From an uncultured Pelagibacteraceae bacterium (GTDB lineage: Bacteria > Pseudomonadota > Alphaproteobacteria > Pelagibacterales > Pelagibacteraceae), in the NCBI GenBank assembly GCA_902569785.1, contig CACFVO010000001.1, positions 179,971 to 220,815 on the forward strand: a stretch of DNA of 40,845 nt. The letters are read 5' to 3'. Positions 1-40,845 of the stretch are shown piece after piece. Made by a program: the position numbers and the translations under genes. Under the pieces are notes generated by a model that had not been told where the DNA came from, searched no databases, and saw only the letters and a program-made list of their open reading frames with translations. Position 1 is the first letter of the stretch. Every line of letters starts with the position of its first letter.

Positions 1-1283
1 CGGATAATAAAAGTTTTAAAAAAAACCCAAGATTAATAACTGATGCAAAAGGGGTTTATCTAACTAATCATGAAGGAAAAAAAATGATCGATGCGAGTTC
101 AGGATTATTCTGCAACCCTCTTGGCCATGGAAGAAAAGAAATTACTGAAGCAGTTTCTAAACAACTCGATAAACTAGACTACTGCCAACCTTTTAATCAA
201 GGTTATGGAGGATCATTTGAATTAGCTACTAGAATAGCTAAAAAAACTCCGGAAGGTATTAATAGAATTTTTTATACAATTTGTGGATCTACAGCTGTAG
301 AAACAGCAATAAAAATATCGATTGCTTATCATAGGGCCAAAGGTGATTCTAAAAGATTTCGATTTGTAGGACGAGAAAGAGGATATCACGGCATGAATAT
401 AGGAGCTACTACCGTTGGCGGAATGATTAATAATGTTAAAACATTTGCAAGTGTTTTAATGCCTGGTGTTCAACATATGAGACATACACATTTACCAGAA
501 CACAAATTTGTAAAAGGACAACCAGAGACTGGTGTAGAGATGGCGGAAGATTTAGAAAGAATAGCAATGAATTTTGGCGGTGAAAATATTGCAGCATGCA
601 TTGTTGAACCAATTGCTGGATCTACTGGAACTTTAGTTCCTCCAAAGGGTTACTTAAAAAGATTAAGAGAGATCTGCGATAAACACGGAATACTTTTAAT
701 TTTTGATGAAGTTATTACTGGATGGGGTAGGACTGGGTCAGCCTTCGCCGCACAAGAATGGAATGTAAAACCTGATATTATGACTATGGCAAAGGCAACA
801 ACCAATGGAGTAGTGCCAATGGGAGTAGTTGCAGTAAAAGAAGAAATCTATGATTCTGTGTTAGACTCATCTTCTGCTCCGGAAGGAACACCAGAATTAT
901 TTCATGGGTATACTTATTCAGGTATTCCTGTAGCAGTTGCGGCAGCATTAGCTGTACAAGATATTTTTGATAAAGAAGATATTTTTAAAAGAGCAAAAGA
1001 AATGTCACCTTATCTTCAAGATGGCCTTCAATCTTTAAAAGATTTAAAAGAAATAGTTAGTATACGAGGTTATGGAATGATGGGGGGAATTGAGATAAAA
1101 ATGAAAGACAAACCTGGAAAAGCAGGATTTCAAGTATTTAAACATTGTTACGATGCAGGTGTAAATTTTAAAAATACTGGTGACAATTTGATAATAGCAC
1201 CTCAGTTTATATGTGAAAAAAAACATATTGATGAAATTATAGATAAATTAAGAACAGGCATCTCAAATTACGCAAAGTCATAA
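1..1283 (+). CDS. Omega-amino-acid (beta-alanine type):pyruvate aminotransferase, 5' end missing
   Basis: Class III PLP-dependent aminotransferase that moves the amino group of an omega-amino acid (beta-alanine, taurine-like or similar) to pyruvate, giving alanine. The reading frame is open from base 3 and already shows the family N-terminal region before the first in-window ATG at 84, so the true start lies upstream of the window. Visible family marks are GSTAVETA, the FDEVITGWGR motif with the PLP-ring Asp, the Schiff-base Lys in MAKATTNG, and FHGYTYSGIP, which is typical of the beta-alanine:pyruvate branch. The stop codon directly abuts the ATG of alanine dehydrogenase, so alanine made here is probably deaminated by the next enzyme. 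Family is certain; the exact donor (beta-alanine, taurine or another amine) is not decided by sequence. Confidence 0.9.
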   Translation, partial: DNKSFKKNPRLITDAKGVYLTNHEGKKMIDASSGLFCNPLGHGRKEITEAVSKQLDKLDYCQPFNQGYGGSFELATRIAKKTPEGINRIFYTICGSTAVETAIKISIAYHRAKGDSKRFRFVGRERGYHGMNIGATTVGGMINNVKTFASVLMPGVQHMRHTHLPEHKFVKGQPETGVEMAEDLERIAMNFGGENIAACIVEPIAGSTGTLVPPKGYLKRLREICDKHGILLIFDEVITGWGRTGSAFAAQEWNVKPDIMTMAKATTNGVVPMGVVAVKEEIYDSVLDSSSAPEGTPELFHGYTYSGIPVAVAAALAVQDIFDKEDIFKRAKEMSPYLQDGLQSLKDLKEIVSIRGYGMMGGIEIKMKDKPGKAGFQVFKHCYDAGVNFKNTGDNLIIAPQFICEKKHIDEIIDKLRTGISNYAKS

Positions 1284-2402
1284 ATGATTATTGGAGTTCC
1301 AAAAGAGATTAAGCTTCAAGAGCATAGAATCGGTTTAACCCCAGATAGCGTTAAGGTTCTTACTGAAAAAGGTCATGAAGTCTTAGTTGAAACTAATGGT
1401 GGTTTTGAAGCAGGTTTCACTAATGATAATTATAAAGACTCTGGAGCAAAAATAATTGATACAGCAGAGGAAATATTTAAAAAAGCTGAAATAATTGTTA
1501 AAGTAAAAGAACCCCAAGCCAATGAAGTAAAAATGATTAGAGAAAATCAAATTATTTATACCTATCTTCATTTGGCTGCTGCAAAAGAACTTACTGAAGG
1601 TTTGATCAAAACAAAGTCTATTTGTATAGCTTATGAAACAGTAACAGACGATAATGGTCGCTTACCTTTGTTAGCACCTATGAGCGCTGTAGCTGGAAGA
1701 ATGTCTATTCAAGCAGGAGCTCATTCACTTGAAAAAAATCAAAAAGGAAGAGGTTTACTATTAGGAGGAGCCCCAGGCGTTGAACCAGCAAATGTAGTGA
1801 TCTTGGGAGGAGGAGTTGTTGGAGAAAACGCAGCTATCATAGCCACTGGTATGCGAGGAAAAGTTTATGTTGTAGATAAATCAAAAGAAAGATTGAAACA
1901 ATTGCATGAAATGTTTGGAGACAAAATTATACCTACAGAAAGCAACAAAACTGATCTTACAAAGCTAATTACTGAATGTGATCTTTTAGTTGGAGGCGTG
2001 TTGATACCTGGCGCAGAGGCTCCAAAACTAGTTACTAAAGAGATGGTTAAAAGCATGAAGAGAGGATCAGTGGTAGTAGATGTAGCTATAGATCAAGGCG
2101 GTTGTGTCGAAACAAGTAAACCAACCACTCACGCAAACCCAACTTATTTAGTAGACGATGTAGTTCATTACTGTGTAGCTAATATGCCCGGTGGTGTGCC
2201 AAGAACTTCTACAATGGCTTTAAATAAAGCAACTTTACCATTGTTAATAAAAATAGCTGACCAGGGTTATAAGAAAACCTTAGAAGAAAATAAAAATTAT
2301 TTAGCTGGTTTAAACGTATATAAGGGTAAAATTACTTTTAAAGGGGTGGCTAAAGCATTTAACCTAAACTACACCCCTGCTGAAAAAGCTTTATTAGAAT
2401 AA
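1284..2402 (+). CDS. ald: Alanine dehydrogenase
   Basis: NAD-dependent oxidative deamination of L-alanine to pyruvate and ammonium. The 372-residue length is normal. The N-terminal MIIGVPKEIK start, the catalytic Lys in VKVKEP and His in YLHLAAA, the Rossmann glycine motif VILGGGVVGENAA and the C-terminal NMPGGVPRTST segment are all present. The ATG follows the upstream stop codon with no spacer, so the gene is translationally tied to the aminotransferase. Together they would form a cycle: the aminotransferase uses pyruvate as acceptor and this enzyme regenerates it, with net release of ammonium and NADH from the amine donor. No anomaly seen. Confidence 0.96.
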   Translation: MIIGVPKEIKLQEHRIGLTPDSVKVLTEKGHEVLVETNGGFEAGFTNDNYKDSGAKIIDTAEEIFKKAEIIVKVKEPQANEVKMIRENQIIYTYLHLAAAKELTEGLIKTKSICIAYETVTDDNGRLPLLAPMSAVAGRMSIQAGAHSLEKNQKGRGLLLGGAPGVEPANVVILGGGVVGENAAIIATGMRGKVYVVDKSKERLKQLHEMFGDKIIPTESNKTDLTKLITECDLLVGGVLIPGAEAPKLVTKEMVKSMKRGSVVVDVAIDQGGCVETSKPTTHANPTYLVDDVVHYCVANMPGGVPRTSTMALNKATLPLLIKIADQGYKKTLEENKNYLAGLNVYKGKITFKGVAKAFNLNYTPAEKALLE

Positions 2403-2500
2403 GGTTGTATCCAATATATCTTCAATTTAACCTATCAAAAACCCATTATGCGCTGTCTTAAAGTATTATTAATACTCTTTATGTGATGGAATGCACAAGT

Positions 2501-2695
2501 ATGAGTTCTGAGATAAAATTTGAAAACCATAGTCTACTTGAAGAAAAAAAGGGTGCTAATAAAGGCAGAGTTAAACTAACTGACTTAGTATCAAGATTGA
2601 ACCAAGAAAAAAAGAGAGAGAGAAACAGCAATATAGCTCTATCGGCCGCAGCTATCTCTGCGATTGCCGTTTTTGGAATAATACTCTCTATCTAA
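2501..2695 (+). CDS. Small single-pass membrane protein, function unknown
   Basis: A 64-residue protein if it starts at the ATG at 2501. In-frame GTG (2483) and ATG (2486) are alternatives that would add a Cys-containing leader. It has a charged, lysine/glutamate-rich N-terminal half (around EEKKGANKGRVKLTDLVSRL) and a C-terminal hydrophobic segment of about 20 residues that ends at the stop, so it looks like a tail-anchored inner-membrane protein. I do not recognise the family. Reading-frame composition (amphipathic basic stretch followed by one clean membrane segment) suggests a real gene rather than chance. It stands alone between ald and a tRNA gene. Confidence 0.6.
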   Translation: MSSEIKFENHSLLEEKKGANKGRVKLTDLVSRLNQEKKRERNSNIALSAAAISAIAVFGIILSI

Positions 2696-2800
2696 AATCT
2701 TTAATACGAAAATTTCAACAATTTAAGGTAATTTTAGCAAAAGCTAAATAATCAGTATTATTGTATAAAAGAACTATATTTACTAAATAAATTAATATTT

Positions 2801-2877
2801 GGCGAGGTAGCTCAGTTGGTTAGAGCACAGGACTCATAAGCCTGGGGTCGGCGGTTCGAATCCGCCCCTCGCTACCA
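2801..2877 (+). tRNA. tRNA with CAU anticodon (elongator Met or Ile2)
   Basis: Complete cloverleaf: acceptor GGCGAGG (2801-2807) with CCTCGCT, D arm GCTC/GAGC, anticodon loop CTCATAA with CAT at 2835-2837, T arm GGCGG/CCGCC with TTCGAAT loop, discriminator A and encoded CCA at 2875-2877. The 1-72 pair is a G-U wobble and the innermost anticodon-stem pair is A-G, both read directly. The stem lacks the three G-C pairs of initiator tRNA, so it is elongator Met or a lysidine-modified Ile tRNA; sequence alone does not decide. The glycan island begins 10 bases downstream. Confidence 0.95.
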
Positions 2878-2886
2878 AAAACATTC

Positions 2887-4032
2887 TTAGTTAATTATTT
2901 TCATGATAAGATTACTTATTCGTTTAGCATCGCTTAATTTAACTTTTGGATGTATTGGAAGCACTAAATAATTATTTTCTACTAAGTCCATATTTTTAAA
3001 CTTTTTACCTTTGGTAAAATTCTTAAAAATACTATATCTATCATTTCTAAAATGAACTTGATTTGTTTCAACTCCATTTTGTCTTAGTTTTTTTTGAAGG
3101 TAATCTTTTCTTTTTAAACAAATGGTAAATAACCAATTAGAATGTTGCGTACCAGACTTTTTTTTATCCATGATAGTGATAGATGAATTTTTTGATAGAG
3201 TTTTCTCGTAAATTTTATAAAGTTTTCTACGATGTGACCAGATTTTTTTAAAATCTTTAATTGACTCTAAAAGTAAGGATGCTCCAATATCGGTCATTTG
3301 ATATTTAAAGCCTATTTCTTTAATATCATTTTCCCAAGTCCCACCTTGTTTCGCCAATCTATCAATGCCAAACCATCTTATACGATATGCTTTCTTTAAT
3401 TTTTTTTTATCTTTAAAAACCAACATTCCTCCATCTCCAGAAGTAATTTGTTTAATCGCTTGGAAACTATAGATTGTATAATCCGCATATTTTACTATAG
3501 ATTTATTATTGTATTTTGCGCCCAGGCTTTGTGCAGCATCTTGAATTAAAACTATTTTTCTTTTTTTAGCAATTGCATTTAGCTCCTTTAAGTCACAAGG
3601 TAGTCCTCCGTAGTTGACAAAAACAATTGCTTTAGTTTTTTTAGTAATTAATTTTTTAATACTTTGAATATCTATATTCATGGTTTTAGGATCTATGTCA
3701 GCAAATTTAATTTTAGCACCAATATAAAGCAGAGGAATATTTGTAGCGGTGCAAGTAAATATTGGGCAGATAACTTCATCATTCTTTTTAATGTCAGCCA
3801 AAATGTAGGCTAAGTGAAGAGCATCAGTTCCTGATCCAACTGCCACAGACGGAAGTTTATTTGCAAATCTTTTTGAAAATACTTTCTCTAATTTATCAAC
3901 TAATGGTCCTTGACCTATCCATCGAGTAGAAAAAACTTTTTTTAAAGCAGATAAATAGTTTTTAGGTATATACGGGTAAAACAAAGTGACAGTTTTGTTA
4001 GATTCTTTTATCAATGGATAGTCTTTAAACAT
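2887..4032 (-). CDS. DegT/DnrJ/EryC1/StrS family sugar aminotransferase
   Basis: PLP-dependent aminotransferase that would aminate a nucleotide-linked keto-sugar for a surface glycan. At 381 residues it has normal length. Family marks are GSGTDALHLA (residues 67-76), the PLP Asp in QDAAQSLGA (Asp165) and the Schiff-base Lys194 in SFQAIKQITSGDGG. It is the first gene of the glycan island and runs toward the tRNA. The start codon lies 21 bases from the divergent start of the methyltransferase-like gene. A 4-keto sugar made by the RmlB-like enzyme at 6771-7775 is a plausible substrate, but this link is inference. Confidence 0.9.
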   Translation of the reverse strand: MFKDYPLIKESNKTVTLFYPYIPKNYLSALKKVFSTRWIGQGPLVDKLEKVFSKRFANKLPSVAVGSGTDALHLAYILADIKKNDEVICPIFTCTATNIPLLYIGAKIKFADIDPKTMNIDIQSIKKLITKKTKAIVFVNYGGLPCDLKELNAIAKKRKIVLIQDAAQSLGAKYNNKSIVKYADYTIYSFQAIKQITSGDGGMLVFKDKKKLKKAYRIRWFGIDRLAKQGGTWENDIKEIGFKYQMTDIGASLLLESIKDFKKIWSHRRKLYKIYEKTLSKNSSITIMDKKKSGTQHSNWLFTICLKRKDYLQKKLRQNGVETNQVHFRNDRYSIFKNFTKGKKFKNMDLVENNYLVLPIHPKVKLSDAKRISNLIMKIIN

Positions 4033-4053
4033 AAAATTTTATATAATCCTTTT

Positions 4054-4731
4054 ATGATAAAATATGATTGGAGTAAATATAATTTAAAAAGAGACCGCGA
4101 GGCAATTTGTCAATTTAAAGAATATTCCGAAAATTCAAAAAAAAAACCTTTAATTCAAAAAGGTTTATATAATCATATTAGAGATATTTATGCTTTGGCT
4201 ATTTTAAATTCAAAAAATTCCAAAAAAAAAATTGATATACTTGATTATGGTGGAAATTTAATATCTAATTTGAGTTTACTTCATAAAATAAATATTAAAA
4301 AAATTAAAGTATGGGTTTACAATCCTTACTCATCAGAAATAGCTCTTAAAAAAAAAGTTTTTAAATATGTAAAGTTTATAAAAGATATTGATTTAATTAA
4401 AAAAAAGAAGTTTTCTCTTTGCTATCTTGGCTCGGTAATTCAATATTGCAAAGACTTAAAAACAATAGCGGGTAAAGACATCATTAATTCTTCTAAATTT
4501 GTTCTTATAACTCATACGCCAATTTCAACCATCAAAAAGGAGTTTTATTTAAAACAAATAAATCATAAAAATCTTTTTCAGAAGGTTCATTCAATGCACA
4601 ATATAAAGAAAAAATTGCTACTTAAAAAGTACTCAGTAGAATTCAAATCATATAACGATTACAAGCACTCAGGGTTAAAAAGCAATAATAAGATTGAGTC
4701 TACTAATATTCTTTTTAAAAGGAATAGATAA
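4054..4731 (+). CDS. Methyltransferase-like protein, TIGR04325-like
   Basis: A 225-residue, very lysine-rich protein. The segment KIDILDYGGNLISNLSLL (about residues 60-77) resembles motif I of SAM-dependent methyltransferases in the TIGR04325-like glycan family, where D-(Y/F)-G-G replaces the usual DxGxGxG. YLGSVIQYCKD further on resembles the conserved serine-valine-tyrosine block of that family. These proteins usually sit in O-antigen or capsule loci, as here. It diverges from the aminotransferase and converges on the DUF4422 gene with a one-base gap. Function as a methyltransferase is inferred; the assignment is moderate because motif I lacks the second half of the glycine pattern. Confidence 0.6.
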   Translation: MIKYDWSKYNLKRDREAICQFKEYSENSKKKPLIQKGLYNHIRDIYALAILNSKNSKKKIDILDYGGNLISNLSLLHKINIKKIKVWVYNPYSSEIALKKKVFKYVKFIKDIDLIKKKKFSLCYLGSVIQYCKDLKTIAGKDIINSSKFVLITHTPISTIKKEFYLKQINHKNLFQKVHSMHNIKKKLLLKKYSVEFKSYNDYKHSGLKSNNKIESTNILFKRNR

Positions 4732-4732
4732 A

Positions 4733-5563
4733 TTATTTCAAGATTAATTTATTAGCATTCGTATCGTAAAAAAAAATTGGCCAATTTGCGTAATTTGAAT
4801 TTTTTTGGAACCAATAGGAAACAAATCTTTCAGCTAAAAATGCATAAATTCTTTTTTTTGAATAACCATGTAAATTGAAACCAAACACATCTTCACATTT
4901 ACCTAAACATTTATAATATTCATTTAATAATTTTTTTGATCTACAAAAAAACATATTCTCTCGATTAAAAGAATTTTTAGTTACTACAAATTCTTCAAAT
5001 CCATCCCGATCTTTTTTATCTAATAGACTAATAGCTTTTTCCAGGTACCCTTCACCGTGAAAAATATCAAAATGAAGTTTAATATTTCTGTTTTTTTTAA
5101 ACAACAATTCAGGATTCATTAAAAATTTAAGTTTGGCATGTTTTAAAATTTTACTTAGTTTATAATTGTTAACTGCCATTTCATCTCCAAGTATAACTTC
5201 GTAATTGCTCCATTCATCAGGAATTTTTTTTAAAATATAATCCTTAAAATTATTTTTATTAACAACCTTATTTAATTCATCAGATTTTATTTTTGATTGC
5301 TGACTCCAATGATATCTATACCCACAAAAACCTAACCATTCATTATCTTGTAGTTCAGACAATCTATTTTTCCATAACCAATAATGAAATGAATATTCAG
5401 CATAAAAAGGATTCTTTGTAGAAATATTTTCCCCTTTGTTATCAGTTAACCACTCCTCAGAAAATTTATTTTGACCTAATCCAACAGGAATATAATTCAG
5501 GTATTTTAAATTTTGCAAATGGTGACTCTCTAAACATAGGCAAAATAATTTGAAATGAGTCAT
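4733..5563 (-). CDS. DUF4422-like putative glycosyltransferase
   Basis: 276 residues with marks of the DUF4422 family found in capsule and O-antigen loci: an N-terminal Y-I-P-V-G-L-G stretch, the signature NKGENISTKNPFYAEY followed by YWLWKN, then LGFCGYRYHW, corresponding to the family's GLxHYRRxF block. A later FHGEGYLEKA and NMFFCRSKKLLNEY block, the latter like the family's N-(M/F)-F-(I/C) motif, are also visible. Members are thought to be glycosyltransferases acting in the cytoplasm, but this is poorly tested. It is the last gene of the minus-strand rmlB-rmlD-rmlC-like run, 7 bases after the RmlC-like gene. Confidence 0.75.
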   Translation of the reverse strand: MTHFKLFCLCLESHHLQNLKYLNYIPVGLGQNKFSEEWLTDNKGENISTKNPFYAEYSFHYWLWKNRLSELQDNEWLGFCGYRYHWSQQSKIKSDELNKVVNKNNFKDYILKKIPDEWSNYEVILGDEMAVNNYKLSKILKHAKLKFLMNPELLFKKNRNIKLHFDIFHGEGYLEKAISLLDKKDRDGFEEFVVTKNSFNRENMFFCRSKKLLNEYYKCLGKCEDVFGFNLHGYSKKRIYAFLAERFVSYWFQKNSNYANWPIFFYDTNANKLILK

Positions 5564-5570
5564 TAATTTA

Positions 5571-6107
5571 TTAAAGATTTCTAAATCTTTTCTTAAATTC
5601 TTTAAATGTTAAAAGTTTCTTATCTTTTTTTGATAAAATAACATTTTTTTTTGGCCATTTGATTTTTAAATCTTTATCTTTTGCGTTTATACCGCTTTCA
5701 AAATTTGGTTTATAATAATTAGTCAATTTATAATAAACTATATTATATTTCTCATAACTATAGTAAGCATGGGCAAATCCTTTTGGAATATAAAGACTCA
5801 AACAATTTTTATCGGACAAAATAATTTTAAAACTTTTTCCGAATGTTCTAGACCTTTTTCTTAAGTCTATAACACAATCTAATATTTTTCCTTTTAAAAC
5901 ATTAACATACTTAGCTTGCTGGTATTTGTATTGAAAATGAAAACCCCTTAAAGCATCTTTTTTGGAAACAGTGCAGTATTCAAAAACAAAATTTTTTTCT
6001 TTTAATATTTTGTTATTAAATATCTCTCTAAGACTACCCCTTTTATCTTTATTATTTTTTTGTTTAATAATTAATAAATCTTTTATCTTAGTTTTATAAA
6101 TCTTCAT
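5571..6107 (-). CDS. rfbC: dTDP-4-dehydrorhamnose 3,5-epimerase family protein (RmlC-like)
   Basis: Cupin-fold epimerase that converts dTDP-4-keto-6-deoxyglucose to the L-sugar form. Of 178 residues, the family core is intact: ALRGFHFQ with Arg54 and the catalytic His57, Lys66 in QQAKYVNVLKG, IPKGFAHAYYS, and YKLTNYYKP followed by an Asp before IKWP. Overlaps the RmlD-like gene by 4 bases, so the two are probably cotranslated. Together with RmlB and RmlD homologues it suggests a dTDP-6-deoxyhexose route, though no RmlA nucleotidyltransferase is in this window. It could alternatively act on a different nucleotide sugar. Confidence 0.87.
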   Translation of the reverse strand: MKIYKTKIKDLLIIKQKNNKDKRGSLREIFNNKILKEKNFVFEYCTVSKKDALRGFHFQYKYQQAKYVNVLKGKILDCVIDLRKRSRTFGKSFKIILSDKNCLSLYIPKGFAHAYYSYEKYNIVYYKLTNYYKPNFESGINAKDKDLKIKWPKKNVILSKKDKKLLTFKEFKKRFRNL

Positions 6108-6799
6108 TTTGAGTATTTAGAAATCTTTTTTAAATTCATATCCATTTTTAATGGCAATTCACCTTTTGAAAATATTTTTTTAACATTTTTATTTTCAGCT
6201 CTTGCAAATTGATATACAGTTTGGGATTTTCCTCCAATATTAAATATACCTTTTTTATTCAAAATTTTTAAAAAAATTTTAATAAAATCATCATGGTAAA
6301 TAAAATTAGTTTTAACATTTGCAAAAGCAGATTTATGAACAAAAGGTTTTTCCGTCATACAAGTTCTTAAAATGAGAGAATTTTTATACATTTGGACCGC
6401 ACTTTCCGCACCAAGTTTTGACCATCCATAATTATTCCATGGTAGCAAAGGATCAGTTTCTTTATATTTACCTTTTTTGCCAGGATAAATATAACTAGTT
6501 GAAAAATGAATAATTTTTAAATTTTTTTCAATACATGCATTAACAATATTCGCAGTACCAATTATGTTAAGGCTTATACTTTTTTTTAGTTTTTTTTCAT
6601 GAATTTTCATTGGCCTAGACAATCCTGCCAAATGTAGGAGATATTTTGGTTTGAATTTCTTTATATTATTTTTTATCGAAGTTTCGCTTAAAATATTAAG
6701 CTGTTTTTTGTTTCTAAAAATAAATTTAAATTTACTTTTTTTATTTTTTAAAACTTTAGCAAATCTACTTTCACCACCTGTGACTAAAATTCTTTTCAT
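6104..6799 (-). CDS. Short RmlD-like NAD(P)-dependent sugar reductase/epimerase
   Basis: Extended SDR-type protein of only 231 residues, against about 290 for RmlD. The catalytic pair is present as YGWSK (Tyr124, Lys128) and the serine block as FSTSYIYPG. The nucleotide-binding motif reads VTGGESRFAK, so the usual GxxGxxG is replaced at two positions. It overlaps rmlB by 29 bases at its start and rmlC by 4 at its end, consistent with one operon. It probably reduces or epimerises the 4-keto sugar, but the degenerate glycine motif and short C-terminus make the exact reaction uncertain. Confidence 0.75.
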   Translation of the reverse strand: MKRILVTGGESRFAKVLKNKKSKFKFIFRNKKQLNILSETSIKNNIKKFKPKYLLHLAGLSRPMKIHEKKLKKSISLNIIGTANIVNACIEKNLKIIHFSTSYIYPGKKGKYKETDPLLPWNNYGWSKLGAESAVQMYKNSLILRTCMTEKPFVHKSAFANVKTNFIYHDDFIKIFLKILNKKGIFNIGGKSQTVYQFARAENKNVKKIFSKGELPLKMDMNLKKISKYSK

Positions 6800-7775
6800 T
6801 TAATTTTTTAAAATATTTTTGATTTTTAATATACCAATCTACTGTTTTAGATATACCTTGATTTAGGTTTATTTTAGGCTTCCAATTTAAATTTTTTTTA
6901 ATTTTATCACTATTAAGTGCATATCTAAAGTCATGACCTGGTCTATCTTTTACAAAAATAATTTTTACCTTATTGTTTATTTTGATTTTTTTATCTTTAA
7001 AAGATTTTAAAATTTTCTTAACAAGAAAAATATTACTACAATTAATTCCAGAACCTATATTGTATTTTTCACCAGAGCGACCCCTAAAGAATAATTTTAT
7101 AAGAGCATCACAATGGTCATCTACATAAATCCATTCTCTTAAATTTTTGCCTTTTGAATATATAGGAAGAGGTTTGTTGTTTAAAATATTATAAATCATC
7201 TTAGGAATTAATTTTTCTGGAAACTGTCTTGGCCCGTAGTTATTGGAACAATTTGATATAACTGCATCAATTTTATGGGTTCTAACATAAGCATTAACTA
7301 AATGATCAGAAGATGCTTTTGAAGCTGAATAAGGAGAGCTAGGTGCATATGGAAAATTTTCACCTGATCTTTTTGTGCCTAAAATATCTCCATATACTTC
7401 ATCCGTAGATATATGAACTAATCTAACTTTTTTTTTGTAATTTTTAATAGCTTCTAACAAATTATAAACACCAAGAATATTATTCTTAATAAAGTTAGAA
7501 GAGTCATTTATTGACCTATCCACGTGAGTATCAGCGGCCAAGTTAAAAATTCCGTGTGGCTTATATCTTTTTAAAATTTTTATGATTTCTTTTTTATTAT
7601 TTATATCAACTTTTTTGAAAAGGTAATTTTTACTCTTGATATCGCTTAAGTTATATTTTTGGGCAGAATAGGATAATTTATCGATGTTAAAAACTTTAAA
7701 ATTTTTTTTTAACAATAGCTTTATTAAGCTACTGCCGATAAAACCATACCCTCCAGTTACAATAAACCTTTTCAT
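6771..7775 (-). CDS. rfbB: dTDP-glucose 4,6-dehydratase
   Basis: Converts dTDP-glucose to dTDP-4-keto-6-deoxyglucose, the branch point for deoxy- and amino-sugars. All landmark motifs are in place in 334 residues: TGGYGFIGS (7-15), AADTHVDRSI (80-89), HISTDEVYGD with Thr124-Asp125-Glu126, YSASK (Tyr149, Lys153), NNYGPRQFPEKLIP and a C-terminal RPGHDFRY. First gene of the minus-strand run rmlB-rmlD-like-rmlC-like-DUF4422. The promoter must lie in the 65-base gap shared with the divergent GT2 gene or inside it. Confidence 0.95.
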   Translation of the reverse strand: MKRFIVTGGYGFIGSSLIKLLLKKNFKVFNIDKLSYSAQKYNLSDIKSKNYLFKKVDINNKKEIIKILKRYKPHGIFNLAADTHVDRSINDSSNFIKNNILGVYNLLEAIKNYKKKVRLVHISTDEVYGDILGTKRSGENFPYAPSSPYSASKASSDHLVNAYVRTHKIDAVISNCSNNYGPRQFPEKLIPKMIYNILNNKPLPIYSKGKNLREWIYVDDHCDALIKLFFRGRSGEKYNIGSGINCSNIFLVKKILKSFKDKKIKINNKVKIIFVKDRPGHDFRYALNSDKIKKNLNWKPKINLNQGISKTVDWYIKNQKYFKKLNEKNFSHRW

Positions 7776-7840
7776 TTGCTACTATTTATATTATTTATGT
7801 CTGTAAGTATACTTTCTATCATAATGAAGGCATTTTTTTG

Positions 7841-8707
7841 ATGCAAATAACAAAAGAAAATTTAACAATAATTATAGTTACAATTAAAAGTCAAAAAATC
7901 ATTGATGATTGTTTAAAATCAATTGATCCAGATATCAAAAAAATTATTGTAGAAAATTCTTCTGACCAAGAATTTATAGACTCTTTAAAAAAGAAATATA
8001 AAAATATTGAATGTTATCTAACAGGTAAAAATTTAGGCATGGGACCAGGCAACAATTTTGGAATAAAAAAATCTAATACAAGATACGTGATGGTTTTAAA
8101 TCCTGACACAATTTTAAGATCTAATACATTAAGTGAAATTTTTGAAATATCTAAAAACCTAGAGTTTGCAATTTTGAGTCCTCTTAGTGATGATATAAAT
8201 TATCCAAACTATAAGATTCATGCCGGGTTAAGAAATGATACAAACAAAAATGCTTTATTTGAAGTCGATCAAATCGATGGCTATGCAATGATTTTAGATA
8301 AAAAACAATTTAATGATAACTTTTTTGATGAAAAAATATTTATGTATTTAGAAAACGATGATCTTTGTTTAAGAGCTAAAAAAAATAATAAAAAAGTTTA
8401 CATTTATAGTAAATCTCTCATTTCTCATCTTGGTGCAAAAGCGGTTGATGAAAAATATTTAAATGAATTAGAATTTTCAAGAAATTGGCATTGGAATTGG
8501 TCAAAATTCTATTTTAGAAAAAAACATTCAGGGTTTATGAAAGCTTTCGTTTTAGGATTTTTAACATCACTTAGATCAATTTTTAAAAGTTTGTTTTTTT
8601 TGATAATTAATAATAAATTTAAAAGTAAATTGTATTATTGTAGAGTATCTGGATTTGTTAACGCAGCGGTAAATAAAAGTTCATGGTTTAGACCAAGATT
8701 AGATTGA
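7841..8707 (+). CDS. Glycosyltransferase family 2 (rhamnosyltransferase-like)
   Basis: GT-A fold transferase of 288 residues. N-terminal LTIIIVTIKSQ, NLGMGPGNNFGIK (about 64-76) and the DxD-equivalent NPDT (87-90) match WbbL-type GT2 enzymes. MYLENDDLCLRAKK matches the ED acceptor/base motif. A hydrophobic stretch near residues 238-258 may peripherally attach it to the membrane. I start it at the ATG at 7841, which has a GAAGG ribosome-binding sequence at 7826-7830, rather than at the TTG one codon earlier. Likely adds a 6-deoxyhexose made by the neighbouring RmlB-type enzymes; the sugar is inferred. Confidence 0.88.
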   Translation: MQITKENLTIIIVTIKSQKIIDDCLKSIDPDIKKIIVENSSDQEFIDSLKKKYKNIECYLTGKNLGMGPGNNFGIKKSNTRYVMVLNPDTILRSNTLSEIFEISKNLEFAILSPLSDDINYPNYKIHAGLRNDTNKNALFEVDQIDGYAMILDKKQFNDNFFDEKIFMYLENDDLCLRAKKNNKKVYIYSKSLISHLGAKAVDEKYLNELEFSRNWHWNWSKFYFRKKHSGFMKAFVLGFLTSLRSIFKSLFFLIINNKFKSKLYYCRVSGFVNAAVNKSSWFRPRLD

Positions 8708-8738
8708 TTTAATTATTTCAAAGATATATTTAGTGCTA

Positions 8739-9629
8739 ATGTCTAATAGTAGGAAAAAAATTTTAGTAACAGGTGGCGCAGGATTTGTTGGAACAAACTT
8801 AATTAAATATTTTCTCAAAAAAACAAAGTTTCATATAGTCAGTTTAGATAACTACTCATCTGGACTTAAAAAAAATCATATTAAAAGCAATAGAGTTAAA
8901 TACATAAAAGGCCATACAAAAAATATTGTAGATTTAATCAAACATCCTAACAATATTCATTCAGTTTTTCATTTTGGTGAATTTGCAAGAATTTATCAAA
9001 GTTTTCTAAAAATGAATGCTTGTGTCGAGTCTAACTTTGTTGGTTCTAACGCTGTGTTTAATTTTTGTCTAAAAAACAAAATTAAACTTATTTACTCTGC
9101 CACATCAGCTTCATTGGGCAATAAAGGAAAAGATAAAAATTTATCCCCTTATGCTTTTTCTAAAGCCATAAATCTCGAACAACTAGAAAATTTTAAAAAA
9201 TATTTTAAATTTAAATATGAGGTCATATATTTTTACAATGTTTATGGACCTCATCAAATATCTAGAGGAGCTATGTCAACAGTAATTGGTATTTTTGAAG
9301 ATCATTATTTAAGAAAAAGACCTCTGCCCGTAGTTAAACCTGGAACACAAAAAAGAAGATTTACACATATAGATGATACAATCAAAATGTGCTACGTAGC
9401 TTGGAAAAAAAAGCTAAGTAGACATTATATAATTGCTAATACCAAATCATTCACAATAAATGAAGTAGCTAAAATGTTTAAATCAAATATTAGATATTTA
9501 CCTAAAAGAGATGGGGAAAGGTATTCCTCTGCTCTAGTAAATAAAAATCTTTCTAATACAATTTACAAATATTACGGAAGAATAAGTTTAAAAGATTATA
9601 TTAGAGATTTTATTAAACAGCACTCTTAA
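8739..9629 (+). CDS. NAD-dependent epimerase/dehydratase (extended SDR)
   Basis: A 296-residue extended short-chain dehydrogenase of the GalE/WcaG group acting on nucleotide sugars. It has the complete glycine motif TGGAGFVG (11-18), the serine block IYSATSASLG (118-127), the catalytic YAFSK (Tyr138, Lys142), and the YNVYGPHQ and RRFTHIDD blocks typical of UDP-hexose epimerases. The ATG at 8739 is preferred to the GTG at 8733. It follows GT2 by 31 bases. Its TAA stop and the TAA of apt on the other strand share the tetranucleotide TTAA at 9626-9629. Substrate not decidable. Confidence 0.87.
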   Translation: MSNSRKKILVTGGAGFVGTNLIKYFLKKTKFHIVSLDNYSSGLKKNHIKSNRVKYIKGHTKNIVDLIKHPNNIHSVFHFGEFARIYQSFLKMNACVESNFVGSNAVFNFCLKNKIKLIYSATSASLGNKGKDKNLSPYAFSKAINLEQLENFKKYFKFKYEVIYFYNVYGPHQISRGAMSTVIGIFEDHYLRKRPLPVVKPGTQKRRFTHIDDTIKMCYVAWKKKLSRHYIIANTKSFTINEVAKMFKSNIRYLPKRDGERYSSALVNKNLSNTIYKYYGRISLKDYIRDFIKQHS

Positions 9630-10153
9630 TGACCTGGAAATTCAATTAAACAATCAGTATTATAGCCTTTTTTCTTAAGAAGATTATTACCTGGTAAATC
9701 AAATAAATTAATTACAAAAATAAATCCTGCAACTGTACCACCTGAAATTTCTATTAGTTTTGCTGCTGCCTCTGCCGTGCCTCCTGTTGCAATCAAATCA
9801 TCAATAACTAATATCTTTTCTCCTTTCGAAATAGAGTCTTTGTGCACTTCTATAGTAGCTTCTCCATATTCAAGCTTAAAATCAACAGAGTGAGTTTCGG
9901 CTGGGAGTTTATTTTTTTTCCTAAGTAAAATAAATGGTTTTTTTAAAGCATAGGATACTGTTGATGCAAAAACAAAACCTCTGGACTCTATTGCTGAAAC
10001 TTTATCAAAGTCCAATTTTTTCGATAATTCTATTATCTTGTCATTTGTGTATTTAAAGGCTTCAGGGTTTTTAATTAGAGTAGTGATATCTCTGAATAAA
10101 ATGCCTTTTTTAGGATAGTCCGGAATAGACCTTATATGTTTTTTTAAATCCAT
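9626..10153 (-). CDS. apt: Adenine phosphoribosyltransferase
   Basis: Salvages adenine to AMP using PRPP. From the ATG at 10153 (MDLKKHIRSIPDYPKKG) the protein has 175 residues, the usual length; a TTG four codons upstream is a less likely start. Family marks are the FRDITTL block, the IESRGF loop and the PRPP-binding VIDDLIATGGTA (116-127). It diverges from mtnP with 40 bases between starts. MtnP releases adenine from methylthioadenosine, so this neighbour is the logical next step. The pairing supports a shared regulatory region but I see no clear operator in the gap. Confidence 0.96.
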   Translation of the reverse strand: MDLKKHIRSIPDYPKKGILFRDITTLIKNPEAFKYTNDKIIELSKKLDFDKVSAIESRGFVFASTVSYALKKPFILLRKKNKLPAETHSVDFKLEYGEATIEVHKDSISKGEKILVIDDLIATGGTAEAAAKLIEISGGTVAGFIFVINLFDLPGNNLLKKKGYNTDCLIEFPGH

Positions 10154-10193
10154 ATTTAGCTTCAAGTTCTAACAAAAAAGCATTAATAATAAA

Positions 10194-11072
10194 ATGATGA
10201 AAAAAAGGAAGCTAGGGATAATTGGTGGTAGCGGTCTATACAAAATAGAAGGTTTTGAAAAGATTAATTGGAAAAAAATTAACACTTCCTGGGGAAATCC
10301 GTCTGATAAAATTTTAATTGCAAAATTTAATAAGGAGGAAATATATTTTATTCCACGACATTCTAGAGGGCACAAGATCAATCCAACTAATATAAATTTT
10401 AGAGCAAATATAGATGCTATGAAACAACTAGGAGTAACCGATATCGTTTCGGTTTCAGCAGTTGGTTCTTTGAAAGAAGATTTAAATCCAGGAAAATTTG
10501 TAATAGTAGATCAATTTATAGATAGAACTTTTTCAAGAGCAAAAACTTTTTTTGATGATGAAATTGTGGCACATGTTTCTATGGCAAAACCGACTAGTCC
10601 CGGTTTAGCTAAATGCTGTGAGTCGGCTTTAAAAAAATTAAATATCAATCATCAACTTGGAGGGACTTATGTTGTTATGGAAGGCCCTCAATTTTCCACG
10701 TTGGCAGAGTCTAATCTTTATAGATCATGGAAAGCAGATGTAATTGGAATGACAAATATGCCTGAAGCAAAATTAGCTAGAGAGGCGGAAATTAGATACT
10801 GCACAGTAGCTATGGTAACAGACTACGATTGTTGGCACCCAGGTCATGATGAAGTCGATGTAAGTGTTGTAATTAAAACATTAACGAAAAATGCGTCTAA
10901 TGCTCAAAATATGATTAAAGAAATTATAAAAACTTTTAAAGATTATTCAATTGATAGTGATCCAGCTAACAATTGTTTAGATGTAGCAATTATTACCGAT
11001 CCAAAATTAAGAACTAAAAAGACAATAAAAAAATTAAAACATATTGCAGGGAGAGTTCTTAATAAAAAATAA
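10194..11072 (+). CDS. mtnP: S-methyl-5'-thioadenosine phosphorylase
   Basis: Phosphorolysis of MTA to adenine and 5-methylthioribose-1-phosphate. 292 residues with the MTAP marks GIIGGSGLY, IPRHSRGHKINPTNINFRAN (phosphate/ribose region), VSAVGSLKE, VMEGPQFST and VTDYDCWH. The last motif and the SAVGSL sequence separate it from purine nucleoside phosphorylases. First gene of the plus-strand run mtnP, SGNH hydrolase, mtnA, class II aldolase, speDE and nitrilase, whose members overlap or nearly touch. Spermidine synthase later in the run makes MTA, so substrate supply is encoded in the same unit. Confidence 0.95.
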   Translation: MMKKRKLGIIGGSGLYKIEGFEKINWKKINTSWGNPSDKILIAKFNKEEIYFIPRHSRGHKINPTNINFRANIDAMKQLGVTDIVSVSAVGSLKEDLNPGKFVIVDQFIDRTFSRAKTFFDDEIVAHVSMAKPTSPGLAKCCESALKKLNINHQLGGTYVVMEGPQFSTLAESNLYRSWKADVIGMTNMPEAKLAREAEIRYCTVAMVTDYDCWHPGHDEVDVSVVIKTLTKNASNAQNMIKEIIKTFKDYSIDSDPANNCLDVAIITDPKLRTKKTIKKLKHIAGRVLNKK

Positions 11073-12154
11073 TGAAAAGAATATTTTTCTATTTTCTTTC
11101 AATATTTATTTTTTTATTTTTCATTTTAACAGTAGATTTTTTAGCTAGTAATACAATTTTAAGTTATAAAAATTGCTTTAAGTATGAAGAATTTTATTAT
11201 GAATTAAAAAAAAATTGTGAAGGAAAATACAGATTTAAAAAGTCTTTTCCGGTGGTTCAAACAATCACAGATGAAATGGGTTTAAGAATAGGTAAAAAAA
11301 GTTTAACTAAAAAAGAAAACAAAAAAAACATCTTCCTTTTTGGAGACTCTTTCACTTACGGGGTTGGAATAGAATTTGAAAAAACATATGCTGGATTAAT
11401 AGAGAAAGAATTTAGTGATTATAATGTCTATAATTTCGGAGTAGGCTCATATAGCCCTTCAGTTCATCTTTATAAATTGAAAAAAACTCTTGAAAAAGGC
11501 ATATTTCCAGAGAAGATCTTATTGTTTTTAGATTTTACTGATCTAATAGATGAAGCATCAAGATGGCAATATAACGATCAATCTGGGGAAATCCAATTAC
11601 GAAGTAATTACTTGTATCAAAATTCAAAAAAAAAAGAAAAGTTTGTAAAAAGAAATTTTAAAATATTAAATAATATTTCATCTTATATAAATTTTCATAT
11701 TAGAGCTTTAAGAGAAAATGTGAATATTAAGATATTCAATCAAAGAAAAATTAAAACAAGCATCCAAGGAAGTTTTACATATAAGGATTCTAACGCATTA
11801 GACCCAAGATTTTGGAAAGATGACTATTTCTCTATAGGAAAGCAAAATTTAAAAAAAAGACTGATTCAAATAGCAGATATTTCAAAAAAGAATGGTATTG
11901 AGTTTTATCTAATAATATATCCATGGGCTGAAACCTTAGAATTTGGCCAAGACAAGTTCAGTTGGTCAAACTATGCTAAAAAAATATGTTCTAATGAAAA
12001 TTGCAGATTAATTGATACAATACCTGATTTTTTAGTTTATAAAAATCAGAATTTAAATTGGTCAACCGAGCTCTATTTTCTTAATGATGAACATTTTAAT
12101 GAAAATGGAGCAAATCTTTTATACACAACAGTTATTAAAAATTTAAAAAAATGA
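11072..12154 (+). CDS. Membrane-anchored SGNH/GDSL hydrolase-like protein
   Basis: 360 residues with an N-terminal hydrophobic segment (about 4-24) that is a signal anchor, then an SGNH fold: FLFGDSFTYG with nucleophile Ser93 (block I), a NFGVGSYSP block resembling the Gly-containing block II, and LNDEHFNENG near residues 337-346 carrying the Asp-x-His dyad (Asp339, His341). Similar proteins act as esterases or acetyl transferases on surface glycans. It overlaps mtnP by one base and mtnA by four, so it is embedded in the MTA salvage operon although it has no evident role there. Substrate unknown. Its C-terminal domain would face the periplasm. Confidence 0.75.
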   Translation: MKRIFFYFLSIFIFLFFILTVDFLASNTILSYKNCFKYEEFYYELKKNCEGKYRFKKSFPVVQTITDEMGLRIGKKSLTKKENKKNIFLFGDSFTYGVGIEFEKTYAGLIEKEFSDYNVYNFGVGSYSPSVHLYKLKKTLEKGIFPEKILLFLDFTDLIDEASRWQYNDQSGEIQLRSNYLYQNSKKKEKFVKRNFKILNNISSYINFHIRALRENVNIKIFNQRKIKTSIQGSFTYKDSNALDPRFWKDDYFSIGKQNLKKRLIQIADISKKNGIEFYLIIYPWAETLEFGQDKFSWSNYAKKICSNENCRLIDTIPDFLVYKNQNLNWSTELYFLNDEHFNENGANLLYTTVIKNLKK

Positions 12155-13221
12155 AGATAAATTCAAAAAATTATAGAACTATTTGGTTTGAAAATAATTT
12201 AGTTAAAATAATAGATCAAACTAAACTACCACATAAATTTATAATAAAAGATTTAAAAACTGTTAAAGATACAGTAAATGCCATTCAAAGCATGGAAGTC
12301 AGAGGCGCTCCTTTAATTGGAGCTACCGCTGCTTATGGATTGGTTTTATCTATTCTTGAGAAAAATGATCAATCTTTTTTAAAAAAATCTAGTGATGATC
12401 TAATAGCTTCCAGGCCTACAGCCATTAATTTGAAATGGGCAGTAGATAGAATGATGAAAAAACTATCAGGCATAAATAGTAATGAAAATTTAAAAATAGC
12501 CCTAGAAGAAGCAAAAGCAATAGTAGAAGAGGACGTTAATTTTTGTAAAAATATAGGTTTAAATGGACTTAAAATAATTGAAGAAATAGCTAACAAAAAA
12601 AAAGATACAGTAAATATTCTAACTCATTGCAACGCTGGATGGCTTGCAACAATCGACTGGGGTACAGCTACCTCTCCAATTTATCAAGCACATCAGAAAG
12701 GTATTAAGGTACATGTTTGGGTGGATGAAACTAGACCAAGAAATCAAGGTGCTAATTTAACATCTTATGAGTTAAATGAAGAGGGAATTTCTAATACAAT
12801 TATTACTGACAATGCGGGTGGAATTTTAATGCAAAGAAGACAAGTAGATATGTGCATTGTTGGAACAGATAGAACCTTATCTAATGGCGATGTTTGTAAT
12901 AAAATTGGAACTTATCTGAAAGCTTTATCAGCAAAAGACAATAATGTTCCATTTTATGTTGCTCTACCTAGCTCTACAATTGACTGGAGCATTAAAGATC
13001 ACAAGCAAATTCCTATTGAAGAGAGAAACCCAGAAGAATTATCTCATGTTGAAGGAGTTGATGAAAATAATGAAATTAAAAAGGTGAGAATTTACCCACA
13101 AAAAAGTAAGTCACTTAACCTAGCCTTTGATGTAACACCCGCTAAACTGGTAACAGGATTAATTACAGAAAAAGGAATTTGTGAAGCATCGGAAAATGGA
13201 TTGAAAGGATTATTTAAGTGA
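12151..13221 (+). CDS. mtnA: Methylthioribose-1-phosphate isomerase
   Basis: Isomerises 5-methylthioribose-1-phosphate to 5-methylthioribulose-1-phosphate. 356 residues with MEVRGAPLIGATAAYG (48-63), the active Cys160 in THCNAGWLATIDWGTA, VWVDETRPRNQGA (189-201) and the active Asp240 in VGTDRTLSNGDVCNKIGTY. Cys160 and Asp240 fall at the same positions as in the characterised Bacillus enzyme. The related eIF2B-like and ribose-1,5-bisphosphate isomerase families lack this exact combination. ATGA overlap with the SGNH gene and GTGA overlap with the aldolase gene indicate tight translational coupling. Confidence 0.96.
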   Translation: MKINSKNYRTIWFENNLVKIIDQTKLPHKFIIKDLKTVKDTVNAIQSMEVRGAPLIGATAAYGLVLSILEKNDQSFLKKSSDDLIASRPTAINLKWAVDRMMKKLSGINSNENLKIALEEAKAIVEEDVNFCKNIGLNGLKIIEEIANKKKDTVNILTHCNAGWLATIDWGTATSPIYQAHQKGIKVHVWVDETRPRNQGANLTSYELNEEGISNTIITDNAGGILMQRRQVDMCIVGTDRTLSNGDVCNKIGTYLKALSAKDNNVPFYVALPSSTIDWSIKDHKQIPIEERNPEELSHVEGVDENNEIKKVRIYPQKSKSLNLAFDVTPAKLVTGLITEKGICEASENGLKGLFK

Positions 13222-13862
13222 GCAAGTTCAAATCCGAAGTAATAAAATATTCAAAAAAATTAAATATTACTAATTTATCAGCTTTAAGATCTGGAAATAT
13301 CTCTGTAAGAGCAAAAGAAAAAGGAGTGAATGGTTTTTATATAACTCCATCGGGAAGAAAGTATTCATCTTTAAAACCTAAAGACATTATTTTTGTATCG
13401 ATTAAAGGTGTGTATGACAAAAAAAAGGGTAAACCATCTTCAGAATGGAGATTTCATCAAGATATATATGTGAATAAAAAAGAAGCTAAAGCTATAGTTC
13501 ATGCACATTCAACTTGTGCAACAGCTATCTCAACTCATCAAAAAGATATTCCAGCCTTTCACTACATGGTTGCAGTTGCTGGAGGAGAAGACATAAAATG
13601 CACTAAATACGCTACATTTGGGACTAAAAACTTATCAAGAAATATTATCAAAGCACTCAAAAATAGATCAGCTTGTCTAATAGCAAATCACGGTCAAGTT
13701 GCTTTTGGAAATAATTTAGAGGAAACTTTTGAGCTTGCTCAAGAGATCGAAAATATTTGCCATCAATACATTAATGCCCTAAGAATTGGAATACCTAAGA
13801 TTCTTTCAAAAAAAGAAATGAAAATAGTCTTAGGAAAATTTAAAAATTATAAAAAAAGGTAG
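13218..13862 (+). CDS. Class II aldolase, candidate 5-methylthioribulose-1-phosphate aldolase
   Basis: 214-residue class II aldolase/adducin domain of the fuculose-phosphate aldolase branch. The SGNIS phosphate site (25-29), TPSGRKYSSL, PSSEWRFH with catalytic Glu76, the zinc ligands His95 and His97 in VHAHST and His158 in IANHGQ are all present. Starts with GTG inside the end of mtnA (GTGA overlap). In organisms with the DHAP shunt (MtnP or MtnK, MtnA, Ald2) a protein of this type splits methylthioribulose-1-phosphate into DHAP and methylthioacetaldehyde. MtnB dehydratase belongs to the same superfamily and is the alternative, but the PSSEWRFH and AFHYMVAVAGG blocks fit the fuculose aldolase side better, and no mtnC, mtnD or mtnE follows. 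Confidence 0.8.
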   Translation: MSKFKSEVIKYSKKLNITNLSALRSGNISVRAKEKGVNGFYITPSGRKYSSLKPKDIIFVSIKGVYDKKKGKPSSEWRFHQDIYVNKKEAKAIVHAHSTCATAISTHQKDIPAFHYMVAVAGGEDIKCTKYATFGTKNLSRNIIKALKNRSACLIANHGQVAFGNNLEETFELAQEIENICHQYINALRIGIPKILSKKEMKIVLGKFKNYKKR

Positions 13863-13868
13863 TTTTTA

Positions 13869-14909
13869 ATGATAAAAGTAGGTGAGCATATCACTATTGA
13901 TTTTTTAGGTGTTAAAAAAGATTATCCTTCGGAATTCTATGAAAAAGTAATCTATAAAATTGCCAAAGCCGCAAAAGTTGAAATTTTAAATGTTTCTTCA
14001 CATAAATTCGAACCTCAGGGTTTTACATTAGTCGCTTTACTAGCAGAAAGTCATTTTAGCTTTCATACTTTTCCAGAGAGAGGCGTCATTAGTTTTGATT
14101 TCTTTACATGCGGTAAAGTAAATCCAAAAGTTGCCCTTAAAATACTTAGAAAAGAAATTGACCACACTAGAGTAGTTACCCATGCATTTGATAGAAGTAG
14201 TGTAGGTTTATATGACGATATTTATAGTACTTCAGGGCAAAAGAAATTTTATGTAGTTAAAGATGTTTTAGAAAAATTTACTTCTAAAGTCGGTCAGTTT
14301 GTAGAAATAATGGATCTAGAGGAATTTGGACATGCTTTATTTATTGATCATGAAATACAAGTTGCAGAAAAAGACGAGAAAATTTATAGCTCAAATTTTT
14401 TTAAATCTAGTTATGATTTAAGTAAAAAAAACAATAACGTTGCTATTATTGGAGGGGGCGATGGCGGGGTAGCCCGTGCCTGTTTAGAAAACAATTCTAA
14501 TTATATAGATTGGTTTGAACTAGACCCAGAGATAGTAGATGTATGTTACCGTCACTTACCAAAGGTTTGTTCTAAAGTTAAAAAAAGCAACAAAATAAAA
14601 ACTTTTTGGGGAGATGCATTTAAAAGCATCAAAGAAATAGAAGACTCAAAATATGATAAAATTTTTGTAGATTTAAACGATGATCAATATTGCATCGATC
14701 TAGCTAGAAAAAATATGAAAGGTCTTAAGAGAATTCTTAAAAAAGGCGGTGTTATCACCGCACAGGTAGGCAGCAAAGATAAAAAACCTAAGCAGGTTGA
14801 AAATTGGTGCAAAGTACTTGATAAAAGTTTTGGAAATGTGAAAATTTCTGGTGCGTATGTACCTAGTTTTGACTGTAATTGGAATTTTGCTTCATCTATA
14901 ATGAAGTAA
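13869..14909 (+). CDS. speDE: Fused S-adenosylmethionine decarboxylase-spermidine synthase
   Basis: Two enzymes in one 346-residue chain. Residues 1 to about 115 are a class 1b AdoMet decarboxylase proenzyme: the self-cleavage site is Glu60-Ser61 (LLAESHFSFHTFPE), with His66 and Cys81 (DFFTCG) at the spacing known from the Thermotoga enzyme, so Ser61 should become the pyruvoyl group. Residues from about 125 on are an aminopropyltransferase: FGHALFIDHEIQVAEKDE, AIIGGGDGGVAR (193-203) and an acidic FVDLNDD block (266-272) in place of the usual DxxDPxGP. The family YHE after the DE pair is YSS here. It would decarboxylate AdoMet and use the product to aminopropylate a diamine, releasing MTA for MtnP upstream. 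AAGG ribosome-binding sequence about 9 bases before the ATG. Confidence 0.9.
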   Translation: MIKVGEHITIDFLGVKKDYPSEFYEKVIYKIAKAAKVEILNVSSHKFEPQGFTLVALLAESHFSFHTFPERGVISFDFFTCGKVNPKVALKILRKEIDHTRVVTHAFDRSSVGLYDDIYSTSGQKKFYVVKDVLEKFTSKVGQFVEIMDLEEFGHALFIDHEIQVAEKDEKIYSSNFFKSSYDLSKKNNNVAIIGGGDGGVARACLENNSNYIDWFELDPEIVDVCYRHLPKVCSKVKKSNKIKTFWGDAFKSIKEIEDSKYDKIFVDLNDDQYCIDLARKNMKGLKRILKKGGVITAQVGSKDKKPKQVENWCKVLDKSFGNVKISGAYVPSFDCNWNFASSIMK

Positions 14910-15706
14910 TGTTTCGAGTTTCATGTATACAGCTTTGTTCAAGTGACAACGTTGAACATAATTTAAATAGAACAAAACAACTTATAATTAAGGCTGTTAA
15001 GCAAAAGTCACATTTTATTTTAACTCCTGAAGTTTCATCAAAAATATCTTTAAATAAAAAAAAACTTTTAAACACAGCAACTTCTATGGATAAAGACTTT
15101 TACTTAAATGGAATTAGAGTTTTAGCAAAAAAATATAAAAAATGGATTTTAATTGGTTCATTGATTCTTAAGGTAAGCAAAAACAGATTAGTTAATAGAT
15201 CTATTTTAATTTCGCCAAATGGAAAAATTAAGTGTTACTACGATAAAATACATATGTACGATGCAATATTAAGTAAAAAAGAAAAATATTTTGAGTCAAA
15301 ACTATTTCAATCAGGCAATAAAATTAAAATTACCAAATTGCCTTGGGGCAAGATAGGTCTTTCGATATGTTATGATTTGAGATTTCCTGGAATGTATAAA
15401 AAAATGTCAAAAAGGGGAGCAATATTTATAAGCATTCCTTCTGCATTTACTGAAACAACAGGCAGGAAACATTGGCATACTCTTTTAAAAGCTAGAGCTA
15501 TTGAAAATTTTTCATATGTTTTTGCACCGGGTCAAGCTGGAAAACATTGCAACGGTAGAAAAACTTATGGTCATTCATTAATAGTATCACCAGATGGGAA
15601 AATTTTAAAAGAACTAGGAAAAAAAGAAGGTGTTATTACTGCAACAATTAATCCTAAATTAGTTAAAAATCTTAGAAGAACAATTCCAAGTGTCAATTTT
15701 GATTAG
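14909..15706 (+). CDS. Nitrilase-superfamily amidase (Nit1/Nit2-like)
   Basis: Carbon-nitrogen hydrolase of 265 residues with the complete catalytic triad Glu41 (LTPEVS), Lys113 (YDKIHMYD) and Cys154 (SICYDLRFPG). AFTETTGRKHWHTLLKARAIE is the family substrate-pocket block. The ATG at 14909 overlaps the TAA of speDE by one base and is preferred to an upstream in-frame start at 14879 that would lie inside speDE. Close relatives hydrolyse deaminated glutathione or other omega-amides; in some bacteria a related amidase (MtnU) accompanies methionine salvage. Which amide is used here cannot be told. Stop codon shared with the converging DUF6165 gene within TTAG. Confidence 0.88.
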   Translation: MFRVSCIQLCSSDNVEHNLNRTKQLIIKAVKQKSHFILTPEVSSKISLNKKKLLNTATSMDKDFYLNGIRVLAKKYKKWILIGSLILKVSKNRLVNRSILISPNGKIKCYYDKIHMYDAILSKKEKYFESKLFQSGNKIKITKLPWGKIGLSICYDLRFPGMYKKMSKRGAIFISIPSAFTETTGRKHWHTLLKARAIENFSYVFAPGQAGKHCNGRKTYGHSLIVSPDGKILKELGKKEGVITATINPKLVKNLRRTIPSVNFD

Positions 15707-16098
15707 AAATGAGATTTTATTTCTTTAATATTAGAACCTAATATTTCATTTATTTTTAATTTAATCTTAGCTCTTTCATCATTAAATTTATAAACATTTC
15801 TCGCCAATTCAATAAAAATTTTTCCAAAATCTTTATTTTTTTCTGCAGTTCTTTTACCATCCTCTATATCCCAAAGTTTTAGATTAATCTCTTTAAGTTG
15901 ATCCTTAAAAGTTAGTATCTTAGATTTTTCTAAAATAAATTTGTCCATAGTATTGTTCAATGAGTTTAATTCTTTATCTATTTCTTTTAACTTATTTTCG
16001 TCGGAGATTTTATTTTTTTTGATTTCTAAAATGGTTATTTTATCAACTAATTCTCCAGCAGAAATTTCTGCCAATATTTTGTCTAATTTTGTATTCAT
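15703..16098 (-). CDS. DUF6165 family protein
   Basis: 131-residue, largely helical, charged protein. ISAGELVDKITILEIKKNKI at the N-terminus, a central LKEINLKLWDIEDGKR and ARNVYKFNDERAKIKLKINE match what I recall of DUF6165, small proteins often found beside lipopolysaccharide or heptosyltransferase genes. Heptad-like leucines suggest a coiled coil. It diverges from the GT9 gene with 47 bases between starts. Function is unknown; the neighbourhood suggests a role with surface glycan assembly, for example as a partner of the transferase, but that is inference. Confidence 0.75.
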   Translation of the reverse strand: MNTKLDKILAEISAGELVDKITILEIKKNKISDENKLKEIDKELNSLNNTMDKFILEKSKILTFKDQLKEINLKLWDIEDGKRTAEKNKDFGKIFIELARNVYKFNDERAKIKLKINEILGSNIKEIKSHF

Positions 16099-16145
16099 TA
16101 TATAATTTTAGTTTATACTAATATTAAATATACTCGGATTTAATA

Positions 16146-17078
16146 ATGTCAAACATATTAATAATAAAACATGGTTCCCTTGGAGATTTAATTCAAGCAA
16201 ATGGAGCCATTAAAGATATTAAAGAATTTTATAGTAATAGAAAAGTTTTCTTATTAACCTCTAGACCATATTCACTATTCATGTCCGAGTGCCCGTATAT
16301 AGACGGAGTAATTATTGATAAAAAATTACCTCGATGGAATCTATTTTATTTATATAACTTGAAAAAATTATTATTTAAGTATCAATTTACTAAGGTATTT
16401 GATTTACAAAATTCTAGAAGAACAAAGTTTTACAAAAACTTTATTCTAAAAAATTTAGACTGGTCTTCTTCCTTAACTACTTTAGATCCAGGTCAAAGCA
16501 AGAAAGATTTTGATCATTATCCTGTTTTAGATCGTATGGAGCTACAACTTAAAAAAAGTGGTATACCTGCAAACAATGTGAAAAATGTTGATTTAAGTTG
16601 GGCTTACGAAGATATATCGAAATTTACTCAACAGTATACTAATAGAGATTATATTCTGATCTTTCCATTTTGTTCAAAAAAACATCAAAATAAAAAATGG
16701 CCTTTCTTTAAAGATCTGATTTCACAAATAAGAAGAGAATACAAAAATAATTATTCTGTTTTAATTGCTCCAGGCCCTAATGAATTGACAGAAGCAAAAG
16801 AACTGAGTGCAAATGTAGTTTTGAATGAAGGAAAACCTATAAATATTAAAATGTTAATCTCATTGATAAATGGAGCAAAATTTATTGTGTCAAATGACAC
16901 TGGCCCAGCTCATATTGCGTCTCATCTAAAAAAAAATGGATTAGTTCTCTTCGGAAGTCACACAACAGCTAAAAAAGTAAGTATAGAGAATAAAAGTTTT
17001 AAAGCAATAAGCGTAGAAGACTTATCTAATTTAAATGTAGACACAGTTATGGGAGAAATTCAAAATAAATTAAATTAG
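16146..17078 (+). CDS. Glycosyltransferase family 9 (heptosyltransferase-like)
   Basis: GT-B fold transferase of 310 residues. The N-terminal ILIIKHGSLGDLIQANGAI, the central FPFCSKKHQNKKWP and the nucleotide-sugar site FIVSNDTGPAHIASHL followed by LVLFGSHT are diagnostic for ADP-heptose:LPS heptosyltransferases and relatives. It diverges from the DUF6165 gene and converges on a broken GT4 gene with a 9-base overlap. It probably adds a core sugar to the lipopolysaccharide at the cytoplasmic face. The sugar donor is inferred from family only. Confidence 0.9.
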   Translation: MSNILIIKHGSLGDLIQANGAIKDIKEFYSNRKVFLLTSRPYSLFMSECPYIDGVIIDKKLPRWNLFYLYNLKKLLFKYQFTKVFDLQNSRRTKFYKNFILKNLDWSSSLTTLDPGQSKKDFDHYPVLDRMELQLKKSGIPANNVKNVDLSWAYEDISKFTQQYTNRDYILIFPFCSKKHQNKKWPFFKDLISQIRREYKNNYSVLIAPGPNELTEAKELSANVVLNEGKPINIKMLISLINGAKFIVSNDTGPAHIASHLKKNGLVLFGSHTTAKKVSIENKSFKAISVEDLSNLNVDTVMGEIQNKLN

Positions 17079-18162
17079 TTCAATATATTTTTTTATAATT
17101 TTGTTCCAACTAAAGTTTTTTGAAAATTCTAAAGCGTTAGCACCTAGTTTTTTATAATTATCATTATCTAAAACTTTTAATAATGTTTCATAAAGATTAT
17201 TTAGATCGTTACCATCGCAAAGATAACCTGTTTTTCCTTCAAGGACTGCGTCCGCTTCACCACCAAACTTTCCAGCAATCGAGGGTTTTCCATAAGAAGC
17301 AGCCTCAATAAAAGTAATTCCAAATCCCTCTACAGATTTTTTATAAACAACAGATGGCATAACGAATATATCTGATTTTTCTAGCAAACCTATCTTTTCT
17401 TGTTCAGTAGATTTATAAATAAATCTTACTTGATCCATTAAACCAAGTTCGTTTCTAAGTTTTTCCAGGTTGTTTTTTTCATCCCCGTCTCCAATTGATA
17501 CATATCTTAGTTTAGGAAATTTCGGTAAAAGATTTTTAATAGTCATTAAAACATTTTTATGACTTTTCCGTCCATCTAGTCTTGAAACTGTAATTAATTT
17601 TGGAAAAGCATTTTCAAAAATATTTTCAGCAAATTTTTTTCCATCTTTATTGACTTGAATAGGATAGTTACAACCAGGATTAATGATTTTAATATTTTTA
17701 TTTTCATAACCTAATTTAGTTGCAAGATTTTTTGTAAAATCTGAATTTGCAATTATAAAATTTGCTTTATTTAAAGCATTGATCATTCTTTTATTTAATG
17801 ATGATCCAATAGGGTGATTAATTTCTTTTGAATGTATAAGACAAAAAGATTTTGTTTTCTCTAAAGCTGAGATCTCTATATTTTCTAAACTTTTCCAATG
17901 ATCAAAAAAAAACAGCTCTTATATTATTATCATTTATAAATTCTTTTACTAGATTAGCTTTTCTATATTTCTTAAAAATTTTAAAACCTGAAATTCTTTG
18001 TATATCTAATTTAGAATTTAAGTCGTAATTTTCAGAGTTTTCAAAACTATCAGCAAAAACTTTTACTGGGCCATGATTAAGAAGAGCGTTAGATAAACCT
18101 TCCATTAAGTTTTGAATTCCACCAACATCAGGAGGAAAATTTCTAGTAGAGATTAAAAACAT
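17070..18162 (-). pseudogene. Glycosyltransferase family 4, interrupted by a +1 frameshift in an A9/T9 run
   Basis: GT-B retaining transferase. The N-terminal part (18162 down to about 17914) reads LISTRNFPPDVGGIQNLMEG, typical of GT4, and runs into TGA directly after a run of nine T on the coding strand (plus-strand A at 17904-17912). Removing one base restores an open frame to 17070 of 363 residues, the usual GT4 length, in which VFFDHWKSLE bridges the break. The downstream part has SRLDGRKSHKN, IGDGDEKNNLE and the Glu-rich donor site VEGFGITFIEAASYGKP, all intact. The start shares bases with the stop of the thioredoxin-like gene. May be a decayed gene, a slippage-expressed gene or a base-count error. 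Confidence 0.88.
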
Positions 18163-18719
18163 TATTTAAACCATTTAATATTACAACCCATACTTGGAAT
18201 TTGTTCTATCGGACCTTTTTGAGTTTTTGAAATCATTGTCATAGCTACTTTCAAGTCACTATCTCCATCCCTTACTGGCTTTAAATTTTTTAGTTCTCTA
18301 ATTCTTCCTCTATATTGAAGTTCTAAATTTTTATTATAGCCAAAAAAATCTGGGGTACATACCGCTTCATATTTTTTAGCAATTTCCTGAGTTTCATCTA
18401 TTAAATAATTTAAATCCCCAAATTTATTATCTTTTGCAAATTGAATCATATTAACAAAGGAGTCTTCAGGATAATTTTTTGTATCATTAGACATTATGGC
18501 AACTGAATTAATTCCATCCTTTTTTAAATCTTTACAATCTTCAACTAGGTCTTTAATAATAGCTTTAACATATGGACAGTGGTTGCATATAAACATTATT
18601 AAAGTTCCATTCTCTCCCTTTATCTTTTCTAGTGAAACTAATTCATTATTTATAGATTTGAGTTTGAAATTCTCTGCTTTTTTACCGAAGTCACAAATTG
18701 GTGTTTTAGTTAAAGCCAT
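18162..18719 (-). CDS. Thioredoxin-fold family protein (peroxiredoxin/TlpA-like)
   Basis: 185-residue thioredoxin-fold protein with the redox pair Cys45-x-x-Cys48 in FICNHCPYV and a later cis-Pro equivalent in AVCTPDFFGY. The C-terminal PSMGCNIKW is characteristic of a family of cytoplasmic AhpC/TSA-related proteins with the CNHCPYV motif. No signal peptide is seen. It precedes the GT4 gene on the same strand with a one-base TAATG overlap, and diverges from the gamma-carbonic anhydrase-like gene with 41 bases between starts. Probable thiol-disulfide or peroxide role; partner unknown. Confidence 0.88.
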   Translation of the reverse strand: MALTKTPICDFGKKAENFKLKSINNELVSLEKIKGENGTLIMFICNHCPYVKAIIKDLVEDCKDLKKDGINSVAIMSNDTKNYPEDSFVNMIQFAKDNKFGDLNYLIDETQEIAKKYEAVCTPDFFGYNKNLELQYRGRIRELKNLKPVRDGDSDLKVAMTMISKTQKGPIEQIPSMGCNIKWFK

Positions 18720-18760
18720 ATTATATTATAAGAGTTATAAAATAATTATACAGCAATTTT

Positions 18761-19264
18761 ATGATTTACGATTTTGAAGGCAAAACACCTAAACTAGACC
18801 CAAACAGTTGGGTTGCACCAAATGCAGTAGTAATTGGAAACGTAGATTTAAAAAAGGATTCGAATATTTGGTTTAATGTTACACTTAGGGGTGATGTAGA
18901 AACTATCACAATAGGAGAGGGGTCAAATATTCAGGATGGAAGCGTGGTACACACTGATCCTGGTTGTCCGGCAATAATAGGAAAGAATGTTACCGTGGGT
19001 CATTTAGTAATGCTTCATGGGTGTGTTATTGAAGATGACTGCTTAATAGGAATTGGCAGTACGATTTTAAATAAAGCTAAGATTGGAAAGAATTCAATTA
19101 TAGGAGCTAATGCTCTAATAACAGAAAATAAAGTAATTCCAGAAAGATCTTTAGTTCTCGGTAGTCCTGGTAAGATTGTAAGACAAGTTACAGATGAAGA
19201 GATAAAAAGTATTAAAGAAAATGCTGAGCATTACGTTGATAATTATAAAAAGTACAAGAAATAA
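18761..19264 (+). CDS. Gamma-class carbonic anhydrase family protein (left-handed beta-helix)
   Basis: 167-residue hexapeptide-repeat protein of the YrdA/PaaY type. Zinc-ligand histidines are at His64 (VVHTDPG), His81 (VGHLVMLHGC) and His86, spaced as in gamma carbonic anhydrases, with ILRGD-like VTLRGDVETITIG before them. Isoleucine/valine-x-x-x-x hexapeptide periodicity continues to the C-terminal helix. A trimer is expected. Many members lack measurable carbonic anhydrase activity, so the reaction is uncertain. The gene ends one base before the converging PNPOx-like gene. Confidence 0.92.
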   Translation: MIYDFEGKTPKLDPNSWVAPNAVVIGNVDLKKDSNIWFNVTLRGDVETITIGEGSNIQDGSVVHTDPGCPAIIGKNVTVGHLVMLHGCVIEDDCLIGIGSTILNKAKIGKNSIIGANALITENKVIPERSLVLGSPGKIVRQVTDEEIKSIKENAEHYVDNYKKYKK

Positions 19265-19265
19265 T

Positions 19266-19865
19266 TTAGGGAACTAACCAATTATTTTTACTATTTTCAA
19301 AATCAAATATAGCTCTTCGGTGACCTTTTGCAGCTAGGTATAACCATTCAATAGATTTAATTTTACATTTAATTACTGTAAAATTTTCATAACCTTTTTC
19401 ACTTTGTTCCATTGTATAATCAAAATCCTCCAATCTTGAAATCATACCTGATGTTGGATTCTGTGATACAGATCCGGGCCCACTATCTGTAAGGTAACAA
19501 CGTCTACTGATATGCTGTGTTTTTTTCCAGGATTCTTCTGCTATTGAATTTTTATTATTTATTTCACAAATAACTTTTATTCTTAATTGAATTTTTTCTT
19601 CTTTGTCATAAAAAACTAAAGAAGCATTCTTATTTTTCATAAGGATATCTACTTTTTGAGATCTAAGATCAGTATGAAATTGTAATACATTATTTTCTTT
19701 ATCTGACTTTCTTAAAACCACTATTCTTCCATCGATATCATTTTGATTAGCACAAATAAAAACTGGTATTCTAAAAGGAGAACTTCTATTAACTACTGCG
19801 TCGTCCAACATGGACCATAACTTTTTTTGTATTTCATCTAAGTTTTCATAGTATGCTGGTTGCAT
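19266..19865 (-). CDS. Pyridoxamine 5'-phosphate oxidase-like FMN-binding protein
   Basis: 199 residues of the PNPOx-like split-barrel fold: GRIVVLRKSDKENNVLQFHTDLRSQKVDIL in the N-terminal half corresponds to the FMN-phosphate contacts of the family (R-x-V-x-L-(R/K) and T-D-x-R-S-x-K), and WLYLAAKGHRRAIFDF is the C-terminal block. It lacks the canonical PdxH C-terminal R-L-x-P, so it is probably not the vitamin B6 oxidase itself but a related flavin- or heme-type reductase. Three bases downstream of the dehydrogenase gene on the same strand, hence likely cotranscribed. Specific substrate unknown. Confidence 0.8.
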   Translation of the reverse strand: MQPAYYENLDEIQKKLWSMLDDAVVNRSSPFRIPVFICANQNDIDGRIVVLRKSDKENNVLQFHTDLRSQKVDILMKNKNASLVFYDKEEKIQLRIKVICEINNKNSIAEESWKKTQHISRRCYLTDSGPGSVSQNPTSGMISRLEDFDYTMEQSEKGYENFTVIKCKIKSIEWLYLAAKGHRRAIFDFENSKNNWLVP

Positions 19866-19868
19866 ACT

Positions 19869-20738
19869 TTACTTCCTAAATCTTTTAATTAAACTTGATG
19901 TATCCCATCTTTGACCACCCATCTTTTGCACTTCACCATAATATTCATCTATTAATTTTGTAATTGGAAGAGGTGAGTTATTCTTCTTTGCTTCGTCCAT
20001 AGCTATCTTTAAATCTTTTCTCATCCAGTCAACTGCAAAACCATAATCAAATTTATCTTCTATCATTGTCTTATGCCTATTATCCATTTGCCAAGATTGA
20101 GCAGCCCCTTTTGATATTACTTCGATAACATCATGCATATTTAATCCTGCATTCATTCCAAAATTAATTGCCTCAGATAGACCTTGAACTAAACCAGCAA
20201 TACAAATTTGATTGACCATTTTAGTTAACTGTCCACTCCCAGAAGGCCCGAGTAATTTAATTTTTTTACTATAACAGTCTATTACTGGCTCAGCTTTTTT
20301 AAATGGAACTTCATCTCCTCCTACCATAACTGTTAAAGTTCCACCTTCAGCGCCAGCTTGCCCACCTGAGATTGGCGCATCTAAGAAATCAAAACCTTTT
20401 GATTTTGCCTCCTTATAAAGTTCTCTTGCGATATTTGCTGATGCAGTTGTATTATCTATATATATCGAATCTTTTTTAGCTGTATTGAATAGCCCTTTAT
20501 TACCAAGTGTCACTTCTCTTAAATCATTATCATTCCCAACACATGTAAAAATAAAATCACAATCTTTAGAAGCATCCATCGGTGTATCTGCTACTTTACC
20601 TTTGTATTCTTTTACCCATTTTTCAGCTTTGACTTTTGTACGATTATAAACAGTTACATCATGGCCGGCTTTTGATATATAACCTGCCATGGGGTATCCC
20701 ATAACACCCAAACCTATGAAAGCAACTTTACAACTCAT
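19869..20738 (-). CDS. 3-Hydroxyisobutyrate dehydrogenase family protein (beta-hydroxyacid dehydrogenase)
   Basis: 289 residues with the complete beta-hydroxyacid dehydrogenase layout: the NAD(P) site FIGLGVMGYPMA (7-18), the substrate motif DAPISGGQAGAEGGT (120-134) and the catalytic Lys173 in GQLTKMVNQ. It could be 3-hydroxyisobutyrate dehydrogenase (valine route) or tartronate semialdehyde reductase (glyoxylate route); the sequence around residues 120-135 does not decide for me. Its start codon is only two bases from the start codon of a divergent MFS transporter gene. Followed by the PNPOx-like gene. Confidence 0.9.
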   Translation of the reverse strand: MSCKVAFIGLGVMGYPMAGYISKAGHDVTVYNRTKVKAEKWVKEYKGKVADTPMDASKDCDFIFTCVGNDNDLREVTLGNKGLFNTAKKDSIYIDNTTASANIARELYKEAKSKGFDFLDAPISGGQAGAEGGTLTVMVGGDEVPFKKAEPVIDCYSKKIKLLGPSGSGQLTKMVNQICIAGLVQGLSEAINFGMNAGLNMHDVIEVISKGAAQSWQMDNRHKTMIEDKFDYGFAVDWMRKDLKIAMDEAKKNNSPLPITKLIDEYYGEVQKMGGQRWDTSSLIKRFRK

Positions 20739-20740
20739 AA

Positions 20741-21955
20741 ATGATTAAGCTCTCCTTAAATAAAAAAGTAATTATATTTGGATTTATATTTACATTTTTT
20801 TCTAGTTTTGGACAGAGCTTTTTTTTGGGATTGTTTAACGCACCAATTAGAAATGAACTAGGTATCACTCATGGTCAATTTGGAAATATTTATGCTGTAG
20901 CAACAATTTTTTCTAGTCTCTTATTAATTTGGGTTGGCAAGAAAATAGATGAGTATCAAATAATTTATTATTCTTTTTTTGTTATTTTATTATTATTTCT
21001 GTCGTCTTTATTTTTTTCTTTCATAAACAATATTTATTTTTTAGCACTTGGAATATTTTTAATGAGGTTTTCTGGTCAAGGTTTAATGAGCCATACCTCT
21101 ACTACAACAATTTCGAGATTTTTTGAAAGATCCAGAGGAAAAGCCCTCAGCTCTATTTGGTTCGGACTATCATCTGCGGAATTTATACTACCTGTTTTAG
21201 TGACCTATTTATTTGTAATTTATTCTTGGAGAACAGTTTGGCAAGCAATTGCCTTACTAATAATTCTATTTTTACCTTTAATAGTTTTAAATACAATTAG
21301 AAATATTAAATTAGACTCTAGAGAAAAAAGTCAAAAACTTTCTAAAAGTATTAAAATAAAAAGTTGGAAAAGAAGAGAAGTAATTAAAGATTATAGATTT
21401 TATATTATTTCATTAAATATGTTGGCCATGCCCTGGATAGCTACCGGAGTGTTCGTTTATCAGACTTTCATATCTGATTCAAAAATGTGGAATTTATACA
21501 CTATACCCAAAGCTTTTATGGTTTACTCCATAGCTTCAATTATAACTTTATTTTTTTCTGGTTATTTAGTTGATAAATTTACTAGTAGAAAATTAATCCC
21601 ATTAATGAACATTCCCTTGCTCATAGCAATGTTTGTATTGTTCTATTATCAACACGAAATTTCTGCTTTTATTTTTTTAGGTTTAATAGGAGTTTCTAAC
21701 GGATTAGCAAACGTCCTTGGCTCTTCTACTTGGGCTGAAATTTATGGGGTTAAATTTATTGGTTCCATTAAAGCTTTAACTACTGCTTTTATGGTTTTTT
21801 CAACTGCTTTCGGAACCGCAGTTTTTGGACTATTAATTGATAACGGTTTTTCTATTGAAAATATCGCTTTTATTTCAGGTGTATATGTTGTTATTTCTAT
21901 AATTCTTTTAATGGTAATAAGAAAGACTTTAGAACCAATTAGACTTAAAAAATAA
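20741..21955 (+). CDS. Major facilitator superfamily transporter
   Basis: 404 residues with about 12 hydrophobic segments in two halves separated by a basic loop near residues 185-215. The segment GKKIDEYQII in loop 2-3 is a degenerate version of the MFS A-motif, with RFFERSRGKALS in loop 4-5. A second loop SGYLVDKFTSRKLIP mirrors the first. Substrate not recognisable; family is a general metabolite carrier of the inner membrane. The start is fixed because the first membrane helix begins within a few residues of the ATG. Divergent from the hydroxyacid dehydrogenase gene, so carriage of a short organic acid is possible but unproven. Confidence 0.88.
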   Translation: MIKLSLNKKVIIFGFIFTFFSSFGQSFFLGLFNAPIRNELGITHGQFGNIYAVATIFSSLLLIWVGKKIDEYQIIYYSFFVILLLFLSSLFFSFINNIYFLALGIFLMRFSGQGLMSHTSTTTISRFFERSRGKALSSIWFGLSSAEFILPVLVTYLFVIYSWRTVWQAIALLIILFLPLIVLNTIRNIKLDSREKSQKLSKSIKIKSWKRREVIKDYRFYIISLNMLAMPWIATGVFVYQTFISDSKMWNLYTIPKAFMVYSIASIITLFFSGYLVDKFTSRKLIPLMNIPLLIAMFVLFYYQHEISAFIFLGLIGVSNGLANVLGSSTWAEIYGVKFIGSIKALTTAFMVFSTAFGTAVFGLLIDNGFSIENIAFISGVYVVISIILLMVIRKTLEPIRLKK

Positions 21956-21984
21956 TTGATTTATTTAAATTATTTGAATATACA
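21956..21984 (+). promoter_or_regulatory. Candidate sigma-70 promoter of rpoZ
   Basis: TTGATT at 21956-21961 and TATACA at 21979-21984 are separated by 17 bases. Transcription would begin about two to three bases before the rpoZ ATG at 21993, that is an almost leaderless mRNA. Motifs are imperfect in AT-rich sequence, so this is a moderate call. Confidence 0.4.
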
Positions 21985-21992
21985 CTCTCATC

Positions 21993-22502
21993 ATGGCAAG
22001 AATAACAGTCGAAGACTGCTTAGAAAAAGTTGATAATCAATACGATTTGGTCTTATTAGCAAAAGAGAGAACAGTTCAGTTAAATTCAGGTGCTCCTATT
22101 TTAGTTGAGGAAGACAATGACAAAAGAACAATTATTTCTTTAAGAGAAATAGGCGATGGTAAAATTTCTGTAGAAGAATTAGAACAAAATGCAATAAAAA
22201 GACTTCGAAAAGAACCTGATGAAAGTGAACAACAAGAAGATGTAGAAGAGGAGACTAATGATGAATTTGAAAATTTATACAAAGGACAAATTTCTAAAAG
22301 TGGCGTGGCTATTTTGCCTTCAAAAAGAACGCGAAGAGTTCCAGAAATTAAAAAACCTGAATCAAGTAATTTAGCTAAGGAAGCTCTTTCAGAGTTAAAA
22401 TCAGAGCAACCAGAAATTAAAGAAGAAAATTTAGAAACAGAAGAAACTCCTCTTGAATTAAAAGAAGAGGCCTCAACAGAAGAAAAAGATAAATCAGAAT
22501 AA
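21993..22502 (+). CDS. rpoZ: RNA polymerase omega subunit with long acidic tail
   Basis: Residues 1 to about 65 are the omega core: MARITVEDCLEKVDNQYDLV, LAKERTVQL and ISLREIGDGKIS. They bind the beta-prime subunit and aid its folding. The rest, about 100 residues to 169, is rich in Glu and Lys and looks disordered, with repeated EE and SE patches; alphaproteobacterial omega subunits are usually near 80-130 residues. The start is preceded by a candidate promoter with nearly no leader. dusA follows 3 bases downstream. The long tail might contact regulators or be a lineage habit. Confidence 0.93.
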   Translation: MARITVEDCLEKVDNQYDLVLLAKERTVQLNSGAPILVEEDNDKRTIISLREIGDGKISVEELEQNAIKRLRKEPDESEQQEDVEEETNDEFENLYKGQISKSGVAILPSKRTRRVPEIKKPESSNLAKEALSELKSEQPEIKEENLETEETPLELKEEASTEEKDKSE

Positions 22503-22505
22503 ATT

Positions 22506-23489
22506 ATGATTAAGACTGTTTCAGTAGCACCTATGATGGATTGCACTGATAAACACGAAATATACTTCTTAAGTTTGATTAGCAAAAATATTCATCTCTA
22601 TACTGAAATGATTGTAGCAAATGCAATCATAAGAGGAGATCGAAATAAACTTTTGTCATTTAAGAATATAAGTAATCCAGTGATTTTACAAATTGGAGGC
22701 TCAAACCCAAATGAATTAGCTGAGGCGTGTAAAATTTCAGAAGATTATGGTTACAGAGAAATAAATCTAAATCTTGGCTGTCCAAGTAAAAAAGTCCAAA
22801 AAAATAAATTTGGAGCTTGTTTAATGCAGGAACCCGAACTTGTTGGAAGATGTATAGAAGCAATGGTTAAAGCAACTAAGCTTCCTGTGACAATTAAAAC
22901 AAGAATTGGATACAACGAAATTGAAAATTTTGAATTTTTGAAATCTTTTATACAAACTACTAAAGATGCAGGTTCAAAAAAATTTATTATACATGCAAGA
23001 AAAGCATTGCTAAAAAAATTAAGTCCTAAAGAAAATTTAAATATACCTCCATTAAAGTATGAATTTGTTTATAAATTAAAAGAATATTTTAAAGATGATG
23101 AAATTATTATTAATGGAGGTATTAAAACAACTGATGATATTAAAAATCATTTATCTAAAGTTGATGGAGCAATGATTGGAAGGGCAATATATCATTCACC
23201 ATATTTTTTAGCAGATATTGAAAGAGATATTTTTAATAACAAAAATATTCCTACAAGAAGTGAAGTCATGGAAAAATTAATACCGTATATTCAAGAAGAA
23301 ACCTCTAAGGGAGTTCAATTAAATCATATTATGAGACATACAGTTGGATTATTTCATGGTCAAAATGGATCAAGAATTTGGAAACAATATCTCTCAAAAA
23401 ATATGTGTATAAGAAATGCTGACCTTCAAAAAGTAAATCATATAATGGACCACGTTAGAAAAACAAATCCAGTACCACTAGAAAGATAG
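22506..23489 (+). CDS. dusA: tRNA-dihydrouridine synthase A
   Basis: FMN-dependent reduction of specific uridines in tRNA D-loops. 327 residues with SVAPMMDCTDKHEIYFLSL at the start, LNLGCPSKKVQ (88-98), catalytic Cys105 in KFGACLM, and the DusA-type block IIHARKALLKKLSPKENL, followed by INGGIKTTDDI and GRAIYHSPY. The HARKA-L-K-x-LSPKEN sequence points to DusA rather than DusB or DusC. Three bases downstream of rpoZ and just before the TauE/SafE gene, so probably in the rpoZ transcript. Confidence 0.95.
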   Translation: MIKTVSVAPMMDCTDKHEIYFLSLISKNIHLYTEMIVANAIIRGDRNKLLSFKNISNPVILQIGGSNPNELAEACKISEDYGYREINLNLGCPSKKVQKNKFGACLMQEPELVGRCIEAMVKATKLPVTIKTRIGYNEIENFEFLKSFIQTTKDAGSKKFIIHARKALLKKLSPKENLNIPPLKYEFVYKLKEYFKDDEIIINGGIKTTDDIKNHLSKVDGAMIGRAIYHSPYFLADIERDIFNNKNIPTRSEVMEKLIPYIQEETSKGVQLNHIMRHTVGLFHGQNGSRIWKQYLSKNMCIRNADLQKVNHIMDHVRKTNPVPLER

Positions 23490-23491
23490 TT

Positions 23492-24322
23492 TTGGACATT
23501 CTTTCTCATCAAGAAACTATTTATTTAATTTTGATTATGGTTGCAACAGCAATACCAGCCGGATTTGCCGCTGGATTGTTTGGCATAGGGGGAGGATTAA
23601 TCACAGTACCAATTTTATTTTACACTTTTGGATCTGCAGGAATTGAACCTGCATACTTAATGCACCTTGCAGTTGGAACTTCATTTGCAATAATTATCCC
23701 AACTTCAATAGTTTCTGTATTAACACATCATCAACATAAAGCTGTAGACTTTAATATTGTTAAAGGCTACGGAATTTTTGTTATTATCGGTGTAATCCTA
23801 GGAACAATTTTAGCTGCTGGGTTAGAAACGAAGCCGCTCATATTATTTTTTACAGTAGTAGTATACATACTTGCATTTTATTTATTATATTTAAAAGAGA
23901 AAGAGTCCGACATCTCAATCAAGATGGGCTTACCGGCCAAAATCATATCTGGCATTATAACGGGCTTTATATCTGCTCCAATGGGTATCGGGGGAGCTGT
24001 TATGAATGTGCCTATCTTAAAGTTTTTTGGCTATCCGATTAATAAAGCGATTGGAAGCGCAGCAGCGATAGGATTTGTAATAGCTTTTTTTGGAGCAATC
24101 GGATTTTTTATTTCTGGAAATTTTTTAAGTGCAAACTTACCATTTAGTATTGGATTTTTAAATATTCCAGCATTCTTAGTTTTTTTTCCAATAACTGCTC
24201 TCATGGCCAGATTAGGTGCAAAAGCAAGTCATAGAATAGATAAAAAAAAGATGACCAAATATTTTGGCCTATTCTTGATCATTATTGGAACGAAGTTTTT
24301 GTACGAATACTTTAATCTTTAA
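23492..24322 (+). CDS. TauE/SafE family sulfite/organosulfur exporter
   Basis: 276 residues, about 8 membrane segments. N-terminal AGFAAGLFGIGGGLITVPIL and the mirrored GFISAPMGIGGAVMNVPIL are the two glycine-rich repeats of this exporter family. A TTG at 23492, two bases after the dusA stop, is the likely start; an ATG at residue 17 would cut into the first membrane helix. Members export sulfite, sulfoacetate or related compounds, sometimes with taurine breakdown genes, which are not adjacent here. The last four bases (TTAA) are shared with the stop of the converging phosphomutase gene. Confidence 0.88.
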   Translation: MDILSHQETIYLILIMVATAIPAGFAAGLFGIGGGLITVPILFYTFGSAGIEPAYLMHLAVGTSFAIIIPTSIVSVLTHHQHKAVDFNIVKGYGIFVIIGVILGTILAAGLETKPLILFFTVVVYILAFYLLYLKEKESDISIKMGLPAKIISGIITGFISAPMGIGGAVMNVPILKFFGYPINKAIGSAAAIGFVIAFFGAIGFFISGNFLSANLPFSIGFLNIPAFLVFFPITALMARLGAKASHRIDKKKMTKYFGLFLIIIGTKFLYEYFNL

Positions 24323-25761
24323 ATTTTTTGATCGTATTCACCAACTTTTTTAGTTTTTTGAAGCAAATCATCAATAAAAGTAAAAATATTTTTCTTTCTA
24401 ACATCTGATGTAGGACTTTCTACAACAACAACAAGCGACGGTTTGTTTGATGAAGCTCTAATTAAGCCCCACGAACCATCTTCCAAAGAAAATCTAATTC
24501 CATTCACTGTTAACAGTTCTGTAATTGAAAGGTTATCAATTTTAATTTTTGTCATTTTAAGTTCTTGAATTTTTTTGACCATTTCATCTACAACTTTGTA
24601 TTTTTCTTCATCTTTACAAAAGGGAGCCATTGTTGGTGTTTGGAAAGTTTTTGGTAATTCAGCAATGATTTCACTGATTTTGTTATTTTGACCATCTAAT
24701 AGATGACAAACCTGTATTGCTGAATTAATGCCATCATCATAACCATATCCTAAAGGTTGATTAAAAAAGAAATGTCCACTTTTTTCAAAACCTGCTAAAG
24801 CTTTTTCAAAATTTACCTTTCGTTTAATATGTGAGTGACCTGTTTTCCAATAAATTGTTTTACATTGGTTTTCTAAAAGTATCTTATCTTTTGAATAAAG
24901 ACCAGTTGACTTAACATCTACGATAAATTTAGATTTTTTGTGTTTTTTAGATAAATTTCTAGCAATTAATAATCCAATTTTATCTGAATAAATTTCATTT
25001 CCTTTATCATCAATTACTCCACATCTGTCACCATCTCCATCAAAACCAAAACCAATATCAGCATCGTTGTCTTTTACAACTTTAGCTATCTCCTTAAGCA
25101 TTTTAAGATCTTCGGGATTAGGATTGTATTTTGGAAATGACCAGTCTAATTTACAATCTAGTTCTATAACATCACAACCTATACCTTTTAAAATTTCTGG
25201 AGCAAAAATACCTGCTGTGCCATTTCCGCAAGCTACAACTGCTTTTATTTTTTTTTTGATCTTATTTTTTTTGATCAGATCTTCTATATAAATCTTTTTA
25301 AAATTATTAATATTTTTACTGACACCTTCTCCATTAATAAATTTTTTATTAAGTGTAATATCTTTTAATTCTTTCATTTCCTCTGGACCATGTGTTAAGC
25401 CTTTTTTGATTCCCATCTTTACACCTGTCCATCCATTTTCATTATGGCTAGCTGTTATCATTGCTATTGCATCTGAATTCATATTAAACTGAGCAAAATA
25501 AACGGTAGGTGATAGTGAAAGCCCAATATCTTCGACATTACATCCTGTAGATACCAGTCCTTTGCTTAATGCTTTTTTTATATCTTCACTATAAGAGCGA
25601 TAATCATGGCCTACTATTACTCTTGGGTTATTTTTTTTAGTATGATTGATTATTTGAGTTCCTAGACCTCTTCCTAGGTCATTGATTCCTTCTAAATCGA
25701 TGTCCTTCTCAAACAACCATCTAGCATCATACTCTCTAAAACCGTTTGGATTGATTTTCAT
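24319..25761 (-). CDS. Phosphomannomutase/phosphoglucomutase
   Basis: Alpha-D-phosphohexomutase that interconverts hexose 6- and 1-phosphates for sugar nucleotide synthesis. 480 residues in the four-domain layout: FREYDARW start, the active phosphoserine Ser105 in TASHNENGWTG, the metal loop GFDGDGDRCGVID near residue 240, the sugar-binding GFEKSGHFFF, and a C-terminal phosphate-binding loop RASSNKPSLVVVVE. It would supply mannose- or glucose-1-phosphate to the two glycan loci in this window. The neighbouring 186-base gap to nrdA holds the promoter of nrdA and, presumably, that of this gene. PMM versus PGM preference cannot be told from sequence. Confidence 0.93.
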   Translation of the reverse strand: MKINPNGFREYDARWLFEKDIDLEGINDLGRGLGTQIINHTKKNNPRVIVGHDYRSYSEDIKKALSKGLVSTGCNVEDIGLSLSPTVYFAQFNMNSDAIAMITASHNENGWTGVKMGIKKGLTHGPEEMKELKDITLNKKFINGEGVSKNINNFKKIYIEDLIKKNKIKKKIKAVVACGNGTAGIFAPEILKGIGCDVIELDCKLDWSFPKYNPNPEDLKMLKEIAKVVKDNDADIGFGFDGDGDRCGVIDDKGNEIYSDKIGLLIARNLSKKHKKSKFIVDVKSTGLYSKDKILLENQCKTIYWKTGHSHIKRKVNFEKALAGFEKSGHFFFNQPLGYGYDDGINSAIQVCHLLDGQNNKISEIIAELPKTFQTPTMAPFCKDEEKYKVVDEMVKKIQELKMTKIKIDNLSITELLTVNGIRFSLEDGSWGLIRASSNKPSLVVVVESPTSDVRKKNIFTFIDDLLQKTKKVGEYDQKI

Positions 25762-25824
25762 TAATTATAAATACTAAAGAATATAGTGATTTGTTATTAA
25801 ATGTTTATTAACAAAACTTTCCAC

Positions 25825-25853
25825 TTGCTAATTTAATTAAATGTTCTTATAAT
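25825..25853 (+). promoter_or_regulatory. Candidate sigma-70 promoter of nrdAB
   Basis: TTGCTA at 25825-25830 and a perfect TATAAT at 25848-25853 are separated by 17 bases. Transcription would start near 25860, leaving a leader of about 88 bases that holds the two candidate NrdR boxes. A second partial pair (TTGATG 25866-25871, ATAAAT 25889-25894) overlaps the boxes and may be an alternative. Confidence 0.5.
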
Positions 25854-25866
25854 GTTCTATTGATTT

Positions 25867-25913
25867 TGATGTTATATAGTATATTAACATAAATGTAACA
25901 CAACATGTAGTTG
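25867..25913 (+). promoter_or_regulatory. Pair of candidate NrdR boxes
   Basis: Box 2 at 25898-25913 (ACACAACATGTAGTTG) matches 12 of 16 positions of the NrdR consensus acaCwAtATaTwGtgt. Box 1 at 25867-25882 (TGATGTTATATAGTAT) matches 10 of 16, mainly its right half. The conserved G positions (25879, 25910) are exactly 31 bases apart, the three-helical-turn spacing known for NrdR operators before nrd genes. NrdR itself is not in this window. Chance matches in AT-rich sequence cannot be excluded. Confidence 0.45.
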
Positions 25914-25947
25914 TTTTGTTAATAAGTCGTCCAAAAATAAGGATAAT

Positions 25948-27897
25948 ATGAATAAAAACGTATCATTGGCAATAGAGAAAGCTGTCGGTAGCATTAACGA
26001 AAAAAACCATAATGAACCAAAAAATAACGGTCCAAAGAAGCCTGATTTATTTTCTCTATCAGGAGAAACAGAGCTTTTTCAAAATGAGAGAGGCATAACA
26101 ATTAAAATTGATCGATCTAGAGACTCTAATTTAACTGATTTTGGCAAAGCAACACTCAAAGATAGATATTTAGGACAAAGCGAAGGTTTTCAAGATTTAT
26201 TTGCTAGAGTTGCAAGTGTTTACGCTGATGACAATCTTCATGCTCAAAGAATTTATAATTACATTAGCAATCTATGGTTTATGCCAGCAACTCCTGTTTT
26301 GTCAAATGGCGGAACTGAAAGAGGTTTGCCAATTTCTTGTTTTTTAAATGAAGCAAATGACAGCTTAGAGGGAATCACAAACTTATGGGAAGAAAATGTT
26401 TGGTTAGCAGCTAGAGGAGGAGGAATTGGAAGTTATTGGGGGAACTTGAGATCTATAGGAGAAAAAATAGGTAAAGTAGGTAAAACTTCCGGGATAATTC
26501 CTTTTATTAAAGTTATGGATTCTTTAACTTTGGCTATCAGTCAAGGTTCTTTAAGAAGAGGATCGGCAGCTTGTTATTTACAAATTGATCATCCAGAAAT
26601 AGAAGAATTTATTGAAATGCGAAGACCAACAGGAGGAGACGTTAATAGAAGATCTTTAAATTTACATCATGGTGTTTTAGTAACAGATGATTTTATGAGA
26701 GCTGTAGAAACCGATGGTCAATGGGCACTTCGTAGTCCTTATGATGGAACTGTTCAATCAACTCTTCCAGCAAGAAACTTATGGATTAGACTTTTAACAG
26801 CAAGAATTGAAACAGGTGAACCTTATATTGTGTACATTGATACAGTTAATAGACAAATACCTCAACATCATAAGCTTGCAGGCTTAAAAGTTAAAACATC
26901 AAATCTTTGTAGTGAAATTACCCTTCCAACTGGAATGGACAATGACGGTCAACAAAGAACAGCAGTTTGTTGCCTATCATCTTTGAATATTGATACATAC
27001 GATCAGTGGAAAGATGACTCTCAATTTATAGAAGATGTCATGAGATTTTTAGATAATGTTATGACTGATTTTATTAATAGAGCTCCAGATGAATTTGCTC
27101 ATGCAAAATATTCTGCTATGAGAGAAAGAAGTGTTGGTCTTGGAGTTATGGGATTGCATTCTTTTTTTCAACAAAAAAATATTCCTTTTGGCTCTGTTAT
27201 GAGCAAAGTTTGGAATAAGAAGATATTTAAAAATATTCAAGAAAAAGTGGACGCCGCCTCTGTATCTCTGGCAGAAGAGAGAGGGTCATGTCCAGATGCA
27301 GAAGAATATGGAATTAAAGAAAGGTTTTCTAACAAAACAGCTATAGCTCCTACAGCTTCTATCTCGATTATTTGTGGTGGATCTTCCCCAGGAATTGAAC
27401 CAATTGCAGCTAATAGCTATACACATAAGACTTTATCGGGTTCTTTCAACGTAAGAAATAAATATTTAAAAAAGATCCTTCAAAAATACAAAAAAGATAC
27501 AGATGAGGTTTGGTCAAGCATTACAACTAATCAAGGCTCTGTTTCGCATTTGAATTTTTTAACTGCTGAGGAAAAAGATACTTTTAAAACAGCTTTTGAG
27601 ATTGACCAAAGATGGATTGTGGAGCTGGGTGCAGATAGAACTCCTCATATCTCTCAAGCCCAATCTATAAACGTTTTTGTACCAGCTGATATACATAAAA
27701 AAGAACTGCACGAAATTCACTTTCAAGCTTGGAAAAAAGGCCTTAAAAGCCTTTACTACTGTAGATCTAAATCTATTCAAAGAGCAGAAAATGTACAAGC
27801 TGGATCTTCAACAGATGTGACTAAAAATGTTTATTCGAAAGAACGAGAATCAAATAATAAAGATAATAACTATGAGGAGTGTTTATCATGTCAGTAG
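25948..27897 (+). CDS. nrdA: Class Ia ribonucleotide reductase large subunit, lacking an ATP-cone
   Basis: Reduces ribonucleoside diphosphates to deoxynucleotides. 649 residues against about 760 in E. coli; the N-terminal ATP-cone is absent and the first 60 residues are charged and low-complexity. The redox pair is Cys131 (LPISCFL) and Cys342 (AVCCLSSLN), the radical cysteine Cys321 with Asn319 and Glu323 (SNLCSEI), the radical-path tyrosines in SLYYCRSKS, and the C-terminal shuttle pair in EECLSCQ. All catalytic parts are intact. An AAGGA sequence lies 4 bases before the ATG. It overlaps nrdB by 10 bases. Allosteric control of overall activity must be lost or lie elsewhere; specificity control should remain. 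Confidence 0.95.
   Translation: MNKNVSLAIEKAVGSINEKNHNEPKNNGPKKPDLFSLSGETELFQNERGITIKIDRSRDSNLTDFGKATLKDRYLGQSEGFQDLFARVASVYADDNLHAQRIYNYISNLWFMPATPVLSNGGTERGLPISCFLNEANDSLEGITNLWEENVWLAARGGGIGSYWGNLRSIGEKIGKVGKTSGIIPFIKVMDSLTLAISQGSLRRGSAACYLQIDHPEIEEFIEMRRPTGGDVNRRSLNLHHGVLVTDDFMRAVETDGQWALRSPYDGTVQSTLPARNLWIRLLTARIETGEPYIVYIDTVNRQIPQHHKLAGLKVKTSNLCSEITLPTGMDNDGQQRTAVCCLSSLNIDTYDQWKDDSQFIEDVMRFLDNVMTDFINRAPDEFAHAKYSAMRERSVGLGVMGLHSFFQQKNIPFGSVMSKVWNKKIFKNIQEKVDAASVSLAEERGSCPDAEEYGIKERFSNKTAIAPTASISIICGGSSPGIEPIAANSYTHKTLSGSFNVRNKYLKKILQKYKKDTDEVWSSITTNQGSVSHLNFLTAEEKDTFKTAFEIDQRWIVELGADRTPHISQAQSINVFVPADIHKKELHEIHFQAWKKGLKSLYYCRSKSIQRAENVQAGSSTDVTKNVYSKERESNNKDNNYEECLSCQ
27874..27879 (+). 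promoter_or_regulatory. Ribosome-binding site of nrdB
   Basis: GAGGAG lies inside the last codons of nrdA, 8 bases before the ATG at 27888. It decides the nrdB start, because the alternative upstream TTG at 27879 has no such spacing. One of very few strong Shine-Dalgarno sequences in this window. Confidence 0.7.
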
Positions 27898-28895
27898 CAG
27901 AAAAAGTTAAGCCAGGAATAATTCAACCCAAAAAAATGGGTTTGTTAGTAGAAAACCCAGTTTATAAACCATTTAGATACCCTTGGTGTTACGATGCTTG
28001 GTTAACTCAACAAAGAATTCATTGGTTGCCAGAAGAAGTACCTCTTGGTGACGATGTTAAAGATTGGCAAAAAAACCTAACTAAAGAAGAAAAAAATCTT
28101 TTAACGCATATATTTAGATTTTTTACTCAAGCGGATGTAGAAGTAAACAATTGTTATTTAAGACATTACACTACTGTTTTTAAACCAACCGAGGTTTTAA
28201 TGATGATGACAGCCTTTGCTGCAATGGAAACAGTTCATATCGCTGCATACTCTCATCTATTAGATACAATTGGTATGCCTGAAACCGAGTACTCCGCATT
28301 CTTACAATATAAAGAAATGAAAGATAAATACGATTATATGCAAGGCTTTGATGTTAAATCAAAACATAATATTGCAATGACAATGGCTGTATTTTCTGCT
28401 TTCACAGAAGGACTTCAACTTTTTGCAAGTTTTGCAATACTTTTAAATTTTCCGAGATTTAACAAGATGAAAGGAATGGGCCAAATAGTAACATGGTCCG
28501 TAAGAGATGAAACCTTACATTGTAACTCTATGATTAGATTATTTAGAGATTTTATTAAAGAAGAACCACAAATCTGGAATGATAAACTTAAAAAAGAAAT
28601 AGTTGATGCGTGTAAAACTATTGTAACACACGAAGATGCATTTATTGATTTAGCTTTTCAAATGGGTCCTCTGGAAGGTTTAACGGCAAACCAAATTAAG
28701 CAGTACATTAGATTTATTGGAAATAGAAGACTCGAGCAATTAGGTCTTGATCCAATTTATGATGTTAAGAAAAACCCTTTAACATGGTTAGACACAATGT
28801 TAAACGGAGTAGAACACATGAACTTCTTTGAAGGTAGAGCTACAGAGTACTCTAAAGCTTCTACTAGAGGCACATGGGGTGAAGTTTTTGCTTAA
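27888..28895 (+). CDS. nrdB: Class Ia ribonucleotide reductase small subunit
   Basis: Ferritin-like radical-generating subunit, 335 residues from the ATG at 27888. All six metal ligands are present: Asp83, Glu114, His117, Glu174, Glu208 and His211, and the radical tyrosine Tyr121 follows in AMETVHIAAYSHLL. This matches classic diiron-tyrosyl NrdB and not the class Ie type with altered ligands. The N-terminus shows no ATP-cone. The C-terminal tail ends in WGEVFA, close to the peptide that binds NrdA. Overlaps nrdA by 10 bases, hence coupled translation and near-equal amounts. Confidence 0.96.
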   Translation: MSVAEKVKPGIIQPKKMGLLVENPVYKPFRYPWCYDAWLTQQRIHWLPEEVPLGDDVKDWQKNLTKEEKNLLTHIFRFFTQADVEVNNCYLRHYTTVFKPTEVLMMMTAFAAMETVHIAAYSHLLDTIGMPETEYSAFLQYKEMKDKYDYMQGFDVKSKHNIAMTMAVFSAFTEGLQLFASFAILLNFPRFNKMKGMGQIVTWSVRDETLHCNSMIRLFRDFIKEEPQIWNDKLKKEIVDACKTIVTHEDAFIDLAFQMGPLEGLTANQIKQYIRFIGNRRLEQLGLDPIYDVKKNPLTWLDTMLNGVEHMNFFEGRATEYSKASTRGTWGEVFA

Positions 28896-28954
28896 TAAAA
28901 ACATCTAAAATTTAGTTTTACTTTTCCTAATTAAATAAAGTATCATGATTCTTA

Positions 28955-29704
28955 ATGAACATGGTTGTCAAGCACTATGATGCTAAATTCAAAAAAAAAT
29001 TCAATCCTAAAGTCGGTTTAATAACATTGTCGACAGACCAAACTATTGAAAATGATTTTCAAAATATTTGTAGTAATTTACCAGTAGATATTTTTATAAA
29101 TCGTATTCATAATAAAAATCCTTTAACAAAAGAAAATCTTTTAAAAATGGCAGAAGATTTAGCTTCTGTAACAAAAAAAATACTTCCTGATGAAAAATTA
29201 AATACGATCGCATATGGTTGCACCTCTGGAACTATAGCTATTGGAGAAGATAGTGTAAAAGAAAAGATATTATCAGTTAAACCTGGTAGTTATGTTACAA
29301 CTCCAGTAACTTCTGCAATTAAAGCTTTTAAACTAATGAATGTAAAAAAAATTGCTTTACTTACTCCATATCCAGATGAGATAAACAAAACAATTCAAGA
29401 ATATTTTACCAAAAAGAATATTGAAGTTTTATCATTTGCTAGTTTAAATTTAAATTTAGACTCGGAGTTTGCTAATGTTGACCCAAATTATATTTTAGAA
29501 ATATCATCAAAGTTAGAAACAAAAAATGCAGACGCATTATTTATATCTTGTACAGCTTTACCAGTTCTGAATATTCTTGATAAATTAGAACTAACAATAA
29601 AAAGACCGGTATTTTCAAGTAATCAAACTTTAATTTGGGATACGATAAGATCAATTGGGTATAAGTCTCCGATAAAAGGATATGGAAAACTTTTAGAAAA
29701 TTAA
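28955..29704 (+). CDS. EutA-like Asp/Glu racemase-fold protein
   Basis: 249-residue member of the Asp/Glu racemase, maleate isomerase and arylmalonate decarboxylase superfamily. Both active cysteines are there: Cys89 in IAYGCTSGT and Cys199 in FISCTALP. GLITLSTDQTIENDF at the start and RPVFSSNQTLIWD near the end match proteins annotated EutA in ectoine-degradation clusters, where EutA sits beside the hydrolase EutD. Here the next gene is a DoeA/EutD-like hydrolase with no gap. The reaction of EutA is not firmly known; an isomerase or racemase of a small acid is expected. 59 bases separate it from nrdB, probably a new transcription unit. Confidence 0.8.
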   Translation: MNMVVKHYDAKFKKKFNPKVGLITLSTDQTIENDFQNICSNLPVDIFINRIHNKNPLTKENLLKMAEDLASVTKKILPDEKLNTIAYGCTSGTIAIGEDSVKEKILSVKPGSYVTTPVTSAIKAFKLMNVKKIALLTPYPDEINKTIQEYFTKKNIEVLSFASLNLNLDSEFANVDPNYILEISSKLETKNADALFISCTALPVLNILDKLELTIKRPVFSSNQTLIWDTIRSIGYKSPIKGYGKLLEN

Positions 29705-30871
29705 ATGCTTTTTGAAAAACAAGAATACGAAGATCGCTTAAAAAAAGTAAAGATCAATATGCAAAAAAAAGGTATTGATCTATTAGTTTCCCATGACCCA
29801 GCAAACATGAACTATCTAACTGGTTATGATGCTTGGTCTTTCTATTATGCTCAATGTGTTTTAGTTCATATAAATGAAGACGAGCCTATTTGTTTTGTAA
29901 GAGCACAAGATGTAGGAGGCGCGTATATAAAGACATATCTGAAAGATAAAAATATTATTGAGTATGATGAAAAGTACATCCACACTTGGCCACTTCATCC
30001 TTATCAATATTTAGTGGAAATAATCAAAAAAAGAAAATGGGATAATCTTAATATAGGTTTAGAAATGGACAGCCATTACTTCACTGCATTTTGTTACGAA
30101 ACAATAAAAAAAGGGTTACCAAACGCAAAACTTAAGGATGCTGAACGATTAGTGAATTGGGTAAGAGTTGTCAAATCAAATGCAGAAATTAAATTAATGG
30201 AGTCAGCAGCTCGTATAGTTGAGAGTGGAATGAAAATGGCTTTTAAAAGTATCAATCCCGGTGTAAGACAATGTGATGCCGTGGCAGATATTCAAAAGGC
30301 TTTATTTAACGGCACAAAAGAATTTGGGGGAGACTACCCAAGTATTGCAACTTTGTTACCGTCAGGTAAGGGAACTTCAGCATCCCATTTAACATCAACA
30401 GATGAGAAATTTGTTTCAGGCGAGGCAACAATTATTGAAATTGCTGGTGCATACAAAAGATACCATTGTCCCATGGCTCGTACGGTTTTATTAGGTAAAA
30501 AAGATCAAAGGAAGATTGATACAATGAAAGCCACTAACGAAGCATTAGACGCAGGCATTGCAGTAGCTAAATCTGGCAATACCGTTGATCATATAGCTCA
30601 AAAATTTTGGGGAATTTTAGACAAATATAAGATTAAAAAAGACTCTAGAACAGGATATTCAATAGGGATTGGCTACCCACCAGATTGGGGAGAGCAAACT
30701 TTTAATATATCAAAAGGCGATAAAACTATTTTACAACCTAACGTTACTTTTCATATGATTGCAGTTATGCAATTTGGTGATTGGGGTGTAGAAGCCAGTG
30801 AAGCGGTGAGAGTAACAGAAACAGGTTCAGAATTATTTTGCAATTTATCTAGAGAATTACATATTAAATAA
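29705..30871 (+). CDS. doeA: DoeA/EutD-like M24-fold hydrolase without metal ligands (ectoine hydrolase family)
   Basis: 388 residues with a creatinase-like N-terminal domain and an M24 pita-bread C-terminal domain. The metal ligands of aminopeptidase P are missing: the canonical D-x-G ... D-I-T-R-T region reads EIAGAYKRYHCPMART (245-260), and the last block has DWGVEASEAV instead of a metal-binding E-x-G. This is the pattern of ectoine hydrolase, which is metal independent; KDSRTGYSIGIGYPPDWGE (312-330) and HLTSTDEKF also match that family as I recall it. Expected reaction: opening the ring of ectoine or a similar cyclic amidine. Its ATG follows the EutA-like stop without a spacer. Annotation as a peptidase would be wrong on residues; the exact substrate is inferred. 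Confidence 0.78.
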   Translation: MLFEKQEYEDRLKKVKINMQKKGIDLLVSHDPANMNYLTGYDAWSFYYAQCVLVHINEDEPICFVRAQDVGGAYIKTYLKDKNIIEYDEKYIHTWPLHPYQYLVEIIKKRKWDNLNIGLEMDSHYFTAFCYETIKKGLPNAKLKDAERLVNWVRVVKSNAEIKLMESAARIVESGMKMAFKSINPGVRQCDAVADIQKALFNGTKEFGGDYPSIATLLPSGKGTSASHLTSTDEKFVSGEATIIEIAGAYKRYHCPMARTVLLGKKDQRKIDTMKATNEALDAGIAVAKSGNTVDHIAQKFWGILDKYKIKKDSRTGYSIGIGYPPDWGEQTFNISKGDKTILQPNVTFHMIAVMQFGDWGVEASEAVRVTETGSELFCNLSRELHIK

Positions 30872-30918
30872 TAAAAACCTTGAAATAAATTTTCTTAAAT
30901 GCTTTAAATAATCATTAT

Positions 30919-32013
30919 ATGACGTCTTCAAAAAGCTTTGTAAAATTTGATAAAGTAGACAAAAGTTATGATGGTAAAGTTTTAGTCGTTAAAGACTTGA
31001 ATCTTGATATCAACGAAGGTGAATTTATTACAATGCTGGGACCATCTGGCTCAGGAAAAACAACTTGCTTAATGATGTTAGCAGGTTTTGAAACACCAAC
31101 TAACGGTGAAATTTATTTAGACTCAAAACCTATTTCTAGAATTCCTCCACACAAAAGAGGAATAGGAATGGTTTTTCAAAATTACGCTTTATTTCCTCAT
31201 CTGACAGTTTATGAAAATTTAGCTTTTCCTTTAAAAGTTAGAAAGCTCTTAAAAGATGATATTGATAAAAAAGTTGATAAAGCTTTATCTATGGTTTCTT
31301 TATCTGGATTTGAAAAAAGAATGCCTAATCAACTTTCAGGCGGGCAACAGCAAAGAGTTGCTGTTGCAAGATCTCTAGTATTTGACCCTCAATTAGTTTT
31401 AATGGATGAACCATTAGGAGCTTTAGATAAAAATTTAAGAGAAAGTATGCAGTATGAGATTAAACACATTCATGAAAATATTGGTGTAACTGTAGTTTAT
31501 GTTACTCATGATCAAAGCGAAGCTCTTACTATGTCTAGTAGAATTGCAGTTTTTAATGAAGGAAAAGTGCAACAACTATCTAGTCCAGATAAATTATACG
31601 AAGAACCTGTAAATTCATTTGTTGCAGGGTTTATAGGAGAGAATAATACCTTTTCTGGACAAGTTACAGATATCTCAGGGGGTAAATGTAAAGTTAAATT
31701 AGATACTGGCGCTGAAATAATTTCTAATCCTATAAGGGTAAAAACAAAAGGAGAAAAAACTAAAGTTTCTTTAAGACCTGAGAGGGCGATAATAGATCCT
31801 GAAGAAAAAATGGATAATAAATATAAAGGAAAAATAGAGGAAGTTATTTACCATGGAGATCATGCAAGAGTTAGATTAAATTTGTTGGGCAACAAAGAAT
31901 TTATTTTAAAAGTTCCAAACAGCTCTGCTAGAATGGACATAAAACCAGGTAATGATATTAAAGTTGGCTGGAACAGCCATGATGCTAGGGCTTTAGACCC
32001 GAAATCAATCTGA
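30919..32013 (+). CDS. ABC importer ATPase, PotA-type
   Basis: 364 residues: nucleotide-binding domain with Walker A GPSGSGKTT (41-49), Q-loop Gln87, signature LSGGQQQR (139-146), Walker B LVLMDEP (159-165) and the H-loop His in YVTHDQSEALT. A C-terminal TOBE-type region (about 245-364) is present. It is 47 bases after the DoeA-like gene and begins the transport part of the run. PotA-type ATPases serve polyamine and related small cationic or zwitterionic solutes. The stop codon lies in the loop of a small perfect hairpin. Confidence 0.92.
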   Translation: MTSSKSFVKFDKVDKSYDGKVLVVKDLNLDINEGEFITMLGPSGSGKTTCLMMLAGFETPTNGEIYLDSKPISRIPPHKRGIGMVFQNYALFPHLTVYENLAFPLKVRKLLKDDIDKKVDKALSMVSLSGFEKRMPNQLSGGQQQRVAVARSLVFDPQLVLMDEPLGALDKNLRESMQYEIKHIHENIGVTVVYVTHDQSEALTMSSRIAVFNEGKVQQLSSPDKLYEEPVNSFVAGFIGENNTFSGQVTDISGGKCKVKLDTGAEIISNPIRVKTKGEKTKVSLRPERAIIDPEEKMDNKYKGKIEEVIYHGDHARVRLNLLGNKEFILKVPNSSARMDIKPGNDIKVGWNSHDARALDPKSI

Positions 32014-32021
32014 GATTGATT
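32003..32021 (+). repeat. Inverted repeat with potA-type stop codon in its loop
   Basis: Perfect 8-base stem AATCAATC (32003-32010) and GATTGATT (32014-32021) with the stop codon TGA (32011-32013) as the loop. No U-run follows, so it is not a standard terminator; it may stabilise the ATPase transcript 3' end or be chance. Confidence 0.5.
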
Positions 32022-32068
32022 CATTCAAAAAATCCTAATTTTAAACAATAATTAGCTTAAATCAGAGG

Positions 32069-32097
32069 TTGACTTAATTTTTGTTAATTGTTGTAAT
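32069..32097 (+). promoter_or_regulatory. Candidate sigma-70 promoter of the binding-protein gene
   Basis: TTGACT (32069-32074) and TGTAAT (32092-32097) are 17 bases apart, each 5 of 6 to consensus. Start near 32104, about 28 bases before the ATG at 32132. This would let the binding protein be made in excess over the ATPase. Confidence 0.6.
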
Positions 32098-32105
32098 AAA
32101 AATTA

Positions 32106-32120
32106 TTAAACGTTTAAACG
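32106..32120 (+). promoter_or_regulatory. Palindrome in the 5' leader, candidate operator
   Basis: TTAAACGTTTAA (32106-32117) and CGTTTAAACG (32111-32120) are overlapping perfect palindromes. AAACGTTT is the core of many LacI/GalR-family operators (for example PurR). They lie between the predicted start site and the AAGGGG ribosome-binding sequence (32121-32126), a good position for repression by a bound protein. Confidence 0.4.
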
Positions 32121-32131
32121 AAGGGGAACAA

Positions 32132-33250
32132 ATGAGAAAATTAAGTAAACTGTTACTTACTTTAGTTTTTGCACTTTCAATTTCTTCAACTTCATATGCA
32201 GTTACAGTTGCATCATGGGGTGGAGCTTACACTGAAAGTCAAAAATTAGGTTATGGTGATCCATCTGCAAAAAAATTAGGCATACCTATTAACTGGGTAG
32301 ACTATTCAGGCGGATTATCTGAAGTTAAAGCTCAAAAAGCAGCAGGAAAAATTACTTGGGACATAATGGACGTTTTCGCTATGGACACTATTAATGGATG
32401 TGACGAAGGTTTATTTGTTAAATTTGATTTTGACAAAGACTTTCCACCAGCTCCAGATGGAACTAAAGCGAGCAAAGATTTCTTTACGTCAATGCCAAGT
32501 GATTGTGCTGTAGGAAATATTTTATATTCTTGGACATATGCTTACCATGATGCAAAAATTGGTAGCAAAAAACCAAAAACTATAAAAGATTTCTTTGACA
32601 CTAAAACATGGCCAGGTAAAAGAGGTGTTTACAAAAGTGCTATGCATAATCTAGAGATGGCATTAGCAGCTTCTGGAACTAAGCCAGGTAAAGGTGGAAA
32701 GAAAATTTACAAACAACTTTCAAAGGAAAAAGGTCTTAAAAAAGCAATGGATAAGATGGAAGCTCTTTGCAAGGACCCTAACGGCGGATGCGTATTTTGG
32801 TCAGCTGGTGCTAAACCACCAGAACTACTTATGCAGGGTGAAGTTGTAATGGCAACAGGTTGGAATGGTAGATTCTTTAATGCAGAAGTTGGAGAAGGCG
32901 CACCATTAAAACAAGTTTGGGATGCTCAAGGTTTAGATTACCAATACATGGTAGTTGTAAAAGGTGGACCAAATGAAGCTGATGCTATGAAAGCAATTGC
33001 AGAAATGACTAGCACAGAAGGTTTAGCTGGTTCAGCAAAATATATTGCTTACGCACCTTGGAGAAAATCTTCTCTAAAAATTATTGAAGCAGGTGAGCCT
33101 TGGTATAAAGATGGTAAGACAAACATGATGTCTCAAATGCCAACTCATCCAAACAATACAAAAAGCTATATCCTGATTGATGCATTATTCTGGGCTGACA
33201 ACGGTACAGAAATCGGCGAAAAATGGGAAGCTATGAAATCTGGTCTTTAA
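32132..33250 (+). CDS. Periplasmic substrate-binding protein of the COG0687 (PotD-like) type
   Basis: 372 residues. The ATG at 32132 has AAGGGG six bases upstream, so it is preferred to a TTG at 32081. Signal peptide MRKLSKLLLTLVFALSISST followed by SYA and cleavage near Ala23. The mature protein begins VTVASWGGAYTESQKLGYGD, the pattern of class D/PotD-like solute-binding proteins, with WVDYSGGLSEVKAQKAAGK and a later FWSAGAKPPELLMQGEVVMATGWNGR pocket. It has its own promoter and is followed by a strong hairpin, consistent with expression above the membrane parts. Substrate unknown: polyamine by family name, but the adjacent DoeA- and EutA-like genes point to a cyclic or zwitterionic amino compound. 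Confidence 0.88.
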   Translation: MRKLSKLLLTLVFALSISSTSYAVTVASWGGAYTESQKLGYGDPSAKKLGIPINWVDYSGGLSEVKAQKAAGKITWDIMDVFAMDTINGCDEGLFVKFDFDKDFPPAPDGTKASKDFFTSMPSDCAVGNILYSWTYAYHDAKIGSKKPKTIKDFFDTKTWPGKRGVYKSAMHNLEMALAASGTKPGKGGKKIYKQLSKEKGLKKAMDKMEALCKDPNGGCVFWSAGAKPPELLMQGEVVMATGWNGRFFNAEVGEGAPLKQVWDAQGLDYQYMVVVKGGPNEADAMKAIAEMTSTEGLAGSAKYIAYAPWRKSSLKIIEAGEPWYKDGKTNMMSQMPTHPNNTKSYILIDALFWADNGTEIGEKWEAMKSGL

Positions 33251-33285
33251 TTAAGTTTTAAAGATTTGGATGATATAATATATTT

Positions 33286-33314
33286 AGGGCGGTTATTAAC
33301 TAACCGCCCTTTTT
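33286..33314 (+). terminator. Intrinsic terminator between binding-protein and permease genes
   Basis: Perfect 10-base stem AGGGCGGTTA (33286-33295) with TAACCGCCCT (33301-33310), loop TTAAC, then TTTTTATTT. The U-run ends 4 bases before the ATG of the permease gene. It would stop a large part of transcription from the binding-protein promoter, with read-through to the permeases. The GC-rich stem stands out in a roughly 30 percent GC region. Confidence 0.85.
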
Positions 33315-33318
33315 ATTT

Positions 33319-34572
33319 ATGAGCAGTGAAACACAACAAATTTTAACAACTGATGGAATACCTCTAGAGGTAAGTCTTAAAAAAGTTGAAAGAAGAAATA
33401 AATTAAAAGCTTTTCTTCTTGTTGCCCCCTTATTACTTTTTTTATTAATTGTATATATTTCTCCAATAGTTGGGATGCTTTTTAATAGCATTGATGATCG
33501 AATGGTAACTAATGCACTTCCAAAAACATTCAAAGCAATGGAAGATTGGGATGGTAAAGAACTTCCATCAGAAAAAGTATTCGAAGCTTTTTATTTTGAT
33601 TTTCAAAAATTAATTGAAGAAGAGAGAGAAGGAAAATTATCAACTCAACTTAATTACACCAAAAATGGTTTTAAAAGTATCATTAAAAAATTAAGACGAA
33701 AATCAAAATCTTTTGAAGAAGGAAATTATAAAGAACAAATTATGTCTGTTCATGAAAGATGGGCAGATGTTGAATATTGGAGAGCAATTCAAAGACGTGC
33801 GCCAGCTTATTCATATTCTAAATATTTAAAGGGCGTCGACATGTATCAAAATGAGGATGGAAAAATAGTTCAAGTTGAAGAAGATCGAAGAATTTATAAG
33901 AAATTATGGGTTAGAACTTTAAAAATAGCTTTTTATGTCACCCTATTTTGTTTTTTGATGGCTTACCCAATTGCTCATTTGCTAGCGACTCTTCCTATGA
34001 AATATAGCAATTTGTTAATGATTTGTGTTCTTTTACCTTTCTGGACTTCATTGCTTGTCAGAACTGCAAGTTGGATGATTTTACTTCAACAGCAAGGAGT
34101 AGTTAATGATTTTTTAGTTTGGATTGGTCTTGTAGCAGACGATGAAAGATTGGTGATGATGTACAACGAAACAGGAACTTATATTGCTATGACTCAAATT
34201 TTGTTACCATTTATGGTTTTACCTCTTTATAGCGTAATGAAAACTATTTCACCAAGTTTAGTTAGAGCAGGTAAATCTTTGGGAGGAACACCATTTATAA
34301 CTTTTTGGAAGGTATATTTTCCATTAACTATACCAGGAATAGGTGCTGGTTCTCTTTTAGTTTTTATTCTTGCAATAGGATACTACATTACTCCAGAATT
34401 AGTTGGAGGAGCTTCAGGAACCCTTATAAGCAATCAAATTGCTTATCACATGAAATATACTTTAGATTGGAGTTTTGCATCGGCAATGGGGCTAATGCTA
34501 CTAGTTGGCGTGCTGGCTGTTTACTGGGTCTACAATAAACTAGTAGGAATTGATAATATAAAATTAGGATAA
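33319..34572 (+). CDS. ABC importer permease, PotB-type, with large extracytoplasmic insert
   Basis: 417 residues instead of about 280-310. TM1 is at about 30-52; then a charged region of about 138 residues (about 60-198) before TM2, which would face the periplasm; then five more helices. The EAA loop is VRAGKSLGGTPFITFWKVYFPLT, near residue 316. The insert carries many Lys, Glu and Trp residues (for example WADVEYWRAIQRRAPAYSYS). Start at 33319, just after the terminator hairpin, so ribosome access may depend on that structure. Partner of the PotC-type permease two bases downstream. Confidence 0.9.
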   Translation: MSSETQQILTTDGIPLEVSLKKVERRNKLKAFLLVAPLLLFLLIVYISPIVGMLFNSIDDRMVTNALPKTFKAMEDWDGKELPSEKVFEAFYFDFQKLIEEEREGKLSTQLNYTKNGFKSIIKKLRRKSKSFEEGNYKEQIMSVHERWADVEYWRAIQRRAPAYSYSKYLKGVDMYQNEDGKIVQVEEDRRIYKKLWVRTLKIAFYVTLFCFLMAYPIAHLLATLPMKYSNLLMICVLLPFWTSLLVRTASWMILLQQQGVVNDFLVWIGLVADDERLVMMYNETGTYIAMTQILLPFMVLPLYSVMKTISPSLVRAGKSLGGTPFITFWKVYFPLTIPGIGAGSLLVFILAIGYYITPELVGGASGTLISNQIAYHMKYTLDWSFASAMGLMLLVGVLAVYWVYNKLVGIDNIKLG

Positions 34573-34574
34573 AT

Positions 34575-35429
34575 ATGGCTTTACCAAAATATACAGAACC
34601 ACATTATAGAGTATGGCATTATTTTTATCTTTTTATATGCGGTTGTGTTTTTTTCTTTTTAATTGCACCTTTGTTTGTAATTTTTCCATTATCATTTAAT
34701 GCAGAGGAATTTTTAGTAATAACAGATGGAATGAAAAGATTAGATCCAGATGCTTTCTCTTTGAGATGGTATAAGGACATGGTTTATGGAACAAAAAATC
34801 CTTGGGGATTAGCTGCAAAAAATAGTTTTTTTATAGCAATATTTGCAACAATTGGAGCTGTTATTCTTGGAACAGTTGCAGCCCTGGGATTAAGTAGCAG
34901 ATATATGCCTTACAAAGGAATAATAATGGCTACTTTAATTTCTCCTATGATTGTTCCATTAATTATTTCAGGAGTAGCAATTTTCTTTTTTATGGCCAAA
35001 GCAGGTTTAGCTGCTACACACACAGGAATAGTTTTAGCACATATAATATTGGGAACTCCATTCGTAGTAATTACAGTTACTGCTACATTATCAGGATTTG
35101 ATCATAGCGTAACTAGAGCTGCAGCAAGTCTTGGAAGCAACCCTGTAAACACTTTTATGAAAATAACGCTACCGCTTATTTTGCCTGGAGTTATTTCTGG
35201 AGCTTTATTTGCATTTGTTACATCTTTTGACGAAGTTGTGATTGTGTTATTCTTAGCTGGTTTAGATAATACAACTATTCCAATTCAAATGTGGACTGGG
35301 TTGAGAGAACAGCTAAGTCCAACAATATTATCTGTAGCGACATGTTTAATTCTTCTATCAACTTTAGTCTTGGTTGCTGCAGAACTTTTAAGAAGAAGGT
35401 CTGAAAGAATAAGAGGAATTAACAGATAA
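34575..35429 (+). CDS. ABC importer permease, PotC-type
   Basis: 284 residues, six membrane segments, usual length. The EAA loop reads VTRAAASLGSNPVNTFMKIT followed by LPLILPGV. Near the end FVTSFDEVVIVLFLAG is the typical PotC segment. Two bases after the PotB-type stop, so coupled. It is the last gene of the plus-strand unit and ends 2 bases before the converging cyclophilin gene. Partner of the long permease and the PotA-type ATPase in one importer. Confidence 0.92.
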   Translation: MALPKYTEPHYRVWHYFYLFICGCVFFFLIAPLFVIFPLSFNAEEFLVITDGMKRLDPDAFSLRWYKDMVYGTKNPWGLAAKNSFFIAIFATIGAVILGTVAALGLSSRYMPYKGIIMATLISPMIVPLIISGVAIFFFMAKAGLAATHTGIVLAHIILGTPFVVITVTATLSGFDHSVTRAAASLGSNPVNTFMKITLPLILPGVISGALFAFVTSFDEVVIVLFLAGLDNTTIPIQMWTGLREQLSPTILSVATCLILLSTLVLVAAELLRRRSERIRGINR

Positions 35430-35431
35430 AT

Positions 35432-36079
35432 TTAATCTTGAAGCAATTTAAAAGAATTTATAAAATCAGGTCTAAGAACATATTCTCTTCTATGGTCATC
35501 ACTTATAGTTTCTAAAATTTCTAAACCATAAATAACTTCTCCTATAGGCGTATACTCTCCTTTAAATAATGGAGCATCCTTAAGCAAAATAAAAAACTGA
35601 CTATCTTCCGTATCTAATTTATTGGTTCTAGCCAAACCAACAGTACCTATTTTAAAATCAGTCTGATTATTTAATTCAGATTTGATGGTTCCAAATCCTG
35701 ATTTACCTGATCCAATATAAAGATAGTTAAATTTATCTTTTTTTCCAAATTCTAAGTCACCAGATTGAACTAAAACATTTTTAATGACTCGGTGAAAAGC
35801 AATATCATCATACTTCTTTGACTCAATTAACATTTTAAATCTTTTGACAGATTTTGGTGAAATTTCTGGATAAAGTTTAATTATAATATTTCCACAATCA
35901 ACATTTAAAACAACGATATCTTCAGGATTTTGAAAAGTAATTTTATTGGGGTCATAGTCTTTAATGAACAAACATTTTTGTGGTAATATTACAAATATAT
36001 AAATAGCTAGTATTCCTAAAATTATAAACAAAGCTAATAATAATTTTTCTGAAGTTGTTTGTTTTACTTTTTCAATCAT
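35432..36079 (-). CDS. Membrane-anchored cyclophilin-type peptidyl-prolyl isomerase
   Basis: 215 residues with one N-terminal membrane segment (about 12-33) and a cyclophilin domain outside. The catalytic region FHRVIKNVLVQSGD contains the conserved Phe-His-Arg; GTVGLARTNKLDTEDSQFFI and GEYTPIGEVIYGLEIL complete the fold. Zero bases from the upstream metallopeptidase gene, hence one transcript. Likely assists folding of exported proteins in the periplasm. The fold is shorter than human cyclophilin, as is usual in bacteria. Confidence 0.92.
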   Translation of the reverse strand: MIEKVKQTTSEKLLLALFIILGILAIYIFVILPQKCLFIKDYDPNKITFQNPEDIVVLNVDCGNIIIKLYPEISPKSVKRFKMLIESKKYDDIAFHRVIKNVLVQSGDLEFGKKDKFNYLYIGSGKSGFGTIKSELNNQTDFKIGTVGLARTNKLDTEDSQFFILLKDAPLFKGEYTPIGEVIYGLEILETISDDHRREYVLRPDFINSFKLLQD

Positions 36080-36820
36080 CTATTTAAATTTAAAGTTATT
36101 ATCTATTTTCCGAATTTCATTTACTATAAAATCAATCTTATTATTTAATATAGAGTCTTTTTGAGCAATTATTGCTAGATCATCCATATCAGTCATCATA
36201 AACGAGAATATCTCTGCCATATCTTCAGAGGCAGTAGACATTGAATATTCTGTAATAAATCCACTAGAGTCTTTAATTAAAGATAAATCTGATCTATTTG
36301 AACAAGTTGAACATTCAGCGTATTGAAAACTTGAAATATTAAATTTTTTCCACTTTTCATATGAAAACAAATTATCATAACTTTCGTCAGCCATATGAAA
36401 GAGTTCATGATGAATTGATCTTTCAAAATATCTAGGGTCAGATTTGATATCAATAATAAGTGTTTTAACTTTGTGATTTGGCACACCTGCAGTTTTAATG
36501 TCTGATACTTTAAGGTTTTCACAAAGCACAACATATTTAAGATTTATTTTTTCTAAAAAATCTTTTTCGTATTTTTCTAAATTCCTTTTTATTACCTTAA
36601 ATTTATTTTTAATATTATTTCCACTTGGTTTATTACACTGGACATTACTTTTGACTATTCCAACCTTAAAGGATTTTTCAGCTTTAAGATACTTAATGCC
36701 ATTCGATGCTGTAAGATCGTATACTTCTAGATTGGGTATTTTTGTTAAATAATAGATTGTGTTAGCGTAGGCTGGAGAAAAAATCTTAAGCAATAAAAAA
36801 ATAACAAGGAATAATCTCAT
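36080..36820 (-). CDS. Secreted HExxH zinc metallopeptidase-like protein
   Basis: 246 residues with signal peptide MRLFLVIFLLLKIFSPAYA and cleavage near Ala19. Zinc site His138-Glu139-x-x-His142 (RSIHHELFHMAD); a downstream STASEDMAEIFSFMM (Glu199, Glu203) could give the third ligand as in gluzincins. A Cys170-x-x-Cys173 pair sits between. Similar to putative zinc-binding metallopeptidases that I cannot name exactly. Followed without a gap by the cyclophilin gene and preceded by argE with 24 bases between. Possibly periplasmic protein turnover; activity not shown. Confidence 0.7.
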   Translation of the reverse strand: MRLFLVIFLLLKIFSPAYANTIYYLTKIPNLEVYDLTASNGIKYLKAEKSFKVGIVKSNVQCNKPSGNNIKNKFKVIKRNLEKYEKDFLEKINLKYVVLCENLKVSDIKTAGVPNHKVKTLIIDIKSDPRYFERSIHHELFHMADESYDNLFSYEKWKKFNISSFQYAECSTCSNRSDLSLIKDSSGFITEYSMSTASEDMAEIFSFMMTDMDDLAIIAQKDSILNNKIDFIVNEIRKIDNNFKFK

Positions 36821-36844
36821 ATCAGTACTTTAAAAATGTTAAAT

Positions 36845-38020
36845 TTAATTAACCATTTTTTCTTGTAAAGAGATAAGCATTTTAAGACACTTTTTTAGTT
36901 GATCAAAGGTGATATATTCGTCCACCGTGTGAGCTTGTTCAATAGATCCAGGTCCACAAATAACAGTGCTTATTCCAGAATATTGAAATAGACCTGCTTC
37001 AGTACCAAATGACATTGTTTCTTTTGCATTATCTCCAGTGAGATTACAAACAAGATTTACAGCTTCTGATGTTTCTTCTTTATTAAAACCAACTACCTCA
37101 CCAATTATTTCCTTTTTGATATTTCCTTTTGGATTATTTTTTTTCATTTCAGGTAACAAAATATCTTTAGCAAAAGCATCAATATTCTTACTAACAAAAT
37201 CTCCATCATCTTTATTGACAGGCCTTACTTCCCATTCAAGAGAACATCGATCTGCAATTACATTTGCTCCTATTCCTCCCTGAATTTTTCCTATTTGTAG
37301 AGTTGAATAAGAAGGCGAAAAAGATGTTTTTTTTGAGTTTCTTTTTTTTAATTTATCCCTTAATTCCATAAGTTTGTTACTGTATCGAATAGCATATTCA
37401 ATAGCACTAACACCATTTTCAGGGTTTGAAGCGTGTCCAGACAATCCAGTAAAGTGAGTTATGTATTCATTGTACCCTTTGTGTGCTGTTATAGCTTTCA
37501 TACTTGTCGGTTCACCAATTATACAAGCAGAAAAATTAATATTTCTTCTTTTTAAATCAGCTAAAACCAATGGTGCTCCTAAACAACCAGTCTCTTCATC
37601 AAATGTATAAGAAAAATGTATTGGTGCTTTTAATTTTTTGGATGCAAATAAAGGCGCAACTGCTAAAGTACAAGCAATAAATCCTTTCATATCACATGTT
37701 CCACGACCGTATACTTTATTGTCTTTTTCTCTTGCTATAAAAGGATCAGAAGTCCATTCACTAGAAACAGCAGGAACCACATCAGTATGACCAGATAAGA
37801 TAATTCCTTTACCATTTAAATTTTCTTTTCCTTTAATTGTTGAAAATAAATTAGCTTGTGAGTCTGATTTATTAAAAGTTTTAGAAGTTATGGCGCCAAC
37901 TTCATCTAATTTTTTTTCACAATATTTAATTAATTCAAGATTTGAAGTACCAGACAAAGTTTTAAATTTTATTAAATCAGATAAAATTTTTAAAGTTTCC
38001 GGAAATATTTGATCGATCAT
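36845..38020 (-). CDS. argE: Acetylornithine deacetylase-type M20 amidohydrolase
   Basis: Cytoplasmic dizinc deacetylase of the M20 family, 391 residues. Visible metal ligands: His in LSGHTDVVPA, Asp in GRGTCDMKG, Glu-Glu in DEETGCLGA, Glu in IIGEPTSM and the terminal His in GSIEQAHTVDEY. The domain layout and GRGTCDMKG are those of proteobacterial ArgE. The gene joins prpC without a gap on the minus strand. The primary substrate is N-acetylornithine by family; action on another N-acetyl diamino acid, such as the product of the DoeA-like enzyme, is an untested possibility. Confidence 0.9.
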   Translation of the reverse strand: MIDQIFPETLKILSDLIKFKTLSGTSNLELIKYCEKKLDEVGAITSKTFNKSDSQANLFSTIKGKENLNGKGIILSGHTDVVPAVSSEWTSDPFIAREKDNKVYGRGTCDMKGFIACTLAVAPLFASKKLKAPIHFSYTFDEETGCLGAPLVLADLKRRNINFSACIIGEPTSMKAITAHKGYNEYITHFTGLSGHASNPENGVSAIEYAIRYSNKLMELRDKLKKRNSKKTSFSPSYSTLQIGKIQGGIGANVIADRCSLEWEVRPVNKDDGDFVSKNIDAFAKDILLPEMKKNNPKGNIKKEIIGEVVGFNKEETSEAVNLVCNLTGDNAKETMSFGTEAGLFQYSGISTVICGPGSIEQAHTVDEYITFDQLKKCLKMLISLQEKMVN

Positions 38021-39145
38021 TTATCTTTGATTCAACAACATTACTTTTCTAACTTCTTCACCTTTATATTTAGACAATGGTCTAATTAGTTTATTTGAAG
38101 TGTGTTGTTCCATGATATGAGCTGACCAGCCAGTAATTCGAGACATGACAAATATTGGAGTATAAAAATCTATATCAATTCCCATCATATAGTATGTGGG
38201 TCCACAAGGAAAATCTACGTTAGGATGTATATTCTTCTTTTCTATCATTACTTTCTCTAAAATTTCATACATTTTTGTGTACTTTTCTTTTTTTAAAAGT
38301 TTAGCTACTTTAAACATATAATGTTTCATTGTTGGAACTCTAGAGTCACCAGTTCTATAAACTCTGTGACCAAAACCCATTACAACTTTTTTATTTGTCA
38401 GAGCATTTTCAATCCAAGCTTTAGCTTTTTCTGGCTTACCTATCTCTTTCATCATGTGCATAACAGCTTCGTTAGCTCCGCCATGCAAAGGTCCTTTTAA
38501 AGACGCAATTGCACCTGTAATAGCGCCATGTAAATCAGATAAACTACTTGTAATTGTTCTAGCTGTAAAAGTTGAAACATTAAAACTATGTTCGGCATAT
38601 AAAATTAAGGAAATATCAAAAGCTCTTACTATTTCTTTATCTGGCACCTTATTAAACATCATTTTAAAAAAGTTTTCTGAAAAAGATAAATTTTTACTAG
38701 GAGAAATTATTTTTTTACCTTTTCTATATCTGAAATAAGCAGCTACAGCTGTAGGCGTCTTGGAAAAAATTCTCATTGCTTTTCTCATATTTGCCTTTGG
38801 AGAATTATCTTTAGTATCTTTGTCTTCTAAAGCCATTAAACTTACACAAGTTCTAATTACATCCATAGGATGGGCGTTTTTTGGCATTTTTTGAATATTT
38901 GCTAAAATTTGCTTAGAAAGTTTTCTTTCAGATCTTTCGTTTTTAATAAATTTTTTTAATTGTTGTTTATTTGGAAGATCTCCATTTAATACAAGGTAAG
39001 CAACTTCTTCAAAATCACATTTGTCACATAATTCTTGTACTGTGTATCCACGATAAGTAAGAGTACTTAACTCAGGAACAACATGCGAAATTGTCGTTTC
39101 ATCAACAACAATACCTAATAGACCTTTTTTAATTTCTTCACTCAT
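38021..39145 (-). CDS. prpC: 2-Methylcitrate synthase (citrate synthase family)
   Basis: Condenses propionyl-CoA with oxaloacetate to 2-methylcitrate. 374 residues, the short type-I form used by PrpC. Active-site blocks: HGGANEAV (His), GFGHRVYRTGD (His) and HPNVDFPCG (Asp). It joins the prpB stop by one base and is followed by argE without a gap. No prpD is in the window, so the dehydration step must be done by an enzyme encoded elsewhere. True citrate synthase as alternative is less likely given the prpB neighbour. Confidence 0.93.
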   Translation of the reverse strand: MSEEIKKGLLGIVVDETTISHVVPELSTLTYRGYTVQELCDKCDFEEVAYLVLNGDLPNKQQLKKFIKNERSERKLSKQILANIQKMPKNAHPMDVIRTCVSLMALEDKDTKDNSPKANMRKAMRIFSKTPTAVAAYFRYRKGKKIISPSKNLSFSENFFKMMFNKVPDKEIVRAFDISLILYAEHSFNVSTFTARTITSSLSDLHGAITGAIASLKGPLHGGANEAVMHMMKEIGKPEKAKAWIENALTNKKVVMGFGHRVYRTGDSRVPTMKHYMFKVAKLLKKEKYTKMYEILEKVMIEKKNIHPNVDFPCGPTYYMMGIDIDFYTPIFVMSRITGWSAHIMEQHTSNKLIRPLSKYKGEEVRKVMLLNQR

Positions 39146-40048
39146 TATTCATGCCCTTCAGTTGAAAAATCAGTAATCTTTTTTCCTGGGGTGTTGTACT
39201 TCTCATATTCTACTAATTCGTACAACCTTTTTCTAGTTTGCATTTTGTCTATAATATTGTTTTGGTCTCCATCGTTAAATATTGATTTTAGTCCTATCTC
39301 TACATTTTGCATTGCTAGTCTCTGTGTAGAGACAGGATAGATAACTAAATTATATCCTAAATTTTCTAATTGACTTTTATTTAGAAGCTTTGATTTTCCA
39401 AATTCAGTCATATTAGCTAATAAGTATTTCTTTGAAATCTTCCTTACTTTTTCAAACTCTTTTTCATCTTTCATAGCCTCTGGAAAAATCATATCTGCAC
39501 CAGCATCTTCATAAGCTTTAATCCTATCTAATGTTTTGTCGATACCTTCAACAGTATTTGCATCAGTTCGTACAATGATTAAAAAGTTTTTATCAGATCT
39601 AGAACTAACAGATTCTTGAATTTTTTTAACCATCTGTTCTTTTGTAATTAATTCTTTGTTATCAAGATGGCCACATCTTTTTTCAGCTATTTGATCTTCA
39701 ATGTGACATCCAGCTAATCCTTTATTTTCAAATGTAGATATTGTTTTTTTACAACTACCGAAACCTGTATCTGCATCAACTATTGTAGGTAAGTCCGTTA
39801 CCCGTGCAATTTGATTAGCTCTATAGCTTACTTGATCTAAAGTTGTGAGTCCTATATCAGGTAACCCCAAATCATTGGACATCACTCCACCTGAAATATA
39901 AACTCCATCAAAACCGATCTCAGAAATTAATTTTGCGCATAAAGGGTTATATGCACCAGGAAATCTTAATAATTTTTTTAGATTGTAATTTTTTTACAAA
40001 ATCTGATCTTTTTTCTAATGCGTTTTTTTTTTGTGAAATGCATTTCAT
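39145..40048 (-). pseudogene. prpB: 2-Methylisocitrate lyase, interrupted by a +1 frameshift in an A7/T7 run
   Basis: Splits methylisocitrate to pyruvate and succinate. The C-terminal frame (from 39885 down) has DADTGFGSC, KRCGHLDNKELI with the active Cys, VRTDA and IFPEA. Its frame stays open further upstream and reads LLRFPGAYNPLCAKLISEIG, the family's first barrel strand, but has no start codon. The N-terminus MKCISQKKNALEKRSDF is in another frame from an ATG at 40048. The two join if one base is removed from the seven-A run on the coding strand (plus-strand T at 39973-39979), giving 300 residues, the usual length. prpC downstream is intact. Decay, slippage or sequencing error are all possible. 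Confidence 0.85.
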
Positions 40049-40084
40049 CAGACTTATATTAGAGGGGGGTATAAAAATCAAAGA

Positions 40085-40684
40085 TTATTTAATTAAAATA
40101 AATAATCCTGTTAAAACTAACAACAACGCAAGAAAATATTCTGTCTTTTTTTTTGTCTTTTCATTATTAATAAATGTTCTTAATCCACTACCAAAAAGAG
40201 CCCACAAACTTATAGAAGGAAAGCATATAATTGCTGCAGTAAAAGTTACAAACCCCACACCAATAAAAATATTTTCTTCAGTAGGAAAAAAACCGGACGC
40301 TACAGCAATCGCAATAGACCATACTTTAGGATTTATAAATTGAAAAAGAGATGCTTCATATAATCTTAACGGTCTTCCCGACTCTTTTTTGTCAAGACTG
40401 AAAGAGCCAATCATTTTCCAACTCAAGTAAAGCAAATATAAAAAGCATAATATTTTCATATACATTTGTATTTGAGGATAAATTAAAAAGAGTTTTGCTA
40501 AACCAAAACACACTAAACCAATTTGAAAAATGTGCCCCAAAGGAATACCGATTAAGTGAGGCAATGTTTTAATGAATCCAAACTTCATTCCTGAGGCTGT
40601 TAACATTGCGTTGTTAGGTCCTGGTGTTATAAACATTGTAAAATAGAAAGCTGACAAAGCTGAAAATAAAGCAAAATTAATCAT
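40085..40684 (-). CDS. LysE/RhtB family amino-acid exporter
   Basis: 199 residues, six membrane segments. FTMFITPGPNNAMLTASGMK near the start is the family signature, and LFQFINPKVWSIAI the second conserved block with the Asn-Pro-Lys. Exports amino acids or their analogues; the particular one is unknown. Its ATG overlaps the stop of the upstream HAD phosphatase gene (ATGA, 40681-40684), so both are likely in one transcript. 36 bases separate its end from the start of prpB. Confidence 0.92.
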   Translation of the reverse strand: MINFALFSALSAFYFTMFITPGPNNAMLTASGMKFGFIKTLPHLIGIPLGHIFQIGLVCFGLAKLFLIYPQIQMYMKILCFLYLLYLSWKMIGSFSLDKKESGRPLRLYEASLFQFINPKVWSIAIAVASGFFPTEENIFIGVGFVTFTAAIICFPSISLWALFGSGLRTFINNEKTKKKTEYFLALLLVLTGLFILIK

Positions 40685-40845
40685 AAATATTTTGTAACAA
40701 CTTTATCAAAATCTTTAAAATCATTAATTAATTCGTCGTGTTTGATTTCATCAGTTGATTTTTCTGTGTAGCCACCTTTTACCAAAACAAAAGGAACATT
40801 TGCATTTTCAGCAGATTTTCCATCAACTTCACTATCACCAACCAT
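40681..40845 (-). CDS. gph: HAD-superfamily phosphatase, C-terminal end only (phosphoglycolate phosphatase-like)
   Basis: 54 residues visible before the stop at 40681; the 5' part lies beyond the window. MVGDSEVDGKSAENANVPF is HAD motif IV with its acidic pair, followed by VLVKGGYTEKS as in phosphoglycolate phosphatases. The ATG at the window edge is an internal Met, not the start. Overlaps the LysE gene by 4 bases. Family safe, exact substrate not. Confidence 0.8.
   Translation of the reverse strand: MVGDSEVDGKSAENANVPFVLVKGGYTEKSTDEIKHDELINDFKDFDKVVTKYL

Follow-up and report, generated by a model that had tools for sequence, protein, structure and literature searches.

Genes at the locus

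The window, i.e., the whole stretch of 40,845 nucleotides analysed here, encodes a fusion of AdoMet decarboxylase (SpeD) and aminopropyltransferase (SpeE) in a single reading frame. The fusion gene, its two domains and its neighbours are given below, with model scores vs. the respective cut-offs in brackets.

9626-10165, minus strand: apt, adenine phosphoribosyltransferase, which recycles adenine (NF002634 216.6 vs. 170; TIGR01090 200.2 vs. 185.85)
10194-11072, plus strand: mtnP, methylthioadenosine phosphorylase (NF006492 439.6 vs. 437; TIGR01694 309.1 vs. 274.85)
11072-12154, plus strand: SGNH/GDSL-like gene (NF047474 38.5 vs. 300; Pfam matches below cut-off)
12151-13221, plus strand: mtnA, methylthioribose-1-phosphate isomerase (NF004326 461.8 vs. 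271; TIGR00512 428.5 vs. 279)
13218-13862, plus strand: class II aldolase, probably Ald2-like, i.e., a methylthioribulose-1-phosphate aldolase (PF00596 165 vs. 22.2)
13869-14909, plus strand: speD-speE fusion, AdoMet decarboxylase-aminopropyltransferase, 346 aa (open reading frame, translation, Pfam)
13869-14216, plus strand, within the fusion: class 1b AdoMet decarboxylase domain, about residues 1-116 (TIGR03330 above cut-off)
14238-14906, plus strand, within the fusion: aminopropyltransferase (APT) domain, about residues 124-346 (phmmer matches to solved spermidine synthases; alignment with E. coli SpeE; conservation)
14879-15706, plus strand: nitrilase-family amidase, overlapping the 3' end of the fusion gene (PF00795 164.3 vs. 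23.2)

Named relatives of the locus (best 80 of 584) are uncultured Pelagibacteraceae or Pelagibacterales, including Ca. Pelagibacter ubique HIMB058 and SCGC AAA795-E07, which places the window in SAR11. Promoter-like sites number 26 vs. 32.0 expected, terminator-like sites 4 vs. 1.6 expected.

Domains of the fusion protein

The reading frame starts with ATG and encodes 346 residues, of which Pfam assigns 7-109 to AdoMet_dc and 171-339 to Spermine_synth. The N-terminal half scores above the curated cut-offs of both TIGR03330 (Bacillus-type AdoMetDC; 93.3 vs. 75.65 bits) and PF02675 (AdoMet_dc; 93.8 vs. 25). Glu60-Ser61, His66 and Cys81 are all there, i.e., the pyruvoyl-processing site is complete, as an earlier note on this DNA had claimed. 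By analogy with its family, the protein is predicted to cleave itself at Glu60/Ser61, giving the pyruvoyl group.

The C-terminal half passes PF01564 (Spermine_synth; 84.5 vs. 22.9) and matches solved spermidine synthases with a best phmmer E-value of 2.6e-17, but both NCBIfam equivalogs for SpeE are missed (TIGR00417 97.2 vs. 249.55; PRK00811 119.9 vs. 260). It is thus a divergent aminopropyltransferase that is not filed as canonical SpeE, which agrees with the earlier description of the protein as a SpeD-SpeE fusion with an altered APT domain. Its motifs read DEKIYSS (residues 169-175), GGGDGG (195-200; rightly noted before as kept), E217, GDAF (248-251) and VDLNDD (267-272, with D268-x-x-D271).

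The proposed structure prediction of the 346-residue chain was run with AlphaFold2 on the window protein together with 15 of the 80 named relatives and gave a model too poor for use (mean pLDDT 50.7, pTM 0.41). A single scan of viral contigs with the fusion protein, which detects close relatives only, returned no pattern match.

Flagged residues and their conservation

Two departures from textbook spermidine synthases had been flagged, namely the lack of DxxDPxGP and of YHE, and both hold in part. In the alignments, D268 and D271 of VDLNDD occupy the D-x-x-D positions of solved spermidine synthases, which read D-x-x-E in the B. subtilis enzyme. This pair is kept, while the PxGP expected next is missing, leaving a gap of two residues when aligned to E. 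coli SpeE. Likewise, Tyr173 is retained and the His-Glu of YHE is replaced by Ser-Ser. Two further differences go beyond the earlier note: the PTY loop reads PSF (F334 in place of Tyr), and the C-terminus falls some 45-50 residues short of the E. coli and B. subtilis SpeE ends, a figure judged by eye as MAFFT scatters the last residues. Human spermidine synthase also lacks the His of YHE. According to passages of PMC11107197, the His position of motif 1, which we read as the His of YHE, is uninformative on function, and product choice is not reliably readable from sequence. D198, G200 and E217 match the spermine synthase pattern in these passages, where we take E217 to be motif 3 based on our E. 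coli SpeE alignment.

Conservation was counted on fusion sequences from the fetched loci. The 135 sequences, which include that of the window and in some cases share a genome, comprise 115 distinct ones; 112 of these are full-length (346 aa), and the three shorter ones (303, 322 and 328 aa) were not counted. This set leans to the window's own genus, i.e., 27 sequences come from four other genera and are 62-67% identical, while the rest are at least 85% identical. Invariant in all 112 are the pyruvoyl-site residues E60, S61, H66 and C81 as well as, in the APT domain, D169, E170, Y173, S174, GGGDGG (including D198), E217, GDAF (including D249), D268-L-N-D-D272 (including D271) and F334; residue 175 is Ser in 108/112. 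That is, the flagged motif residues are kept across five genera. The reading of them as peculiar to the window protein, or as a sign of lost activity, is not supported, given that they are invariant or nearly so in the family. Judged on these sequences, the odd-looking residues are a lineage-standard family trait and not a sign of new activity.

This conservation also bears on the idea that the APT domain is degenerate and the decarboxylase alone works. PxGP, the His-Glu of YHE, the PTY tyrosine and the C-terminal stretch are indeed missing relative to E. coli SpeE, and the APT half lies below the NCBIfam SpeE cut-offs, but the motif residues are conserved across the five genera and activity of relatives has been published (passages of PMC11107197). 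We regard such a degeneration as extremely improbable.

Two of the sampled genomes we take to be those of Ca. P. ubique HTCC1062 and Ca. Pelagibacter sp. HTCC7211. Identity between the window protein and their 346-aa fusions is 62.8% and 62.5%, respectively, and 61% for the APT half. Passages of PMC11107197 report the expression of the fusions of HTCC1062 (WP_011282223) and HTCC7211 (WP_008544956) in E. coli, where both produced spermidine in a speD-less strain and spermine/thermospermine in a speE-less one; norspermidine was formed by the Pelagibacter fusions from added 1,3-diaminopropane. As far as these passages go, the earlier suggestion of an altered diamine choice or activity is half borne out: the assayed relatives have a wide product range, whereas a loss of activity is at odds with their active fusions. 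The altered residues are thus standard in active enzymes of the lineage, an alignment outcome that the earlier note had itself named as speaking against its proposal, insofar as our strain identification is right. If it is wrong, this outcome is still supported by the invariance of the motifs in the sampled family. A false lead is thereby averted: residues at odds with the textbook pattern are normal for a lineage that abounds in the ocean and includes assayed enzymes.

Distribution of the fusion

The genomes in a first search for relatives came from the genus of the window and from a single other family. Within the genus, the fusion was matched in 28/37 genomes; the nine without a match in this search are all incomplete assemblies (57-84%). 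The stand-alone SpeD proteins of two genomes (G039, G050) were missed by this search and picked up by the family model instead. A 116-residue match in G006, considered as a split gene, was rejected as such, since it stops two bases short of a contig end (base 98,284 of 98,286).

In an even, order-wide sample, 63/117 genomes have a SpeD match. Fusion-length SpeD frames (308-364 aa) are found in 59 of the 64 genomes of the window's family; 30 of the family loci (L101-L130) were read and are all fusions, while the others among the 59 were mostly assigned by frame length. The other family contributes four SpeD matches in frames of 130-134 aa, i.e., stand-alone proteins. Five family genomes (G065, G090, G116, G122, G145; 94-99% complete) are without a SpeD match. 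Together, distribution and sequence identity suggest descent of the fusion inside the family.

Within a class-wide sample of 385 genomes, we examined ten places with frames of about 300 aa or more among the matches listed (G374 not included). SpeD and a canonical APT share one frame in L178 and L180, which are 24% and 27% identical to the window protein, and L181 holds a divergent SpeD-APT pair in one frame; the other seven places show separate frames, SpeD only, or are ambiguous. The 472-aa frame of L181, from an alphaproteobacterium, has MDLPDEQ for DxxDPxGP and GSSEG for GGGDG. It seems that the SpeD-SpeE fusion arose more than once. Separate fusion events are reportedly also the subject of Green et al. 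2011, going by its title.

Source of the diamine

The window holds no ornithine/arginine decarboxylase detectable by PF02784, in line with the earlier note: the genome's two matches to this family (ornithine/arginine/diaminopimelate decarboxylase) fall on contigs 3 and 13. The one genome match to the arginase/agmatinase family is on contig 3, where a run of genes (G000:C3) encodes a 392-aa decarboxylase, a 349-aa deoxyhypusine-synthase homologue (homospermidine-synthase homologue; NF002699 568.3 vs. 500) and a 293-aa agmatinase (TIGR01230 196 vs. 174.3). Homologues of the decarboxylase (61-100% identity) are present in 13/13 genomes tested; an agmatinase-family gene was not found in 14/37 relatives searched, several of which are incomplete. 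Passages of PMC9992855 describe a purified Pelagibacter decarboxylase of the same type that used arginine as substrate but neither ornithine nor lysine, the gene being clustered with arginase/agmatinase homologues. While the note had called the diamine source open, the arginine-type decarboxylase and agmatinase on contig 3 give it a likely answer elsewhere in the genome. On this gene content, putrescine most likely comes from arginine via agmatine, with uptake as a possible further source.

A second stretch of the window, 28955-35429, carries genes that are perhaps for ectoine or polyamine uptake and use. Here, genes for an EutA-like protein (TIGR02990 214.4 vs. 318) and an M24 peptidase precede those for an ABC transporter, whose ATPase is of PotA type (TIGR01187 371 vs. 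355.6); the EutA-like protein and the PotB- and PotC-like permeases of the transporter stay below their cut-offs.

The decarboxylase and agmatinase genes weigh on two alternatives. In the first, the APT domain would use a different acceptor, namely agmatine, cadaverine or 1,3-diaminopropane. With a decarboxylase of the arginine-acting type, agmatine is to be expected in the cell, and the assayed Pelagibacter fusions did, in the published passages, make norspermidine when fed 1,3-diaminopropane. Against this, the agmatinase gene lies two genes after the decarboxylase, and the flagged residues are shared with the fusions that we take to be the assayed ones, for which these passages report spermidine and spermine/thermospermine. 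We consider a shifted acceptor very improbable.

In the second, the N-terminal domain is a SpeD homologue turned pyruvoyl arginine/ornithine decarboxylase such that the fusion supplies its own diamine. Neofunctionalised SpeD homologues of this kind are known, from literature excerpts, in many bacteria, archaea and pelagiphages. The fusion is, however, the only SpeD match in the window's assembly (75.64% complete) and is joined to an APT domain that needs decarboxylated AdoMet; a separate decarboxylase is encoded in the genome, and spermidine is reported, in the PMC11107197 passages, from the assayed Pelagibacter fusions in a speD-less strain. Having a sole SpeD that is fused to an APT beside a separate decarboxylase, we rejected this assignment, the chances of which we rate as minute.

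Probable methylthioadenosine-disposal genes next to the fusion

Transfer of an aminopropyl group releases methylthioadenosine (MTA), for which passages of PMC5893883 describe a route by MtnP, MtnA and Ald2. The window holds a candidate for such a gene set (a putative DHAP shunt) upstream of the fusion, in which MtnP and MtnA score above equivalog cut-offs and the aldolase above its Pfam cut-off alone. The latter is below the cut-off of all 25 NCBIfam models shown (e.g., mtnB, 69.8 vs. 137.05), and its Ald2-like role is probable from its place after mtnP and mtnA. The downstream amidase is below the cut-off of the deaminated glutathione amidase model (211.3 vs. 500).

The arrangement recurs among the 80 named loci, which are close relatives rather than independent cases (best 80 of 584). 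MtnP, mtnA and the aldolase are upstream on the same strand in 67 of the 68 loci with at least 4.1 kb upstream (exception: L048), and in all 79 loci holding both matches, 9-15 bases separate the end of the aldolase match from the start of the fusion match. Apt is found in 72/80 loci and the nitrilase-family amidase in 76/80. The GDSL/SGNH-like gene at 11072-12154, which splits mtnP and mtnA in the window, is seen in 2/80 named relatives; it is not a conserved part of the cluster and may be a recent insertion.

Among the 64 family genomes of the order-wide sample, mtnP is present in 51 and mtnA in 52. Each of these carries the fusion, which 59 have in total, and neither gene occurs in the five fusion-less genomes (Fisher p = 0.00017 for mtnP vs. 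fusion, uncorrected for kinship). The aldolase has close matches (at least 64% identity) in 44 of the 59 fusion genomes and distant ones (26-33%) in three. In 48/51 genomes mtnP lies upstream of the fusion on the same strand within 7 kb; the remaining ones are at 11.5 and 13.0 kb or, in one case, on another contig. Eight fusion genomes lack mtnP. In three of them (G078, G106, G147) a contig end interrupts the region, as deduced for G106 from a cut mtnA and a short locus. The other five (G066, G073, G076, G100, G102) have, directly upstream of the fusion, a frame of 177-195 aa of the nucleoside phosphorylase/nucleosidase family (loci L185, L186, L187 and L188; G100 by coordinates alone). The two such frames that were scanned resemble MTA/SAH nucleosidases, yet are below curated cut-offs, and one compared with solved structures matches the same MTA/SAH nucleosidase enzymes.

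From this neighbourhood we infer a link of the fusion with the adjacent genes via MTA. Taken further, SAR11 might keep a polyamine-and-MTA unit, in which the MTA maker stays beside an MTA remover, be it mtnP-mtnA-aldolase or the short nucleosidase in the same spot, that pulls aminopropyl transfer forward. This extension we hold to be doubtful. Its probability is lowered by the aldolase being absent from more genomes than mtnP, and by mtnP occurring without a SpeD match in two genomes of the other family (G041, G119); the latter also weakens a strict link. The fusion-less family genome G065 carries a short nucleosidase-like frame, too, which weakens a strict link as well. Furthermore, mtnP is present in the genome taken for HTCC7211 and absent from that taken for HTCC1062. 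Passages of PMC8437039 present SAR11 SpeE as a fused broad-range enzyme that is proposed to run in reverse, too, i.e., to break down spermidine; such breakdown left signs in HTCC7211, but no clear ones in HTCC1062. That these signs come from the strain whose presumed genome has mtnP again speaks against a strict link.

If the pulling role is true, it bears on this proposed reverse reaction, which would need MTA as a substrate, and strain differences would be predicted by which MTA remover is present. A description of the fusion-mtn gene arrangement in SAR11 does not appear in the passages of PMC8437039, PMC11698098 and PMC6302742 considered here. The neighbourhood, which puts the enzyme beside the disposal of its own by-product in most sampled family genomes, is a modest lead that may be of use in probing whether SAR11 SpeE is reversible, as has been proposed.

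Proposed activity and comparison with known systems

We assign a probability of about 0.9 to the reading that the window protein is, as its sequence indicates, a SAR11 AdoMet decarboxylase-aminopropyltransferase fusion making spermidine. Its activity and product mix we infer from relatives, for which decarboxylase function as well as spermidine, spermine and thermospermine activity is published. The N-terminal domain would cut itself at Glu60-Ser61, form the pyruvoyl group and decarboxylate AdoMet. The C-terminal domain would then transfer the aminopropyl group of decarboxylated AdoMet to putrescine, giving spermidine and releasing MTA; a second aminopropyl group is probably added to spermidine to yield spermine or thermospermine. 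The putrescine probably derives from arginine via the arginine-decarboxylase homologue and the agmatinase on another contig. MTA is probably cleared by the upstream mtnP, mtnA and class II aldolase products, and the adenine would be recycled by apt.

Compared with stand-alone SpeE (E. coli, Bacillus subtilis) and class 1b SpeD, the window fusion retains GGGDG and the D-x-x-D position, and the same two activities are expected of it. In contrast to stand-alone SpeE, it is one chain and is without PxGP, the HE of YHE, the PTY tyrosine and the C-terminal stretch. The alphaproteobacterial fusions L178 and L180 share the order of SpeD followed by APT in one frame, but have canonical DSTDPxGP and YHE; they look like separate fusion events.

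The closest match is within the lineage itself. Domain order, length and motifs of the window fusion are those of other Pelagibacteraceae fusions. The fusions of the genomes taken for HTCC1062 and HTCC7211, at about 63% identity, have the same domain order and show LYSS, GGGDGG, VDLNDDQFC and PSFDCSW, of which the YSS, GGGDGG, DLNDDQ and PSFDC motifs are those of the window's; the comparison extends to the named WP records via our identification of these genomes. The window enzyme belongs with the characterised SAR11 fusions, i.e., it is ordinary and already explained.
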